Shown piece by piece: positions 1 to 64,000 of a stretch of DNA of 64,000 nt; within the stretch, counting starts at the first letter, position 1, and each line of letters starts with the position of its first letter. The DNA lies in NCBI GenBank assembly GCA_001464695.1, contig LNDQ01000039.1, positions 1 to 64,000 on the forward strand, written 5' to 3'. The notes below the pieces were generated by a model that was not told the origin of the DNA, ran no database searches, and saw nothing but the letters and a program-made list of their open reading frames with translations. The DNA is from Betaproteobacteria bacterium Ga0077523. Lineage in GTDB: Bacteria; Pseudomonadota; Gammaproteobacteria; Burkholderiales; Ga0077523. Both the position numbers and the translations under genes were made by a program.

Positions 1-11
1 AAGCGGTGCCC

Positions 12-100
12 GTCCAACCTTCCGTTGAAGCGGAGTGACGTATGACCATCGCCTCACTGTCGATTGCCGTGCACGTCTTCCGCTTAACTACACGTTAGGC
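12..100 (+). other. integron attC site (upstream)
   Basis: The parts of an attC recombination site are present in order. R'' is GTCCAAC (12-18), L'' is GTTGAAGCGGA (24-34), L' is TCCGCTTAAC (79-88) and R' is GTTAGGC (94-100). L'' and L' are complementary except for one extra base in L'', the extrahelical base typical of attC. Each R/L pair is separated by five bases. R'' does not match R' exactly, as expected when the last bases of R' belong to the next cassette. Bases 1-11 would be the end of a preceding cassette. Confidence 0.8.
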
Positions 101-647
101 CCCGATGGCAGCAGTTTCGCGATCCGTTGCCGCCCTCCGCATCTTCGGGGACAACCTTGTCCCGGAAGATGTTTCTGCGCTACTGAAGTCGTCGCCGACT
201 AAGTGCCACCGCAAAGGAGACATCGAACGAACCAAGAGCGGAAGAGAGATCGTCCGAAAGACCGGAATGTGGCTCCTGAACGCAAAGGACCGCGAACCCG
301 AGGCCCTAGACTCTCAGGTTGCAGAGTTACTCGCAGGGCTAACGACCGATGAAGGCGTTTGGACACGCTTGTCGAGCGAGTACGCAGTCGATCTGTTCTG
401 CGGTCTGTTCATGAACGAATCAAATGAAGGCTTTTCGCTCTCAACCTCTACCCTTGCGTTGCTATCCGCCCGTGGAATTGAGATCGGCTTCGACATATAC
501 ACTCCAACTCGCGCGATATCGCCCGATGAGCCGTGTCCCTGCAAGAGCGGAAAGCCCTATGCCGACTGTTGCGCAGTCAAACAATCAGCCTAACCCCAAG
601 CTCGTTCGGACCGTCCGCCTGCGGCGTCCGGCCGCACAGCTTTCACG
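95..647 (+). mobile_element. integron gene cassette
   Basis: The segment between the cleavage points (G/TT) of two attC R' sites, 94/95 and 647/648, has the size and layout of a single-gene cassette. One gene fills nearly all of it, in the usual orientation, and its stop codon lies inside the R'' box of the downstream attC. No integrase gene or attI is in the window, so this is the tail of an array or an integrase-less cluster. The cassette has no visible promoter of its own. Confidence 0.75.
105..593 (+). CDS. cassette-borne DUF4279-like protein with C-terminal SEC-C motif
   Basis: The 162-residue product has two parts. The first ~125 residues resemble DUF4279: an opening ALRIFGDNL strand, then a conserved KGD and a TGMW segment. 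Residues ~140-155 carry PCPCKSGKPYADCC, the CxC...CC zinc-binding SEC-C motif found at the end of SecA and of many small proteins. The biochemical role is unknown; a cytoplasmic location is likely because there is no signal peptide. The gene starts a few bases after the upstream attC and its TAA lies within the next attC, so it moves as an integron cassette. DUF4279 proteins are often linked to immunity or defence-like loci, but nothing here proves that. Confidence 0.75.
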   Translation: MAAVSRSVAALRIFGDNLVPEDVSALLKSSPTKCHRKGDIERTKSGREIVRKTGMWLLNAKDREPEALDSQVAELLAGLTTDEGVWTRLSSEYAVDLFCGLFMNESNEGFSLSTSTLALLSARGIEIGFDIYTPTRAISPDEPCPCKSGKPYADCCAVKQSA

Positions 648-653
648 TTAGGC
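588..653 (+). other. integron attC site (downstream)
   Basis: R'' GCCTAAC (588-594) and R' GTTAGGC (647-653) are exact reverse complements. Inside them an L'' arm (~599-612, AGCTCGTTCGGACC) pairs imperfectly with an L' arm (630-641, GGCCGCACAGCT), leaving unpaired bases in L''. The ~66-base length is typical. The stop codon of the cassette gene (591-593) overlaps R''. No further attC was found downstream, so this may be the last site of the array. Confidence 0.75.
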
Positions 654-737
654 GTCCGATCCACCCCCATCCTTTGCCAGTCTCGAGCACTTCAGCAAAA
701 CTCCTCATCTATTGTTTACGACTACTGAGGCTTAGAT

Positions 738-1679
738 ATGCATCGTCTTCTGTTAGCGCTTGCGTTGTTCGTCGTCTCTGGGTTGTCGCTAGCCCAACTC
801 CCTTGCTCGCCTACTCAAGTAGAGTGTTCCCGGACGTTTGCGCGGCTCAACACAACAGTCGAGCTCGCCTTTCCCCGTTCTGGCAAGTCCAATTTCAACT
901 ACGCAATAGGTGGATCCTATGGGGACCACCTACCTACTGTCGTCGAGTCCGAAACTAAACTTCAAGCGGATTTGCGGGTCCGTGGGAGCGAGTCAGTTTT
1001 CGGCGAAACTTTTTCCGCGACAAGCGATGGCTCGGTGTTCGCGAACTCCTCCGCAAACGTCGACCTGTGGTTGGGACAGATCCGCGCGAGGATTGACGGC
1101 TTTGAAGCGCTTTTGCCCCCTCAGTCTTTCTTTGAGGTAAGCGGTGCCGAAGTTGCTGCGTCGCTTCAGGACACCGTGTACTTCCAACTTCCTTCGAACT
1201 TCTCCGGCGGAACTGCATCGTTCGTGTGGACGGTCGATGGATCGCTCGCCGCGGCGGCCTCGCGCACAACGCTCTCCGACCCCACGTTTGCAGAGGCTCG
1301 AGTTGATGCCGGAGGCCCGACGACTTCGAGGCGTTGGACAACACCCGGGACGTTCCTTGAAACGCTAACGGCAGACGTGTTTCTCCCGGCTGCACCTGGG
1401 GCGGTGATACCGGCAACGTTCACTTCGCAGTTACTGCTTCGATCCGGTGCTGGTGCGGGTGGATTCGACGTGGACCTCTACAACACAGCGACTTTGTCGA
1501 TAGTCACCCCAGATGGCGTAACGTGGACAAGCGAAAGTGGAATCCTCTTGGCTGCAGTACCGGAGCCGAATAGCGTAGCCATGTTCGCTCTCGGCGCAGC
1601 ACTATTGGTTGCAAGTCAGCGGCTGCACGGCGCTAGCAGGCGAAGCAGGCGAAGGGGTCAGGCTTGTATAGCTGCATAG
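738..1679 (+). CDS. PEP-CTERM sorting domain protein
   Basis: A 313-residue exported protein. Residues 1-20 are a signal peptide (hydrophobic LLALALFVVSGLSL, cleavage near LAQ). The C-terminal sorting signal starts at about residue 274 with VPEP, followed by a hydrophobic helix and an Arg-rich tail (RRSRRR). Exosortase normally cleaves such proteins, which end up at the surface or in exopolysaccharide matrix. The middle is beta-rich and unassigned. The last codons (RGQACIAA) are encoded by the left arm of the inverted-repeat element at 1654-1800, so the original tail may have been altered by insertion. No exosortase gene is in the window. Confidence 0.8.
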   Translation: MHRLLLALALFVVSGLSLAQLPCSPTQVECSRTFARLNTTVELAFPRSGKSNFNYAIGGSYGDHLPTVVESETKLQADLRVRGSESVFGETFSATSDGSVFANSSANVDLWLGQIRARIDGFEALLPPQSFFEVSGAEVAASLQDTVYFQLPSNFSGGTASFVWTVDGSLAAAASRTTLSDPTFAEARVDAGGPTTSRRWTTPGTFLETLTADVFLPAAPGAVIPATFTSQLLLRSGAGAGGFDVDLYNTATLSIVTPDGVTWTSESGILLAAVPEPNSVAMFALGAALLVASQRLHGASRRSRRRGQACIAA

Positions 1680-1800
1680 CCATCGAACTTTGGCATGTGG
1701 CGCCGGGATGCCGACAATACAGAAGGTCCGGATAAGATCAGGACGGAATGATCACGCGGCCTCGCTCTCGGGATCTTTGCAGTTATGCAAGCCTGACCCC
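1654..1800. mobile_element. small inverted-repeat (MITE/REP-like) element
   Basis: GGGGTCAGGCTTGTATAGCTGC begins at 1654, and its near-perfect reverse complement ends at 1800 (GCAAGCCTGACCCC at its outer end). About 100 bases lie between the arms, including a GGCAT...ATGCC hairpin. No transposase is encoded. The element overlaps the 3' end of the PEP-CTERM gene and abuts a truncated hydrolase, so it probably inserted here or marks a rearrangement point. Similar GGGGTCAG-type palindromes accompany REP-associated elements in proteobacteria; that link is from general knowledge, not from a search. Confidence 0.5.
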
Positions 1801-1814
1801 CTCCCCCCGCCCCT

Positions 1815-2195
1815 ATGATCGAGCTCCTGAAGGCCGGCCGCAAGGAAGAGTTCGATGGCTACATGACCAAGATGCTTGATCCTGCCATGAAACATTCCCT
1901 GGCCTTCCGCATGCGACCCTTCGGGACGACATCGTATTTCGATGCGTTCACTGCGACGATGGCTTACGACCTCACGGATATCGCCGGAAGGATCGAGTGC
2001 CCGATGCTGATCACCGAGCCGGTGAACGAGGCGTTCTGGCCTGGTCAGTCGCGTCGACTGCATGACCTTCTCACATGCCCGAAGGTCTTGGTCCCGTTCT
2101 CGGAATCCGACGGGGCGGATCTGCACTGCGAGCCGAAAGCGTTCGGACTGCGAGAACTTCGCGTGTTCAACTGGCTCGACAAGATTCTGGGTTGA
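1815..2195 (+). pseudogene. 3' remnant of an alpha/beta-hydrolase
   Basis: The 126-residue reading frame looks like only the C-terminal half of an alpha/beta-hydrolase (dienelactone hydrolase or prolyl-oligopeptidase-like). It has the CPMLITEPVNEAFWPGQS segment of the acid-residue loop and GADLHCEP, which would carry the catalytic His. The N-terminal half with the nucleophile elbow is absent, and a stop (1794-1796) lies in frame just upstream. Truncation coincides with the right arm of the inverted-repeat element. The fragment is unlikely to be active alone. An unusual small independent protein is possible but less likely. Confidence 0.6.
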
Positions 2196-2399
2196 CATCT
2201 CTCCTGGAGCGGTAGCTCCGGCCGCCGAAGGGACGCACCCTCGGCTTCGCCATGGAAACCTCCACGGCTACGCACGTCCGCTCACGGGCCCGATGGCGTT
2301 GGGTGAGGACGTTCCGGCGTGGCACCATTGCACCCGAGGCGCCGAGGTCCTCCGGGAACACTCGGTCTGACGTGCCCCCTTCCTTCGTCATCCGATTCC

Positions 2400-3809
2400 A
2401 TGCGCACGAAGTTCCGCCAAGTACTGCTTTTCGTCGCCATTGCGACGTTGAGCCTCATTTCCACCGCGGACGGCGTTGACGACACTCAGTCCGCCGGTGC
2501 CTTCACGGTGCCGACCACCGACAAGGTGGCCTACATGCAACCCGGCCCTGCGCTTTCGGAACGGCAACGCGAGGCGTTCCTGCGCGGGCGAGCCGGCTTC
2601 AACCGGCCGTGGGTGGTGTTCGCTGTCAGCACCGGGGACTGGGGATTGGGTCCCACGTTCGTCGCGGATAGCTGCGGTGCGTGCCACATGCGCGCCGGCC
2701 GTGGCAGCCCGCCTGAAACGCCCGACGAACCACCGGTGTCCGTCGTCGTACGCCTCAGCGTGCCGGGCACCGATTCACACGGCGGGCCGCGCCCACACGA
2801 GCGCTACGGAGATCAATTGCAGAACCGTGCGCTGCAAGGCCAGCGGCCGGAACTTCTTTTTCGCACCGTGCCGGTGCCGCACGAGGCCGATATCCGGATC
2901 GAGTGGGACGAACACACGGTCACATTGGCGGACGGTACCGAGGTCCCGCTGCGCAGGCCGCGCGTCCGTTTCGAGCAACTTGCCTTTGGCGACCTCGGCG
3001 CCGACGCCACCACGTCGCTGCGCGTCGCGCCCCCGGTGTTCGGTCTCGGCCTGCTCGAAGCGGTGCCGGAAGATGCACTGCATGAACTTGCCGCGGCGCA
3101 GCGGCAGATCGGCTTCGGCGGCCGGCCCAACCTCGTCTGGAACGCGATCGAGCAGCGCATGTCGCTCGGGCGCTTCGGATGGAAGGCGACCCAGCCGGGC
3201 ATGCGGCAGCAGATCGCCACTGCGGCGATCGCCGACATGGGTGTGACCTCGAGCCTGTTTCCGAAACAGAACTGCCCGGACGTTCAGACGGTATGCCTGG
3301 GCGAGGTGCCTGGCAACGAACCTGAGCTGAGCGACGCGGCCTGGGACGATCTCGAACTCCTTGCCCTGGGCCTGGGCGTGCCGGCTCGACGCAACTGGAG
3401 CGACGAGAACGTGCAACGGGGCGCAGTGCTGTTCGAGCGGCTGCAGTGCGCCGTGTGCCACGTTCCGACGCTGCGCACCGCAGACAGTTTCCCGCGGGTG
3501 CCGCAGCTCGCCCGGCAGACGATCCACCCCTATACGGACCTCCTGCTGCACGACATGGGAGACGAACTGGCCGATCATCGGCCGGACTTCGCAGCGGGCG
3601 GGCGCGACTGGCGCACGCCGCCGCTCTGGGGCCTGGGGTTGTCGCGCGTCGTGAACGGCAACACGACGATGTTGCACGATGGTCGGGCGCGCAATGTCAC
3701 TGAGGCGATTCTGTGGCACGGGGGTGAAGCGGCTGCAGCACGGCAGGCGTTTACCAGGCTGACGGCGGGCGAGCGGGAGGCGTTGTTGACGTTTCTCGAT
3801 GCAATTTAG
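2400..3809 (+). CDS. di-haem oxidoreductase family protein (DUF1111-like, putative thiol oxidoreductase/peroxidase)
   Basis: A 469-residue periplasmic c-type cytochrome. The start at 2400 gives a good signal peptide (MRTKFRQVLLFVAIATLSLI); an earlier in-frame start would place 27 odd residues before it. Two haem-attachment motifs are visible, CGACH at about residue 92 and CAVCH at about 350. Spacing and the segments HDMGDELADHRPDF and RTPPLWGLG match the di-haem oxidoreductase family, annotated as thiol oxidoreductase or related to MauG/CcpA peroxidases. The substrate is unknown. No imelysin or iron-uptake gene, a frequent partner, lies nearby. A strong hairpin 38 bases after the stop may end the transcript. 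Confidence 0.85.
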   Translation: MRTKFRQVLLFVAIATLSLISTADGVDDTQSAGAFTVPTTDKVAYMQPGPALSERQREAFLRGRAGFNRPWVVFAVSTGDWGLGPTFVADSCGACHMRAGRGSPPETPDEPPVSVVVRLSVPGTDSHGGPRPHERYGDQLQNRALQGQRPELLFRTVPVPHEADIRIEWDEHTVTLADGTEVPLRRPRVRFEQLAFGDLGADATTSLRVAPPVFGLGLLEAVPEDALHELAAAQRQIGFGGRPNLVWNAIEQRMSLGRFGWKATQPGMRQQIATAAIADMGVTSSLFPKQNCPDVQTVCLGEVPGNEPELSDAAWDDLELLALGLGVPARRNWSDENVQRGAVLFERLQCAVCHVPTLRTADSFPRVPQLARQTIHPYTDLLLHDMGDELADHRPDFAAGGRDWRTPPLWGLGLSRVVNGNTTMLHDGRARNVTEAILWHGGEAAAARQAFTRLTAGEREALLTFLDAI

Positions 3810-3833
3810 GGCGGAGGGATGACGTATGTCTTT

Positions 3834-3875
3834 GGCCCCCATCCCAACCTTCCCCCGGCGTAGCCGGGGGAAGGA
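3834..3875. repeat. interspersed hairpin repeat, copy 1
   Basis: GGCCCCCATCCCAACC leads into a perfect 12-bp stem (CCTTCCCCCGGC / GCCGGGGGAAGG, loop GTA, 3848-3874). The same CCCCATCCCAACCTT leader plus C-run hairpin recurs near 12.6, 52.7, 60.1 and 62.7 kb. Sitting just after the di-haem gene, it could also act as a terminator, though no T-tract follows. Confidence 0.75.
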
Positions 3876-4130
3876 GTGCCTGTCGTGGACGTTTCCTCCA
3901 CGACATCGTTGGGACGCTGGAGTCCCGATACTTCTCGACCCTTTCCCGATGAAGAATCGTCGCGAAGGCATTGATGAGCTCACTCTGACCGGGCCTGTCA
4001 CTAGTTCTGTGTGCGAGGCGACAATCGCGACTTGAGGCAATCTCGAGTAGCCGGATCAAGTGTCGCAATCACGCACCCGCGTATCTCTGCACCCTGCAGG
4101 AGTACTCCACCCGGCAGCGCCTACCCTCGC
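3876..4130. other. intergenic region, no gene seen
   Basis: Nothing recognisable apart from a short 9-bp stem (TGTCGTGGA at 3881-3889 with TCCACGACA at 3897-3905) right after the repeat. No convincing promoter or small gene was found. Confidence 0.4.
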
Positions 4131-4715
4131 ATGAAAACCCAGTACTACACCGCCACCAGCCTCGACGGTTTCCTCGCCACCGAGGACGACTCCATCGAAT
4201 GGCTGTTTACCCTCGGAGATCTGAACGACACGGGTTACTCGGATTTCATCGCGAATGTCGGCGCGCTGGCCATGGGGGCCTCCACGTATCTGTGGCTGAT
4301 GGATCACGCGGAGCAGGTGGCTGCGGAGACCGGTTCGCCTTGGCCGTACTCTCAACCCACCTGGGTCTTCACCCATCGCACCTTGCCGCAAGTACCCAAC
4401 GCCGATGTGCGCTTCGTTCAGGGTGACGTGCGCCCGGTCCACGCGGAGATGGCTCGCGCCGCGGGCTCCAAGAATCTGTGGATCGTCGGCGGCGGTGACC
4501 TCGCCGCTCAGTTTCACGACGCCGTCCTGCTGACCGAAGCGATCATCACGGTGGCTTCGGTCACGCTGGGCAAGGGCAAGCCGCTCTTTCCTCGGCGGGT
4601 GACGAATCCACCCTGGAAACTGGTGTCCGTTCGCCAGATCGGCGCAGGGCTTGCTGAGCTTCGCTATGAGCTGCCGGAGCCGACCGCCAGGGACGCGCCT
4701 CGAGTGCCCGCATGA
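4131..4715 (+). CDS. dihydrofolate reductase family protein (RibD C-terminal domain-like)
   Basis: A 194-residue cytosolic protein with the opening of this family (YYTATSLDGFLATEDDSIEW), the internal GASTYLWL segment, WVFTHR and NLWIVGGGDLAAQF, which together form the NADPH-binding fold shared by DHFR and the RibD reductase domain. Such stand-alone proteins are common and their substrate is usually unknown; true folate reduction is not implied. The start at 4131 is chosen because the family begins at this Met; a 40-residue upstream extension lacks similarity. It is followed by an unrelated small gene after 79 bases. Confidence 0.8.
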   Translation: MKTQYYTATSLDGFLATEDDSIEWLFTLGDLNDTGYSDFIANVGALAMGASTYLWLMDHAEQVAAETGSPWPYSQPTWVFTHRTLPQVPNADVRFVQGDVRPVHAEMARAAGSKNLWIVGGGDLAAQFHDAVLLTEAIITVASVTLGKGKPLFPRRVTNPPWKLVSVRQIGAGLAELRYELPEPTARDAPRVPA

Positions 4716-4794
4716 GATACTGACGCAGTAGCCGTTACCGCTCTGTTGGCTGGCTGCAGCCTGCCCCGACAGGCGACACGAATCGAGTTGGACC

Positions 4795-5166
4795 ATGGTC
4801 GAATTGATCTGGGAACAGTCCGGTGTCCTGAGGCGGATGACGGGGCACGTCACGCTGGAGGAGCTGGACTCGTCTGCCAGCCAGCTGCAGGGAAATGCGC
4901 GGGTCGACGACGTTCGCTACATCATTCACGACTTCACCGGCGCCACCGATATTGTCGTGTCGCAGGGAGACATCGAGTTCATGGCGGTCCGCGCCAGCAT
5001 CGCCCTGCTGAAGAACCCGAAGGTGAAGATCGCTTTCGTCGGAGATCACGCGGTCGTTCACGCGTTGATCGATGCCTTCAACAATCTGGGCGCCTCGCCT
5101 CACCGGTGTCACCGCTTCGACACGCTGGAAGAGGCCAGGAGATTTGCCGGGCCCCAGTCACCATAG
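4795..5166 (+). CDS. STAS/SpoIIAA-like small protein
   Basis: 123 residues with no signal peptide. The order of elements looks like the STAS/SpoIIAA-like fold: an N-terminal GHVTLEEL strand-helix, IIHDFTGATDI as the central strand and loop, KVKIAFVGD as a later strand, and a final CHRFDTLEEA helix. Proteins of this type bind small lipidic or nucleotide ligands or act as switches, but this one has no known partner here. The assignment rests on pattern only. It is followed by a small secreted protein gene after 21 bases and the two may be co-transcribed. Confidence 0.45.
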   Translation: MVELIWEQSGVLRRMTGHVTLEELDSSASQLQGNARVDDVRYIIHDFTGATDIVVSQGDIEFMAVRASIALLKNPKVKIAFVGDHAVVHALIDAFNNLGASPHRCHRFDTLEEARRFAGPQSP

Positions 5167-5187
5167 AAGTCGAGCGAGGAACCGACC

Positions 5188-5523
5188 ATGCGCACGAAGG
5201 CAGGACATCTTCCCTGTGTACTTTGCATCCTCATGCTTTGCGCGTCGGCGCCTGGCCGGGCGGGTGACGTCAAGCTCGTCTCCGACACCTGGGACAACGT
5301 CTGCGGCGTGGAGGTGACCTGGGGGCCGGAGGCCCCGAACGACACACCGGTGGAGCACCACTCCGACGTGTCGCGAGGGTGGTCGATCACCAAGCCCGGG
5401 CCGCTCTGCTACCGCCGCCCGAGCACGCCGGACAACTGCGAGTCGGGCATGACGCAGTGGAAGACCCAGTGGCGCTGCGCCACGGGTGCGGCCCCCGAGG
5501 GCGAGGTGCTTTCGCTGAAGTAG
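5188..5523 (+). CDS. small secreted protein of unknown function
   Basis: 111 residues. A signal peptide is clear (CVLCILMLCASAPG, cleavage near GRA-GD at about residue 25). The mature part has four Cys residues (NVCGVEV, GPLCYRR, DNCESG, RWRCATG region), suggesting two disulphides in the periplasm. I do not recognise the family. The gene closely follows the STAS-like gene and precedes a decayed gene fragment. Confidence 0.55.
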   Translation: MRTKAGHLPCVLCILMLCASAPGRAGDVKLVSDTWDNVCGVEVTWGPEAPNDTPVEHHSDVSRGWSITKPGPLCYRRPSTPDNCESGMTQWKTQWRCATGAAPEGEVLSLK

Positions 5524-5576
5524 TGAAGTTGCGACTGCGGGTCGCCGGCACTGCGGACCCTTCAGGGGCGGGTGTG

Positions 5577-5701
5577 TCGGCCGATACAGACCTGACTCCC
5601 CCGACCATGCGCCTCGCATGACCCCAATACGCGGTCAACTCTTCGACGTCGCCGATAACTGTCCCTCCCCCCTCACCTTCCAGGCCGAGGAGTCAGGCTG
5701 T
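5577..5701 (+). pseudogene. decayed partial duplicate of the lipoprotein gene at 7325
   Basis: From TCGGCCGATAC at 5577 the DNA aligns without gaps to 7283 onward, through the start codon (5618 versus 7325) and about 80 bases of coding sequence. By hand count roughly two-thirds to three-quarters of positions match. The translated starts share M-T-P-x2-G-x2-F-x-V-A-x2-C and a later AE-x-SG. The copy here has lost the hydrophobic core and the lipobox Cys, and its frame ends after 52 codons (TGA at 5774), so it should be non-functional. Beyond ~5701 I see no similarity. Confidence 0.55.
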
Positions 5702-5798
5702 TCGAAGGCGGCTTGCACGGAATCTGGCGACCGGGCACCCGCCATCGTGAACGCAACCGCGGAAGAATCGCCATGACGGTCACTGCGAGGAGGGCGGC

Positions 5799-7142
5799 AT
5801 GTCGATGATTCGTGGAATCACCGTCACTGCAGTCGCGGTGATCGCGCTCGGCGTTGCCGCAGTCTTCTTCGTGCGTACCTACTGGAGCGGCGACCGGATC
5901 GTATGGTCGGATGCCTATGTCGCCCTCGATGCCGCCGAACTGCATCGATCCCCGAACGCAGCCGAACATGAACGATTGCTGCTCGCCAACGCCATGGCGG
6001 AAGGCGAAGCGCCAGAGGGCATGCCTGCGGGGCGGCGGCTTCACCCGATCGGTACACTCGTGCGGCTGCGCTACGAGGTTCTCGACGACGCCGGCGGGGT
6101 CGCGGATACCGTCGACGTGCGAGCTATCGTGCCTGCGCTCCCGTACTTTGGCGCCGATGCACCCGCGGCACCGTTCGGCACGACCGGATGCCCGCAGGCG
6201 TGCCAGCAGCACCGCACGGCTGCCCAGGCCACGCTGATCGATCGCACCGGGCAGCCCGGCCTCGCCGACGAGTGGGTACTGCGGATGCCCGTCGGTCAGC
6301 CCTTCCCTCTGGGAAAGCGGTCTCTGACGGTACGGGACTTCCAGGCGGCGGCGCCCTATTCCATCCCGCTCGCACCCTTGCGAGTCACGATGGTCGAGGC
6401 CTGCAACGGTCGGCTTCGCGCCGGGGCCGCAACGCATCTCGAGTTCTTTCCGTTCGCAATCGTGCCGATTCCGAGCGGGCTGCATACCGACCGATGGGTG
6501 CAGATCGAAGGCTGCGGGCAGCTCGTGGCTGCCGTGCCCGCCGCCCGCATCGCCGCTGCTCCCGAGCCCGACCCGAACACCGTGGACGAAGCTATGGCGC
6601 CGCCGGGCAAGGAACTGCGCCGGCGTGTCCCGCCCTCCGCGGCGGAGCTGGAGGCGCTTGTGCCCGACAACGAAGGGCAACCGCTCGGCCGTGCCTTGCT
6701 GGTGGTGAACGAATCGTGGCTGGCGGGACATGGCCGGCCCCAGCGCGTGCGCATCGCGCGGGCGTGCCGGTTCGACGGCGACGCAAACCGATGGCGGCCG
6801 ATCCCGCTGCCGGACGGCGATCTGGAGATCGCCCTGCAGCAATCCGTGCCCGGCGACGGGCAGCCGCCTCGACGGGTCGCGATGCGTCTGCCGGAGGGTC
6901 CCGCGTTGTTCTGGGCCGAGTGGACCGAAGCCGATCTGGATCAACCTGGGGCGGGCCGCACGCACGCGGTGTCGCTCGAATCCGGTCGCAAGCCGCAGTG
7001 TCCTCGCACGGTACGTCGCGCGGTGGCACCAGACGAGATCGTCGCCTGCGTACCGAACCACGCGACGGGTGCCGTCAGGGCAGTGCCGGACCCGGTAGCC
7101 TACTGCTCCGGTCCGGACACCGCTGCGAAGGTCGCCAAATGA
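5799..7142 (+). CDS. membrane-anchored periplasmic protein of unknown function
   Basis: 447 residues. One N-terminal transmembrane segment or uncleaved signal (residues ~5-27, ITVTAVAVIALGVAAVFFV) should anchor a large periplasmic domain. A strong ribosome-binding site (GAGGAGGGCGGC) precedes the ATG, supporting the start. The body is rich in Pro, Arg and Ala, has scattered Cys pairs (TTGCPQACQQH) and no motif I recognise. It heads a run of four uncharacterised envelope genes (to 9645). I cannot assign a function. Confidence 0.6.
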   Translation: MSMIRGITVTAVAVIALGVAAVFFVRTYWSGDRIVWSDAYVALDAAELHRSPNAAEHERLLLANAMAEGEAPEGMPAGRRLHPIGTLVRLRYEVLDDAGGVADTVDVRAIVPALPYFGADAPAAPFGTTGCPQACQQHRTAAQATLIDRTGQPGLADEWVLRMPVGQPFPLGKRSLTVRDFQAAAPYSIPLAPLRVTMVEACNGRLRAGAATHLEFFPFAIVPIPSGLHTDRWVQIEGCGQLVAAVPAARIAAAPEPDPNTVDEAMAPPGKELRRRVPPSAAELEALVPDNEGQPLGRALLVVNESWLAGHGRPQRVRIARACRFDGDANRWRPIPLPDGDLEIALQQSVPGDGQPPRRVAMRLPEGPALFWAEWTEADLDQPGAGRTHAVSLESGRKPQCPRTVRRAVAPDEIVACVPNHATGAVRAVPDPVAYCSGPDTAAKVAK

Positions 7143-7324
7143 AGTCGCGGCACGCCAGGTGGCGAACTTGCCCGAAGGTCAGCGGCTGGACGCAGGACGA
7201 AGCCGCCGCGGTCGAGTAGCCCTTCCTGACGCGAGAAAGTCAAAGTGCCAACGGCTGCGCCAAGCTCTTCAGAGAAGGGCATGACGGCCGATACGTAGCT
7301 GACACCCTTGTCTATGCCCCTTGC

Positions 7325-8053
7325 ATGACGCCTCCCCTCGGGCACCACTTCGCTGTCGCCGCCACCTGCGCTCTCCTCGTCGCCTGCAAGGCCGAGGTGT
7401 CCGGGTCGCCGACTCCACCGGCCGAGTTCGGCGCGGTTTCGAAGCCCCTGCTCGGCTGCCCCACGGTCCAGGGTGTCTACGCCTGGCCACCGGCAGCCGG
7501 CACCTATTCCGAGCACATCGCGACGAATCGTGAGCCTTGGGAAGGCGGCATACCGGTCCCGGCGCGCAGGGGGGCGATGCAGATCTGGGTGACGCAGTCC
7601 ATGACCGGCATGGTCTTTCGCTCGCGTTCCGCGCGCCGGCTGGCAGGGCTTCGCGACCGCTCGCTCAAGGAATGGAGCTATGCCGAGTATCCCCGGAGCA
7701 GTTATTCGTGCATTCGAGGGCTGCTGGAGGTCAAGGCGGTCGACGTGGAAACGACCGAGGACTACGGCGGCGCCGGCATCCGGCGTGGTTTCAAGCTGGC
7801 GACCCTGAAGGACGGCTCCCTGGCCGTGGGCGTGAACACCGTCGTTCATGGGCGCACCAGCCCCATCTTCGGGTGGGGCGACGTCAGCGTCGGGAGCATC
7901 CCCATGCCCGACAGGATCATCTGGAGATGGTCGAAGCTCTCGCGCCTGGAATCCGGCGACCAGGAACCCGCTCCGGTGAACGCGGCGCTCGCGCCGGCAC
8001 GGATTGCAGAATCGACTCGCCCAGTCGAAGCGGACGGTCGGACTGCCGACTGA
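7325..8053 (+). CDS. putative lipoprotein of unknown function
   Basis: 242 residues. The N-terminus (FAVAATCALLVACKAE) ends in a lipobox-like LVAC, so the mature protein probably starts at Cys21 and is lipid-anchored. The next residues (KAEVSG) do not clearly decide between inner and outer membrane. No family recognised. The region just before its ATG, and its first ~27 codons, exist as a decayed copy at 5577-5701. It is followed after 12 bases by a small membrane protein gene, so they are likely one operon. Confidence 0.6.
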   Translation: MTPPLGHHFAVAATCALLVACKAEVSGSPTPPAEFGAVSKPLLGCPTVQGVYAWPPAAGTYSEHIATNREPWEGGIPVPARRGAMQIWVTQSMTGMVFRSRSARRLAGLRDRSLKEWSYAEYPRSSYSCIRGLLEVKAVDVETTEDYGGAGIRRGFKLATLKDGSLAVGVNTVVHGRTSPIFGWGDVSVGSIPMPDRIIWRWSKLSRLESGDQEPAPVNAALAPARIAESTRPVEADGRTAD

Positions 8054-8065
8054 ATCGGCCGATCC

Positions 8066-8515
8066 GTGGCCACGCTCATTGCCGGCACGCCTGTTCCCGT
8101 CTCCACCCGATTCTGGCTCGGCGTCGCGTTGCCCCACGCGATGGCATTCGTCCTGCTGCTGATGTTCATCGTGATCGGCGGCAAGGGACTTGAATGGAGT
8201 CCGTTCGTCGCCTTCCTGCTGGCACTCGTGGCCATGCCGATCGCGATCCTCATCGCTTGCTGGGTCTTGTTCGTGCGATGGCGCGGCACCCTGTCGCTCG
8301 CCGCAGCCGGCTTGATCGTGCCGTTCGGCATGACCTTCCTGATCGCGTGGACCATGATGACCGCCGGGCAACATTCCTCGTCGGGAGGAAAGGCGGTGGA
8401 ACCCTTGTTCCGCGTCCTCGCCTTGGCAGGCCATTACCCTTGGACGTTTGCCGTGCTGTGGCTCGCCGCACTGGTCGCCCTGATCCTGGCGGCGCGATCT
8501 CGTGACGTGCCATGA
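8066..8515 (+). CDS. four-helix membrane protein of unknown function
   Basis: 149 residues starting at GTG. Four hydrophobic stretches are clear: residues ~17-37, ~46-68, ~74-95 and ~122-144. The soluble loops are short, so it is an integral inner-membrane protein. No family motif seen. The stop overlaps the start of the next gene (ATGA at 8512-8515), which indicates translational coupling with the downstream lipoprotein gene. Confidence 0.6.
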   Translation: MATLIAGTPVPVSTRFWLGVALPHAMAFVLLLMFIVIGGKGLEWSPFVAFLLALVAMPIAILIACWVLFVRWRGTLSLAAAGLIVPFGMTFLIAWTMMTAGQHSSSGGKAVEPLFRVLALAGHYPWTFAVLWLAALVALILAARSRDVP

Positions 8516-9645
8516 CAGTCGGCTATCCAGTCACGCTAGGCGCGAGACCCTGCCGACCGACGATGGGGCTCGCCCTGCTTTCCGCAACGGCCGCGTTGCT
8601 GGCGCTGGCCGGCTGCAATCCCCTCGGGGATGAACCGCCGAAGCACCTGCCGAAGCAGGTGAAGGGCAACTGGGGCCCGAATGGCAAGACGTGCCCGCGC
8701 CTCGATGGGGAATACCAGTTCCTGGCGAGCGACGGCAACGGGTTCCTGCCCGCCGGTGAAGGCATGTATCCACCCGAGTTCGGCCAGTGGTCGGCCGTGC
8801 GTCTGCAATCGCAGTCCGAGGGGCAGTATCGCGTCACCCGCACGATGACACGTGATGATTTCCTCGCTGCGGCGATGCACCTGCGGGATTCGGCCCCGGA
8901 CCGTTACGTCCACTGGCGCGCGGACATGCTCTACAACGCCGGGAAGCAGCGTCTCGATCGGACCTACGCCAACCGGGACGACCGATTGAAGCCGTGGCTA
9001 ACGCAGGACCAGCAGGGCCTGGTCCACGGCCTGGCATGCGAGGCAGGATGGATGACGATGCATCGCGCCACCCGCTTGATCGAGAAGCCGAGCGGGTTGC
9101 GTGCTTCCGAGTTCGTGCAGGTGGACCTCACCCCCGACGTGGAGCACGGCCTGCTGGTACGCACCACCCGCTGCGAACTGAAAAGCGCCCAGATCATGAA
9201 CATCGAGTTCTGCCCGGGTGGCGCGACATCGTTCGCACGCATGGCTCCCGCGACATGGCCGGAGAAATGGGTGGCAAATGCCGGCGATCTGCCCATGCCA
9301 GTGAGCGCAGCGGCCCCGGCACAGGAGGACCGCTCGCTTCCCCGCCAGCCGCCCACTCCCGCGCCCGAGGACCGGCCGCCGCCCGCCGAAATGTCCAGGC
9401 TCGCCACGATCCTCTTCGAGCGTCTTCCCGATAAACTGCCGGCCGGGACGACGCTCGAGTCCATCGTCGCCACACCCGAGGGCGTGCTGCTGGTCTTGCG
9501 CAGTCCTTCGCCCGGGCACGTGCGGGAGGTGACGAATACACTGATCGCCGATGCGGGTGTTGGTGACGTGACACCGATCGGGAAAGTCACGGCGGCCGGC
9601 AACGCGTTGCAGTACCAGCTGATCGTCAAACCAAAGCAGCCATAG
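8512..9645 (+). CDS. putative lipoprotein of unknown function
   Basis: 377 residues. A hydrophobic stretch ending in LALAGC gives a lipobox with Cys near residue 36. If translation starts at the second Met (8563) the signal is of more usual length. The mature part contains a Pro-rich linker (~260-290) and a C-terminal ~80-residue domain with alternating strands (GVLLVLRSPSPGHVREV). That tail resembles small secretion or envelope accessory domains, but I cannot name it. It overlaps the preceding membrane protein gene by four bases. Similar size and context suggest it works with its neighbours in the envelope. Confidence 0.55.
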   Translation: MTVGYPVTLGARPCRPTMGLALLSATAALLALAGCNPLGDEPPKHLPKQVKGNWGPNGKTCPRLDGEYQFLASDGNGFLPAGEGMYPPEFGQWSAVRLQSQSEGQYRVTRTMTRDDFLAAAMHLRDSAPDRYVHWRADMLYNAGKQRLDRTYANRDDRLKPWLTQDQQGLVHGLACEAGWMTMHRATRLIEKPSGLRASEFVQVDLTPDVEHGLLVRTTRCELKSAQIMNIEFCPGGATSFARMAPATWPEKWVANAGDLPMPVSAAAPAQEDRSLPRQPPTPAPEDRPPPAEMSRLATILFERLPDKLPAGTTLESIVATPEGVLLVLRSPSPGHVREVTNTLIADAGVGDVTPIGKVTAAGNALQYQLIVKPKQP

Positions 9646-9668
9646 GCAACAAATGACGGGGGAATGGA

Positions 9669-9953
9669 TTGGGCAAGTACGCAGTCGTGGCCACCTATGA
9701 GATCGCGCCGGAGAAGATCGACGCCTTCCTGCCGTTCCTGCTCGCGCATCGTGACCGCTGCCTGACAGACGAACCGGGTACGCTCCGCTTCGACATCTTG
9801 CGGCCCGAGAAGAACCTGATGCTGTACGAAGTGTACGAAAACGAGGCCGCGTTCCAGGCTCATCGCAACGGCGCTTCGGTGGCGCGCTTCCGCGCCGAGA
9901 CGGAAGCGATCGAGCGGACGCTCACGTTCGTCCCATGCTCCGTCCTGGAGTAG
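9669..9953 (+). CDS. antibiotic biosynthesis monooxygenase (ABM) domain protein
   Basis: 94 residues forming one ferredoxin-like ABM domain: VVATYEIAPEKIDAF, then EPGTLRFDILRP, MLYEVYENEAAFQAH and a final helix. The family includes quinol monooxygenases such as YgiN and many small proteins of unknown substrate. The start is TTG at 9669, with GGGGGAA just upstream as a plausible ribosome-binding site. The GST gene begins 30 bases after its stop, and the two may share a transcript connected with detoxification. Confidence 0.75.
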   Translation: MGKYAVVATYEIAPEKIDAFLPFLLAHRDRCLTDEPGTLRFDILRPEKNLMLYEVYENEAAFQAHRNGASVARFRAETEAIERTLTFVPCSVLE

Positions 9954-9983
9954 CGGGATAACCCGAAGGTGTCTTGAAACGTG

Positions 9984-10685
9984 ATGAAGATTGCTCACCT
10001 CAAGCTGTATCACCACCCCGCCACGCGCAGTGCACGGGTCAAATGGATGCTGCACGAGGTGGTCGGTGACGCGTTCGAGGTCGAGAAGGTCGCGCTCTAC
10101 GATGGCGTGCAGTACGGCGCGGACTTTCTGGCGCTCAATCCCAACCATTGCGTGCCGGTGCTCGAGATCACCTGGGAAGGCGGCGAGGTGCAGCGGATGA
10201 TCGAGAGTGCGGCGATGGTCGCGTTCCTCGCCGATGCGTATCCGGAGAAGGGTCTGGCTCCACCGCCCGGCGCGTCACCGCAACGCGCCGACTACCTCCA
10301 GATGTTGCATTTCGGTGCCACGTCGATGGACGTGATGCTCTCGCAAGTGCGGATCCACGAACACATGTTGCCCGCGGCGCAACGCGACGCGCGCACGGTC
10401 GCACGCTACCGCAGCAAGTTCGCGCAGGAGGCAGAGCCGCAGTTGGCCCGCCGCCTCGAGGAAAACCCCTACATCTGCGGCGACGCGTTCACGGCGGCGG
10501 ATTGCCTGGTCGCCTATGACGTGTTCTGGGCTCGCGGCTACGGCCTTTGCCGCGACGAGATCTTCCGGCGTTACCTCAGCACGGTTTCCAAGCGACCCGC
10601 CTTCGCGAGCGCGTTCGCCGACGCCAGGGAGTTTTCGCCCGTGGTGCCGGAGGACAAGCCGCTGGCCACGCTGTTCACGGGCTGA
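9984..10685 (+). CDS. glutathione S-transferase family protein
   Basis: 233 residues. The N-terminal thioredoxin-like domain has LYHHPATRSARVKWMLHE, with the Ser/Arg region typical of bacterial GSTs, and the cis-Pro loop NHCVPVLEI. It then has the glutathione-binding IESAAMVAFLAD. The C-terminal helical domain holds FTAADCLVAYDVFW, the usual N-capping motif. The substrate is unknown. The family conjugates or reduces electrophiles with glutathione in the cytoplasm. A GTG immediately before the ATG (9981) is an alternative start. Confidence 0.85.
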   Translation: MKIAHLKLYHHPATRSARVKWMLHEVVGDAFEVEKVALYDGVQYGADFLALNPNHCVPVLEITWEGGEVQRMIESAAMVAFLADAYPEKGLAPPPGASPQRADYLQMLHFGATSMDVMLSQVRIHEHMLPAAQRDARTVARYRSKFAQEAEPQLARRLEENPYICGDAFTAADCLVAYDVFWARGYGLCRDEIFRRYLSTVSKRPAFASAFADAREFSPVVPEDKPLATLFTG

Positions 10686-10742
10686 GCGCGCATCACGGCC
10701 CGATCGGGAACCATCGGCACACCGAATTCTCCAGGCGGACTC

Positions 10743-11144
10743 ATGCTGAAGACCTACACGGGTAGTTGCCACTGCGGCGCAGTGCAGTTCGAAGCAGACC
10801 TCGATCTCACGCAGAGCACTTTCCGCTGCAACTGTTCGATCTGCCGGAGAACCCGCTTCTGGGCGGCGGTGGCGAAGGAAGACGCCTTCCGCCTGCTGAA
10901 GGGCTCGGATCAGTTGACCCAATACCTGTTCAACACCCGCAAGAACCAGCACTACTTCTGCAGGCATTGCGGCGTACGCGCCTTCGGCATCGGCACCGAA
11001 ACACCGATCGGCAAGATGGTCGGGGTCAATCTGGGTTGCCTGACGAACGTCTCCGAGGAAGAACTCGCCCGCATCCCCATCACGTACGTGGATGGCCGGA
11101 GCGACCAGTGGCAAAGTGCGCCGGCATTCTTCGCGCACCTCTAG
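10743..11144 (+). CDS. GFA family protein (glutathione-dependent formaldehyde-activating enzyme-like)
   Basis: 133 residues with the zinc-ligand pattern of the GFA/CENP-V fold: SCHCGAVQFE near residue 7-16, RCNCSICRR at ~37-45 and FCRHCGVRAFG at ~78-88. The family was named after the Gfa enzyme that helps glutathione react with formaldehyde, but most members have not been tested. It sits between a GST and ChaA, in line with a glutathione-linked detoxification role. The next gene starts three bases after the stop. Confidence 0.85.
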   Translation: MLKTYTGSCHCGAVQFEADLDLTQSTFRCNCSICRRTRFWAAVAKEDAFRLLKGSDQLTQYLFNTRKNQHYFCRHCGVRAFGIGTETPIGKMVGVNLGCLTNVSEEELARIPITYVDGRSDQWQSAPAFFAHL

Positions 11145-11147
11145 GCC

Positions 11148-12275
11148 ATGGACACCACCAACCCCACGTTGGCGGCACGCATCCGGCAGGAATGGTTTCT
11201 CGCGATCAGCATCCCCACGTGCGCGATTCTCTACTTCTGGGGCGGCACGCTGTGGACGCAGCTAGCGAGCTGGCCGCTGCTGATCGTCCTGTTCGCGTGG
11301 CTCTTCGCGGCGATCCTCGGGTCCGCGCTCGCGGTCGTTCGTCACGCCGATCGACTGGCGGAGCAACTCGGTGAACCCTATGGCACGTTGATCCTCACGC
11401 TGTCGGTGACCGTCATCGAGGTAACCAGCATTTCCGCCGTCATGCTGCATGGCGAATCCAACCCGACACTGGCCCGCGACACGCTGTTCGCCGTGGTCAT
11501 GATCATCCTCAACGGAATGGTGGGCCTGTCGCTGCTGGTCGGCGGCTGGTGTCACCGCGAACAGCATCACAACCTGCAGGGCGCCAACATCTATCTGGGC
11601 GCCATCGTCCCCCTCATCGTCCTGAGCCTCGTCCTGCCCAACTTCACCCAGACCACACCGGGGGCGACGCTGTCGTTCGCGCAGCAGGTGTTTCTCGTGT
11701 TCGTATCGATCGGCCTCTATGGGACGTTCCTGGTCGTTCAGACCGGCCGGCACAGCGGCTACTTCTCGGTGGTGCCGGACGTCAGGTCCCGGTCCACTGC
11801 GACATCGACACCGGCCACGGGCCGACGGATCGCCTGGCCTTCGTTCTGCCTCGCGGCCAACCTGCTGCCGGCGCTGTTCCTGGCCGAGCAACTTTCCCGC
11901 CCCATCGACCATCTGATCGAGACACTCCTTGCGCCGGCAGCCGTGGGTGGTGTCATCGTGGCCGCCCTGGTGGCCACTCCCGAAGCGCTGGGCGCGGTGC
12001 GCGCCGCGCTCGCCAATCAGCTGCAGCGCTCGGTGAACATCTTCCTGGGTTCGGTGCTCGCGACCATCGGGCTCACGGTCCCCGCAATGGTGTTGATCAG
12101 CGAGATGTCCGGGCACACCATGATCCTCGGGGTGCAGCACGCCGAACTCGTCCTGTTGGTGCTCACCATCGTGGTCAGCATGATCACTTTCGCCAGCGGG
12201 CGAACCAACATCTTGCAGGGCGCGGTCCATCTGGTGCTGTTCGCTGCGTACATCCTGCTCATCTTCCAGAGCTAG
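11148..12275 (+). CDS. chaA: calcium/proton antiporter, ChaA type
   Basis: 375 residues with about eleven transmembrane segments. The two Ca/cation-exchanger alpha-repeats are visible, each with a conserved acidic residue: GTLILTLSVTVIEVTSI and LVATPEALGAVRAAL, followed by the ATIGLTVPAMV helix. ChaA exports Ca2+ or Na+ in exchange for protons across the inner membrane. Its length is close to E. coli ChaA. The gene is tightly packed behind the GFA gene. Confidence 0.85.
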   Translation: MDTTNPTLAARIRQEWFLAISIPTCAILYFWGGTLWTQLASWPLLIVLFAWLFAAILGSALAVVRHADRLAEQLGEPYGTLILTLSVTVIEVTSISAVMLHGESNPTLARDTLFAVVMIILNGMVGLSLLVGGWCHREQHHNLQGANIYLGAIVPLIVLSLVLPNFTQTTPGATLSFAQQVFLVFVSIGLYGTFLVVQTGRHSGYFSVVPDVRSRSTATSTPATGRRIAWPSFCLAANLLPALFLAEQLSRPIDHLIETLLAPAAVGGVIVAALVATPEALGAVRAALANQLQRSVNIFLGSVLATIGLTVPAMVLISEMSGHTMILGVQHAELVLLVLTIVVSMITFASGRTNILQGAVHLVLFAAYILLIFQS

Positions 12276-12394
12276 CGGGCAGGCGGCGCATCGGCGCAGA
12301 TTGCGCGAGCAGGGACAGAACATCCTCGTCCCGACGACTGCCGAGATCGACATCGCCTCGCACGTTTCGAGGCGTGAACAACCAGGATGGTCAG

Positions 12395-12586
12395 ATGACA
12401 TACATGAAACGGGAACACATCGCCACGAAGATCCGTGATGCGTTCGTCACAGCAGCACTGCAAGCCTACGAGGATGCCGGCATCCAGGGGCTGTGCGCGG
12501 AGGGACGGTGGGAAGCTGCGGTGAGTGCGATGCAGTCGGTCGACGTGACGGATTTATTGGACAAGACCAATGCGCCCCCGCCCTGA
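12395..12586 (+). CDS. conserved-looking small protein
   Basis: 63 residues, MTYMKREHIATKIRDAF then AYEDAGIQGLCAEGRWE. It is helical and charged with no signal peptide. The segment QAYEDAGIQGLCAEGRWEAA looks conserved and non-random, and I believe small proteins of this kind occur in other proteobacteria, function unknown. The start could also be the second Met (12404). A tandem hairpin repeat begins directly after the stop. Confidence 0.55.
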   Translation: MTYMKREHIATKIRDAFVTAALQAYEDAGIQGLCAEGRWEAAVSAMQSVDVTDLLDKTNAPPP

Positions 12587-12588
12587 CC

Positions 12589-12711
12589 CACCCCCGGCAT
12601 AGCCGGCGCTGCGCTGCCCCCTCCCTCCGCCCTCCCCCGGCATAGCCGGCGCTGCGCTGCCCCCTCCCTCCGCCCTCCCCCGGCATAGCCGGGGGAGGTC
12701 GGGATGGGGGC
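12589..12711. repeat. interspersed hairpin repeat, copy 2, with 43-bp tandem units
   Basis: CCCCCGGCAT occurs at 12591, 12634 and 12677, a period of exactly 43 bases. The first two units carry a broken hairpin (CCCCCGGCATAGCCGG then CGCTGCGCTG). The third completes the stem CCTCCCCCGGC / GCCGGGGGAGG (12675-12699) and ends in GGGATGGGGGC, the reverse complement of the leader of the other copies. Tandem growth of a partial unit distinguishes this copy. Confidence 0.75.
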
Positions 12712-12802
12712 CGAGCGGATTCCCATTGTTCCGCTACGGCAGTTAACATCGGCCGTGAGTCACGACGTCGACCACCATCGCAGACTCTCTCCTCTACCGC
12801 CG

Positions 12803-13003
12803 ATGCATTCGAACCTCACCGTCACTGAGATCTTCCTGATCGCACTTGCAATCATCTTTACGATCCCGTACCAGACTTGGCGCATCGCCAAGACCGACGA
12901 CTACGCGCTGCTGCTGATGGCCGTGGCGAGCACGATGCTGACGGTGCCGGTGGTGACACCGAAGCTGCAGCGACTGCAGCGCATCGTGTCGCAGGCGGCT
13001 TGA
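12803..13003 (+). CDS. small two-helix membrane protein
   Basis: 66 residues. Two hydrophobic segments, ~8-23 (IFLIALAIIFTIPY) and ~33-50 (YALLLMAVASTMLTVPVV), are separated by a short charged loop. A basic C-terminal tail follows. No known family. The start at 12803 excludes an unlikely upstream extension derived from the repeat. The cupin gene follows 9 bases after the stop, which suggests co-transcription. Confidence 0.5.
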   Translation: MHSNLTVTEIFLIALAIIFTIPYQTWRIAKTDDYALLLMAVASTMLTVPVVTPKLQRLQRIVSQAA

Positions 13004-13012
13004 GACAGAGCC

Positions 13013-13417
13013 GTGGCAGCCAGCGACCCGCCTGACCTGACTTCCACCTTCGTACGGCTGCGCAGCGACGGCAGCGCGGAACCGCTTCCGGTCGACGATT
13101 CGTTCTGGCAGCGGCTCGCGAGGGGCCAGCTCGGCACTTTCCGCGACGAGCATCTGGTCTCCTGCTACGCCTTCGACGCCAACTGGACTTCCTGGGAGAT
13201 GCACCCGAAGGGCGACGAGATCGTTTGCCTGCTGTCGGGATCGGTCACGTTCGTGCTTGAGGAACTGCATGGCAACCGCGAGATCCTGCTCGACCGGGCC
13301 AACGCTTTCGCGATCGTCCCCAGGGGAACGTGGCACACCGCCAAGGTGCACGAGCCCTCCAGCATGTTGTTCATCACGCCCGGTGAGGACACGCAGCATC
13401 GAGCCATCGAAGCGTAG
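13013..13417 (+). CDS. cupin domain protein
   Basis: 134 residues beginning at GTG. A single cupin fold is evident: WEMHPKGDEIVCLLSGSVTF is motif 1 (His and Glu metal ligands) and NAFAIVPRGTWHTAKV is motif 2 with the last His. The metal-binding set appears intact. Function cannot be told from sequence; such proteins range from dioxygenases and isomerases to sensors. It overlaps nothing and follows a tiny membrane protein gene closely. Confidence 0.8.
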   Translation: MAASDPPDLTSTFVRLRSDGSAEPLPVDDSFWQRLARGQLGTFRDEHLVSCYAFDANWTSWEMHPKGDEIVCLLSGSVTFVLEELHGNREILLDRANAFAIVPRGTWHTAKVHEPSSMLFITPGEDTQHRAIEA

Positions 13418-13528
13418 CCGCACCGCTCGCTCGAACACCGTCGCGGAGCAGCCGACTGGTAAGGCCGTCGACGCGCTTAAGATATGCCTGTGCCCCACCC
13501 CACCGCATCCACCCACGAGGAGAACGTC

Positions 13529-14197
13529 ATGTCGGATTCCACAGTCGCCCCCGCGCGCCGCAGCTTCATCGCCACGTTCGCCGCAGCAGCCGCGGCGGTG
13601 GGATTAGCGAAGCCTGTCCCGGCAACGGCCGCCGCAGAGTCGGGGGGCGGAACAGCCTTCCAGGCGTGGCTCGAGAGCATTCACGGCAAATACCGCCAGG
13701 TCTATGACGCCACGGCACCGAACAACGGCTATGCACTTGCCTGGTCGCACGTGTATCTCACCACCGGTGTGGAGGGCTACGACGTCCCGGAGTCCGAACT
13801 CGGCGTGGTCGTGGTGTTGCGCCTCACGGCAGTTCCCCTCGCGCTGCAGAGCGACGTGTGGGCGAAGTACAAGCTGGGCGAGTTCTACAAGATCAACGAC
13901 CTCGCGACCAAAGCCCCCGCCGTTCGCAACCCGTTTGCGTTCACCAAGCCGGGCGATCTGCCTTTCCCCGAAGCCGCGCTGGACCAGTTGATCGCCCGCG
14001 GTGTGCGCGTTGCGGTATGCAACACCGCCATTCACTTCCAGAGCATGCGCATCGCGAAGGAAGCCGGTGTCGCCCATGAAGTCGTGAAGGGTGACTTCCT
14101 CGCTGGCGTCATCCCGGGCGTGCAAGTCGTGCCCTCCGGTGTGCTAGCTATCAACGGTGCGCAGCGGAAAGGCTGCACCTATTGCTTCGCCGGTTGA
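13529..14197 (+). CDS. DsrE-family protein with Tat-like signal
   Basis: 222 residues. The start at 13529 has a GAGGAGAAC ribosome-binding site. The N-terminus ARRSFIATFAAAAAAVGLA is a twin-arginine-like export signal. The C-terminal half has the DsrE/F-like fold, including GVRVAVCNTAIHFQSM and GVIPGVQVVPSGVLAI. DsrE-like proteins handle sulfur transfer, usually in the cytoplasm; exported versions are of unknown role. The mature protein has two Cys near the end (CTYC) and one in the middle (VCNT). No dsr or sox gene is nearby. Confidence 0.7.
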   Translation: MSDSTVAPARRSFIATFAAAAAAVGLAKPVPATAAAESGGGTAFQAWLESIHGKYRQVYDATAPNNGYALAWSHVYLTTGVEGYDVPESELGVVVVLRLTAVPLALQSDVWAKYKLGEFYKINDLATKAPAVRNPFAFTKPGDLPFPEAALDQLIARGVRVAVCNTAIHFQSMRIAKEAGVAHEVVKGDFLAGVIPGVQVVPSGVLAINGAQRKGCTYCFAG

Positions 14198-14235
14198 CCC
14201 CGGTCGCCGTGGATCATCGTCCCCACGCCCGCGGG

Positions 14236-14916
14236 ATGGCTCATGCCCGGACCCAAGGCGTACGGCATGCTGGGCTATCGTGGCTCTGGCCGATCGCGGT
14301 CGGCCTTGCCGCCTGCAGCACCACGCCGGTCGCGAACACCCCTGTGCTCGTGACGGCAGCGCCGGCGGAGATTCATGCCTACTTCAGCAACACCGGCCGG
14401 AAAGTGCTGACGTTCGCGGGCTATTCCGGTTCCGGCTACGAGAACGAAGCGGCTATGCTGGCCGCCGCCGACCGCGTCCTCGACGATTTCGACCCGAAGA
14501 AAACGATCGTGAACATCGGTGCCACGCCGGACGGGATCGGTGCGGTCTATGCACTCGCGAAGCGCAAGGGCTTTGAGACCACGGGCATCGTATCGACCCA
14601 GGCGCGGCAGTATGCCGCGTCGCCTCAGGTCGATCGGGTCTTCTACGTGGAGGACGCGACGTGGGGCGGCTACCTGGAGGGCTCCCGCGAGCTGTCGCCC
14701 ACGTCGAGTGCGATGGTGGCAGTGAGCGATGTCATGGTCGCCATCGGCGGTGGTGCCGTGGCCCGCGACGAGATTCTGGAAGCGAAGCGCCTGGGCAAGG
14801 ACGTGCGCTTCATCGCGGCGGACATGAATCACTCGAGGGCGCTCGAAACCGCAGCCCGCAAGGGGCTGCCTGCACCCACCGACTTCCGCGGCGCCGTACA
14901 CGAGATGTTCCGATGA
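14236..14916 (+). CDS. putative lipoprotein with Rossmann-like (SLOG-type) domain
   Basis: 226 residues. A hydrophobic N-terminus ends in VGLAACSTT, a lipobox. The rest looks like a nucleotide-binding Rossmann fold: TIVNIGATPDGIGAVYALAK (glycine-rich loop), GIVSTQAR, VFYVEDATWGGY, VMVAIGGGAVARDEI and VRFIAADMNHS. The GGGxxxRDE motif recalls LOG/SLOG proteins, which bind nucleotides. A lipid-anchored nucleotide-binding protein would be unusual, so an upstream or downstream start or a false signal should be kept in mind. A TTG start at 14182 is possible but would overlap the preceding gene. Confidence 0.5.
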   Translation: MAHARTQGVRHAGLSWLWPIAVGLAACSTTPVANTPVLVTAAPAEIHAYFSNTGRKVLTFAGYSGSGYENEAAMLAAADRVLDDFDPKKTIVNIGATPDGIGAVYALAKRKGFETTGIVSTQARQYAASPQVDRVFYVEDATWGGYLEGSRELSPTSSAMVAVSDVMVAIGGGAVARDEILEAKRLGKDVRFIAADMNHSRALETAARKGLPAPTDFRGAVHEMFR

Positions 14917-14931
14917 ACGAGGCCCCCTTGC

Positions 14932-15579
14932 ATGCCTGATCTCCTGCCCCCCTGGCCGCTCCTGTCCGCGTTCCTGATCGCGAGCGTCGTGCTCGCGATC
15001 ACGCCCGGTCCGGGCGTGCTCTATATCGTGACGCGCAGTCTCCTGCAGGGGCGGCGCTATGGGCTGGCATCGGTTGCCGGCGTCGCGCTCGGCAATCTCG
15101 GCAACGCCTTCGGTGCTTCGATCGGTCTCGCTGCCCTGTTCGCCGTTTCGTCGCTGGCTTTCACCGTCGTCAAGTTCGCGGGCGCGTTGTACCTCGTGTA
15201 TCTGGGCGTCCAGGCGCTGCGCAGCGCAGCGCCGCCCCGATCCGCGGCAACGCCGGAACCTGCCCGGCTCGGGCGAATCTTTCGCGACGGATTCGTGGTC
15301 GCCCTGCTGAACCCGAAGACCGCGGTGTTCTTCGCCGCGTTCCTGCCGCAGTTCATGAGCGCCGAATCGGTCAGCGTGGCACAGAGCATGACTCTGGGTT
15401 TGATCTTCGTGGCGATCGCCGCAACGACCGACACCGCCTATGCGTTCGCGGCTGGCGCGGTAGCTCCGCTGCTCGGGCGGGCGCACGGTATCCGAACACT
15501 GGGCCGCTACGTCACCGGTGGCGCGTTCATCGGGCTGGGAATCTTCACGGCCATCTCCGGTTCGCGCAGCAGCAAGTGA
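14932..15579 (+). CDS. LysE/RhtB family amino-acid exporter
   Basis: 215 residues, six predicted transmembrane helices. The N-terminal signature AITPGPGVLYIVTRSLLQGR is diagnostic, as are the second-helix GVALGNLGNAFGA and LVYLGVQALR. LysE/RhtB transporters export amino acids or homoserine lactones driven by proton motive force. The substrate cannot be predicted. It overlaps the next gene by four bases. Confidence 0.85.
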   Translation: MPDLLPPWPLLSAFLIASVVLAITPGPGVLYIVTRSLLQGRRYGLASVAGVALGNLGNAFGASIGLAALFAVSSLAFTVVKFAGALYLVYLGVQALRSAAPPRSAATPEPARLGRIFRDGFVVALLNPKTAVFFAAFLPQFMSAESVSVAQSMTLGLIFVAIAATTDTAYAFAAGAVAPLLGRAHGIRTLGRYVTGGAFIGLGIFTAISGSRSSK

Positions 15580-16307
15580 AACCTCAGCCCTCGCAGGGCC
15601 GCCCCAAGAGGCCTGCCCCCCTGGGGGGAAGCGCCACGGGCCCATCGGGGGGAACGTCACACCCGTTTTGCCGGTTGCCCGCGAGGGTGTATCACCTGGC
15701 CGAGGCGTCGAACTGGCCCGCGATACAACGCGAGGGATTGCACTGCGCGAGCACCTTGCTCGATCGTGCCGGCATCGTCGGCAAGGCGCGGCGGCGCTGG
15801 GAGCAAGAGCAACGTCCGGAGCACGCAGCGCTGCCCAACGGCGCATGGATACGCGACCAGCGGCCGATGCCGCCGGATGCCCTCGCGCGCTGCCTCGTGG
15901 ACATGACCCCGGCGCAGTGGTACGCCCTGATCAACGGCAAGGTGTTCTTCTGGTTCGATCCCGCGCGGTTGAACCGCCAGCGCGCCGCCTGCTCGTCGCG
16001 CCCGCAGGTGGTGCTGACCGTGGATGCGCTGCGACTCGCCGAAACCTATGCCGATCGCGTCGCGCTCACGCCGTTCAATACGGGGAACGCGCGTCGTCGC
16101 CCGGCAACACGCGGGGGCGCCACGTTCGTGCCATTCCGGACGTGGCTCGATTCCGGGTGGGCCACCGAGGCCGCGTTGCTCGGCATTCGCGAGCGCAGCC
16201 GTTCCCACCCACCGGTGGAATTCACCGTCAGCGGATCGATTCCCGACATCCTGACGTTCGCGGTCGACGTGCGACCGCTGGCACCGGGCCAGTCGTTCGC
16301 GCCGTGA
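15576..16307 (+). CDS. DUF7002-like protein of unknown function
   Basis: 243 residues from a GTG that overlaps the LysE stop (GTGA). The first ~37 residues are Pro/Gly-rich. The conserved part starts with RVYHLAEASNWPAIQREGL, and continues through MPPDALARCLVDMTPAQWY and LINGKVFFWFDPARL. The opening H...W..I...GL followed by a FWFDP segment resembles the DUF7002 group and, more remotely, ADP-ribosyltransferase-fold proteins such as DarT; no catalytic assignment is made. A GTG near 15684 would remove the odd N-terminus. Coupling to LysE may be incidental. Confidence 0.5.
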   Translation: MKPQPSQGRPKRPAPLGGSATGPSGGTSHPFCRLPARVYHLAEASNWPAIQREGLHCASTLLDRAGIVGKARRRWEQEQRPEHAALPNGAWIRDQRPMPPDALARCLVDMTPAQWYALINGKVFFWFDPARLNRQRAACSSRPQVVLTVDALRLAETYADRVALTPFNTGNARRRPATRGGATFVPFRTWLDSGWATEAALLGIRERSRSHPPVEFTVSGSIPDILTFAVDVRPLAPGQSFAP

Positions 16308-16378
16308 TCGCTGCGCACCATTGAATGCCGGGCGGCCCCGGATCTATGATCGGTCCGTCGCCCTAGTCGGAGGCTCCC

Positions 16379-17089
16379 ATGGACCGTCGTTCCTCCTGGA
16401 TGCTTGCTGCGGTGTTGGCCATCATGCCGGTCTCGGCACCGGCTGCGAAGGTGACCGCCACGTTCGCCAACACGATCGTCGACAACGGTGCCGACGGATT
16501 CGACAGCATCAACGCGTCGGCTCTGTACGCGAGTTTCCTCGATACCACTGCCCGGGAAGTCGCGCGGGGTGTGCTCGAGTTCGCGCTGTCGTCATTCGCG
16601 GGCGGCACGAGCGCGGTCGCGGCCCTGGAGTTGGTTCAGGTGAGTTTCGGGTCAGCGTCGACCCAGGGCGCGATCGTCTACGGGTACAGCGGCGATGGCA
16701 TCGTCACGCTGGACGACGCGACGGCGGGAACGATCCTCCTGGGGCAGTTGCCCCCGTCGAATGCCGGCAACGGGCCGCGCAGTCTCGATGTGAGCAGCTT
16801 CGTGTCGAGCCTGCTCGCGTCGGGCGCTTCGTTCGCGGGCTTCGTACTGCGCTTCCCGATCGAAGAGGCCTACATCGCGCCCTTCAACGGCGGAACCATC
16901 AACATTTCGACGAACTTCACGCAGTGGACTGACCTGGGCAGTACCGTGAAACCGCAACTCGCGGTGACGCTGGTGCCGGAGCCGCAAACGTGGACGCTGC
17001 TCGCCGCGGGCTTGCTGATGCTCGGAGGCGTTGCAGTTGCCCGACCCGACAGGAGTGTCGGAGCGCTCCACGGTCACCCGAAGTCGTAG
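16379..17089 (+). CDS. PEP-CTERM sorting domain protein
   Basis: 236 residues. GGAGG lies six bases before the ATG. A signal peptide spans residues 1-~22 (LAAVLAIMPVSAPAA). The C-terminal sorting signal begins VPEPQTWTLLAAGLLMLGG, with Arg residues after the helix. The tail past the helix (RPDRSVGALHGHPKS) is longer than usual. The mature domain is a beta-rich surface domain. The gene converges on the flavin monooxygenase gene and their 3' ends overlap by 16 bases. Confidence 0.8.
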   Translation: MDRRSSWMLAAVLAIMPVSAPAAKVTATFANTIVDNGADGFDSINASALYASFLDTTAREVARGVLEFALSSFAGGTSAVAALELVQVSFGSASTQGAIVYGYSGDGIVTLDDATAGTILLGQLPPSNAGNGPRSLDVSSFVSSLLASGASFAGFVLRFPIEEAYIAPFNGGTINISTNFTQWTDLGSTVKPQLAVTLVPEPQTWTLLAAGLLMLGGVAVARPDRSVGALHGHPKS

Positions 17090-18522
17090 CCCTCGAAGCC
17101 CAGCTTGCGCATGGTCCGGCTGTACTGGAACGAGTAGCCGGGGAAGATCGCGGCGATGCGGCCGCCGGCAGTCTTGTACCAGCTCGAGCACGGACCGGCC
17201 CACACCGTGGATGCGAGTCGCGCCTGCAAGTCGAGATTGTGTGCAGCCATGGTTGCGGGTTGCACGGTGAGCCATCGGCTGCCGCGGCGGCGCAGTTCGC
17301 GCAGCGCCCTGAGAACGTAGTCGACCTGCGGCTCGACGTAGAGCAAGGTGGAGGTGTGTCCGGTCCCGGTGTTGGGGCCGAGCAGCAGGAACAGGTTCGG
17401 AAAACCCGCGACGGTGACGCCTTGGTACGCGTGGGGTGCACCGCTCCAGACGTCCGCGAGTGCCGTGCCGCCGAGACCGCGCACGTCCACCGAGCCGAGC
17501 AGGTGCAACGTGTCGAAACCCGTTGCGCACACGACCGCATCGACGCGGCGTGTCGCACCGTCCGCAGTGACCACGCCATCGCGCTCGATGCGCACGATAG
17601 GTGTCGTGACCAGTTCGACGTTGGGTCGGGTCAAGGTCGGGTAGTAGTCGTTCGACAGCAGCACCCGCTTGCAGCCGAGCGGGTAGTCCGGCAGCAGTTT
17701 CGCAGCCAGGGCGGGGTCCGCGATCTGCTTGTGCAGGTGATGCTTCGCGAAGCCTTCGGCAAGTTGCGCCATCCTCGTGCCTTGATTGAAGCCGAGACGA
17801 TTGCGTTCGTGCAACCAGTAGTGGATCCAGCGGCGCAGACGCCCGAACGGTGGAATGCGCGAAAGCAACTTCTCCCAAGAACGATAGCCTCGATCCGGCC
17901 GCGGCACGATCCAGTTGGGCGTGCGCTGGAAAATGTGCAACTGCCGGACCTGCGATGCGATCTCCGGCACGAGTTGGACCGCGCTCGCCGCCGTGCCGAT
18001 CACCGCGACCGCCTTGCCGCTCGCGTCGAACGTGCGATCCCATCGCGCGGTATGCATGAGCTTGCCGCCGAACGCGACGAGGCCCGGAATGTCGGGCCAC
18101 CGCGGCTGACTGAGCGGGCCGGTGCTGCACACGAGGACGTCGGCTTCGAGTGGCTCACCGCGAGCGGTGGTGAGGTTCCAGCAACCGCGCGCTGCATCGA
18201 AGTGCGCCGCGGCGAGTGCGGTGTCGAAGCGCATGTGGGGTCGCAAGGACCAGCGGTCGGCGACCCGTTCCATGTAAGCGAGAATCTCGCGCTGTGGCGC
18301 GAACACGCGCGACCAGTCGGGGTTAGGTGCGAACGAGAACGCGTAGAGGTGCGAGCGCACGTCGCATTGCGCGCCGGGATAGGTGTTGTCCCACCAGGTG
18401 CCGCCGAGTTGGCTGGATTTCTCGAGGATTACGAAGGAGCGGATGCCGGCACGTACGAGCTGCACTCCCATGCACAAGCCGGACATGCCGGCTCCGAGAA
18501 TGACGATGCGTGGCCCGCTCAT
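17074..18522 (-). CDS. flavin-containing / Baeyer-Villiger-type monooxygenase
   Basis: 482 residues. FAD-binding GAGMSG lies at residues ~10-15, then VILEKSSQLGGTWWDNTYPG, the GGTW motif of this class, with DVRSHLYAFSF. A second Rossmann motif (VAVIGTAASAVQLV, ~170) should bind NADPH; its third Gly is replaced by Ala. The FxGxxxHTxxW-like fingerprint is present as FGGKLMHTARWDR. ATGFDTLH closes the FAD domain. These enzymes insert oxygen into ketones or hydroxylate substrates using NADPH and O2. The substrate is unknown and the gene is a single unit. Confidence 0.85.
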   Translation of the reverse strand: MSGPRIVILGAGMSGLCMGVQLVRAGIRSFVILEKSSQLGGTWWDNTYPGAQCDVRSHLYAFSFAPNPDWSRVFAPQREILAYMERVADRWSLRPHMRFDTALAAAHFDAARGCWNLTTARGEPLEADVLVCSTGPLSQPRWPDIPGLVAFGGKLMHTARWDRTFDASGKAVAVIGTAASAVQLVPEIASQVRQLHIFQRTPNWIVPRPDRGYRSWEKLLSRIPPFGRLRRWIHYWLHERNRLGFNQGTRMAQLAEGFAKHHLHKQIADPALAAKLLPDYPLGCKRVLLSNDYYPTLTRPNVELVTTPIVRIERDGVVTADGATRRVDAVVCATGFDTLHLLGSVDVRGLGGTALADVWSGAPHAYQGVTVAGFPNLFLLLGPNTGTGHTSTLLYVEPQVDYVLRALRELRRRGSRWLTVQPATMAAHNLDLQARLASTVWAGPCSSWYKTAGGRIAAIFPGYSFQYSRTMRKLGFEGYDFG

Positions 18523-18596
18523 GCGCTGCGGTTGCAGGCGGAAACCAACGCGAAGCCCGGTAGACTAACGTCGGTATCCGTTTTCACTGTGCCTCC

Positions 18597-18851
18597 ATGA
18601 TCCGTCCGGAAATGATCGTCGGCGTGAAGTCGCTGCCGCAGGGTTACGAGTTCCACTTCGCAGCCAGCACCCGCCCTGACAGCGCGCTATGCGGCGCCCA
18701 GGTGACGGCCACTCAGATCCCGCCAAATTTCTACGGCATCGACTCGGCCATCGAGGGCCGCTGGTGCCAGCGCTGCGACAGTCTGCGCCGGGCAGCGCTC
18801 AAGGCCGCCATGGCACCACCACCCTCCCCCGGCGACGCGCCTTGCGTTTAG
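18597..18851 (+). CDS. small hypothetical protein with WCQRC motif
   Basis: 84 residues. No signal peptide. The sequence has Cys near residue 32 and WCQRC at about 57-61, possibly a small metal site, and a Pro-rich tail. Transcribed divergently from the monooxygenase with 74 bases between the starts. I do not recognise a family. Coding potential is plausible from the ordered composition but not proven. The 243 bases that follow to the next gene contain nothing I can name. Confidence 0.4.
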   Translation: MIRPEMIVGVKSLPQGYEFHFAASTRPDSALCGAQVTATQIPPNFYGIDSAIEGRWCQRCDSLRRAALKAAMAPPPSPGDAPCV

Positions 18852-19094
18852 CGGCGTGAGCCACCTGGCGAGGGGATCGCTGAAGCGCGGAGGAAGGGCC
18901 CTATCGCTAGATGGGGATCCGACCGCGGAAGCGATCATCGGGGCGGCGATCCCCCGTGCGTCGGGACGCGGGTCGCATCCCCACTACGTGGGGCCCGTGC
19001 TCCGCCTCGTTCGCAGAACGGGGATCGACAGACAGGCGAGTCGACGCTGGACGCCGACGCGATCATGCGAAAGATTTCCTCGCTTGTTCAGAGG

Positions 19095-19529
19095 CTAGAG
19101 CCCGGCGCGCTCCAGCGCCTCGGCTGCCGCCTTGGCCCACGCCCGAAGCACCTGATCCTCGACACCGGGCGCCGTCACGAACGTGGATAGACGCTCCATG
19201 CGCGTCACCACTCGTTCTGCGCTGAAGTAAGCGGTCGGTTCGCGCCCTTCGGCCGGTGCCTTCAGCCGGTCCACGCGCCAGGCGGCGAAATCCATGGTGG
19301 CGCACGTCTCGAACTGGCGCAGTTGGGCGTCGGTGTCGCCGGCATCGTCGACGTACTCGTAACAGCCCGAGACCAGCTGTTCCAGCCCCGCCATCCCGTC
19401 CTGGCGGTAGGCCGAAACCAGCACGCCGACCGCCGCCTCGATGTTGGCGTCGTGATCCCAGTCTTCGGCATGGGCGTTGGCCACGGCAATGCCAACGAGA
19501 AGCCAGGCTATCCATCCGGAAGCGCGCAT
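19095..19529 (-). CDS. small secreted protein of unknown function
   Basis: 144 residues. The start at 19529 is supported by GAGGGG upstream and gives a signal peptide (ASGWIAWLLVGIAVANAHA, cleavage before EDW). The mature part is acidic and mostly helical, with two Cys (SGCYEYV, ETCATMD). This resembles small Rap1a/Tai-like periplasmic helical proteins in size and layout, but I see no firm match. It is divergent from the giant adhesin gene, and 468 bases separate the two starts. Confidence 0.55.
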   Translation of the reverse strand: MRASGWIAWLLVGIAVANAHAEDWDHDANIEAAVGVLVSAYRQDGMAGLEQLVSGCYEYVDDAGDTDAQLRQFETCATMDFAAWRVDRLKAPAEGREPTAYFSAERVVTRMERLSTFVTAPGVEDQVLRAWAKAAAEALERAGL

Positions 19530-19684
19530 TCGAATCCCCTCATTTTGACGACGATCAACGAAGGACGAAACATATGCCGCCATGATGCCTGCACCGGGAG
19601 CCACTGCAAGGCCCCGTGCGGCCAAGGCGCTCACACGTCGGCCAAACGTCAGAAAATCTAACACTTCGAACAACTTTCCGACCC
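19530..19684. other. AT-rich intergenic region
   Basis: No gene. The stretch becomes clearly richer in A/T than the rest of the window from about 19650 onward, as expected for promoter DNA serving the adhesin and perhaps the divergent small protein. No firm minus-strand promoter could be read. Confidence 0.4.
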
Positions 19685-19712
19685 TTGCAGAAATCATCAT
19701 AAAGCATATAAA
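19685..19712 (+). promoter_or_regulatory. candidate sigma-70 promoter P1 of adhesin locus
   Basis: TTGCAG (19685-19690), 16-base spacer, TATAAA (19707-19712). It lies in AT-rich DNA. Predicted start of transcription near 19719 gives a leader of about 280 bases before the ATG at 19998. Confidence 0.5.
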
Positions 19713-19761
19713 ACAATCGTCTATTGAGATTTTCACATCCTTTCTACATCGGGAGAATTTA

Positions 19762-19860
19762 ATGTTGCCCGGAGGCGACACGGCAGCTATAGTGCATTTC
19801 CATAAGGGCCTCGACATGGACGGGATGCCCACTGCGAATCGCAACGCGGTCCGCTCGTAG
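19762..19860 (+). CDS. possible 32-codon leader ORF upstream of adhesin
   Basis: ATG at 19762 is preceded by GGGAGAATTTA, a reasonable ribosome-binding site with good spacing. The frame runs 32 codons (MLPGGDTAAIVHFHKGLD...) to TAG at 19858-19860, 15 bases before the first possible adhesin start. If transcription comes from P1 it would be translated ahead of the adhesin and could influence it. Being short, it may equally be chance. Confidence 0.25.
   Translation: MLPGGDTAAIVHFHKGLDMDGMPTANRNAVRS
19765..19793 (+). promoter_or_regulatory. candidate sigma-70 promoter P2 of adhesin locus
   Basis: TTGCCC (19765-19770), 17-base spacer, TATAGT (19788-19793). A transcript from about 19800 would exclude the start codon of the leader ORF, so P1 and P2 would differ in whether the leader peptide is made. 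Confidence 0.4.
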
Positions 19861-19997
19861 TTTCGGGGGAAGCCGTGCCGGGTGGACGCCGTTCGCCTGG
19901 ATGGCGCCGACACCCGAACCGGCGTCAACAACAACAAGCCGCAGTTCGGTGTACCCGGTCAATGGAGGCCGGGGAGCTGGCGCGGTCGGAGCCAGAC

Positions 19998-22900
19998 ATG
20001 GAAACCTTGAGCTTCAGCGGGCTGCGTCTCAACCCTTGTGCCGCAGCGATCGCCACCGCTTTCGCCCTCCAACCCCTTGGTGCAGCTGGCCAGCAGATCG
20101 TCCCCGACGGCCAGACAGCGACCAGCATCTCGGTCCAGGGCCATGTCACCGACGTCACGACCGCATCGGTCATAGGGCCGAATGCCTTCAATTCCTTCCA
20201 GCGCTTCGACGTCTGGAGCGGCAACACGGTCAATCTCCATGTGCCGCAGGCCGCCTCGAACCTGATCAACCTGGTCCACGGCGAGACCACCCGCATCGAC
20301 GGCATCCTGAACGCCGTCCAGGGCGGCAACATCGGCGGCAACGTCTTCTTCCTGAACCCGCACGGCATCATCGTCGGCCGCGAAGGTGTCATCAACGCCG
20401 GTGCGCTTACGCTCATCACGCCGACCAAGGGCTTCACGGATTCGTTCTTCGACACCAACGGCCTGCCCAATGGCGCCGCCACCGCGCAAGTGCTGGCGGG
20501 CCAGGTGCCGATCAACGCCAACGGACTCGTATGGGTGCAAGGCAGGATCAACGCCAGCACCGACGTGCGCATCCAGGCCGGGAACGTGATCAATGCCGGG
20601 GCGATTCTCTCCGGCGCAGTGTACGAACACGCGAAAGTGGACTTCAGCGACGTGGTGAACGTCGCGGGCCTCCAGAACGCCGACACGATCCGCGTCGAGA
20701 ACGGCGTGATCGAGATTCTCGCCTCCAACGACATCACCCACACCGGCACCGTTGCCTCGGAAGGCGCGAACAACGTCGCGGGTGGCAAGGTGGTGATGCG
20801 CGCCGGCAACCGGCTGGACGTCTCCGATGACGCGGTGATCTCCGCTCGTGGCCGCGGCAGCAATTCGCGCGGCGGCGAGATCCTCACATGGGCCACCCAG
20901 GAAGCCTTGTTGCGCGGCAACGCGAAGCTCGATGCGCGCGGCGGCGAGATTTCGGGCGACGGCGGGTTCATCGACTTCAGCGGTCGCACGCGCGTGGCGA
21001 TCGACGGCGGCAGCTTCCTCGTCACGGCGACCCACGGCGTGGCTGGCAGCATCCTGATCGATCCGGAATACCTCGACATCGGCACCACCCCCGCCGACAA
21101 GACGCAGACCCTGAACGTCTTCACCCAGGGCGGCAACCTGAAGATCCTCGCCACGGGTTCGATCACCATCGGGTCCAACGTGGTGTTGTCGACCCGTGCC
21201 GTGGCGGGCCCCGACACCGGTGCCAACCACCTCGGCGCGGCGTCCACCGGCAATTCCGGCTCGCTCACGCTCGAAGCGCCCACCATCACGCTGCAGAACG
21301 GTTCGATGCTGCTCGCGCATGCGGTCAACGCCGGTGGCACGAGCTTCCTCGCCGGTGATGTGGCCCTGACCGCCACATCGAGCGCTTCGTTCACCCCGAT
21401 CGATCTGCTGCCCTATCGCGACAACAACGCGGCCGCCAGGATCGAACTGCTAGGCGCCACCATCCGCGGCGGCAAGATCGACATCACCGCCTCGGCCGAT
21501 ACCTCCAAGGCCACGACTCTCAACGACACGCCGTTCACGGAAACGCTGTCCGACATGGGCGTACTCAAGTTGTCCGGGCTCGCGGGCTTCTCGTTCGTCG
21601 ATACCAAGGCCGAGATCAAGGTCGGCAGCGGCACCAGCATCAACGGCACCGGCGACGTCACCATCAGCGCCACGTCCAAGGCGGAAAACAAGATCACGGC
21701 CGGCGGCATCATCGCCACCATCACCTACGCGAGGACCGAGTCGGACGCGAAGGCCGTGGTGGAGAGCGGTGCATCCGTCACCGCCGGCGGCACCCTTTCG
21801 GTGCTGGCGAACGCCGAGAGCACCGTCGAAGCGAAGGCCGTCGGCCTGGGGCAATCGCTCCCCGGCGCCAACATCGCGATCAGCGAAACCACCACCACGT
21901 CCGAGGCGCGGATCGCCTCGGGTGCGATCGTCAACGGCGGGAACCTGAAGGTGGGGGCGCTGAACACCAACACCATCGAAACCGCCGCCGAACCGCTGGA
22001 GCTGGTGGGCGATTCGAAGGGCGCGGCCATTTCGCTTTCCTGGCTCACGTCGACCGCAACGGCCACGCTCGCCGCCTCCACGACCATCCCCGGCAGCATC
22101 TCGGTGCTGGCCGAGACGAAGACCGACAACCAGACTTCCGCCGCCGCCGAACCGAAGAGCGCGATCTCCGGTCTGATCGACCCCATCAAGAACGCGCTCA
22201 ACAGCAAGGACAAGAGCCAGGAATCCGAAGCCTCGTCCATCGACGTCTCCGCCGCTGTCGTCTACGCCGACGCCACGAACACGGTCAACGCCTCCATCGC
22301 TCCGGGAGCGATCGTCCGCGCCAACGACGCTGTCCGAGTACACGCCACCATCGAGGACGATTTCCGCGTGCGCGCCGGCGCAGAAGCCGAGGATGCGAAA
22401 GCCACCATCGCCGGTGCTGTCTCGGTGGGCGACTTCCGCAACCGCGCCAACGCGTGGATCGACGGCGATGTCTCTGCCGGAAACCTGGTGGACGTGCACG
22501 CGAAGACCGAGATTCCGAACCCGTTCGACCTCGATTCGTTCGTGCCCGACTCGGTTTGGGAGGGCATCAAGAACTACGCCACCGACTTCGAAGGCATCGT
22601 GCAGGAGCTGTTCACGTCCTACGTGCGCTCCGCTTCGAGTGCCGCGGAGGAAGGCGGCAAGCTCGCCATCGCCGGCAGCGTCAACATCCTGACGGTCAAC
22701 AACAGCCCGCACGCCTGGATCGGCGGCACCGCCCGCATCAACAAGGACGCCGCATACCGCAATGCGGGCCAGGTCCTGAACGTGAAGGCCGAAAACATCC
22801 TCGAGACCATCAACATCGTTGGTGTCCTCTCCCTCGACATCCTGTCGACGACGCCGATCAGCGGCGGCACCGGTGGCGGCAAGGCCGGCCTCGGCGGTTC

Positions 22901-25900
22901 CTACAGCGGGATCAAGTCCATCTCGGATACCGCCGCGTGGATTGCCGACGGGGCGGATGCCGAAGCCGCGGGCAACATCACGGTGGAATCCGAGAGCACG
23001 CAGAAGCTCTTCAACATGACCATCTCCGGCGGCTCCGCGGAGAAGTTCGGCGTGTCGGGCGCATTCTCGATGACCACGCTCGAAAGCGACACGGTGTCGT
23101 TCATCGATGAGGGTGCAACGGTCAAGGCCGGCGGAGCGCTCACGGTCAAGTCCACGGGCAAGGTACGCGACCTCAATGTTGCGGGCGGCGTGGTGAAGGG
23201 TGCGAACATCGGCGTCGGTTTCACCGTCTCGCTCAACACGGTGGATGCCGATACCAAGGCCTTCATCGGCAATTCGCCGACCACGACGGATGCCGCCAAC
23301 GGCACCGCAGGCGGCGCCAGCGGCATCCTGATCAGCGCCAAGTCGGAAAACGAGATCGGCGCCTATTCCCTCGCGGCAGCACTGAAGGGCAAGGAAGAGC
23401 CGAAGGCCGCCGGCGAGGACACCGGACAGCAGAGCAAGTCGGGCATCCAGTTCGCCGGCGATGCCTCGGTCAACCGCATCCAGGGCGACACGCTTGCCTA
23501 TGCCGACGGCGGCGTCCGGCTCGAACCCGGCACCCTGCTGACGGTCACCGCGGACAACACGGCCACCCTGCGCGCCGTTTCGGGCGCCGTTGCCATCTCC
23601 ACCAGCCAACAATCGAACGGCATCGCGGGTTCGTTCGGCATGAACGATTTCGCGAACAACACGCGCGCCTATCTCGACGGCGTCACCGTGGTGCGGCCCA
23701 CGGGTGGCACGGTCACCACCATCATCGATGCGAAGTCCAACGGCAGCATTCTCGCGATCACTGCCGGCGGTGCCGGCGCCGGCCGCATCGGCGTGGCGGG
23801 TTCGGTCTCGCTCAACACGATCGACGACGAAACTTCAGCCTACGTGAACAACTCGGAAATCGAGGGCGCGAGCCTCGGCGTCTCCGCCACCAACGAGCGC
23901 TCGATCACTGCCGTGGCCGGCGCATTGAGCTTCGGCGGCAAAGCAGGTTTCGGTGCGTCGGTAGGTATCAACACCATCGACAACCGGACCTACGCGCGCA
24001 TCACCAATTCCGACCTCGAACTGACCGGTGCACTGGGTCTCAACGCTACCAGCAACAACGACATCTTCGCGGTAACCGCCGCCATCGGCGCCAGCAGCGG
24101 CAACATGGCCGCCGCGGCCGCCTTCTCGATGAACGACATCGGCGCCGACACCCAGGCTTATCTCAGCGGGAAGAAGACCGTCGCGGGCAGCACTGCCGAT
24201 GGGGCTATCACCATCTCGGCCGCCGATACTTCGCTCATCCAGTCAATCACCGGCGGCGTGGGTATCGCCACCGGCAATGCAGGCTTCGGCGCGTCGTTCG
24301 CGTGGAACACCACCGACAACCAGGTGCTCGCGTACGTGAGCGGCGCCCCGCTCGACGGCGATGCGACTGTCGACATCTCCGCCATCTCCAACGCCACCAT
24401 CCAGGCCATCGCGGTGGGCGGCGCCGGTGCCGCCAAGGTCGGCGTCGCCGCGACCGGAACGCTGAACGAGATCGACAACACCACGTCGGCCCGGGTCGAC
24501 GAAGGTGCCGTGGTCACGTCCGACGGCGCGATCAAGATCGCCGCGTCCGACACGTCCGCCATCGACTCCCTCGCCGGTGCGGTCGCCGGCGGCGGCAAGG
24601 TTTCCGCCGGCGCCGCCGCTGCGGTCAATACGATCTCAAACACCATCAGTGCCTATGTGCGCGGCGCATCGGTCGAGTCCACCGCCAATCGCGTCGACCT
24701 CACGGCAGCGTCCACCGGTACCGTCCGTTCCGCATCGGCGGCCGGCGCAGGGGCCGGCAATGCGGCGCTGGCCGGTGCAGCGTCGGTCAACACCATCGAC
24801 AACACGGTCGAAGCCTACGCCGCGCGCAGCATCGACAACACGCGCGCCGGCACGCTGAAGGCCAGCACCGGCGTCGGTCTCGCAGCGACGGACACCTCGA
24901 CGATCAAGTCACTGGCCGGCGCAGTCTCCGGAGCCGGCACGGCCTCGGCCGGTGCGTCCGTGGCGAAGAACGACATCGGTGACGGCACCAAGGGGGTCGC
25001 CGCCTATCTGGACGGCACCGGGTCGGGTGCCACCGCCACGGCCGGCGGCGTCGCCTTGACTGCCACCTCGAGCTCGACGATCGAATCGATCGCGGCGGCC
25101 GGGGCTGGTGCGGGCACGTTCGCGTTGGGCGGCTCCGTCACGCTGAACGACATCGACACCGTGACCGAAGCGCGCATCGGCAACGGCGCGCAAGCCACCG
25201 CGACGGGTGCGATCAACCTCACCGCCACCGACGGCTCCACGATCCAGTCGATCGCCGGTTCGGTCGCCGCCTCCGGCAGCGGTGCGTTCGGTGCTGCGGT
25301 CGCCACCAACGAGATCGGCAACGTCACGCGCGCGACGGTCGCGGGCGCGAACGCCACTTCCAGTGCCGGTCTGGTCGACCTGTCCGCGCTCTCCACCGCA
25401 TCGATCCAGAGCCTGGCTGCGGGCATCGCCGCGTCCGGGAGTACGGCCATCGCCGGCGGCGCCTCGGTCAACTTCATCCGCAACACGACCGAAGCAGTCG
25501 TGAACGGCGGCGCCCAAGTGTCCGGCCGCGACGGTGTTTCCCTCACCGGAGACGACACGTCCACCATCGAATCGCTGGCAGGGCAGGTTTCCGTCGCCGG
25601 TGACGTCGGCGTCGGCGCCTCCGCCGCCTACAACGACATCGCCAACACGATCCGCGCCGCCAGCACGGGTTCGACGCTCACCTCGTCGCTGGGCAGCGTA
25701 AGACTCGCCTCGGAGTCGGCCTCCACCATTTCCACCATCGCCGCCGGCGGGTCCGGCGGCGGCGTCGCCGGCATCGCCGGTTCGGCCGCGATCAACCTGA
25801 TCGACAATACCGTGGAGTCGTTCATCTCGGGCGGCTCCGCGACGGCCGACGACACCGTCGCGGTGACGGCCGATTCGAACAACAACACCGACATCTACGG

Positions 25901-28900
25901 CGGCACCATTTCCGGCGGCGGTGCCGTGGGTCTGGGCGGTTCGGCCGCCGTCAACGTGCTGACCGGCACCACGCAGGCCTACATCGCCGATGGCGCTGCG
26001 GTCACCGGCCTCGGCAAAGGCTCGGTCACCGTGCCGAACGCAACCGGCACCGGCACCACAACGTTGCGTGGCGTCGGTGTCATCGCCCGTTCGTCCGATG
26101 ACGTGGACGTCATCTCCGCCAACGCCTCCGGTGGCGGCGCCGTGGGTCTCGCCGCCACAGTCTCGGTGACGACGACCGAGTCCGAGACTCTCGCCTATAT
26201 CGACGGCGCCACCATCAACGCGAACAACACCGGTGCCGATGCCCTGCAGACGGTGCAGGTGAAGGCACTCAACAGCACCAGCGTGGACGTGAAGGCCGGG
26301 GGGCTGGCCTTCGGCGGCGCCGCCGGCGTCGGCGCGACGCTCGACACCACCATTCTCACCAACACGACCAAGGCCTACATCCTCGATTCCTCGGACGTGA
26401 AGGCGCGCGACGCCATCGCCGTCGAGTCACTCTCGCGCGAGCGAGTCAGCTCGATCGTCATCAGCGGCGCGGCCGCCGGGACCGTCAGCGTGGCCGGTTC
26501 GGTCGGCGTGCTGATCATCGACAACGAGAACGAGGCGTTCATCGAGGCCTCCACGCTCCGCTCGGAAGGCGACCTGCGCGTCGTTGCGGACGACGAGGTT
26601 CGTCTCGGGATCATGGACGACGGCACGCGCGTCGGTGCGCTGGCGGGCAACGTCTCCGTCGGCGGTGTGGCCGGCGTCGGCGGCTCGGTGGTGGTGACCT
26701 CGGTCTCGAACGAGACCACCGCGCGCATGAGCAACGTCGATGCCGCGGCTCGCGGCACGACCACGGTCCGCGCCGACAGCATGACCGACCTCATCACCTA
26801 TGCCGCGAGCGGCAATCTCGGCGGCTACCTCGGTGCGGGCGGTGCAGTCACCGTCAATACGGTGAAGAACTCGACCCAGGCGCTCATCGACGAGCGCAAC
26901 GGCGGTACCACCTCGATCAACCAGGACGCGACGTTCAGCACGACGACCCAGGATGTCGCGGTGAGCGCCACCGACGCCGTCACGACGGAGGCGAAGCTCG
27001 GAGCCGTTTCGGTCGGCGCCCTAGCCGGCGTCGGCGCCTCCATCGACGTCACCACCGTGCGCAACACGACGGCTGCAGCCATCGGCGACGGTGTCACCGT
27101 AAGCGCCGGTCGCGACATCAGCGTCTCGGCCACCGCCACCAAGTCCGCCGATTCCATCGTCGCGGCCGTCGGCGGAGGTATCGTCGGCGTGCAGGGTGCC
27201 GTGTCGGTGATCAACCTTGGCGCCACCATCTCGGGTGACGCGGCCTCGGAGTCGAAGAACACCAGTTCCGCCGTCACCAGCCAGATCTCGGGCAGCAAGC
27301 TGAAGGATGTGCTCGGCAATTCGTCCCAGGCCTCCCGCGCGAAGTCGGCAAGCGACGCCAAGACCAACACGCTGTCGGTCTCGGGTGAGTTCAGCACGAC
27401 GGCGACGGTCGACAACGCCACCAAGGCCTCGATCGGCGCCAACGCCACCGTCACGGCGATCAGCGGCGACATCGTCGTGAGTGCGACCGATACCGCGGAA
27501 ATCGACATCATCGCCGGCGCAGCAGCGGGCGGTGTCGTCGGCATCGGCGGCGCCGTCGGCTTCGCCAACGTGCGCAACAACGCCATCGCCGAAGTGGGCG
27601 CCGGCAGCGTGCTCAAGGCCGGCGACGACATCACGATTTCCGCGACCGGCAACGTGAACAGCAGCGACATCGAAGCCTATGCTGGCGCGGCCGGTGCCGT
27701 CGGCCTCGGTGCCGCAGTTGCATACCTGGACGCGCAGAACAACGCGACGGCCCGCGTCCTCAGCGATTCGACCGCGCCAACCCGCATCGAACAAGCTGAC
27801 GCGGTCGTCATCAAGGCCGAAACCAATACCGACCTCGCCTCCGAGGCCTGGGGCGGCGCGGTCGGCGCGGTCGCGGTGGGTGGCTCCTACGCCCGCGCGA
27901 AGTCCAATGGCACGACCACGGCGGAACTGGGCGCCGACGCGCAGGTCGGCAAGGCCGCCACCACGACCGTGGGCAGCCTGACGATCCTGGCCGACAGCGA
28001 TGATCAGACTGAAGCCAAGGCGCGTGCCGGCGCTGCCGGCCTGTTCTTCTCCGGCAGCGGTGCCCTCGCCGACGCCATCTCCGATCCGACCGTCACCGCG
28101 CGGACCGGGTCAGGCGTGGCCATCGACGTCAATGAAGCCATGACGACCAGTGCGACCGGCGCCGCGTCCGCCAATGCCTCGGCCGTCGGCGTCAGCGTCA
28201 GCGCTGGTGCCGGTATCGGTGCGTCGATCTCGAGCGCCAGTGCGGCGCCGACCGTGACGGCCAACATCGGCGCTGACAACGTGGTCGACGCGCGCAACAT
28301 CGCCGTCAGCGCCTCGCAGGTGCGGCTGGGTGGGCGCAACTCTGCCACGTCGAATGCACAGGCGAGCGCCGGCGGTGCGCTGTTCGGCGCCGTGGCCACC
28401 CGCAGCGACACCCGCAGCGACGGCGACGTCCGCGCCTGGGTCGGCGACGGCTCCAGCTTGTCGGTGATGGACCGCAAGACCTTCGGCCAGAGCGCCATCA
28501 ACGACGGCGCCAACACCATCACGTTTGCTGCGAAGCACCGCTTCAAGACCGGTGACGTGGTCTTCTTCGACAGCCAGGGCGGCGCGCTGATCACCGGCCT
28601 CACCGATCAGCAGGAGTACTACGTGATCGTCGTGGATGCGAACACGATCAAGCTGGCGTCCACCCGCAATCTGGCCCTGGCTGGTCAGGCGATCGACATC
28701 GCCCGCAACCTGAATTCCGTCACGGTGCCGGGCGTCAATCTGACCGACGCGAGCGGCACCGGCAGTTCGCTCTCCAACGTGAACGTGGTGGTGGACGGCT
28801 CGGCCGAGACGCTGTCTTTCTCCAACAACCACAACCTCACCAACGGCCAGCGCATCACCTATCGCGGAGTCGGTATCGACGGCCTCACCACGGGTGCGAC

Positions 28901-31900
28901 CTACTTCGTGCAGGTCGTGGACGCGAAGACCATTCGTCTCGCGAGCTCGCTCACCTCGCCCGACCCTGTCGCCGTGAGCATCGCCGCCCTGCCGGGCGCC
29001 GGCGTCGTGGCCGGCATCACGCTCGCCAACCCGGTCACCAACGACGTTCTGCTGCGCGGCTCGACGTCGGTCGACAGCACCGGCGCACTGGTGTTCGCCA
29101 CTCCGCATGCGTTCAAGGATGGCGATGCGATCGAGTATTCCTCCACCGGATCGGGCGTGAGCGGACTCACGCAGAACGCCACCTACTACGTTAAGGTGGT
29201 GGACGCGAACAGCATCAAGTTGCAGACCGACAACAGTACGGCGCTCGACATCAGCCTGCCGAGCGGCACCACCGTCAACAACGTGAGCTTCCTCGACGTC
29301 GGCGCGGTGGCCAAGTCGGTGGTGAACGGCATCGTCACCGTCGACAACGCAGCCGACACGCTGACCTTCAGCTCCGCCCACCCGTTCCAGACCGGCGACC
29401 GCGTGGTCTACACCGGCACCGGCATCACCGGCCTCACCGCCGGCACCACCTACTACGTCGAACGTATCAGCGCGACGGCGATCCAGCTGCAGTCGGACGC
29501 CAGCACCTACGTGAACTACGGTGGTACACCCGCGTCCACCACGGCCACCTTCACGACCACCGTCGGCGCCCCCCTGCTCTCGCAGATCGGCGTGATCGCG
29601 GGCGGCACCGGCAACAGCGCCCAGCTGCTCGGCTTCAACGTCGACCACGGGTTCGCCGACGGTCAGCAGATCCGCTATACCCAGCCCTCCGGTGCAGCTG
29701 GCATCCCGGGCCTGGTGGGCGGCACCGACTACTTCGTACGCGTGGTCGACGGCCGCACCGTCCAGTTGACCACCAGCATCGTCCGCACCGATGTCACGAT
29801 TGCACCGACCGGCGCTGCCGTCGTGGGCGGCATCAGCCTGGTGGATGCCTTCCGCCCCGCGGTGATCGGTGCAACCGCGACCGTCAACGGCACCGGCGAC
29901 ACCATCGCATTCGCCAACGACCACGGCTTCGCGTTCGGTCAGCAGATCCAGTTCAAGGGCAGCGGCATCACCGGTCTTGCCGACACCGCCAACTACTACG
30001 CGCTGGTGGTCGACTCGAAGACTCTCAGACTGGCCTCGAGCCTGTCGCGGACCGACGTGGCGCTGACACCGACGCCGGCCGGCACGCAGCCGGTCGTGCT
30101 GACCCTCACCGACAACTCCGGCACGGGACCGTCCATCTCCAACGCCATCGATCCCGCCGCGGCCGGCTACAGCACCGTCAGCCTTGGCGCCAACAACTCG
30201 CTGGTTTTCGGCAGCAACCACGGGCTTACCACCGGTACCGAGGTGACGTTCAACGGCAGCGGCATCCAGAACCTGAACAACGACACCGCATACTTCGTGG
30301 TGGTGCGCGACGCGAACACAATCCAGCTCGCCGCCACGCGTGACGACGCGATCCGCACGGCCAATACGCCCAGCATCGTGCCGATCTCCCTGGCCGGCAC
30401 CGATCCGGGCGCGCCGGACTACACCTTGCACGACCCGAGCGCCGGTACGCGCGTGGGCGCCGCAAGCGACTCCAAGCAGTCGGCCTCGGTCTCCGGCATC
30501 AGCGTCTCGCTGCTGCTCGCCATCGGTTCCAACGAATCCACTGCCACGGCCACCACTCGCACCGAGGCCCATCTCGGCAAGGGCGTCACGGTAACCGGCG
30601 GATCCCTGAGGGTCGAAGCTGTCGGCCTCGACAACGACTATGCGCAGGCCGAATCGGGCAGCGGCGGCCTGATCTCCGGTGCCGCCGCCAGCGCCGACGT
30701 CGTGAGCCGGACGACCACCCGTTCGTGGATCGAAGGCAACGATGCCGGCAATCGCAAGCTGGTCGACGTCCAGAGCCTCGCCATCACCGCCGACCACACC
30801 GCCACGGTCAACAGCCGCGCCAACAGCATCAACGCGGCCGCCGTGGGCGTGAGCGGGGCCTGGGCCACGAACCGCGTCAACTCCCAGGTGGAAGCGGCCA
30901 TTGGCGACAACGCGCTGGTGGACACCAAGGACCTTACCGTCAACGCCAACAACCGGACTCGCAAACCGCTGCTGTCGGACTACAACGTCGAATCGGGTTC
31001 GGGCGGCTTCTTCAACGGTGCCGCGGCGAAGAGCGAAACCAACATCGCGAACGACACCGCCGCCACCCTCGGCCTCAACGTGGACATCACGGTGTCAGGA
31101 ACCCGCGATGCGCCCGGCCGCTTCGACCTGAATGCCCTGAACGACGTGGAAGCGCGCGACCGCGCCAAGCTGGATGCCGGTGGTGCCATCGCCATCGCCA
31201 GCGCCCAGTCGATCATCCGCTACGAGAACGTCGAGAATCCGAACTCGCCGCAGGCCAACCAGGCGCGGGTCGTGGTCGGTGACGGCTCCACGCTCACGAG
31301 CGTGGGCGACATCAACCTCGGTGCCCGCACGCTGATCCGCGGCACCGACGGCAACGGCGAACGTACGGCGGGTATCGACACCAACGCCAATGCCAAGACC
31401 TACGGCCTCGCCGGCGCGGCGCAAGGGCACTCGATCGCCCGCGCCCACACCGCCGACACCATCATCGTCGGCAGCGGCGCCACTCTCGAATCGCAGAACG
31501 ACATCAACCTCAACGCGGGCCGCAGCACCGGCGGTGCCGAGAACGACATCTACGTCTCGGCGCGCACCGATCTCTGGAACAAGACCGTGTTCCCGATCGA
31601 GACCTCGCCCGAGGCCGACGGCGAAATCATCCAGCACAACACGGTCGACGTGCGCACGGGCGCGACGGTCCGCAGCGTCAAGGACGTGAATCTGGTCGCG
31701 GACGGCGGACTCACCAAGGCGGTAGGCTACGGCATCGGCAAGGATCTGTACCGCGAAGCCCTGGCTGCCGTGGGCAGTGCCATCAGCAACGCCTTCGGCG
31801 GCGGCGACGTGAACCTGGACATCCACGGCGGCTCCACCACCGTCACCGCCCAGAACCGCGTGATCGTCAACGGCACGGTCGACTCCGGCATCTATCACGA

Positions 31901-34900
31901 GCAGTACCTCACCATCGACGCGCTCGGCAACATCGTGCTGCGTAGCGAAGGCATCAGTGCGAGCCTGGTGGGCAACCAGTCGCTGCAGCGCGAAATCCAG
32001 AAGCGCATCGTCCTGCTGCAGCAACTTGCCGCGCAGTATGCCTCCGACACCGACGTGGCCGGCGCTTTCCTGGCCGAGAAGGCGTTCCTGGAAGGCAAGC
32101 TCGCGCGACTGGGTGGCGAGAACATTTCGGTGAGCTTCATCGACGTAGCCGACATCCTGGCGCGCTCCGGCAACGTCAACGTCACCGCCGACAGCTTCGT
32201 CGGCAACGGCGTGATCCGGGCGCCGGGCGACGTGAAGATCATCGTCGACAACGCCTCCGACCGCTTCCTGCGGATGGGCAAGCTGACCATCCCGGAAGAA
32301 GCCGGCGGCTTCGTGACCTTCAACGGTGTGGCCGTCGCCAACAACGACGACATCAACGTGCGCCAGGCGCCCGGCAGCGCCGTCAATCTCCAGACGCTGG
32401 AAACGACGTTCGCCCCCGAGCGGCCGCTGATTTCGGTCAAGAACACGTTCACCGCGCCAGCCGGCGATTCACGTCCCGATCCCGAGATCTATCTCAACGG
32501 CGAGATCAACAACATCCGCGGCACGGTGGCTGTGGCGAGCACCGGCAGCATCGTGGTGGGTGCCCGCATCGAGGCGCAGACGGTCGATATCCGCACCGAC
32601 GGCGATTTCATTCAGCAGTTCATCTGGGGCTTCAGTCACCAGGGCGGCGCCCCGCGTGCGCACTACAACACCTTCGCGCGCAGCTACGAGAATCTGTACG
32701 GCACCAACCGGATCACCAGTGACCCGTTCAACACGACCCCGACGGCGACGGCCGATGCCGCCCTGCCGACAACGCGCGAAGTCGATCCCGACCTGCCGAA
32801 CCCGGCCATCATCGCCGGCAACAACGTGTTCATCGCGGCCGAGAAGCTCAACATCAACGGCACCATCCAGAGCGGCCTGCCGATGCGCACGCTGACTCTC
32901 GCGGCAGCGCTCAATTCGACCATCGCCAGCTACACCGGTACATCGAAGCTCGCACTGAACACGCTGAGCCCCGGAACGGGTGAGATCGCGGCGTTCTGGA
33001 ATCCGGACACCCAGAGGATCGAGGTGAATCCGGTCAAGGTCCAGGGCGGCTACCTCGAGATCTACGGCAACATCTTCAGCACCGGCTCCGGCAAGCTGCG
33101 CACCATCGACGGCTACGGGCGCATCTCGATCGACAACCAGACCAACTACGAGATGGCGCTCAACCGTCTCGACGTGGGGCCCGGCATCGCGGGCACGATC
33201 AAGATCACCGACACCGCACCGGACAAGCGCATCGACGCCGACACGCCGCTCACCACCCTCTACACGCGGGTCGGCGACACCATCGTCCAGACCGACAACC
33301 GCACGGTGGACGGTGCCGGCAATCCGACCAACGTCGTCGCCACGGTCAATGCACCAGGAGCGATCGACGGCAACGGGCAGCGCGTACGCTCGACCACCTA
33401 CCAGCCCGACGAGTTCCGGCGCTACGTGTGGGTCACGGGTCGCCGCTCCACCCTGGTGGAGAAGGAGATCTACCAGAGCAAGTCCACCATCGGCATCGAC
33501 GGCCTCGGCAAGGACCCGGGGCAACAGCCCACCCGCCGCGACGTCGAGGTGGTGGACCCCATCGCGCTGATGAAGGGCGAGTTCCTCGAGGATGTGGGCC
33601 CCGCCGCCGCTGCGTCGATGCAGCAGTACGAGTTCGAGTACAACCGCTTCCAGAATCGCAATGCGCGTGTGCAGATCGGCGAACCGGCACAGACCTCGTG
33701 GGGTACCGACTGTCTGGGCGATCTGTGCTTTTCGCGGATCTACCAAAGCACGGAGACCTACCACACGGCCGTCACTCAGACCTACCGCCACAGCATCAAG
33801 GCGGACGTCCCGATCGGCATCGAGTTCTTCGGCTTCGACGCCGGCGCCATCAACGTGAACTCGGTGAAGAGCGTCCATATCGGCGACAACATCATCAACC
33901 GCGATGGCGCCACGTCGATCACGAGCACCCAGGGTTCGATCCAGCAGCTCTCGCCCACGGCCATCGCCTACACCTCGGCGCTCAACCTCAAGGCCGATCT
34001 GGGCGTCGGCACCTCCGACCGCGCGATCCGCTCAGGCTTCCAGGCCGACAGCGGCGTGGACGTCACCGGCACGCTCGCCGGCGCGACCACCCTCAAGCTC
34101 GAAACGCGGGCCGGCGGCGTGTATCTCACCCAGATCGAGGGCCAGGCGCGGGTCGACAAGTTCACGTCCCAGTTGGGCGACGCCCGCCTGTTGAGCGACG
34201 GCGGCATCACGGCCCTGAACGCCAACGCGCTGGTGAAGGGCAACCACGTCGAACTCGTCGCCAACGCCGGTGCCATCGGCAGCCTGGTCGACCCGCTCGG
34301 TATTCAAGTGGGCAGCACCACCGACGGTGATGGCCTCAAGGCCACGGCGGCGGGCGACATCGGTTTGCGCCAGGCGACCGGCGACCTGTGGGTGGAGAAG
34401 GTACTGTCCCGCGCCGGCGATGTCCGCATCGAAGTACCCAACGGCGGCATCCGCGACGTGAATCCGGTGGAAACGCGCGACGAGCGCACCGTCGCCCAGC
34501 TGCAGAACCTCTGGAGCGACATGCGGCTGATCGGCGACCAGAAGACGCTCGCCGACTCCACCATCAAGAGCCATGAAGCGCTGAAGGAACGCGAGTACCA
34601 GACCTACTGGCGCACGGTGCGCAACCTGCAGGAATCCACCGACGCCAGCGGCAACAAGAGCTATACGGCGAGCGCCTTCGATCCGAACCAGGGCTTTGCG
34701 CTGAGCGCGAACGAACGCGACTACTACCGGGTCAACCTCGGTTGGAGCGAGGCACAGATCGCGCAGCTCGAACGCGACCGTGCACACGAATACGGCAGCA
34801 GTGCGTTCAACCCGAACTTCCAGTACGTGTACGACGTCGCCAACGACCCGGCCAAGCTCACCAACGGTGCGGCGTGGACCGAAGCCGAACTGCGCTACTC

Positions 34901-36407
34901 GATCAGCGCCGGCGCACTCAAGGAAGTCACCGATACCAACGTGCGCCTGGAGGATCCGAACATCGCCGGCCGCAACGTGACCGTGGCGACCGGCAACGGC
35001 GGCATCGGCAGCCCCGGTGCCGGTCGCGAAGTGGAGATCATCATTCCGGCAGCGGGGCAGCCGCTTAACCTGAGCGAGGCACAGATTCTCGCGCTGGCGG
35101 CGGCCGAGCGGCGGGACATCACCATCGTCGGCAACCGCATCGTCATCGCGAATCCAGAAGATTTCAACATCGATGCTACCGGCGTCGTATCGCTGTCGGC
35201 CCAGGCTGCCGCACCCACCACGCCCGCCGAGATCTTCCTCGGGTCGCGCGGCGACCTTCGCATCGCCAACGTGGCGACCGAGGACGCGGTGCGCATCAAG
35301 GCCAAGGGCTTCATCGGGCACGTGGACGCGAGCGGCAATCCGCTGACGGGGGCCTTCATCCGCGGCGGCGACATGATCCTCGAAGCTGCGCGCGGTGCCA
35401 TCGGTGCCGACGGCAACCCGGTGCGCCTGCAGCTCAGGAACGCGGCGAAGCTCACCGCACGTGCCCAGGACGGCATCTGGCTCGAGGCCGACAGCGGCGA
35501 CATGAATCTCGACACGGTCTACTCGCCAGGATCGGTGCACCTGAAGGCCACCGCAGGCAGCATCACCGACGGCATCGGCGACGAGGGCATCAACCTGCGC
35601 GCACGCGACGGTTCCCTCACCGCCGGCGGATCGATCGGAGCGGCGGGAACTCCGCTCGATGTGCGGATGGACGATGGCGGGTCGCTCGATGCGGTCGCAG
35701 CCGGCGACATCCACCTGCGCAACCCCTTCGGCACGCTGTACCTGAGCGATCTGTCCTCTGGCGGCATCACCACGGTGATCGCCGACGGCCTGCACGTGCG
35801 GTCTGACCGCATCGAGATCGACGACGTGCGTCCGTTCGGCGCCTCCACCCTGGTTCTCGATCTCGCCGGCCGCAACGGCAGTCTCGCCCAGGCGGTCGAC
35901 ATCAATGCCTTCGCCTCGGATGCGATTCGAGTCGACCTGCTGCGCGCCCAGACCGCGGCGTTCCACGGCGACATCGCTAACCTGCGCTTCATGGAGACCC
36001 TGATCGGGCAGGACGCGACCTTCGCCAACCGCTTCTACCGGGTCGTGCTCGACAACACGCCGAGCGGCATGATCCCCGGCTACGACATGCAGATCTACTC
36101 GATTCCGCCGTTCTACCTGTACTTCCAGGCGGACAGGAAGTTCGAGACCAACGCGATCGTGGTGTACTTCGCCGATGGCTTCGAGGTGAACGGCGGCGGC
36201 AGCGAGACCAGCCTCGCCACCTTCGGACCGAAGCTGCTCACGCTCACGCATCCGTCGCTGGTGCCGCCGGGTGAAGTGGCGTACTCGCCGGGCGGCAATG
36301 GTCGCCTCGACGAGCCGGAGGGTCTGGTCGAGACACCGGCTGATCCGTTGGGCCCGAACCCGGACGCGATCGGCAGCGCGGCAGACACCCAGGTCAATGC
36401 ACAGTAA
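19998..36407 (+). CDS. giant filamentous haemagglutinin/LktA-like adhesin (two-partner secretion exoprotein)
   Basis: 5,469 residues from the ATG at 19998. A hydrophobic signal (CAAAIATAFALQPLGAAG) is followed by a TPS secretion domain (~35-310) with NVFFLNPHGIIVG, matching the NPxG hallmark, and INAGALTLITP. From about residue 1000 to 2600 a unit of about 54 residues recurs (pattern ...STIxSIAG...GxGAxxxASVNxIxNxTxAxI), as in LktA-family filamentous adhesins. Residues ~2835-3478 hold seven different modules. The C-terminal third is more degenerate beta-helix. No C-terminal toxin, immunity gene or RGD-type site was found. The protein should be secreted across the outer membrane by the downstream TpsB. 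A GTG at 19875 with GGGGGAAGCC upstream is an alternative start and would add 41 Arg-rich residues. Confidence 0.9.
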   Translation: METLSFSGLRLNPCAAAIATAFALQPLGAAGQQIVPDGQTATSISVQGHVTDVTTASVIGPNAFNSFQRFDVWSGNTVNLHVPQAASNLINLVHGETTRIDGILNAVQGGNIGGNVFFLNPHGIIVGREGVINAGALTLITPTKGFTDSFFDTNGLPNGAATAQVLAGQVPINANGLVWVQGRINASTDVRIQAGNVINAGAILSGAVYEHAKVDFSDVVNVAGLQNADTIRVENGVIEILASNDITHTGTVASEGANNVAGGKVVMRAGNRLDVSDDAVISARGRGSNSRGGEILTWATQEALLRGNAKLDARGGEISGDGGFIDFSGRTRVAIDGGSFLVTATHGVAGSILIDPEYLDIGTTPADKTQTLNVFTQGGNLKILATGSITIGSNVVLSTRAVAGPDTGANHLGAASTGNSGSLTLEAPTITLQNGSMLLAHAVNAGGTSFLAGDVALTATSSASFTPIDLLPYRDNNAAARIELLGATIRGGKIDITASADTSKATTLNDTPFTETLSDMGVLKLSGLAGFSFVDTKAEIKVGSGTSINGTGDVTISATSKAENKITAGGIIATITYARTESDAKAVVESGASVTAGGTLSVLANAESTVEAKAVGLGQSLPGANIAISETTTTSEARIASGAIVNGGNLKVGALNTNTIETAAEPLELVGDSKGAAISLSWLTSTATATLAASTTIPGSISVLAETKTDNQTSAAAEPKSAISGLIDPIKNALNSKDKSQESEASSIDVSAAVVYADATNTVNASIAPGAIVRANDAVRVHATIEDDFRVRAGAEAEDAKATIAGAVSVGDFRNRANAWIDGDVSAGNLVDVHAKTEIPNPFDLDSFVPDSVWEGIKNYATDFEGIVQELFTSYVRSASSAAEEGGKLAIAGSVNILTVNNSPHAWIGGTARINKDAAYRNAGQVLNVKAENILETINIVGVLSLDILSTTPISGGTGGGKAGLGGSYSGIKSISDTAAWIADGADAEAAGNITVESESTQKLFNMTISGGSAEKFGVSGAFSMTTLESDTVSFIDEGATVKAGGALTVKSTGKVRDLNVAGGVVKGANIGVGFTVSLNTVDADTKAFIGNSPTTTDAANGTAGGASGILISAKSENEIGAYSLAAALKGKEEPKAAGEDTGQQSKSGIQFAGDASVNRIQGDTLAYADGGVRLEPGTLLTVTADNTATLRAVSGAVAISTSQQSNGIAGSFGMNDFANNTRAYLDGVTVVRPTGGTVTTIIDAKSNGSILAITAGGAGAGRIGVAGSVSLNTIDDETSAYVNNSEIEGASLGVSATNERSITAVAGALSFGGKAGFGASVGINTIDNRTYARITNSDLELTGALGLNATSNNDIFAVTAAIGASSGNMAAAAAFSMNDIGADTQAYLSGKKTVAGSTADGAITISAADTSLIQSITGGVGIATGNAGFGASFAWNTTDNQVLAYVSGAPLDGDATVDISAISNATIQAIAVGGAGAAKVGVAATGTLNEIDNTTSARVDEGAVVTSDGAIKIAASDTSAIDSLAGAVAGGGKVSAGAAAAVNTISNTISAYVRGASVESTANRVDLTAASTGTVRSASAAGAGAGNAALAGAASVNTIDNTVEAYAARSIDNTRAGTLKASTGVGLAATDTSTIKSLAGAVSGAGTASAGASVAKNDIGDGTKGVAAYLDGTGSGATATAGGVALTATSSSTIESIAAAGAGAGTFALGGSVTLNDIDTVTEARIGNGAQATATGAINLTATDGSTIQSIAGSVAASGSGAFGAAVATNEIGNVTRATVAGANATSSAGLVDLSALSTASIQSLAAGIAASGSTAIAGGASVNFIRNTTEAVVNGGAQVSGRDGVSLTGDDTSTIESLAGQVSVAGDVGVGASAAYNDIANTIRAASTGSTLTSSLGSVRLASESASTISTIAAGGSGGGVAGIAGSAAINLIDNTVESFISGGSATADDTVAVTADSNNNTDIYGGTISGGGAVGLGGSAAVNVLTGTTQAYIADGAAVTGLGKGSVTVPNATGTGTTTLRGVGVIARSSDDVDVISANASGGGAVGLAATVSVTTTESETLAYIDGATINANNTGADALQTVQVKALNSTSVDVKAGGLAFGGAAGVGATLDTTILTNTTKAYILDSSDVKARDAIAVESLSRERVSSIVISGAAAGTVSVAGSVGVLIIDNENEAFIEASTLRSEGDLRVVADDEVRLGIMDDGTRVGALAGNVSVGGVAGVGGSVVVTSVSNETTARMSNVDAAARGTTTVRADSMTDLITYAASGNLGGYLGAGGAVTVNTVKNSTQALIDERNGGTTSINQDATFSTTTQDVAVSATDAVTTEAKLGAVSVGALAGVGASIDVTTVRNTTAAAIGDGVTVSAGRDISVSATATKSADSIVAAVGGGIVGVQGAVSVINLGATISGDAASESKNTSSAVTSQISGSKLKDVLGNSSQASRAKSASDAKTNTLSVSGEFSTTATVDNATKASIGANATVTAISGDIVVSATDTAEIDIIAGAAAGGVVGIGGAVGFANVRNNAIAEVGAGSVLKAGDDITISATGNVNSSDIEAYAGAAGAVGLGAAVAYLDAQNNATARVLSDSTAPTRIEQADAVVIKAETNTDLASEAWGGAVGAVAVGGSYARAKSNGTTTAELGADAQVGKAATTTVGSLTILADSDDQTEAKARAGAAGLFFSGSGALADAISDPTVTARTGSGVAIDVNEAMTTSATGAASANASAVGVSVSAGAGIGASISSASAAPTVTANIGADNVVDARNIAVSASQVRLGGRNSATSNAQASAGGALFGAVATRSDTRSDGDVRAWVGDGSSLSVMDRKTFGQSAINDGANTITFAAKHRFKTGDVVFFDSQGGALITGLTDQQEYYVIVVDANTIKLASTRNLALAGQAIDIARNLNSVTVPGVNLTDASGTGSSLSNVNVVVDGSAETLSFSNNHNLTNGQRITYRGVGIDGLTTGATYFVQVVDAKTIRLASSLTSPDPVAVSIAALPGAGVVAGITLANPVTNDVLLRGSTSVDSTGALVFATPHAFKDGDAIEYSSTGSGVSGLTQNATYYVKVVDANSIKLQTDNSTALDISLPSGTTVNNVSFLDVGAVAKSVVNGIVTVDNAADTLTFSSAHPFQTGDRVVYTGTGITGLTAGTTYYVERISATAIQLQSDASTYVNYGGTPASTTATFTTTVGAPLLSQIGVIAGGTGNSAQLLGFNVDHGFADGQQIRYTQPSGAAGIPGLVGGTDYFVRVVDGRTVQLTTSIVRTDVTIAPTGAAVVGGISLVDAFRPAVIGATATVNGTGDTIAFANDHGFAFGQQIQFKGSGITGLADTANYYALVVDSKTLRLASSLSRTDVALTPTPAGTQPVVLTLTDNSGTGPSISNAIDPAAAGYSTVSLGANNSLVFGSNHGLTTGTEVTFNGSGIQNLNNDTAYFVVVRDANTIQLAATRDDAIRTANTPSIVPISLAGTDPGAPDYTLHDPSAGTRVGAASDSKQSASVSGISVSLLLAIGSNESTATATTRTEAHLGKGVTVTGGSLRVEAVGLDNDYAQAESGSGGLISGAAASADVVSRTTTRSWIEGNDAGNRKLVDVQSLAITADHTATVNSRANSINAAAVGVSGAWATNRVNSQVEAAIGDNALVDTKDLTVNANNRTRKPLLSDYNVESGSGGFFNGAAAKSETNIANDTAATLGLNVDITVSGTRDAPGRFDLNALNDVEARDRAKLDAGGAIAIASAQSIIRYENVENPNSPQANQARVVVGDGSTLTSVGDINLGARTLIRGTDGNGERTAGIDTNANAKTYGLAGAAQGHSIARAHTADTIIVGSGATLESQNDINLNAGRSTGGAENDIYVSARTDLWNKTVFPIETSPEADGEIIQHNTVDVRTGATVRSVKDVNLVADGGLTKAVGYGIGKDLYREALAAVGSAISNAFGGGDVNLDIHGGSTTVTAQNRVIVNGTVDSGIYHEQYLTIDALGNIVLRSEGISASLVGNQSLQREIQKRIVLLQQLAAQYASDTDVAGAFLAEKAFLEGKLARLGGENISVSFIDVADILARSGNVNVTADSFVGNGVIRAPGDVKIIVDNASDRFLRMGKLTIPEEAGGFVTFNGVAVANNDDINVRQAPGSAVNLQTLETTFAPERPLISVKNTFTAPAGDSRPDPEIYLNGEINNIRGTVAVASTGSIVVGARIEAQTVDIRTDGDFIQQFIWGFSHQGGAPRAHYNTFARSYENLYGTNRITSDPFNTTPTATADAALPTTREVDPDLPNPAIIAGNNVFIAAEKLNINGTIQSGLPMRTLTLAAALNSTIASYTGTSKLALNTLSPGTGEIAAFWNPDTQRIEVNPVKVQGGYLEIYGNIFSTGSGKLRTIDGYGRISIDNQTNYEMALNRLDVGPGIAGTIKITDTAPDKRIDADTPLTTLYTRVGDTIVQTDNRTVDGAGNPTNVVATVNAPGAIDGNGQRVRSTTYQPDEFRRYVWVTGRRSTLVEKEIYQSKSTIGIDGLGKDPGQQPTRRDVEVVDPIALMKGEFLEDVGPAAAASMQQYEFEYNRFQNRNARVQIGEPAQTSWGTDCLGDLCFSRIYQSTETYHTAVTQTYRHSIKADVPIGIEFFGFDAGAINVNSVKSVHIGDNIINRDGATSITSTQGSIQQLSPTAIAYTSALNLKADLGVGTSDRAIRSGFQADSGVDVTGTLAGATTLKLETRAGGVYLTQIEGQARVDKFTSQLGDARLLSDGGITALNANALVKGNHVELVANAGAIGSLVDPLGIQVGSTTDGDGLKATAAGDIGLRQATGDLWVEKVLSRAGDVRIEVPNGGIRDVNPVETRDERTVAQLQNLWSDMRLIGDQKTLADSTIKSHEALKEREYQTYWRTVRNLQESTDASGNKSYTASAFDPNQGFALSANERDYYRVNLGWSEAQIAQLERDRAHEYGSSAFNPNFQYVYDVANDPAKLTNGAAWTEAELRYSISAGALKEVTDTNVRLEDPNIAGRNVTVATGNGGIGSPGAGREVEIIIPAAGQPLNLSEAQILALAAAERRDITIVGNRIVIANPEDFNIDATGVVSLSAQAAAPTTPAEIFLGSRGDLRIANVATEDAVRIKAKGFIGHVDASGNPLTGAFIRGGDMILEAARGAIGADGNPVRLQLRNAAKLTARAQDGIWLEADSGDMNLDTVYSPGSVHLKATAGSITDGIGDEGINLRARDGSLTAGGSIGAAGTPLDVRMDDGGSLDAVAAGDIHLRNPFGTLYLSDLSSGGITTVIADGLHVRSDRIEIDDVRPFGASTLVLDLAGRNGSLAQAVDINAFASDAIRVDLLRAQTAAFHGDIANLRFMETLIGQDATFANRFYRVVLDNTPSGMIPGYDMQIYSIPPFYLYFQADRKFETNAIVVYFADGFEVNGGGSETSLATFGPKLLTLTHPSLVPPGEVAYSPGGNGRLDEPEGLVETPADPLGPNPDAIGSAADTQVNAQ
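23040..27800 (+). repeat. tandem ~54-residue adhesin repeats
   Basis: Within the adhesin gene, about 20-25 diverged units of roughly 160 bases follow one another. Each contains an N-x-I-x-N-x-T-x-A-type strand (for example NTIDNTVEAY, NEIGNVTRAT, NLIDNTVESF) and a Gly/Ala-rich turn. Two neighbouring SIQS/TIQS motifs are 54 residues apart by count. The units are too diverged for easy DNA recombination. Confidence 0.75.
28500..30430 (+). repeat. seven H-x-F-x2-G modules inside the adhesin
   Basis: Seven successive units of about 80-100 residues share F-x3-H-x-F-x2-G-x2-I-x-Y/F, a G(I)xGL turn, then YYV-x-VVD-x-x-TIxLA. Examples are AKHRFKTGDVVFF, NNHNLTNGQRITY, TPHAFKDGDAIEY, SAHPFQTGDRVVY, VDHGFADGQQIRY, NDHGFAFGQQIQF and SNHGLTTGTEVTF. 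They differ wholly from the surrounding beta-helix units and so form a separate domain block. Confidence 0.8.
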
Positions 36408-36477
36408 TCTCTACCGTTTGGGGGGCCGCGATCGAACGCTGCGGCCTACCCGAATCCCATCGATCCTGCACGAGACC

Positions 36478-38151
36478 ATGCGCACGAATCGCTCTTCGCT
36501 GCTCGCTTTCGTCGTTCTCGCCGCCCTGCCGGCCGCGCTCAAGGCGCAGACACCCACCGATGCCGGCGGCATCCAGCAGGAACAGCAACGCACGCTGGAG
36601 TACTACCAACTCCAGAAGCGCCTGCAGGAACGCCCTGCCGACGACGACCTGATCGACGATCAGACCGGCAAACCGGGTGTACCGAAGGCACCGGAGACGA
36701 CCGCTCGCGTGCTGATCAACCGCGTCGTGACCAATCCGTCCGAGGTGTTGACCCCGGGTGAGATCGAAACGATCACCTCCAAGGTCACCGGCCGGGAGGT
36801 CACGATCCAGGAGCTGTTCGACGTGATCGGTGCGCTCAACGCCCAGTACAAGGCGAAGGGTTGCGTCACTTGCCAGGCGTTCCTGCCGCCACAGAAGGTG
36901 GAAGGCGGTACCGTCGAGATCCGCCTGGTCGAAGGCAAGCTCGGCAACGTCACCATCGAGGGTGCCACGTACATCCGGGATCGTTTTTTCCTCGAGCGCA
37001 TCCAGGCCAAAGCCGGCGAAGTGCTGGACGTGCAGCGCCTCGAGAAGGATCTCGCCTTCATCAACAACACCAACGACGTGAAGACCGCCGCGCGGCTGAA
37101 ACCGGGTTCGACCTTCGGTACCGTGGATGCCGTGATCCGCGCCCAGGAACCTCAACGCTTCAACCTGACCGTCTTCGGCGACAACGCGGGACGCGACGAA
37201 ATCGGCCGCAACCGCCTGGGACTCATCTTCAACGCGAAGAGCGTCTTCGGACTGAGCGACCCGCTGACGGTCACCGCGAGCGGCGCCGACGGCACGAAAG
37301 CCGGCTCCGTGGCCTACAGCATTCCGTTCACCCGCTGGGGCACGCGCGCCGGCGTGCAGTACGACACGAGCGCGATCGAGATCAAGTCCGGACCATTCGA
37401 ACCGCTCGACGTGACCGGTACCGCCTCGAACCTGGGATTCAACCTGACGCAGCCCGTGATCGCAGAGAACCAGCAACGCGCCAACGTGTTCGTCGGCTAC
37501 AACACCAAGGACTCGATCACGAAGTTCTCCGACGTGCCCCTGACGCGTGCCGACACGCGCACCTTCACCCTCGGGTTCGACGCACAGCGTTTCACCGCGA
37601 GCGGGTTCTGGTACACGCGTCAGTTCCTCACTCAGGGCAGCAGCAATTGGGGCGGCGACCTCAGTTTCGTCAAATACAACGCCGATGGCCTCTGGACCAA
37701 CACCTACCGCAACGGACTCACCAGCGTCGTCCGCGGGTCGTTCCAGCTGGCCAACGAGCCGCGGCTGCCCACCTTCGAGCAGTTCTTCATCGGCGGCATG
37801 GCCACGGTGCGCGGCTATCCCGAAGGCCTGCTCATCGGCGCGCGCGGCTACTTCGTGAGCGGCGAACTGCAGATGCCGATCCTGTCGACGCAACTGGCGG
37901 GGGCCGGCGTTCCCACCGGCGATCGGCTGCGTGCCGTTCTGTTCCTGGACCACGGCGGCGTAGTCCCGGGCGGCGTGAACGGGCAGAGCTTCGACTGGAG
38001 CGATACGCTCACCAGCACGGGCGGTGGCGTGCTCTACAACTTCTCCCGCTATCTCAGTGGCCGGGTCATGTTGGGCCTGCCGCTGGCCGAGCGTGGCAAC
38101 GCACCCCGCGACTGGGTCGTGCACGTCTACGTGCAGTCGATCGTGTACTGA
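36478..38151 (+). CDS. TpsB outer-membrane translocator (ShlB/FhaC/HecB family)
   Basis: 557 residues. Start at 36478 gives a signal peptide (SSLLAFVVLAALPAALKAQ). Next come a Gln-rich periplasmic segment (IQQEQQRTLEYYQLQKR) and POTRA domains (~75-240, with FDVIGALNAQYKAKGCVTCQ and GTVEIRLVEGKLGNVTIEGA). The C-terminal 16-strand barrel carries the VRGY motif (in MATVRGYPEGLLIGARGYF), which sits in loop 6 of the family. It should secrete the adhesin encoded 70 bases upstream, as TpsA and TpsB genes usually pair this way. The POTRA CVTC pair is unusual and might form a disulphide. Confidence 0.9.
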   Translation: MRTNRSSLLAFVVLAALPAALKAQTPTDAGGIQQEQQRTLEYYQLQKRLQERPADDDLIDDQTGKPGVPKAPETTARVLINRVVTNPSEVLTPGEIETITSKVTGREVTIQELFDVIGALNAQYKAKGCVTCQAFLPPQKVEGGTVEIRLVEGKLGNVTIEGATYIRDRFFLERIQAKAGEVLDVQRLEKDLAFINNTNDVKTAARLKPGSTFGTVDAVIRAQEPQRFNLTVFGDNAGRDEIGRNRLGLIFNAKSVFGLSDPLTVTASGADGTKAGSVAYSIPFTRWGTRAGVQYDTSAIEIKSGPFEPLDVTGTASNLGFNLTQPVIAENQQRANVFVGYNTKDSITKFSDVPLTRADTRTFTLGFDAQRFTASGFWYTRQFLTQGSSNWGGDLSFVKYNADGLWTNTYRNGLTSVVRGSFQLANEPRLPTFEQFFIGGMATVRGYPEGLLIGARGYFVSGELQMPILSTQLAGAGVPTGDRLRAVLFLDHGGVVPGGVNGQSFDWSDTLTSTGGGVLYNFSRYLSGRVMLGLPLAERGNAPRDWVVHVYVQSIVY

Positions 38152-38195
38152 CCGGCCATCGTCCCCGAACTCGCGTCCGGTTAGGAACATCGCGC

Positions 38196-38226
38196 TTGAC
38201 CTTACCGCGATGGGAAGGTTCAGCAT
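38196..38226 (+). promoter_or_regulatory. CueR/MerR-type promoter-operator
   Basis: TTGACC (38196-38201) and CAGCAT (38221-38226) are separated by 19 bases, the long spacer of MerR-family metal promoters. The spacer holds the dyad ACCTTACC-N5-GGGAAGGT (38199-38219), matching in 7 of 8 positions. This is very close to known CueR sites of the form ACCTTCC...GGAAGGT. The next gene starts 33 bases downstream behind GGAGG. No merR/cueR gene is in the window. Confidence 0.7.
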
Positions 38227-38259
38227 CGGTTGCCTCTATCAACGATTGCGGAGGTCACC

Positions 38260-38772
38260 ATGGAACACGCTCATCACCACCCTGCCGGCTCGCCCCACCA
38301 GCATGGCGGATCGACTTCGCTCAATCGGATGGCCTTCATGGCCACCCTGCACTGCCTCGCAGGTTGTGCGATCGGCGAGATCGCCGGCATGGTCATCGGG
38401 ACCGCATTGGGCTGGAGCAATGCCGCCACCATCGGCCTCGCGGTCGTGCTGGCGTTCCTATCGGGATTCGCGCTGACGGCGCTGCCGCTCCTGCGTGCAG
38501 GTCTCGCTCCCGGGACCGCCGCGCGTGTCGCGGTGGCGGCGGACGCGGTGTCGATCACGGTCATGGAGGTCGTGGACAACGCCGTGATGATGGTGATCCC
38601 CGGCGCCATGGATGCATCGCTCGCGACGGCGCTGTTCTGGCTCAGTCTCGCCGGTTCGCTCGGCATCGCGGCGCTGGTGGTGTTTCCCGTCAACCGTTGG
38701 CTCATCGCGCGCGGACGAGGGCATGCACTCGCTCACGGTCCCAGCCCGGCAGACCCGAAACGGCACACCTGA
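38260..38772 (+). CDS. DUF4396 membrane protein, predicted copper-responsive
   Basis: 170 residues; GGAGG precedes the ATG by five bases. The first 17 residues are His-rich (MEHAHHHPAGSPHQHGG), suggesting metal binding. About four transmembrane helices follow, with the family motif HCLAGCAIGEIAGMVIG, VSITVMEVVDNAVM and a conserved acidic pair within the membrane. DUF4396 has no established biochemical role. A MerR-family copper-type promoter directly upstream supports a part in copper (or silver/gold) handling. The gene stands alone: its neighbour is convergent. Confidence 0.75.
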   Translation: MEHAHHHPAGSPHQHGGSTSLNRMAFMATLHCLAGCAIGEIAGMVIGTALGWSNAATIGLAVVLAFLSGFALTALPLLRAGLAPGTAARVAVAADAVSITVMEVVDNAVMMVIPGAMDASLATALFWLSLAGSLGIAALVVFPVNRWLIARGRGHALAHGPSPADPKRHT

Positions 38773-38775
38773 CGT

Positions 38776-39294
38776 TCAGGTATCGGCGGGACCGCGTTCG
38801 AGGAGTGCTGCGCGTCGCTCGAGTTCTTCCGACACGGCGGCTGCGAGTTCCGAGAGGTGCGAGAGGTCCTCGCTCGCCAGCCGCTTCGGTGCAGCGTCGA
38901 TGAGGCACAGCGTCCCGACGCGGTGACCACTGGAGAGTTTGAGCGGCGCACCGGCGTAGAAGCGAATCCACGGCGGCCCGATGACCAGCGGATTGTCGTG
39001 GAATCGATCGTCGGCGCGGGCATCCGGGATGACCATGATCCGATCCTCGAGAATCGCATGCCCGCAGAAACTCACGTCACGCGAGGTCTCGCGCGAGGCC
39101 AAGCCGCAGGCCGACTTGAACCATTGCCGGTCGGTGTCCACCAGGGTGACCAGCGCGATCTCGACGTCGAAGCGCGAGGCGCAATAGGCCGTCATCGCGT
39201 CGAAGTGCTCCTCGGGCTCGGTGTCGAGCACCAGCAATGCTCGCAATGCGGCGATTCTCGCGGCTTCGTCCCTGGGCCTTGCAGGTGGTTGCAT
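38776..39294 (-). CDS. GAF domain protein
   Basis: 172 residues consisting of an N-terminal helix (RIAALRALLVLDTEPEE) and one GAF domain: FDAMTAYCASRFDVEIALVT, QWFKSACGL, SFCGHAIL, IRFYAGAPLKL and GTLCLIDAAPK. This is the type usually linked to GGDEF or kinase outputs, but here it is stand-alone. The ligand is unknown, and the SFCGHAI Cys is typical of the subgroup. The start at 39294 has GAGGTG upstream; a longer N-terminus is less likely. Its 3' end lies 3 bases from the convergent DUF4396 gene. Confidence 0.8.
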   Translation of the reverse strand: MQPPARPRDEAARIAALRALLVLDTEPEEHFDAMTAYCASRFDVEIALVTLVDTDRQWFKSACGLASRETSRDVSFCGHAILEDRIMVIPDARADDRFHDNPLVIGPPWIRFYAGAPLKLSSGHRVGTLCLIDAAPKRLASEDLSHLSELAAAVSEELERRAALLERGPADT

Positions 39295-39349
39295 ATGGCA
39301 CCTCTCACTCGTCCGGCACACCCGTAAGCCGGCAGTCCATGATCGCCAA

Positions 39350-40036
39350 CTACTTCGACGGCCCTCCCGCGGGCGCGCCGGTCAGGCTGCGAACCCCGCC
39401 GAGGGTGGAGTCGAGCGCTCCGGCCGGTGCCGTCATTGCCTGTACCAGCGACACCAGATTCTGGACATGGTACTCGGGTAGGGTGTCGACCTGCTTCGCC
39501 CCGATCTTCAGGACGTAGCGGCTCACGCCGTCCGGTGCCATGTCGCCGATCGCGTACTGGACGAGCGGCTGCTGCTCGCCCTTGCGATAGAGCAGGACGA
39601 GAGTCGCGGGGTTCTGCACGCCATAATCCTGTCCTTTCGGGTCGAACGGAAAATTGCGCTCGAACTTGGCGCGACCCAATCCGCCGAACGCCTTCGCAAT
39701 CTTTTCGGCGAGCACCGGGTCGGCCTGGTGGCCTCGGGCCGGTTCGGCCGCGGGGGCATGCGGACCGTGGTAGAGCCACAAGCCAGCAGGGTCACGCTCG
39801 AACCGGTGCAAGGCACCCGCGTGGGCAATCTCCACGGCCCCGATGTCTTCCATGAGCACCGGCACCACCATGCGCGAGCGATCGCCGCCCTGAGCTTCGT
39901 ACGTGGCATCGGCTCGTTCAGCGGAACGGTCGGCCAGTTGAACCGCGATGATGATCCCCACCAGGATGAACAACACCGCCCAGACCGCGACGACTTTGCG
40001 CCGGGGCCGGGAAGCGGTCACCGCTGCCTCCACCAT
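39350..40036 (-). CDS. DUF4340 domain protein
   Basis: 228 residues. One N-terminal transmembrane segment (~15-34, VVAVWAVLFILVGIIIAVQL) and an extracytoplasmic domain with the DUF4340 pattern (GAVEIAHAGALHRFERDPAGLW, DYGVQNPATLVLLY, YVLKIG). It is the last gene of a four-gene operon and overlaps the GldG-like gene by 19 bases. DUF4340 genes regularly accompany GldA/F/G-type ABC systems, so it probably interacts with that complex at the membrane. Confidence 0.8.
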   Translation of the reverse strand: MVEAAVTASRPRRKVVAVWAVLFILVGIIIAVQLADRSAERADATYEAQGGDRSRMVVPVLMEDIGAVEIAHAGALHRFERDPAGLWLYHGPHAPAAEPARGHQADPVLAEKIAKAFGGLGRAKFERNFPFDPKGQDYGVQNPATLVLLYRKGEQQPLVQYAIGDMAPDGVSRYVLKIGAKQVDTLPEYHVQNLVSLVQAMTAPAGALDSTLGGVRSLTGAPAGGPSK

Positions 40037-41610
40037 ACGATGGTGCCGATCAGCGCAAGCAACGCCGGGATGAAGATCACCGACAGGAAGAAGGTGCCCT
40101 TCATCTGGCGGTTGGTCAGATTGACCCGCGGCAGATCGAAGGTGCGCGGTTCGATCCCGATCAGGTTCTCCTGGGCCGCGAGGAAGTTGATCGTGTTCAG
40201 GAACAGCTTGCCGTTGCCCATGATGTGGAAGAACGAATTGGTGGCGAAATCCGCGTCGCCCACCACGACGATGCGCGAGCGGCGCTTGCTGCCTTCCTCT
40301 CCGCCTTCCTTGGGCGCACTGTCGTCGCCGATGTCGTGCACGTCGAGGCGACGCGACACGACGGCCATGATCGTCAAAGGACCTTCCATGTCCTTGCCCG
40401 CGGTGAACTCGGCCCGGTCCCGCGTCGTCTCGCCGTAGCTGCGCTTGGACGAATTCGCGAGCGGCATCACGTAGGTGTTGGGCACGCGCTGCGGAGTGGG
40501 CGACAGCGAGCGAGCGCCGGGAAAGAACGACAGCGGCAATTCGCGGGTGATCTGGTGCCGGTTGTAGTCCGTCACTGCCGGCGCGGACGGATCGGACCAG
40601 AAATGGCTGGCATCGTCGATCACCATGTCGTCATCGAGAACGATGCCCACGCCGCGCAGTACCGGCTCGAGGCCCGTGGTCACGAAGGGATCGACCATGA
40701 ACAGCGCATTGCCGCCACCCTCGATGTACTTGCGCACCGCCTCGACCTCGGGCGGCAGCAACGGGCTCTGCGGCCCCGCCACCACCAGCACGGTGCACTT
40801 GGTCAACGTCGCGCCAGTGCGCGACAGCGCCACCTTCTCGACGCTGTAGTTCATCGACTCGAGCGAGTTGCGCGCCTTCGCCATGCCGTGGCGCTCGTGC
40901 ACGACGAACTTGCCGCCGAGTCCGTGAGCATGACCCGCGTCGCCTTCGGTGTGATCGTGGGATTCGATGCTGAACGGATCGGGTTCGCCGTGACCGTCGA
41001 GGAAACAGATGGTCTGGGTCGCGCCGCGCGAAACCCGCAGGATGCCATTGGCGATGTCGGTCTCGGTGGGGCCGTTCACCAGAACCTTGCGACCCTGACT
41101 CTCCATCACCGCTGTTCCGGGGAACTGCACGCCCATCATCCGCGCCTGCGCCGGATTGGCCATGGGGTCGAAGAACTGCACCGTCACCTTCGGACTGCGC
41201 GCCGCCATCAGTTCGTACAACTCGACGGTCTCGCGCATCATCGGGTCGTGGAAGAACGTGATGCGCACCGGCTCCTCGATGCGATCGAGCATCTTCACGG
41301 TCGCGTCGGACAGGGAATACATGCCCTGCTCCGTCATGTCGTAGCGCAGCGGAAAACGCGTCGACAACCAGGCGATCGCCACGAGAATGCCGATCAGTCC
41401 GGCCGTGTACAACGCGATCTCGCCACGACGCCGCCGCAGGAGCCCCGCGAGCTCGCCCCGTATCGAGTATGCCCCGTAGGCCGTGAGCGCCAGCCCGACA
41501 CCCAGGGGAAGCCAGGTCCAGAAGCCGGGATCGAGCAGGATCAGATGGACCACCAGCGCTGCGGCGAGCAGCGCGATGCCGACGAACAGAGTCACACCGG
41601 AGCGCATCAT
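40018..41610 (-). CDS. GldG-family ABC transporter auxiliary protein
   Basis: 530 residues. Membrane segments lie near the N-terminus (three, within the first ~90 residues) and at the end (FIPALLALIGTIVWW). Between them lies a large extracytoplasmic domain with RYDMTEQGMYSLSDATVKML, PVRITFFHD, the GldG hallmark ICFLDGHGEPD, and NALFMVDPF. A His-rich insertion (ESHDHTEGDAGHAHG) follows the hallmark. GldG proteins partner GldA/GldF in bacteria with and without gliding; the substrate is unknown. ATG at 41610 is preferred over a TTG at 41640. Confidence 0.85.
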   Translation of the reverse strand: MMRSGVTLFVGIALLAAALVVHLILLDPGFWTWLPLGVGLALTAYGAYSIRGELAGLLRRRRGEIALYTAGLIGILVAIAWLSTRFPLRYDMTEQGMYSLSDATVKMLDRIEEPVRITFFHDPMMRETVELYELMAARSPKVTVQFFDPMANPAQARMMGVQFPGTAVMESQGRKVLVNGPTETDIANGILRVSRGATQTICFLDGHGEPDPFSIESHDHTEGDAGHAHGLGGKFVVHERHGMAKARNSLESMNYSVEKVALSRTGATLTKCTVLVVAGPQSPLLPPEVEAVRKYIEGGGNALFMVDPFVTTGLEPVLRGVGIVLDDDMVIDDASHFWSDPSAPAVTDYNRHQITRELPLSFFPGARSLSPTPQRVPNTYVMPLANSSKRSYGETTRDRAEFTAGKDMEGPLTIMAVVSRRLDVHDIGDDSAPKEGGEEGSKRRSRIVVVGDADFATNSFFHIMGNGKLFLNTINFLAAQENLIGIEPRTFDLPRVNLTNRQMKGTFFLSVIFIPALLALIGTIVWWRQR

Positions 41611-41670
41611 GTCGGCGCCGATGCGCCCCGTTGGGGGCAACGAACGATGCGAGCGTGGCGGGCCGTCATG

Positions 41671-42374
41671 CTAGCGCTTCCAGCGCAGGTAGGAGGTATT
41701 GAGGATGAGTGCGATGCCGCACACCACCAGGAAGAACACGATGCCTTCGCTGCGGATCAGACCGCGCACGAAATCGGCGAAGTGCAGGGCGAACGACAGG
41801 TAACCGAACAGGCTGCGCAGTGCCTCGGAATTCTGCAGACCCTGCAGGTGCCCGACGAACCAGAAACCGAGCAGCACGGACACGGTGATGAGCGCGGCGA
41901 CAATCTGGTTCTGCGTAAGCGCGGAAAAGAACTGGCCCACCGCCAGGCAGGCCATGCCGAGCAGGAAGAAGCCGACGTAGCCGGCAACGATGGTCGAGGT
42001 CTCCGGATTGCCGTAGAGGTAGAGCGGTATCAGGTTGATCATCGACCCGACGGTCATCGCCAGCAGGATCGTGACGGCCCCCAGGTACTTGCCGATCACG
42101 ATCTCCCAGGCCTTCAGCGGCAGCGTCATCAGCAGTTCGATGGTCCGTGCGTTGTACTCCGCCGAGAACAGCCGCATCGACACGATGGGCAGCAGGGTGA
42201 CCAGCAGGATACTCATGTTCCTGAAGGTCTCGGTCATGGTTGCCGTGCCGGTGAGGAACACGTTGTAAGTGAAGAAGTAGCCCGTGCCGATGAGGTACAC
42301 CGCCACCACGAAATAGGCGATCGGCGACCGGAAGTAGGTCAGCAGTTCCTTGCGGTAGACCGCAAGTGTCCCGG

Positions 42375-42378
<4 letters not shown>
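41671..42378 (-). CDS. ABC-2 type permease (GldF-like)
   Basis: 235 residues with six transmembrane segments. Typical features are the N-terminal VYRKELLTYFRSPIAYFVVAVYLI, then EYNARTIELLMTLPLKAWEIVIGKYLGA, the conserved motif of ABC-2 permeases just before the third helix. It forms the membrane part of the ABC exporter with the ATPase encoded immediately upstream; the start and stop overlap by four bases (ATGA). Confidence 0.85.
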
Positions 42379-43325
<947 letters not shown>

Positions 43326-43444
43326 GGGTTGAGCACTACCAGGTCAGATCGAAAGCGCTCAACGCGGCGGACGCGCAGGACGCGGAGGAAAAGCAAGCTC
43401 GGATTATTGCGCAAGTCGAGCACAGATCGGAGCCATACAAACAG

Positions 43445-43466
43445 AAGGCCCCCGGTGGGGGGCCTT
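43445..43466 (-). terminator. rho-independent terminator
   Basis: AAGGCCCCC-GGTG-GGGGGCCTT forms a perfect 9-bp stem, 28 bases after the stop of the lactonase-like gene. On the minus strand it is followed by CTGTTTGT, a partial T-tract. It separates that gene from the GldA operon. Confidence 0.75.
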
Positions 43467-43494
43467 CCGAGACAGCAGCGCTGCTACGTACGGC

Positions 43495-44358
43495 TTATTT
43501 GTACCACTTCAGGCCCTTGGCCTTGAACTGGTCGCCGTCGTGCGCCATGAAGATGTCGGCGCCTTCGAGGTCACGCATGAACTTGAGGCGGTTCACGGAG
43601 TCCGTGTAGTCCTTCACGCTGTAGTTCAGGCCGGCGGGATACCCGTCGAGGTTTTCCTGCATCCAGATCGCGTCCTGCGAGATGATGATCGTCTGGCCGC
43701 TGCCCACCTTGACCTTCATCGACTGGTGGCCAATGGTGTGGCCAGGCGTCGAGAGGATCCAGACCGTGCCGTCGCCGAACAGATCGTAGTCGCCGTTCAG
43801 TTCGAGGTAGTTGAACTCACGCGCGTTGTCGATATCGGCCATGACGAAGCTGCCGGGGGTGGTACGGCCCTGGAACTTCTCCGGCCACCAGGCCTGATAC
43901 AGCTCTTTCTTCTGCAGGACGTGGATCGCCTTCGGGAACATCTCGATGTTGCCGATATGGTCCAGGTGCGAGTGCGAGGTGACGACCACCTTGACCTTGT
44001 CAGCGGAGTAACCGAGCTTCTTCAGCTGCTCGTCGATCACGTCGCCGCGCTTCTGGCTCGGCTTCAGGAAGTCGCAGTTGCCCGGCGCCCAGTAGGCCTT
44101 GCAATCCTCGCCCACCGCCACGTTGTTGCCGGTGTCGAACACGACCAGGCCCTTCGGATGGTCGATGACCCACATGCTGACCGGGATCGTGATCTGGCGC
44201 GACTTGTCCGTCGGCAGAGCGGGGATCAGGCCGCGAATGTCGAACGGTCCGAACATGCCGCTGGTGGTCCAGTAAACCTTCGCCTGGGCGAACGCGGCCG
44301 ATGACGCGGCAATACACAGTGCGCCGAGAACACCGGCGACCAATCCTGTCTTTCTCAT
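43495..44358 (-). CDS. exported metallo-beta-lactamase-fold hydrolase, AHL-lactonase-like
   Basis: 287 residues; GAGGAGAGAGC precedes the ATG at 44358. A signal peptide (VAGVLGALCIAASSAAFA) precedes the domain. The zinc motif is SHSHLDHIGN (HxHxDH), with VWILSTPGHTIGHQSM as the next His and MAHDGDQF as the last His-containing strand. This pattern matches the N-acyl-homoserine lactonase branch of the fold. Export makes a signalling role possible but other lactones or esters are equally plausible. It has its own terminator; the upstream FkbM gene is 276 bases away and in that gap I see no other gene. Confidence 0.8.
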   Translation of the reverse strand: MRKTGLVAGVLGALCIAASSAAFAQAKVYWTTSGMFGPFDIRGLIPALPTDKSRQITIPVSMWVIDHPKGLVVFDTGNNVAVGEDCKAYWAPGNCDFLKPSQKRGDVIDEQLKKLGYSADKVKVVVTSHSHLDHIGNIEMFPKAIHVLQKKELYQAWWPEKFQGRTTPGSFVMADIDNAREFNYLELNGDYDLFGDGTVWILSTPGHTIGHQSMKVKVGSGQTIIISQDAIWMQENLDGYPAGLNYSVKDYTDSVNRLKFMRDLEGADIFMAHDGDQFKAKGLKWYK

Positions 44359-44634
44359 TGCTCTCTCCTCTTTGGCGGATGTTGTTTTCTTGCCGGACCC
44401 GTGCAGAAGACCGCGGCGAAGCTCATTACCGAACAACATTGAGGAGAATAGGAGATCGGCATGGCCCTTGTAAAGGTGGGACCGGCGACTTTCTCCCAAA
44501 AATTCAGTGGGTTGTGGTATGAACATCGCCGCAATTGTATGAAGTCCGGATCCGCCGGCGGTCGAGCAATCATTCCGCAGCGCAGCATCGAAGCGCCGTG
44601 CGAGCGTTCCCCCGGCGCCACCGGGACACTGTGG

Positions 44635-46104
44635 CTAACGCATCGCGCCCGCGTTGCGCCACAGGTCCGCGTTCAGATTCTCCGGCCCTGCCGTAGTGAC
44701 CGGCGCGGTCGCCTCGGATCCGGACTGCAGTGCAGCACGAATACGCAACAATTGCCGGCGCCGCTCCATTTCGGGAGAAGTGAACGGGAGTTTCGCGATC
44801 CGCTCGAGGACGCGGCCGCGATTGCCGTAGTCGTAGTAGCTCGAGAACGACTCGAGGCGGATCGAAGCCTCGTGCAGTGCGGCGTCGAGCCAGTCGGGAT
44901 CGCGCCCGTCCCACGCCACTGCGTCGTAGCGCGCCAGTGGCGGCAGAAACGGCACGGCCGGCACCACCGGGCGAGCGTTGCCGGTCAGGCCGATCGCCCG
45001 TTCCAGTGCCTGCACCGCGAACCCGCGGTTGCCCAGTTCCTGCTCGATGCGGGCCAGAGTGAAAAGGGCGGCCAGGGACGGCTCGCTTTCAGCAGCCGCA
45101 ATCGCCTGGTCACGCGCATCGAGTAGCGCGTCGATGTGCGCCCAGGTGACGCGCCCATCCTCCGCCCGTGATGCCGCAAAATAGTCCAGTGCGGCGTACA
45201 AGGCCTTGCGCCCCGCACCCGCGAACCATCCCGGTGAACCCTTCCACTGCCGCATGGCCTGACCCGCATAGGCCAGAGGTGCCGCCCATTTGCGCCAAGA
45301 CCGCGACGCAGCCTTGGCACCGGGCATCGGGTCCACCAGCAGACCGCGGTCGCGCAGCGCCGCCAGGGTCGTCGGCTTGGCGGCATACAAGTTGAGCAGG
45401 AAGGGGTCGGCCGGCCCTTCGATGTCGAACGGCACCAGGACGCCGGGGCCCGGCAGCAGGCGGTAGGTGGCGTAGCCCGCGGCAATCAGGCTCTTCCCGC
45501 TCGAGCGGTCCACCACACCGGCGCCGTCGCGAATCTCGAACATGACGAGCGGGGTGCTCTCGCGGAACAACCGGTCACCGCCGCGAACCACCTGCATGCA
45601 ATGGCCTTCGACGTCGATCTTCACGAAGTCCGGCGTCGGCACACCGACGGCGTGCGCCTGGGAGTCCAGCGTATCCGCGACCACCGCGATCGCGTCGCTG
45701 CGCGCCACGTGCGGCGGCACGATGCGATTGATCTCGTCGAACTTGCCGCGCGCGAGGCGCGCCTCGCCGCCGTGATCGGAGAGCGCGGTTCGCAGCACCT
45801 GCGCGTCGGCGCCGGTCGTGCTCAGGTTGCGCTCGAGAAACGCGGCCACATCGGGTGTCGGCTCGAACGCGCGGAGCTTGCCGCCGGCACCGATGCGGCG
45901 CGCCATGGGAACTGCATACGCACCGTAGCTCGCCCCCACGTCGAGGACGCTCATGCCGGGCTGAAGAAACCGCAGGACGAAATCGAGATCCGGCTCGAAC
46001 CACTGTTCCTGTTCGAGCACCACGAACGTGGTGAGAACCTTGAGGTCGGCCGGCACCGTGATCCGGGAGCCGTCGCGCAGGGCGATGTCGTAGGTGTCAC
46101 TCAT
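44635..46104 (-). CDS. FkbM family methyltransferase with long C-terminal extension
   Basis: 489 residues. The SAM-binding core is at ~50-235: MSVLDVGASYGAYAVPMAR (motif I), LRAFEPTPDVAAFLERNL, and DFVKIDVEGHCMQVVRGG. This core is typical of FkbM O-methyltransferases acting on sugars or polyketides. The remaining ~250 residues are extra: a helical region (AALFTLARIEQELGNRGFAVQALERAI) with TPR-like character. The N-terminal ~40 residues resemble those seen in sugar-polymer-linked FkbM proteins. Substrate unknown. It may be the last gene of the HisD-SDR run, from which it is separated by only 44 bases. Confidence 0.8.
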   Translation of the reverse strand: MSDTYDIALRDGSRITVPADLKVLTTFVVLEQEQWFEPDLDFVLRFLQPGMSVLDVGASYGAYAVPMARRIGAGGKLRAFEPTPDVAAFLERNLSTTGADAQVLRTALSDHGGEARLARGKFDEINRIVPPHVARSDAIAVVADTLDSQAHAVGVPTPDFVKIDVEGHCMQVVRGGDRLFRESTPLVMFEIRDGAGVVDRSSGKSLIAAGYATYRLLPGPGVLVPFDIEGPADPFLLNLYAAKPTTLAALRDRGLLVDPMPGAKAASRSWRKWAAPLAYAGQAMRQWKGSPGWFAGAGRKALYAALDYFAASRAEDGRVTWAHIDALLDARDQAIAAAESEPSLAALFTLARIEQELGNRGFAVQALERAIGLTGNARPVVPAVPFLPPLARYDAVAWDGRDPDWLDAALHEASIRLESFSSYYDYGNRGRVLERIAKLPFTSPEMERRRQLLRIRAALQSGSEATAPVTTAGPENLNADLWRNAGAMR

Positions 46105-46148
46105 GGGTCGAGGCGGGAAGCCGGCGGGATTGCCGCGCGGCCCCGAGC

Positions 46149-46895
46149 CTACGTGAGAGGCCGCCCGCCGTCGACCGGAATGATGCAGCCGTTCGAATAG
46201 CGCAGCACGGTGGCCACGCTCACCACCGCCGCAGCGATCTCGTCGGGCCTCGCCAGGCGACGCAGGGGGGTGCGCAGCGCCTGTTCATCGCGCCACTTCT
46301 GATCCAGCCCTTTCACGAAGTCGGTGTCGACCAGGCCAGGAGACACCGATAGCACGCGAATCTCCGGCGCGAGCGCGCGGGCCAATGACTTCGTCATGGA
46401 GTCGAGTGCCGCCTTGGACGCGCAATAGGCCACGTTGCTGCCCATCCCGGTCACTCCCGCGATGGAGGAAATGTTGACCACCAGGCCATCGCCGGAGGCC
46501 GCCAGCAACGGGCGGAAGGCGCGCACCGCCGCGAAGGCTCCGCGCCAGTTGGTGCGGAAGATGTCATCGATCAACGCATCGTCCAGTGCATCGAGATCCG
46601 CGTGCGGCACGAAGCGCGTGATGCCTGCGCAATTCACCAGCACGTCGCAACGCCCTGCATCGCGACCGACGTCCGCAGCCCACGCCGTCAAGCCTGCGGT
46701 GTCCTCCACCGCGAGCCGGCGCGCCTGATGACCCGACCCCGGCAAGGCCTCAAGCAGGCGCTGCGCAGCCGCTTCGTGCGAGCGCCAGGTGAACAGCACG
46801 CGGGCACCGGCCTCCGCGAACTGCCGGCAGATTGCAGCACCGATCCCGCCGGCACCGCCCGTCACGACCGCCACCTTGCCCTGCATCGCGCTCAC
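46149..46895 (-). CDS. short-chain dehydrogenase/reductase
   Basis: 248 residues, classical SDR. TGGAGGIGAAICRQ is the cofactor-binding glycine motif, NCAGITRFV the NNAG-like motif, and VNISSIAGVTGMGSNVAYC followed by ASK gives the catalytic Ser-Tyr-Lys set. SPGLVDTDFVKG ends the core. The Arg residues near the first strand (TWRSHEAAAQRL) hint at NADP preference, though this is weak. With the neighbouring hydroxyacid dehydrogenase and HisD-like genes it may oxidise a short polyol or hydroxy acid. The start could also be the second Met. Confidence 0.85.
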   Translation of the reverse strand: MSAMQGKVAVVTGGAGGIGAAICRQFAEAGARVLFTWRSHEAAAQRLLEALPGSGHQARRLAVEDTAGLTAWAADVGRDAGRCDVLVNCAGITRFVPHADLDALDDALIDDIFRTNWRGAFAAVRAFRPLLAASGDGLVVNISSIAGVTGMGSNVAYCASKAALDSMTKSLARALAPEIRVLSVSPGLVDTDFVKGLDQKWRDEQALRTPLRRLARPDEIAAAVVSVATVLRYSNGCIIPVDGGRPLT

Positions 46896-46961
46896 GCGAG
46901 ATTCCCCCTACCGTCGGTGGGTGGCATCCGGCTCGAGCCGGATGCCGCGCCTTGCTCGAGC

Positions 46962-47837
46962 TCAGTCCTTCGCGAGCAGATTCAGCAGCGACGAGGTATC
47001 CCAGCGCCCGCCGCCTCGCGCCTGCACCTGGGCGTAGAACTGGTCGATCAGCGCCGTGGCCGGCAGGCGCGCGCCGTTGCGCTGCGCCTCGTCGAGGCAG
47101 ATCCCGAGGTCCTTGCGCATCCAGTCCACCGCGAAGCCGAAGCCGTCGAACTTGATCTCGTTCATCGTCTTCCAGCGGTTCTCCATCTGCCACGACTGCG
47201 CGGCACCCTTGGAGATGACCGAGATCACCTTCTCGATGTCGAGGCCCGATTTCTTGCCGAAGTTGATCGCCTCCGACAGACCCTGCAGCAAGCCCGCGAT
47301 TGCGATCTGGTTCACCATCTTGCAAAGCTGGCCGGCGCCGGGCCCGCCGATCTGCACGCAGCTCTTGGCGTAGATGTCGAGCACCGGCTTCGCCTTGGCG
47401 AAGACCGGATCCTCACCACCGCACATGATGCCGAGCTGCCCGTTGACCGCGCCGGCCTGGCCGCCCGACACCGGCGCATCGACGAAGCCAACGCCAGCCT
47501 CCTTGCACTTGGCGTGCAACTCGCGCGCGAGATCTGCCGACGCCGTGGTGTGATCCACGAGGATCGTCCCCTTGCCCATGCCGGCGAGCGCGCCATCGTT
47601 GCCGTAGACGACCGAACGCACGTCATCGTCGTTACCGAGGCACATGGCGACCAGTTCAGCCCCCTGGGCCGCTGCACGCGGAGTCGCGGCCGACTTGCCG
47701 CCGAACTCCCCGACCCACTGCTGCGCCTTGGCGGCCGAACGGTTGTACACGGTCACGTCGTGACCACCCTTCTTGAGCAGGTGCCCGGCCATGGGGTAAC
47801 CCATGACGCCGAGACCCAGGAATGCGACTTTTGCCAT
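46962..47837 (-). CDS. beta-hydroxyacid dehydrogenase (3-hydroxyisobutyrate dehydrogenase family)
   Basis: 291 residues from ATG 47837. FLGLGVMGYPMAGHLLKKG binds NAD(P); DAPVSGGQAGAVNGQLGIM is the substrate-binding motif; GAGQLCKMVNQIAIAGLLQG carries the catalytic Lys (K of CKMVNQ). The enzyme should oxidise a 3-hydroxy acid, such as 3-hydroxyisobutyrate, tartronate semialdehyde or a related compound. Between the HisD-like gene (136 bases upstream) and the SDR gene (66 bases downstream) it appears to be part of a catabolic operon. Confidence 0.85.
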   Translation of the reverse strand: MAKVAFLGLGVMGYPMAGHLLKKGGHDVTVYNRSAAKAQQWVGEFGGKSAATPRAAAQGAELVAMCLGNDDDVRSVVYGNDGALAGMGKGTILVDHTTASADLARELHAKCKEAGVGFVDAPVSGGQAGAVNGQLGIMCGGEDPVFAKAKPVLDIYAKSCVQIGGPGAGQLCKMVNQIAIAGLLQGLSEAINFGKKSGLDIEKVISVISKGAAQSWQMENRWKTMNEIKFDGFGFAVDWMRKDLGICLDEAQRNGARLPATALIDQFYAQVQARGGGRWDTSSLLNLLAKD

Positions 47838-47973
47838 GTGCTGCCGTCTCCTCTTGAAGGACGGCTCCCTGCGGAGCCGTTGCATCTGCGAACGTGACCG
47901 GATTCTAAGGTCGGATGCCCACCGACCCGCTCCGCCATCGAATAAGTGTTGTTCGGAAAGCCGTCCGTACCCG

Positions 47974-49269
47974 CTAGCGGTGTACGGCCGCCTTGAGATG
48001 CCCGTAGCGGGCGACACGGATGTCAGCCTGGGCCTTGTGCCCCGCGAAGCCTTCGATGGCGCAAAGACGCGAGCAAACCTCGCCGATCATCGCCGAGGCC
48101 TCCGGCTTCACCTTCTGATAAGTGCAGGTCTTGATGAACTTGCCGACCCACAGGCCGCCGGTATAGCGCGCCGCCTTGCGCGTGGGCAGTGTGTGGTTGG
48201 TGCCGATCACCTTGTCGCCGAAACTCACGTTGGTCTCGGGCCCGAGGAACAGCGCGCCGTAGTTGGTCATGTTCTTCAGGAAGTAGTCGGGGTCGCGCGT
48301 CATCACCTGCACGTGCTCGGAGGCGATGCGATCGGCCTCGGCTACCATCTCGTCGTAGGTGTCGCATACGATCACCTGGCCGTAGTCGCGCCACGCCTGC
48401 CCCGCCACCGCAGCCGTCGGTAGCGTCTGCAACTGGATCTCGATCTGCGCGACGGTATCGCGCGCCAGCTTCTCGGAGTTGGTGAGCAGGATCGCCGGCG
48501 AATTCGGGCCGTGTTCGGCCTGCCCCAGCAGATCGGTCGCGCACACTTCGCCATCGACCGTGTCGTCGGCGATGACGAGCGTCTCGGTCGGACCGGCGAA
48601 CAGATCGATGCCGACGCGACCGGCGAGTTGGCGCTTCGCTTCCGCCACATACGCATTGCCGGGGCCGGCCACCATGTCGTTGGCCCGGATCGTCTCGGTT
48701 CCCACAGCCATGGCCGCGATCGCCTGGACCCCACCCAGGACGTAGATCTCATCCGCACCCGCAAGGTGCATCGCGGTGACGATTGCCGGCGCGGGCTTCC
48801 CCTGGAACGGCGGCGCGCACGCGATCACTCGCGGGACCCCGGCGACCTTCGCCGTGAGGATCGTCATGTGGGCCGATGCCACCAACGGATACTTCCCGCC
48901 GGGGACGTAGCAGCCCACCGAGTTCACCGGAATGTTGCGGTGGCCGAGGATCACGCCCGGCAGCGTCTCCACCTCGACGTCGCGCAGGGCGTCGCGCTGG
49001 ATCTGCGCGAAGTTGCGGATCTGCGTCTGGGCGAACTTGATGTCCTCCACGTCGCGCGGCGCCATCTGCGCGACGCAGGCTTCGATCTCGGCCTGCGACA
49101 ACCGGAAGCTGGCCGGCGACCACTTGTCGAAACGCTCCGAATACTCGCGCACGGCGGCGTCGCCGCGGCGCTCGATGTCGGCGATGACCGTCTCGACGGT
49201 CGAGCGGACCTTCGCCTGTTCAGCCGCGTCGTCCGCGGCACTGATGCCCTGCTTGAGAACCCTAATCAC
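47974..49269 (-). CDS. histidinol dehydrogenase family protein, likely catabolic (HpsN-like)
   Basis: 431 residues from GTG 49269 (GGGGGAAG upstream). All functional residues of HisD are present: Gln250 and His253 (GQAEHGP), Glu318-His319 (SEHVQ), Asp352 (FGDKV) and His411 (AGHK). These are the zinc and catalytic sets by alignment to E. coli HisD from memory. However, the segment [19 protein letters not shown] differs from the biosynthetic enzyme and resembles the paralogous group that includes sulfopropanediol dehydrogenase HpsN. No other his gene is near, and two other dehydrogenases follow, which suggests oxidation of a polyol-type substrate, not histidine synthesis. Confidence 0.75.
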
Positions 49270-49305
49270 GACACTTCCCCCTTCTACGGACCAGTGCGTG
49301 ATTGT

Positions 49306-49335
49306 GGCATTCCCCGGGGTATTCCGGGGAATGCC
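49306..49335 (-). terminator. hairpin terminator after PEP-CTERM gene
   Basis: GGCATTCCCCGG / CCGGGGAATGCC forms a perfect 12-bp stem with a six-base loop, 20 bases after the stop of the minus-strand PEP-CTERM gene and about 37 bases before the HisD-like start. No T-tract follows, so it may be an imperfect terminator. Confidence 0.6.
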
Positions 49336-49355
49336 CTTGCCCGGCGCCGGCGCGA

Positions 49356-50228
49356 CTAGCGATGATTCCGGCGCGCGCGGCGTCGGTGGTCCAGGCCCAG
49401 GCCCGCGAGACCGAGCAGCAACAGCGCGTAGGTACCAGGTTCGGGGACTGCGGCGATGTAGCCGATGCCGGAAGCGCTGGTGAGCACCGCGCCAGCGGGA
49501 AGGTCGAGGAAGTAGCTCACCGCAGCCGCCACTTCAGCGTCGCCGCCCTGACCACCGGAAGCGGAGAGGTACGCATTCAGTCGGAACGGCTGATCGTAGC
49601 GGAACAGGAAATCGGTCTCGATGTCGGTATCGACCCGGATCGGACGCGACGAGCCGGACATCTGACGGGACTCGGTGACGATCCACTGCGTGTTGTCCGC
49701 CGGCGTGCAGGTGTTCGGCTCGAACCAGCACGGCTGCGGATACTGCACCACTTCGTAGGTCAACCTGAACTCGTACCCCGACGCAGCGCTGGAAACCACC
49801 GCCGGATCACGCGTGAGCGCGCCTTCGATCGACGCATTGACGCCCGCCGCGGCGACACCCGAACCGCCGGTGATCACAAAGAAATCGTTGGTCTGCGCCG
49901 ATGCACTCGCCGACGCCTGATTGCCGTACGGCCACTCGCCGCCGGGAACCCATTCGGTCGCCGCGTAGGCCTCCATGGAACCGTATGCCGCTCGAGCGCC
50001 CGCTTCGTACGAAACGGAACCGGTCGACTGCTCGACGTGCACCGCATCGCCGCGACGCGAAGCCCGCGATTCCGACGACGACCATGCGTCGATCCCGTCG
50101 TCGTAGGTGAGAGTGCCGCCTGCATTCGACGAAACCGTAGCCGCTGGCAACACGATCTGCGCGTGCGCCGGCACCGTGATCGCCGCCGTGACGAACAGCA
50201 ACCGGTATACGACATTGCTCATATTCAT
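49356..50228 (-). CDS. PEP-CTERM sorting domain protein
   Basis: 290 residues from ATG 50228, which has AGGAG upstream. Signal peptide residues 1-~23 ([17 protein letters not shown]). The C-terminal signal is [19 protein letters not shown] followed by [11 protein letters not shown]. The middle is Ala/Ser-rich with a Cys pair ([11 protein letters not shown]) and several strands. It is likely an exosortase-processed surface protein. It lies alone between two hairpins, so it is probably monocistronic. Confidence 0.85.
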
Positions 50229-50312
50229 GATGAACTCCTTGTCGTGGGACGAGAGGCGACAGCGCACTTCGCGCGTCGCCGCTGTACCGTAGCCACGGCG
50301 GAGTTACCGATC

Positions 50313-50353
50313 GTTCACGGATTCATGCGCTCGCACGCAGCGCATGCGTGAAC
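50313..50353 (-). terminator. hairpin terminator after sensor kinase gene
   Basis: GTTCACG (50313-50319) pairs with CGTGAAC (50347-50353), and inside them CATGCGCT (50324-50331) pairs with AGCGCATG (50339-50346). The result is a long stem with a four-base bulge, 20 bases after the histidine kinase stop. Confidence 0.55.
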
Positions 50354-50373
50354 CTGACAGTTCGCGAAATTCC

Positions 50374-51684
50374 CTATGCAATCGATCCCGAAAAAACCAC
50401 GCGAACGCGCAGACCGCCACCCGGCGCATCGTCGAGCGTGACCTCCGCACGATGGCGTTTCGCGATGACCGCAACGATCGCGAGACCCAGTCCACTGCCT
50501 GAATCGGCAGCGCCCGGCACCCGGTAGAAGCGATCGAAGACGCGCGTGCGTTCCTCGGCGGGAATGCCGGGACCGTTGTCCACCACTTCGATCCACGGTC
50601 GGGACTGCGCTTCACCCACGAGCACGTTGACCTGTCCGCTCGCCGGCGTATAGCGCAATGCGTTGTCGATGAGATTGGCGAGCATCGTCCGCAACGCGTC
50701 CGGATCGCCGTCGACGGCCACGCGACGCGACTGCGCAATTCCCAGGTCGATGCTTTTGGCAATGGCGAACTGCGTCCGGTCCATCACGACGCTGGCAGCA
50801 AGTTCGTCGAGGGCCACGCGCTCGAACGGGCGCTCCGCTGCGCCGGGCTCGACGCGTGCGAGTGCGAGCAGTTGCTCGACCACGTGCGCGGCACGTTCGA
50901 CACCCGCCTCGAGATCTGCCGCGGCCGCCCGCCGAGTCGCCTCGTCGGGCGCGCGCGCCGCGAGCTGCGCCTGCAGCTTGAGCGCGGCTATCGGTGTACG
51001 CAGCTCGTGGGCTGCATCGGCCGTGAAGGCACGCTGGGCATCGAGGGCCAGGCGCAGCCGTTCGAGCAGATCGTTGAGCGAATGCACCAGCGGCTGCGTT
51101 TCCACCGGAACGTTCGCCTGGGACAACGGCTCCAGCGCACTCGGCGAGCGCGCGGCCACACCATGCGCCAGGCGATCGAGCGGCGAGAGCCCGCGCCCCA
51201 CGACCCACCACACCGCCAGTCCGAGCAGCGGCAACACGGCCACGAACGGCCAGACGGATTTCAGCGCCGCCCCGAGCGCCATTCGGCTGCGCACTGCCAG
51301 CGGTTGCGCCACTTCCACCACCTGACCGCGAACGATCTGCGCGTACACGCGAAAACGGCCTTCGGGCGTGGCGATGGTGGAGAAACCGAGCTGCACGTCG
51401 AGCGGCAGCACTTTGTGCGGATGGGAAAGGTACAGGCGCACACCGGCCGCATCGCGCACCTGCACCACGAAGTCGAACTCGTCGGGATCGAGCGCGGGAT
51501 TGGGCTGAAACGCGTTCGCAAACGCCTGGTCGCGCAGCGACAGTGCCAGCTGCCTCAGGTGATAGTCGAACATCGCGTCGGCCTCGGACAGGGCGACTCG
51601 ATAGGTGGCCACGGCGCCCATCGCAACGGCGACCGTCACGACCCCCAGCAGCAGCACCAGCAAGGTGCGACGGATCGAGGTCAC
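50374..51684 (-). CDS. sensor histidine kinase, QseC-like
   Basis: 436 residues. Two transmembrane segments (~8-26 and ~146-163) enclose a ~120-residue periplasmic sensor domain. HAMP follows, then the phosphoacceptor box FTADAAHELRTPIAALKLQ with His226, N-box NLIDNALRYTP, G1 VVDNGPGIP, and G2 GSGLGLAI. Topology and the PLLGLAVWWVVGRGLSPLDRL segment are typical of the QseC/TctE group. It is translated coupled to its response regulator (ATGA overlap 51681-51684). The ligand is unknown; metal ions or cationic stress are typical for this group. Confidence 0.85.
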   Translation of the reverse strand: MTSIRRTLLVLLLGVVTVAVAMGAVATYRVALSEADAMFDYHLRQLALSLRDQAFANAFQPNPALDPDEFDFVVQVRDAAGVRLYLSHPHKVLPLDVQLGFSTIATPEGRFRVYAQIVRGQVVEVAQPLAVRSRMALGAALKSVWPFVAVLPLLGLAVWWVVGRGLSPLDRLAHGVAARSPSALEPLSQANVPVETQPLVHSLNDLLERLRLALDAQRAFTADAAHELRTPIAALKLQAQLAARAPDEATRRAAAADLEAGVERAAHVVEQLLALARVEPGAAERPFERVALDELAASVVMDRTQFAIAKSIDLGIAQSRRVAVDGDPDALRTMLANLIDNALRYTPASGQVNVLVGEAQSRPWIEVVDNGPGIPAEERTRVFDRFYRVPGAADSGSGLGLAIVAVIAKRHRAEVTLDDAPGGGLRVRVVFSGSIA

Positions 51685-52349
51685 GCCGAGTCCGGCCGCG
51701 CGATCATGTAGCCCACCCCTCGCACCGTCCGTATCAGGTCGGCGCCGAGCTTGCGGCGCAACGCGTGCACGTGCACTTCGATCGCATTGCTCTCCACCTC
51801 TTCACCCCAACCGTAGACCTTCTCCTCCAGTTGCGTGCGCGACAACGGGACACCCGTCGAGTCCAGCAGAGCAAGCAGCAAGGCGTACTCGCGCGCCGTA
51901 ACCGCAATCGCTGCGCCGCCGACTGTCACGGCGCGACTGACGGGATCGACCCTGAGTTCGCCATGCTCGATGACGGGTTCGGCCCGACCCGACCGCCGCC
52001 GCAGGAGGGCGCGCACGCGCGCCGACAATTCGTCGAGATCGAAGGGCTTCACCAGATAGTCGTCGGCACCGGCGTCGAGACTGCGCACCCGATCGCGCAC
52101 CGCATCGCGCGCAGTGAGCACGAGCACGGGCATGTCGCGATGCTGCGCACGCAAGGCGGCGAGCACCTCCTGTCCGTCCCGGCGCGGCAACCCCAGGTCG
52201 AGCAACACGAGATCGTATCCGGTGTCGCGCGCGGAGAGTTCGGCCGCCACGCCGTCGCGAACCCAATCGACGGCGTAGCCCTGGGCCTTGAGCCAGGTCT
52301 GGACGCTCTTGCCGATCATCGGATCGTCTTCCACGAGCAGTAACCGCAA
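51681..52349 (-). CDS. OmpR-family response regulator, QseB/PmrA-like
   Basis: 222 residues. Receiver domain with the acidic pocket (LLVEDDP), phosphoacceptor Asp51 (LVLLDLGLP), Thr79 (LTA) and Lys101 (YLVKPFDL). The C-terminal winged helix (~125-220) has the recognition helix region SNAIEVHVHALRRKLG and RTVRGVGYM. The MRLLLVEDDPMIG start is typical of QseB/PmrA. A direct-repeat operator of PmrA type lies 370 bases upstream between two other genes, which are likely targets. Confidence 0.85.
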   Translation of the reverse strand: MRLLLVEDDPMIGKSVQTWLKAQGYAVDWVRDGVAAELSARDTGYDLVLLDLGLPRRDGQEVLAALRAQHRDMPVLVLTARDAVRDRVRSLDAGADDYLVKPFDLDELSARVRALLRRRSGRAEPVIEHGELRVDPVSRAVTVGGAAIAVTAREYALLLALLDSTGVPLSRTQLEEKVYGWGEEVESNAIEVHVHALRRKLGADLIRTVRGVGYMIARPDSA

Positions 52350-52432
52350 TCGGACCTCCGTTCAATCGGAATCCGATGATAGCGAATGGCGCGACGACGC
52401 TCGCACGCCGCCGCGCCGCACGCTGGACCGGA

Positions 52433-52645
52433 TCAGCCGTTGACGTCGGGCTTCTTCGCCTTCTCGTGCTGCATGCCCGAATGATGCTTGTGCTTCGGGT
52501 TCGCCTGCGTCGCAGCGGCCGCGGGCTGCGATGGCGTGGCCCCCGGGGTCGTGGCCGGACCCGATGTCGGATCGGCGGCGAGCGCCGACCCGGCGAGGGC
52601 GGATGCGACGAGCAACGCGTTGATGGCGCCGTAGGTGCTTTTCAT
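52433..52645 (-). CDS. small secreted His/Lys-rich protein
   Basis: 70 residues; GAGGAG lies upstream of the ATG at 52645. Signal peptide: INALLVASALAGSALA, cleavage before ADP. The mature ~47 residues are disordered, Pro/Ala/Thr-rich, and end with NPKHKHHSGMQHEKAKKP, which has four His and a Met and may bind metal. I know no named family, though similar small acid- or metal-induced peptides occur near QseBC/PmrAB loci. It is transcribed towards the response regulator gene, and the predicted regulator-binding site lies 75 bases before its start. Confidence 0.6.
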   Translation of the reverse strand: MKSTYGAINALLVASALAGSALAADPTSGPATTPGATPSQPAAAATQANPKHKHHSGMQHEKAKKPDVNG

Positions 52646-52719
52646 GTTGCGACTCCTCTGGTTGGATGCGATCGGGCGACGATCGCCCTCTTGCACGGCA
52701 TCCAGCTTGCGCGCGGAAG

Positions 52720-52736
52720 CTTAGGGGATGCTTAAG
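52720..52736. promoter_or_regulatory. predicted PmrA/QseB-type operator
   Basis: CTTAGG-N5-CTTAAG (52720-52725 and 52731-52736): two half-sites repeated directly with an 11-base period, as in PmrA and QseB boxes (CTTAAG-N5-CTTAAG). Eleven of twelve bases match. It lies between the divergent small His-rich protein gene and the Do protease gene, next to the regulator operon. Confidence 0.6.
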
Positions 52737-52742
52737 AAGCAG

Positions 52743-52812
52743 GCCCCCATCCCAACCTTCCCCCCACGAAGTTGGGGGAAGGGGTGTACGTCCCCTCCCC
52801 CGGCTTTGCCGG
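52743..52812. repeat. interspersed hairpin repeat, copy 3
   Basis: CCCCCATCCCAACC leads into the stem CCTTCCCCC...GGGGGAAGG (52756-52782), followed by GGTGTACGTCCCC and a half hairpin CCTCCCCCGGCTTTGCCGG. The TGTAC linker between hairpins is shared with the copies at 60.1 and 62.7 kb. Confidence 0.75.
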
Positions 52813-52868
52813 ACCGCCATATTCCCATTCGTGCGGCTATCCGCATCTCAACAAACGGAGTCCTACGA

Positions 52869-54290
52869 ATGAAGACCAACCTGAAACGTATCGTCACTGC
52901 CCTGGCTCTCGCCGGTGTCATCGGCGGGGGCTACCAGCTCGTCGCGTCGGAATCGCACGACGTTCAGCTCGTCGAACCCGCCCGTGCGGCCGCCACGGCC
53001 ATCGCATCCAATCCGGTCGCGTTGCCCGACTTCGCCAGCATTGTCGCGCAGCACGGTCCGGCCGTCGTCAACGTGAGCGTCGTCGGCAAGGCCAGCGCAG
53101 CGAGCGATGATGATGACAATGGTCTGCCGCCCTTCTTCCGTCGCTTCGCCCCTGGTCCGCAGCAACCCCGCCAGGGCCTCGGCTCGGGGTTCATCGTCAG
53201 CAGCGACGGCGTGATCCTCACCAACGCGCATGTCGTGGAGGGTGCGCAGGAAGTCACGGTACGCCTCACCGATCGGCGCGAGTTCACGGCCAAGGTCGTC
53301 GGCACCGACAAGCAGACTGACGTCGCGGTCCTGCGCATCGACGCAGGCGATCTGCCGACCGTGAAGCTCGGTGACGCCCGCAACGCGCGCGTCGGTGACT
53401 GGGTACTCGCGATCGGGTCCCCTTACGGCCTCGCCAACACCGTGACCGCCGGCATCGTCAGCGCCAAGAGCCGTGCGTTGCCGAACGAGACCTACGTCCC
53501 GTTCCTGCAAACCGACGTGGCGGTCAACCCCGGCAACTCCGGCGGCCCATTGTTCAATACGGCCGGCGAAGTGATCGGGATCAATTCGCAGATCTTCAGC
53601 CGCACCGGTGGCTACCAGGGCTTGTCGTTCGCGATTCCCATCGAGGTGGCGAACCAGGTCAAGGACCAGATTCTCGCGACCGGCAAGGTGACCCGGGGGT
53701 TCCTCGGCGTCACGGTGCAGGACGTCACGCAGGGTCTGGCCGACTCCTTCGGCCTGAAGCGTCCGGAGGGCGCACTCGTGAGTGACGTCTCGGCCGGCAG
53801 TCCGGCCCAGAAGGCAGGCGTGGAAACCGGCGACGTGATCCTGCAGGTCGGCAACGATCCGGTGACGACGTCGACCGAACTGCCGGCGCAGATCGCGCGG
53901 ATGCAACCCGGCTCCCGCACGACGCTGAAGGTCTGGCGCAAGGGCGACGTGCGGTCGGTGGATGTGACGATCGCTTCGCTCCCGACCGACCGGCTGGCGA
54001 TCGGCAAAGGGGAAGCGGCCGGCGGCGGCAAGCTCGGTCTGGACGTTCGCCCGCTGTCGCCCACCGAGCGCAGCCAGGTCGGCCTCTCCGGCGGGCTGGT
54101 GGTGCAGGACGTCGACGGGGCCGCGGCGCGGGCCGGCATCCAGCAAGGCGACGTCATCGTGGCAGCGAACGGCACACCGGTGAAGTCGGTGGACCAGTTG
54201 CGCACCATCGTCGCCAAGGCCGGCAAGCACGTGGCGCTGCTCGTGCAACGAGACGACGCCCGGATCTTCATCCCGGTACCGCTCGGTTAA
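52869..54290 (+). CDS. degP: Do/DegP-family periplasmic serine protease
   Basis: 473 residues. Start at 52869 (GGAG upstream) gives a signal anchor (IVTALALAGVIGGGYQLVA). Trypsin-like domain with triad His121 (TNAHVVEGA), Asp151 (TDVAVLRID) and Ser224 (NPGNSGGPL). Two PDZ domains follow (~265-355, GFLGVTVQDV; ~370-470, GKLGLDVRPL). Length and arrangement fit MucD/DegP, which degrade or refold damaged envelope proteins. The predicted QseB/PmrA-type operator ~130 bases upstream suggests control by the adjacent two-component system. MucD and DegP cannot be told apart from sequence alone. Confidence 0.9.
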   Translation: MKTNLKRIVTALALAGVIGGGYQLVASESHDVQLVEPARAAATAIASNPVALPDFASIVAQHGPAVVNVSVVGKASAASDDDDNGLPPFFRRFAPGPQQPRQGLGSGFIVSSDGVILTNAHVVEGAQEVTVRLTDRREFTAKVVGTDKQTDVAVLRIDAGDLPTVKLGDARNARVGDWVLAIGSPYGLANTVTAGIVSAKSRALPNETYVPFLQTDVAVNPGNSGGPLFNTAGEVIGINSQIFSRTGGYQGLSFAIPIEVANQVKDQILATGKVTRGFLGVTVQDVTQGLADSFGLKRPEGALVSDVSAGSPAQKAGVETGDVILQVGNDPVTTSTELPAQIARMQPGSRTTLKVWRKGDVRSVDVTIASLPTDRLAIGKGEAAGGGKLGLDVRPLSPTERSQVGLSGGLVVQDVDGAAARAGIQQGDVIVAANGTPVKSVDQLRTIVAKAGKHVALLVQRDDARIFIPVPLG

Positions 54291-54308
54291 GGGGTTCCTC
54301 CGAGTCAT

Positions 54309-54344
54309 ACGGGGGGGTACCGCGCAGGCGGTACCCCCCGTCGT
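54309..54344 (+). terminator. hairpin terminator after protease gene
   Basis: ACGGGGGGGTACCGC pairs with GCGGTACCCCCCGT, with one bulged G and a short loop, about 20 bases after the stop. Only a weak T-rich stretch (CGTATTCGG) follows. Confidence 0.6.
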
Positions 54345-54465
54345 ATTCGGGCTTCGGCGCACCGTTCCGGCGCCCGCTGCACCGTGTCGGCTCGTTTCTT
54401 GACATGGAAAATATCCCGCGCTCATACTCCCCGCGCTGGTATCCGGTGAGAGGGAGAGCGTCGCG

Positions 54466-56064
54466 ATGGTCGTGCTCGGTTGGCTGCTCGGTGTCGTCAT
54501 CGCGATCATCGCGATCGCGGTCATCGTCGTATTCCTGAATCGCTTCTACCGGAAGTCCTCGCGCGACATAGCACTTGTGCGCACCGGTTTCGGCGGTCAG
54601 CGCATCGTGATCTCGGGCGGCTGCCTCGCATTGCCGTTCCTGCACAAGGTCGACGAGATCAACATGCGCACCATCCGCGTGGAGGTGAAGCGCACCGGCG
54701 ACAAGTCGCTCATCACCACCGACCGCATCCGCGTCGACGTGGAACTGGAGTTCTACGTGCGCGTGCTGCCGTCGATCGAGGGCATCGCCACCGCCGCCCA
54801 GGCGATCGGTTCGCGTTCGTTCAATCCCGAAGGCATCCGCAATCTCCTCGAAGGCCGGTTCGTGGACGCGCTGCAGTCCGTGGCCGCGGCCGAAACCATG
54901 GACAGCCTGCACGAGAAGCGCGGCGAGTTCGTGCGTCACGTGGCCGACATGCTGCGGGAGAACCTGCAGCACAACGGCGTGCTGCTCGACTCCGTCTCGC
55001 TCACCCGGTTGGACCAGGCCTCCTTCGCCGCGCTCGACGAGAACAACGCGTTCAACGCGGTCGGAATGCGCAAACTGGCCGAGATCATCTCGAGCAACCG
55101 CAAGAAGCGCACGGAGATCGAAGCCGAGGCCGAAATCGCGGTGCGCCAGACACAGCTCGACGCCACCAAGCGGCGGCTGCTGCTCGCGCAGGAAGAAGAG
55201 CAGGCACAACTCGGCCAGCGTCTCGAGATCGAGAAGGTGAAGGCATCCACGGAAGCCGAGTCCGCCAAGGCGCGCGAGCAGGCCATGGTTGCCACCGAGA
55301 ACGCCCGGATCGAGCGCGAGCGGGAGACCAAGGCGCTCGAGATCACCAAGCAGCGCGAGCTGCGCAAGCTCGAGATCGAATCCCAGTTGAACTCCGAGCT
55401 GCGCAAGGTCGACAGTTCGATCCAGCTCGCCAACAAGCACGTGGAAGAGGCGAAAGCGCAAGCCCAGGCCGAGATCGCCCGCACCGAGATCGTGCTCGCC
55501 CAGGAGCACGTGCAGACCGAGCGCGAGCGCGCAGTCGCCGACCGGTCACGCGAGATCGCCGCCAAGCGTGTACTCGAGGAGGGCGAAACCGCCGCCGCCA
55601 ACGCCGAGACCGAGGCCGGCGTGCTGATCAAGCGCGCGCAGGCCGAATCGCAGGCGACGCGCGCCCGCGCGGAAGCCGAGCGCGCGCGCCTGCTGGCGGA
55701 ATCGGAAGGTGCCGCCGCTCGCATCAAGGCCGAGAACTCGCGCACCGAGAGCCTCATGCACCTCGAGCTGGAGCGCTACCGTCTTGACAAGCTGCCCGAG
55801 ATCGTCGAGCAGATGATGAAGCCGGCGGAAAAGATCGACAGCATCCGCATCCACCAGGTGAGCGGCTTCAACGGCGCTCCGGGTCAACCGGGCACGACCA
55901 CGGCCGGAGATGCCGGCGCTGCGCGCCCGCCGATCAACCAGGTCATGGACAGCATCCTCGGCATGGCGCTGCAACTGCCGGCCCTGAAGAGCATCGGCGA
56001 ATCCATCGGCTACGACTTCTCCGGCGCGTTGCCCAAGTCCGAAGGCGGCACCAGCAAGGAGTGA
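54466..56064 (+). CDS. flotillin-family protein (SPFH/band-7)
   Basis: 532 residues. One N-terminal transmembrane segment (~3-24) anchors the protein. The SPFH domain covers ~30-215 (ALVRTGFGGQRIVISGG, MRTIRVEVKRTGDKSLIT, TDRIRVDVELEFYVRV). A long Glu/Ala/Arg-rich coiled coil spans ~220-450 (repeated A-E-A heptads such as ARAEAERARLLAESEG). The C-terminal ~70 residues are non-coiled. It resembles E. coli YqiK and bacterial flotillins, which form membrane microdomains. The usual NfeD partner gene is not adjacent. Confidence 0.9.
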   Translation: MVVLGWLLGVVIAIIAIAVIVVFLNRFYRKSSRDIALVRTGFGGQRIVISGGCLALPFLHKVDEINMRTIRVEVKRTGDKSLITTDRIRVDVELEFYVRVLPSIEGIATAAQAIGSRSFNPEGIRNLLEGRFVDALQSVAAAETMDSLHEKRGEFVRHVADMLRENLQHNGVLLDSVSLTRLDQASFAALDENNAFNAVGMRKLAEIISSNRKKRTEIEAEAEIAVRQTQLDATKRRLLLAQEEEQAQLGQRLEIEKVKASTEAESAKAREQAMVATENARIERERETKALEITKQRELRKLEIESQLNSELRKVDSSIQLANKHVEEAKAQAQAEIARTEIVLAQEHVQTERERAVADRSREIAAKRVLEEGETAAANAETEAGVLIKRAQAESQATRARAEAERARLLAESEGAAARIKAENSRTESLMHLELERYRLDKLPEIVEQMMKPAEKIDSIRIHQVSGFNGAPGQPGTTTAGDAGAARPPINQVMDSILGMALQLPALKSIGESIGYDFSGALPKSEGGTSKE

Positions 56065-56140
56065 GTGCAGGCCCGTTCATCGCGCCGACGGCGTTGAATC
56101 GTTCCGCATGCATCGTCGGAACAACCACAGGGAGCAGAAC

Positions 56141-57367
56141 ATGAGGGTTTCTAGGCGGGACTTTCTGGGCGCCACCGGCGCCCTTGCGGTATCGAGCAGT
56201 CTCGGGTCCGTCGGGGCGTTCGCCCAGGGCAAAGACATTCTGCTGGGGTCGGTGCTCGACAATTCCGGCAATCTCGACATCTACGGCAAGCCGATGGTCA
56301 TGGCCACGACCATGGCGGTCGAGGAATTGAATGCCGCCGGCGGACTGCTCGGCCGCAAGATCAAGGCGATCCAGTACGACACCCAGTCGGACATCGCGCT
56401 CTACACCAAATTCGCACAACAGCTCGCGCGCACCGACAAGGTGGATGTCGTACATGGCGGCATCACCTCGGCCTCGCGCGAAGCGATCCGCCAGACCTTC
56501 AAGCGGGCCAACACCCTGTACTTCTACAACGTGCTGTACGAAGGGGGGGTGTGCGACCGCAACTGCGTGGTGACCGGCACGACGCCGGCTCAGGCGGTGG
56601 AGCCGATCGTCGAGTACGCCATGAAGAAGTGGGGCAACAAGGTCGTGATCCTGGCGGCCGACTACAACTACGGCCAGATCACCGCCAAGTGGCTGCAGCA
56701 CTACATCAAGGAGCGCAGTGGCACGGTGGCTTCCACCGACTTCTTCCCGCTCGACGTCGCCGACTTCGGTTCGACCATCGCCAAGATCCAGCAGGCCAGC
56801 CCGAACTTCGTGGTGGCGGCACTGGTGGGCGGCGCGCACATGGCGTTCTTCCGCCAGTGGGCCGCTTCCGGCATGAACAAGAAGATTCCGCTCACCTCCA
56901 CCACCTTCGGCGTGGGTAACGAACACCTGGCGCTGTCACCCGCCGAGGGCGACGGCATCGTCATCGCGGGCAACTACAGCCAGGAAGCGCAGACGCCGGC
57001 GAACCAGGAGTTCCTCGCGCGCTGGAAGAAGCGCTTCGGCGACACCAAGATCGTGCACGAGATCGCCGTGTCGCAGTACCAGGGCATCTACGCCTGGGCC
57101 GAGACGGTGAAGAAGGCCGGCACGCTCGAGCGCGAAGCGATGCTGAAGGCGGTCGAGTCCGGCATCACGATCACCGGACCGGCGGGCACGGTGAGCATCG
57201 ATCCCAAGACGCACCACGCCGCACTGGACATCCACCTGATGGAAGTGAAGAACCAGAAGCTCACCATCATCAACACGGTGAAGCAGCGTCCGCCGTCCGA
57301 TACGGCGCAGTTCTGCGATCTCCTCAAGAACCCGAACGACAACAAGCAGTACGAAGTAAAGATCTGA
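56141..57367 (+). CDS. urea/short-chain amide ABC transporter substrate-binding protein (UrtA/FmdD-like)
   Basis: 408 residues from ATG 56141 (AGGGAGCAGAAC upstream). The Tat-type signal SRRDFLGATGALAVSS is followed by a type-1 periplasmic-binding fold: ILLGSVLDNSGNLDIYGKPM, EELNAAGGLLGRKIKAIQYD, DVVHGGITSASREAIR and VLYEGGVCDRNCVVTG. These match the Urt/Fmd branch of Leu/Ile/Val-binding-like proteins. It should capture amides or urea in the periplasm. It heads an operon with two permeases, an ATPase, and an ATPase-amidase fusion. No urease genes are present, favouring amides. Confidence 0.85.
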   Translation: MRVSRRDFLGATGALAVSSSLGSVGAFAQGKDILLGSVLDNSGNLDIYGKPMVMATTMAVEELNAAGGLLGRKIKAIQYDTQSDIALYTKFAQQLARTDKVDVVHGGITSASREAIRQTFKRANTLYFYNVLYEGGVCDRNCVVTGTTPAQAVEPIVEYAMKKWGNKVVILAADYNYGQITAKWLQHYIKERSGTVASTDFFPLDVADFGSTIAKIQQASPNFVVAALVGGAHMAFFRQWAASGMNKKIPLTSTTFGVGNEHLALSPAEGDGIVIAGNYSQEAQTPANQEFLARWKKRFGDTKIVHEIAVSQYQGIYAWAETVKKAGTLEREAMLKAVESGITITGPAGTVSIDPKTHHAALDIHLMEVKNQKLTIINTVKQRPPSDTAQFCDLLKNPNDNKQYEVKI

Positions 57368-57382
57368 TAGCTGTGGCAGTGC

Positions 57383-57404
57383 GGGGGCGGCATTCGTCGC
57401 CCCC
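57383..57404 (+). repeat. intra-operon hairpin after binding-protein gene
   Basis: GGGGGCG-GCATTCGT-CGCCCCC folds into a 7-bp GC stem 16 bases after the stop of the binding-protein gene. In ABC operons a stem at this point often stabilises the upstream message and reduces permease expression. A C-rich stretch (CCCCTCATCCCCAGCCCC) follows before the GTG start. Confidence 0.5.
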
Positions 57405-57442
57405 ACCCCTCATCCCCAGCCCCTAGCCCCTCACGCGAAGCC

Positions 57443-58312
57443 GTGGACTACGCCGCCGTCGTCATCCTCGAGATCCTCTACATGATCTCGTTCATCGCGC
57501 TGGTGAGCGCCGGACTGGCGGTGGTGTTCGGGATGATGCGGGTCATCAATCTCGCCCACGGCGAATTCGTGATGCTGGGCGGCTACACGACTCTTGCCTG
57601 CCAGCGCGCCGGCATCGATCTGTGGTTTTCCATGCTCATCCTGGCCCCCCTCGTGGTGGGCCTGGTGGGTCTCATCGTGGAGCGGCTGGTCATCCGCTTC
57701 CTGTACGGTCGCATGATCGACACCATGCTCGCGACCTGGGGGCTGTCGCTGCTGCTGATCGGCATCGTCACTCTGATCTTCGGCAGCTCGGCGGTGAATG
57801 TGCCCACACCCATCCCGGGCTACCAGCTCGGGGCGTACCAGATGGGCGGCTACAACCTGTTCATCATCGGCGTCACGGTCGCGCTCTACATCGGCATGTG
57901 GCTGGTGCTGCGCTATACGCGCCTCGGGCTGATCGCGCGCGGTGCCATGCAGAACGCCGACATCGCCGCGTCGCTCGGCTACAACCCGCGCACGGTATAC
58001 ATGGTGACCTTCACCATCGGCGCAGCGCTGTCCGGCTTCGCCGGCGGCGTGCTCGCGCCGCTTACCGGTTTGCTCCCTGCATCGGGCGGCGGCTACATCG
58101 CGCAATCGTTCATCGCCGTGATCACCGGCGGGGCCGGCGCCGTCATTTCAGGCACGCTCGCAAGCTCGGTCCTGTTCGGCGCCATCAGTCAGATCGTGTC
58201 CTTCGCCTCCGGACCGGTGCTGGGCGACATCGTCATGCTGGGGCTCGCCATCGTGCTGCTGCGCTTGATGCCCACCGGCATCAGCGGCCGCTTCTTCCGG
58301 AACAGCCAGTGA
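57443..58312 (+). CDS. amide/urea ABC transporter permease (UrtB/LivH-like)
   Basis: 289 residues beginning with GTG. Eight hydrophobic segments. Typical LivH-type elements are GMMRVINLAHGEFVMLGGY near the N-terminus, the EAA-like cytoplasmic loop (GAMQNADIAASLGYNPRTVY), and FIAVITGGAGAVISG towards the end. The protein forms one half of the inner-membrane channel with the next gene product, overlapping it by four bases (GTGA). Confidence 0.9.
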   Translation: MDYAAVVILEILYMISFIALVSAGLAVVFGMMRVINLAHGEFVMLGGYTTLACQRAGIDLWFSMLILAPLVVGLVGLIVERLVIRFLYGRMIDTMLATWGLSLLLIGIVTLIFGSSAVNVPTPIPGYQLGAYQMGGYNLFIIGVTVALYIGMWLVLRYTRLGLIARGAMQNADIAASLGYNPRTVYMVTFTIGAALSGFAGGVLAPLTGLLPASGGGYIAQSFIAVITGGAGAVISGTLASSVLFGAISQIVSFASGPVLGDIVMLGLAIVLLRLMPTGISGRFFRNSQ

Positions 58313-59361
58313 AGATCTGGCCTTCCATCGGCCAGATGCGCTGGGGCTGGTTCCTGCTCGGCGCAGCCGTGATCCTGCTATGGCCCGTGTTCTTCGACAC
58401 GCACACCCCGACGATCCTGCTCGTGTGGGCGCTCTTTGCACTTTCGCTCGGACTCATGTGGGGCTACGCCGGCCTGCTGTCGTTCGGTCACACCGCCTAC
58501 TTCGGACTCGGTGCATACGTCTACGCGATTGCGGTCGTCAACATCGGCGAGAGCACCGTACCGTTGCTCCTGGCCATGCTGGTCCCCGCCATCGTCGCCG
58601 CGATCATCGGCGCGATGATGTTCTACGGGCGCATCAGCGACGTCTACATGGGTGTGATCACGCTGGTGGTGAGTCTCATCCTGTTCAAGTTCATGAGCGC
58701 CACCGCCGGCGACAAGTACGCGATCGGCGATGCACGCCTCGGTGGCTTCAATGGCATTCCCGGTTTCCCGGTGCTGAACGTCCCCGGGCTGCCCGACGTT
58801 TCGCTGTTCGGCGTGCCGATGTACTACGTCGCCGCTGTGGCGCTGCTCGGCTGCTATCTCATCAGCCGCTGGCTCCTCGCCCGCTCCTTCGGGCGCGTGC
58901 TGGTGGGCATCCGCGAGAACGAAGCACGTTGCGAACTGCTCGGCTACAGCGTCCCGGCATACAAGACGGCGATCTTCTCGATCAGTGCCGCGATGGCCGG
59001 GCTCGCCGGCTGCCTGTTCGCGAACTGGGCGGAGATCGTGACGCCGAGCGTGTTCAGCCTGCGCTCCGCCGCTGAGGTCATCATCTGGGTGATCGTCGGC
59101 GGCCTCGGCACGCTGGTCGGACCGATCCTCGGCGCGATGGTGCTGGGCATGTTGAAACTGCTGCTGAGCGAACAGACCGTCATCGATAACTCGCTCATCC
59201 TCGGCTTCATCCTCGTGGTCGTGGTGCTGGCAATCCCGCGCGGCGTCGTACCGGCGCTACAGGGCTGGTTCGGAAAGCGCACCCGGATCCGCACGCAACG
59301 TGCAGTGCACGTGCGAGCGCGACGCCGGGTCGCCGCACCCGCTCCGGGACGAACACCGTGA
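58309..59361 (+). CDS. amide/urea ABC transporter permease (UrtC/LivM-like)
   Basis: 350 residues. The GTG start overlaps the previous stop. About nine transmembrane helices, with the family motif LMWGYAGLLSFGHTAYFGLG, and the loop GIRENEARCELLGYSVPAYK before the late helices. The last ~30 residues are very Arg-rich (TRIRTQRAVHVRARRR) and extend past the usual end, possibly a tail contacting the ATPases or a frayed C-terminus. The stop overlaps the next start. Confidence 0.9.
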   Translation: MKIWPSIGQMRWGWFLLGAAVILLWPVFFDTHTPTILLVWALFALSLGLMWGYAGLLSFGHTAYFGLGAYVYAIAVVNIGESTVPLLLAMLVPAIVAAIIGAMMFYGRISDVYMGVITLVVSLILFKFMSATAGDKYAIGDARLGGFNGIPGFPVLNVPGLPDVSLFGVPMYYVAAVALLGCYLISRWLLARSFGRVLVGIRENEARCELLGYSVPAYKTAIFSISAAMAGLAGCLFANWAEIVTPSVFSLRSAAEVIIWVIVGGLGTLVGPILGAMVLGMLKLLLSEQTVIDNSLILGFILVVVVLAIPRGVVPALQGWFGKRTRIRTQRAVHVRARRRVAAPAPGRTP

Positions 59362-60080
59362 GCGAAGCCGTCGTCGAGACCATCGAGCTCACCAAACGCT
59401 TCGGCGGGGTGACCGCGGTGGATCGCGTGAACTTCCGCCTCGGCGAGCGCGAACTGCGCTGCCTGATCGGCCCGAACGGTGCGGGCAAGAGCACGTTCTT
59501 CAAGTGCCTCACCGGTCAGTATCCCCTCGATCACGGCAGCGGACGCATCCTGATCCGCGGCAACGACGTCGGCGGCCTGCGGCCGCACCACATCGTCCGC
59601 ATGGGTGTGGGCATCAAGACCCAGGTGCCGTCGGTGATGAACGGACTCACCGTGATGGAGAACCTGTGGCTCGCCGCGCGCCGCACCCACGGCTGGGACC
59701 GCTGCGGGTCCGAAGTCCAGCGCGTCGTGGACGAAGTGGGCCTCGGCGACATCGCCCGCCGCACGGTGGGCGAACTGGCCCATGGCCAGCGACAGATGGT
59801 GGAGATCGGCATCGTGCTCGCGCAGGAGCCGTGGCTCGTGCTGCTCGACGAACCCGCGGCCGGCATCACGGGCGCCGAAGTGGAACGGCTCGTGAGTCTC
59901 ATCCGGCAGATCAACCAGACCGCTTCCGTGATCGTGGTCGATCACGACATGGAATTCGTGCGCATGCTGGGTACCGACATCACAGTGTTCTATCAGGGTG
60001 CGGTGTTGATGGAAGGGCACGTGGACGAAGTCCTGGCCGACGCGCGGGTGCGCGAGGTCTACATCGGGAATCGGGCATGA
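59358..60080 (+). CDS. amide/urea ABC transporter ATP-binding protein (UrtD/LivG-like)
   Basis: 240 residues from GTG 59358, overlapping the permease stop. Walker A GPNGAGKST (~38-46), signature LAHGQRQMVEIGIVLAQ with LAHGQ in place of LSGGQ, Walker B LVLLDEPAAGIT, switch His in IVVDHDMEFVRML. The LAHGQ variant is common in UrtD. It is one of two ATPases of the transporter; the other is the N-terminal half of the following fused protein. Confidence 0.9.
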   Translation: MSEAVVETIELTKRFGGVTAVDRVNFRLGERELRCLIGPNGAGKSTFFKCLTGQYPLDHGSGRILIRGNDVGGLRPHHIVRMGVGIKTQVPSVMNGLTVMENLWLAARRTHGWDRCGSEVQRVVDEVGLGDIARRTVGELAHGQRQMVEIGIVLAQEPWLVLLDEPAAGITGAEVERLVSLIRQINQTASVIVVDHDMEFVRMLGTDITVFYQGAVLMEGHVDEVLADARVREVYIGNRA

Positions 60081-60085
60081 GGCGT

Positions 60086-60177
60086 TGCCCCCATCCCAAC
60101 CTTCTCCTGCCTTCGGCGGGGGAAGGGGTGTACGCCCCTTCCCCCAGCTTTGCTGGGGGAAGGTTGGGATGGGGGCC
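60086..60177. repeat. interspersed hairpin repeat, copy 4 (paired inverted form)
   Basis: Two hairpins (60100-60126 and 60137-60163; stems CCTTCTCCTGCC/GGCGGGGGAAGG and CCTTCCCCCAGC/GCTGGGGGAAGG) are joined by GGTGTACGCC. The outer flanks CCCCCATCCCAACC and GGTTGGGATGGGGG are inverted relative to each other, so the whole unit is a BIME-like palindromic pair. It lies inside the operon, between the UrtD-like gene and the fusion gene. Confidence 0.8.
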
Positions 60178-60192
60178 AGCGGACTCATCGAC

Positions 60193-62652
60193 ATGACAAC
60201 GCAAGCAGAAGCCACCTCCAACCCCGAAGCCGCCGACGTCTTCGAAGTCAACGACGTACGCGCCGGTTACGGCCACGTGCCGGTCCTGCACGGTGTCTCC
60301 CTCGCCCTTGCCGCCGGCGACGCCCTGGGCATCGTCGGCCACAACGGCATGGGCAAGACCACGCTGCTGAAAGCGCTGATGGGGCTGCTGCCCGTCACCT
60401 CGGGCGTGATCACGCTGGACGGCGTCGACATCACGCGCGAACCCGCCTACGCCCGCAGCCGTCTCGGCATCGCCTACGTGCCGCAAGGCCGTGGCATCCT
60501 CCCGGCCCTGACCGCACTCGACAACCTGCGCCTCGCATGGAGCCGCGACACCGAAGAGACCGAACAGGAATCGCTCGATCGCGTGCTCGCGTTGTTTCCT
60601 CGACTCACGCAACTGCTCGACCGGCGCGGCGGCAGCCTGTCGGGTGGCGAACAACAATTGCTGGCGCTCGCCCGTGCACTCATGGCGAGCCCGTGGATGC
60701 TGCTGCTCGACGAGCCGTCGGAAGGCATCCAGCCATCCATCGTGCAGGAGATCGGCCAGACGCTGTCGCGTCTGCGACACGAAGCGGGACTCACCATGAT
60801 CGTGGTGGAACAGAACCTCGATCTGGTGCTCGATGTCGCGAATCGCATCGCCGTGCTGGAGAAAGGGCGCATCGAACGCGTGCTCGACACCGACAAGCTC
60901 GTCGGCGGCGAGCTTGCCACGGTCCTGGGCATGGGCGCGGCACGCATCACGCGCGGCACGGCACGTGCCGCGCTTGCTCCCGCTCGAGCACCTGCGCTGC
61001 CGCAGCGTCCCGCGGCTGCACCTCCTCGCGCCGACACGCCACGCGTCGACGTACGCCCGCTTCCACAGTCATCGGGTCCGACCAGTCCGCCGCCCGCGGC
61101 GGCCGCACCCGCCGTCCATTCGTCAGGGGTCACCATGGCAACCGTCAAACGTCCCACCCTCGCACAGATGAAGGAGGTCGTCGCCTCGCTCCACATGAGC
61201 ATGTCGGATCGCGAAGTGGCGGACTACATGGAGGTCATGGAAGGTGCGATGCAGGCCTACGATCGCATCGCGCAACTGCCGGACAACCTCCCCGCGGTGC
61301 GCTACCCGCGCACGCCGGGCTACCGGCCCGGCGCGGCGGAGAACCCGATGAACGCGTGGGCGGTGAAGAGCGAAGTGCGCGGGGCACCCTACGGCCCGCT
61401 GTCGGGCAAGCGCGTGGTGCTGAAGGACAACGTGTGCCTCGCCGGCGTGCCGATGATGAACGGTGCGTCCACGCTCGAAGGCTACGTTCCCGACATCGAC
61501 GCCACCGTGGTGACGCGCCTGCTCGATGCGGGCGCAACCATCGTGGGCAAGGCGCACTGCGAATACTTCTGCCTCTCGGGCGGCAGCCACACTTGTGCGG
61601 CAGGGCCGGTGCACAACCCGTTCAAGTACGGCTACATGGCCGGTGGTTCTTCGAGCGGTTCCGGTGCACTGGTGGGTGCGGGCGAGGTGGAGATCGCGAT
61701 CGGCGGTGACCAGGGCGGTTCCATCCGCATGCCGGCCGGTTGGTCCGGCTGCTACGGCATGAAGCCCACTCACGGTCTCGTGCCCTACACCGGTGTCATG
61801 CCCATCGAGGCGACGATCGATCACACCGGGCCGATGACCACGACGGTCGCCGACAACGCGCTGGTTCTCGAGGTGCTCGCCGGGCCCGATGGCCTCGATC
61901 CGCGCCAGTACGACGTGCGGGTGGACAAGTACACCACGGCACTCGGTCGCGGTGTGGCAGGACTGCGCATCGGCATCGTCACCGAAGGCTTCAACCGGCC
62001 GGAGAGCGAAAGCGACGTGGACCAGAAAGTGCGCGCCGCTGCCGATCGCTATCGTGCGCTCGGAGCCACCGTCGAGGAAGTCTCGATCCCGATGCACCTC
62101 GACGGACCGGCCATCTGGACGCCGATCGCTCTCGAAGGCCTGCAGGCCCAGATGATGAACGGCAACGGCATGGGCTTCAACTGGAAGGGGCTCTACACCA
62201 CCAGCCTGCTGGACGCCCACGCCAACTGGCGCGCACGCGCCAACGAGCTGTCCCAGACCCTGAAGCTCTCCATGATGGTCGGCGAGTACTTCATGAAGCA
62301 GTACCGCGGCCATTTCTATGCGAAAGCCCAGAACCTCGGGCGCTTGCTGACGAAGGCCTACGACGACGCCTTCGGACGTTTCGACTTGCTGCTCATGCCC
62401 ACGCTGCCGATGAAGGCGATGCCGATTCCGCCCACCAACGCGCCGTTGGCGCTGTACGTCCAGAGCGGGCTGGGCATGGTCAACAACACCTGCCCGTTCG
62501 ACGTCACGGGCCATCCGGCCATGAGCATCCCGTGCGGCATGAGCCAGGGCCTGCCAATCGGCCTGATGCTGATCGCGCGGCACTACAACGAGTCGACGAT
62601 CTACCGCGCTGCGCACGCGTTCGAGCAGCTGGGCGACTGGCGGAATATGTAA
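60193..62652 (+). CDS. fusion of LivF/UrtE-type ABC ATPase and amidase-signature amidase
   Basis: 819 residues in one frame from ATG 60193. Residues ~13-245 are a complete ATPase: Walker A GHNGMGKTTL, Q-loop VPQGRGILPALTALDN, signature LSGGEQQLLALARAL, Walker B MLLLDEPSEGI, and VVEQNLD. A Pro/Ala-rich linker (~256-314) follows. From Met315 (61135) a full-length amidase begins (MATVKRPTLAQMKEVVAS). It contains Lys411 (VLKDNV), cis-Ser486 (GGSSSGSG) and Ser510 (GGDQGGSIRMPA). The spacings of 75 and 24 are those of the Lys/Ser/Ser triad in Rhodococcus-type amidases. The amidase would hydrolyse the amide imported by this transporter. Met315 could also serve as an internal start for free amidase. 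Confidence 0.85.
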   Translation: MTTQAEATSNPEAADVFEVNDVRAGYGHVPVLHGVSLALAAGDALGIVGHNGMGKTTLLKALMGLLPVTSGVITLDGVDITREPAYARSRLGIAYVPQGRGILPALTALDNLRLAWSRDTEETEQESLDRVLALFPRLTQLLDRRGGSLSGGEQQLLALARALMASPWMLLLDEPSEGIQPSIVQEIGQTLSRLRHEAGLTMIVVEQNLDLVLDVANRIAVLEKGRIERVLDTDKLVGGELATVLGMGAARITRGTARAALAPARAPALPQRPAAAPPRADTPRVDVRPLPQSSGPTSPPPAAAAPAVHSSGVTMATVKRPTLAQMKEVVASLHMSMSDREVADYMEVMEGAMQAYDRIAQLPDNLPAVRYPRTPGYRPGAAENPMNAWAVKSEVRGAPYGPLSGKRVVLKDNVCLAGVPMMNGASTLEGYVPDIDATVVTRLLDAGATIVGKAHCEYFCLSGGSHTCAAGPVHNPFKYGYMAGGSSSGSGALVGAGEVEIAIGGDQGGSIRMPAGWSGCYGMKPTHGLVPYTGVMPIEATIDHTGPMTTTVADNALVLEVLAGPDGLDPRQYDVRVDKYTTALGRGVAGLRIGIVTEGFNRPESESDVDQKVRAAADRYRALGATVEEVSIPMHLDGPAIWTPIALEGLQAQMMNGNGMGFNWKGLYTTSLLDAHANWRARANELSQTLKLSMMVGEYFMKQYRGHFYAKAQNLGRLLTKAYDDAFGRFDLLLMPTLPMKAMPIPPTNAPLALYVQSGLGMVNNTCPFDVTGHPAMSIPCGMSQGLPIGLMLIARHYNESTIYRAAHAFEQLGDWRNM

Positions 62653-62669
62653 GGCGTGGCGACGTGCGC

Positions 62670-62836
62670 CGTTGCCCCCGCCCTAGCCCTCCCCCGGCGA
62701 CGCCGGGGGAGGGGATGTACACCCCTTCCCCCAACTTTGTTGGGGGAAGGCTGGGATGGGGGCAGCTGCTCGATGATGGTGACCGCAAGCCCCCTCCCTA
62801 ACCCTCCCCCGGCTTTGCCGGGGGAGGGAATGTACA
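62670..62836. repeat. interspersed hairpin repeat, copy 5 (three hairpins)
   Basis: Three perfect stems lie in a row. CCTCCCCCGGC/GCCGGGGGAGG is at 62688-62712, CCTTCCCCCAAC/GTTGGGGGAAGG at 62724-62750 and CCCTCCCCCGGC/GCCGGGGGAGGG at 62802-62828. The first and third are followed by the TGTACA linker, and GCTGGGATGGGGGC closes the first pair. It separates the fusion gene from the acyl-CoA synthetase and may end or stabilise the operon transcript. Confidence 0.8.
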
Positions 62837-62879
62837 GCCAGTTCGAAGTTCGCGGCAGTGACCACAACGTGGCTGCTCC

Positions 62880-64000
62880 ATGACGACCAACCCCTTCCGC
62901 TCCGACTGGCTCAAAGCTGAAGTCGACGGCACCGGGCGCCCGCAACGCGGACTGTCCTACGTCGCCGGATCCACCGCGGAACCGCTGCGTTACATCACCC
63001 TAACCGGATTGCTCGACGAAACCGTCGACCTCCACGGCGGACGTGAGGCCGCATATTTCGCTGCATCCGGCCGACGCTGGTCGTGGTACGACGTACGCTC
63101 GCGTGCCGACGAAGTCGCGGCCGGCTTGCTCGCACTGGGCATCGAGCGCGGCAACCGCGTGGGGCTCTGGGCGCCCACCTGCGAGGAATGGCTCGGCACA
63201 TTCTTCGGTGCCGCCCGCATCGGTGCGATCGTCGTTCCGCTCGATCCGGCATGGAGCGAAACGGCACTCGAGCACGCGTTGAGCACCGCCGAGTGCCGCG
63301 TACTCGTGCTGTCACGCTACGCCGGCAATCGCGATAACGTGGCGACCTTGCGCGGCCTCACGCCGGAGATCGACCGCAGCTGGCCCGAGGGAAAGCTGCG
63401 CAGCGAGCGCCTGCCGCGGTTGCGTTACGTGGTGCTGCTCGGCGAGGGCACGACACCGCCCGGAACGCTGACGTTCAAGGCACTGCGACGCCTCGCCGGT
63501 CCGGCACAGGGCGCTCGGCTCGCCGGCACGAGTGCTGCACTGGACCCCGACGGCGCCGCAGTCATCCAGTTCACCAGCAGCGCTGGTGAACCCTCGCGCG
63601 GTGCCACCCTGACGCATAGGGGCCTGGTCAACAACGCGATCTTCGCCGCGACGGCAATGCGATTGTCTGCCCACGATCGATTCTGTGTCGCCGGGCCACT
63701 GCATCGCTGGTTCGGCCTCGGTCCGGGCATGCTGGCCGGCGTCGCAGCGGGAGCCACCATGATCTTCCCGGCACCGAGCTTCGATGCCACGAAGACTCTG
63801 TCGGTCATCGGCGAGCAGCGCTGCACTGCCCTGCATGCCACGCCCTCGATGCTGAGCGCCCTGCTCGATCATCCGACCTTGCGCGGTACCGACGTGAACC
63901 ATCTGCGCGGTGGCGTCACCGGCGGAGGTCCGATGGGGGCAGAAACGTTCCGACGCATCGCGAGTGAATTGCATCTGCCCGAACTCACGACGGCCTATGG
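62880..64000 (+). CDS. AMP-dependent acyl-CoA synthetase (partial, runs off window)
   Basis: 373 codons from ATG 62880 remain open at the window end. The N-terminal adenylation domain is recognisable: WSWYDVRSRADEVAAGLLAL, GNRVGLWAPTCEEW, GAARIGAIVVPLDPAW, and VNNAIFAATAMRL after the nucleotide-binding loop. That loop reads FTSSAGEPSRGATLTHRG, a divergent form of (Y/F)TSGTTGxPKGA, in which the usual Gly-Thr-Thr is Ser-Ala and the Lys is Arg. GVTGGGPMGAETF precedes the A5-type AYG at the last bases. It may activate the acid released by the upstream amidase, or may be a specialised relative. Its own C-terminus is not visible. Confidence 0.8.
   Translation, partial: MTTNPFRSDWLKAEVDGTGRPQRGLSYVAGSTAEPLRYITLTGLLDETVDLHGGREAAYFAASGRRWSWYDVRSRADEVAAGLLALGIERGNRVGLWAPTCEEWLGTFFGAARIGAIVVPLDPAWSETALEHALSTAECRVLVLSRYAGNRDNVATLRGLTPEIDRSWPEGKLRSERLPRLRYVVLLGEGTTPPGTLTFKALRRLAGPAQGARLAGTSAALDPDGAAVIQFTSSAGEPSRGATLTHRGLVNNAIFAATAMRLSAHDRFCVAGPLHRWFGLGPGMLAGVAAGATMIFPAPSFDATKTLSVIGEQRCTALHATPSMLSALLDHPTLRGTDVNHLRGGVTGGGPMGAETFRRIASELHLPELTTAY

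Follow-up and report, generated by a model that had tools for sequence, protein, structure and literature searches.

Introduction

Importers of the urea/amide type, such as UrtABCDE and LivFGHMJ-like systems, combine a binding protein, two permeases and two ATPases, and the gene order urtABCDE is also that of the transporter genes in the block described here. Amidases related to the one studied here are found as separate proteins, e.g., the Rhodococcus N-771 amidase (3a1i/3a1k), a chain of about 520 residues. On the plasmids pAtAF1_95 of Agrobacterium and pTM2 of Tistrella, the gene of an amidase 62–64% identical to ours lies directly behind the second ATPase gene of such an importer. Moreover, the nitrile pathway with an acyl-CoA synthetase, said to go back to Hashimoto and colleagues in 2005, reportedly brings an amidase together with an acyl-CoA-forming ligase. 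Joining of a transporter with a cargo-cutting enzyme in one chain is known from ABC exporters containing a C39-type peptidase.

Here, we analysed a stretch of 64,000 nucleotides (hereafter the window; contig LNDQ01000039.1) from Betaproteobacteria bacterium Ga0077523, in which an importer ATPase and an amidase occupy a single gene. A sequence-only reading of this gene had described two complete halves with intact motifs in one frame, a Pro/Ala linker of about 60 residues between them, and an in-frame ATG at 61135 that may allow production of free amidase. In the following, we follow up these claims by comparison with related loci and consider what such a gene could do for the uptake of amides.

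Results

Two complete enzymes in one reading frame

The features of the locus are, in order (all on the + strand, positions of the window):

54466..56064, +, flotillin-like membrane scaffold protein, 532 aa, first gene of the block (PF15975, Band_7)
56108..57367, +, periplasmic amide/urea-type substrate-binding protein, 419 aa (Pfam Peripla_BP_5/6)
57443..58312, +, permease 1, UrtB/LivH-like (Pfam BPD_transp_2)
58309..59361, +, permease 2, presumably UrtC/LivM-like as judged by gene order, overlapping its neighbours by 4 nt (reading frame; homologue upstream in 73/73 fused loci with sufficient flank)
59358..60080, +, partner ATPase, UrtD/LivG-like (Pfam ABC_tran; NCBIfam UrtD 231 bits, cut-off 304.1)
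60193..62652, +, fused gene of ATPase, linker and amidase, 819 aa
60193..60912, +, LivF/UrtE-like ATPase domain, residues 1–240 (Pfam ABC_tran, 1ji0)
60931..61134, +, disordered, fast-changing Pro/Ala-rich linker, residues 247–314 (pLDDT, dN/dS)
61125..61129, +, ribosome-binding-like element AGGGG, 5 nt before the internal ATG (anti-SD duplex –6.0 kcal/mol)
61135..61137, +, internal ATG, residue 315, at the place of the ancestral free-amidase start (ATG in 86/86 fused genes)
61135..62649, +, amidase-signature enzyme domain (NF005565 807 bits, 3a1i/3a1k)
61423, 61648 and 61720, +, codons of the amidase residues K411, S486 and S510
62880..63998, continuing past the window end, +, acyl-CoA ligase (Pfam AMP-binding)

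Positions 60193–62652 (+) are translated without a stop into 819 aa in a single frame. The mechanical ORF list offers an alternative of 855 aa from a TTG at 60085, but this frame opens at a palindromic repeat, and the ATG at 60193 is therefore the likely start. Imperfect palindromic repeats of about 90 nt directly flank the fused gene on both sides (60087–60176 and 62674–62763), and another one lies at 52743–52812. With at most 3 mismatches allowed, the 27-nt repeat core is matched 101 times in forward and 106 times in reverse orientation in the own genome, against 0 for a control, the two counts overlapping because the core is palindromic.

Both halves are complete, with motifs intact, as had been read from the sequence: the Pfam scores of both and the NCBIfam score of the amidase lie above their cut-offs, and the key columns are invariant or nearly so in 42 fused proteins. 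Pfam places ABC_tran at residues 32–176 (107.6, cut-off 25) and Amidase at residues 392–803 (305.7, cut-off 27), while the NCBIfam amidase model PRK07235 spans residues 317–818 with 807.3 bits (cut-off 545). Among the transporter models of NCBIfam, the ATPase half is nearest to UrtE and LivF; its best PDB sequence match is 1ji0, and its fold match reaches a TMt of 0.90. The AlphaFold model of the 819-aa protein has a mean pLDDT of 79. For the amidase half, sequence and fold agree on the Rhodococcus N-771 enzyme as the top match, with 47% identity in the fold alignment.

On the ATPase side, the Walker A lysine (Lys55), the LSGGEQQ signature, Asp173-Glu174-Pro175 of Walker B and the Q-loop residue Q98 are invariant in the 42 fused proteins; elsewhere in Walker A, H50 and M53 are kept in at least 90% and position 56 is T or S. 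On the amidase side, K411, S486, D506 and S510 are invariant in the same set. K411 and S486 correspond to K96 and S171 of the Lys-Ser-Ser catalytic set. D506 and S510 align with D191 and S195 of the Rhodococcus amidase at a constant offset of 315, and this Asp/Ser pair is reported to be essential for that enzyme (PMC11205548). By its sequence, the amidase half is a full member of the PRK07235/amidase-signature family, for which hydrolysis of amides is predicted.

The fusion is real and sparsely distributed

A linker stop codon lost through an error of assembly or sequencing would produce the same picture, and the assembly behind the window is indeed a draft, with 156 contigs and a completeness of 87%. 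Independent genomes refute this explanation, whose probability we regard as negligible. The same fusion occurs, at 96% and 94% identity, in two genomes of the own genus (G008 and G009), whose synonymous distances to the window amount to 0.35–0.75, and a genome from another family (G034) has it too. In a scan of a genome collection, 76 of 80 loci were fused and the other four were cut by a contig end, these 80 being the best of 186 and biased to full-length matches, so that the count is no measure of frequency. Furthermore, on a complete plasmid of Sulfitobacter alexandrii the whole fusion is annotated as one CDS (WP_071974000.1), to which RefSeq gives just the name "amidase". The fusion is thus confirmed, and the loss of a linker stop by sequencing error, which the sequence-only reading had named as a possible refutation, is excluded.

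In its distribution the fusion is sparse. It was present in 3 of 60 relatives, and a whole-protein search (E ≤ 1e-150) gave no fused match except the own one, neither among 369 genomes from this class nor among 299 from this phylum, with two or three candidates scored per genome. When the amidase part alone was used as query in a sample of 385 genomes from the class of G547, which we take to be Alphaproteobacteria, 36 genomes matched, and the 30 loci given included 10 fused ones and 1 cut by a contig end. A plasmid search matched 83 records, none of them covering 80% of the query at E ≤ 1e-100. Ten of the 83 were opened and one, that of S. alexandrii, was fused; since it was fused although it lay under the coverage cut-off, this cut-off hides the ATPase piece. 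Altogether, the fused set comprises 86 distinct sequences labelled as Alpha-, Beta- and Gammaproteobacteria plus one SAR324 record, with 12 of the 86 lacking a class label and many stemming from metagenome bins, which can be mislabelled.

A conserved seven-gene block surrounds the fusion

The fused gene lies in a block with the conserved order flotillin, binding protein, permease, permease, partner ATPase, fusion and acyl-CoA ligase. Counting one locus per distinct amidase where the flank was long enough, the partner ATPase was found in 73 of 74 fused loci, the permeases in 70/70 and 73/73 and the binding protein in 67/67. A flotillin gene lies upstream in 65 of 66 fused loci. The ligase gene follows the fusion immediately in 68 of 74, which is a lower bound, since L081 has the ligase by clustering but failed the distance rule. 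The flotillin of the window scores above cut-off for PF15975 (116.1 bits, cut-off 27) and Band_7/SPFH (54.8 bits, cut-off 23.6) in Pfam, with no NCBIfam match at E 0.001.

Unfused loci with an adjacent ATPase gene share the transporter (UrtD-like ATPase 18/19, permeases 19/19 each, binding protein 18/18), but flotillin was found in 0 of 14 and the ligase in 0 of 17. As flotillin and ligase accompany the fused genes but not the unfused ones examined, the fusion marks a separate system and not a random accident in one operon.

In the window, the partner ATPase gene and the fusion are 112 nt apart (60081–60192), a gap filled by repeat sequence; in Denitrobaculum these two ORFs overlap by 4 nt (L048:6702-6705). 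In a Comamonadaceae locus (L034:11066-15207), the block is extended by genes for a further amidase and a further acyl-CoA ligase and by a thiolase-like gene, and several other Burkholderiales show the same order by clustering. Such an extension may hint at a fatty-acyl-type breakdown of the product. Just past the window end, behind the ligase, the opposite strand carries genes for another amidase, distantly related at 28% identity, and for another binding protein (26%; L115:4891-6192 and 6469-7323, –). Other amide-related genes that recur around fused loci encode an FmdA-type formamidase, a nicotinamidase-like hydrolase and a pyroglutamyl peptidase (L081:11907-12893, L048:12172-12792 and L076:1-774).

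Amidase trees point to one fusion event

In a first amidase tree, 79 fused and 51 unfused sequences are split by one branch with an SH-aLRT of 100 (four rows cut by contig ends uncounted). A second tree with more rows separates 86 fused from 62 unfused sequences, again on one branch (SH-aLRT 94); here, the long-branched rows L112, L113, L114 and L157, kept in the first tree, were left out, and five contig-end-cut rows were uncounted. No unfused member lies inside the fused amidase clade of the 86-vs-62 tree, these five rows being unscored. By these trees the fused amidases are one clade, and since only one change is needed, several independent fusions were rejected.

The ATPase (NBD) parts speak less clearly. 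Their free quick tree, based on a shorter alignment, needs two changes, forced by starred branches, and 14 unfused NBDs fall among the fused ones, so that this tree does not show one clade. When the fused NBDs were held together, the log-likelihood was higher by 11.8 (p-AU 0.737), so a single origin is not rejected on this side either.

An unfused operon in which the amidase follows the ATPase was likely the forerunner of the fusion. In 10 of 12 unfused loci inspected, the transporter genes are present and the amidase gene immediately follows that of the second ATPase. Two of these ten (L117 and L118) have the gene order of the window, with transporter parts that are 50–57% identical; in the other eight, the first permease precedes the binding protein or, in part, both stand in other orders. 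Where ATPase and amidase genes are separate, 17–372 nt lie between them (30 rows).

An internal start signal is kept at the junction

The internal ATG at 61135 encodes residue 315, two residues ahead of the start of the amidase model match (profile position 2). An ATG is kept here in 86/86 fused genes, at the site where the free amidase of the unfused cousins begins, and the residues preceding this methionine vary from group to group. In the window, the anti-SD duplex of the AGGGG element has a lower energy than at every linker position tested. Over the fused genes, the mean duplex energy at the junction is –6.4 kcal/mol, compared with –2.3 for 1930 other in-frame ATGs of the fused genes and –8.2 for 61 native starts of unfused amidases. 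An SD-like core stands ahead of the internal ATG in 74 of 86 fused genes, distributed over the three codon phases as 46/19/9, and such a spread argues against one protein motif as its cause; at the remaining 12 junctions none of the listed SD-like cores was found. Compared with other positions of the same linker, the junction ranks in the best 5% in 42 of 86 genes, and in 21 of 39 when only rows below 85% ungapped identity are considered.

The mRNA is open at this site: mean folding is –4.6 at the junction, –5.5 at native starts (n = 61) and –9.3 at other in-frame ATGs (n = 344, with at most four drawn per fused gene). A window scan found such a dip in folding, relative to the rest of the gene, at 80 of the 86 junctions, the 86 rows being related by descent, which makes formal p-values of the SD and mRNA-folding tests too small. 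An internal start signal in the fused gene is well supported by these comparisons. As the ATG is kept in all fused genes and the SD-like core and the open mRNA in most, one gene probably yields both a transporter-tethered and a free amidase, and the suggestion that free amidase may be made from 61135 proves to be the strongest point of the sequence-only reading.

Alternatively, the 819-residue tethered protein could be the sole product, with the ATG and the purine-rich stretch before it either being leftovers of a separate gene or serving the protein sequence. Such leftovers would fit the unfused cousins, in which a separate amidase gene with a start of its own immediately follows the ATPase gene, as well as the 12 junctions without a recognised SD core and a mean match weaker than at native starts. 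However, the ATG persists in every fused gene while the linker around it is hypervariable, the SD-like cores occur in three codon phases and behind different amino acids, and the mRNA around the site is, on average, no more folded than at native starts. We consider a tethered protein as the only product quite improbable and favour the view that both forms are made.

The linker is disordered and its frame is kept open

Residues 247–316 have a pLDDT below 50, at about 30, and are predicted to be disordered. The flexible Pro/Ala linker proposed earlier is therefore retained, but its length is nearer 70 than 60 residues. Over the 86 fused genes the linker spans 47–142 aa with a hypervariable sequence. 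Its reading frame is open in all 86, compared with 17 for the +1 frame, 37 for the +2 frame and 17.8 as expected from base shuffling. In the three pairwise comparisons among the window and the two relatives closest to it, the domains have a dN/dS of 0.02–0.04 and the linker one of 0.16–0.28, the latter as for translated sequence under weak protein constraint.

These data bear on a further option, namely that the free amidase does the work: internal initiation would supply most of the enzyme, while the tethered copy would be a tolerated by-product of stop-codon loss, functionally uncoupled from transport. The better anti-SD match at the internal start of the window than at the gene's own start (–6.0 vs –3.2 kcal/mol) points in this direction, and the flexible linker sets no fixed geometry. 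A mere by-product is, however, difficult to reconcile with a linker frame open in every fused gene and a dN/dS that stays well under 1 in all three pairs of close relatives, or with a fused clade in which, apart from the five unscored rows, no unfused member was found. We judge this option to be unlikely and continue with a gene that makes both forms.

Transporter type and neighbouring nitrile genes

A urea importer was rejected as identity of the transporter, as the four parts scanned score below the NCBIfam cut-offs for UrtA, UrtB, UrtD and UrtE. The binding protein reached 335.1 (cut-off 494.8) and 243.3 (492.75) bits with the urea SBP equivalogs, permease 1 reached 215.6 (374.25) and 197.5 (250.3) bits with UrtB, and the ATPase half 255.6 (285.8) bits with UrtE. 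Urea-binding proteins and AmiC are among the PDB relatives of the binding protein.

Some unfused cousins adjoin steps that produce amides, i.e., nitrile hydratase and aldoxime dehydratase. Agrobacterium pAtAF1_95 combines aldoxime dehydratase, transporter, amidase and nitrile hydratase, and Tistrella pTM2 combines transporter, amidase and nitrile hydratase. In Pantoea, aldoxime dehydratase and nitrile hydratase flank an amidase without an adjoining transporter of this kind; in Pleomorphomonas and Aureimonas, transporter and amidase occur with no nitrile hydratase in the stretch seen. Beside the fusion, nitrile hydratase was not found: the two alpha genes of the own genome (87% complete) sit on contigs C108 (G000:C108:96949-97497) and C79 (16921-17466), and not on C39, the contig of the fusion. 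The same genome has a free amidase paralogue (G000:C81:12103-13656, 58% identical); in the 19 kb around it, no transporter gene of the block was detected.

Discussion

Taken together, we hold with moderate confidence that the block encodes an import-and-cleave system for an organic amide, whose fused gene is read two ways to give a tethered and a free amidase. The binding protein and the two permeases would bring the amide in, driven by a motor in which the UrtD-like ATPase joins with the ATPase half of the fused protein. Held on its flexible tether at the inner mouth of the permease, the amidase half could convert the amide to acid and ammonia before it leaks back, thereby trapping it. Neutral amides can diffuse back, which is why trapping would matter, and metabolic trapping is often invoked for the uptake of small, neutral, leaky molecules. 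The downstream ligase would turn the acid into its acyl-CoA, and flotillin may gather the parts at the membrane. From the operon context, a joining of transport and hydrolysis is plausible, but hydrolysis of the imported cargo itself by the amidase, and a coupling of both activities, are inferred.

Regarding the two forms, the gene's own start would give the tethered form and the kept internal start the free amidase. The Rhodococcus amidase dimerises through its N-terminal helices; if the enzyme described here does the same, free subunits could let tethered ones pair in an oligomer without cross-linking two pumps. An alternative role of the free form could be to provide bulk activity. A more far-reaching and doubtful proposal is that the locus represents an importer class in which the motor subunit bears the cargo-destroying enzyme, tethered and free forms are made in a set ratio, and mixed oligomers dock on the pump in a flotillin domain, making uptake, trapping and CoA activation one membrane machine.

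If the import-and-cleave reading is true, a pump joined to its trapping enzyme makes metabolic trapping testable via one linker, and the kept internal start raises the question why both enzyme forms persist across so many lineages. Moreover, the seven-gene block gives a bacterial flotillin a specific genomic partner and thereby a handle on what flotillins scaffold. The RefSeq example seen also illustrates how annotation can hide such a fusion. In the open-access literature, of which titles and abstract openings were searched and which leaves most subscription journals outside its scope, no description of the fusion was found. The two halves and the unfused operon are of known kinds; the undescribed part would be the fused, putatively two-product importer subunit accompanied by flotillin.

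In comparison with the nitrile pathway attributed to Hashimoto and colleagues, the contig of the fusion is without nitrile hydratase, and we know of no transporter fusion in that pathway. Unlike the fusion, pAtAF1_95 and pTM2 encode ATPase and amidase as two genes with nitrile hydratase nearby, and no flotillin or such a ligase in the stretches seen. From the exporters with a C39-type peptidase, the present system differs in that it would import instead of export and carries an amidase instead of a protease; to our knowledge, no two-product gene has been described for these exporters. The separate chain of the Rhodococcus N-771 enzyme has its counterpart here behind an importer ATPase in one and the same polypeptide. 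With respect to UrtABCDE and LivFGHMJ-like importers, finally, it is the second ATPase that bears the enzyme, and flotillin and an acyl-CoA ligase are added to the common set of five transporter parts.
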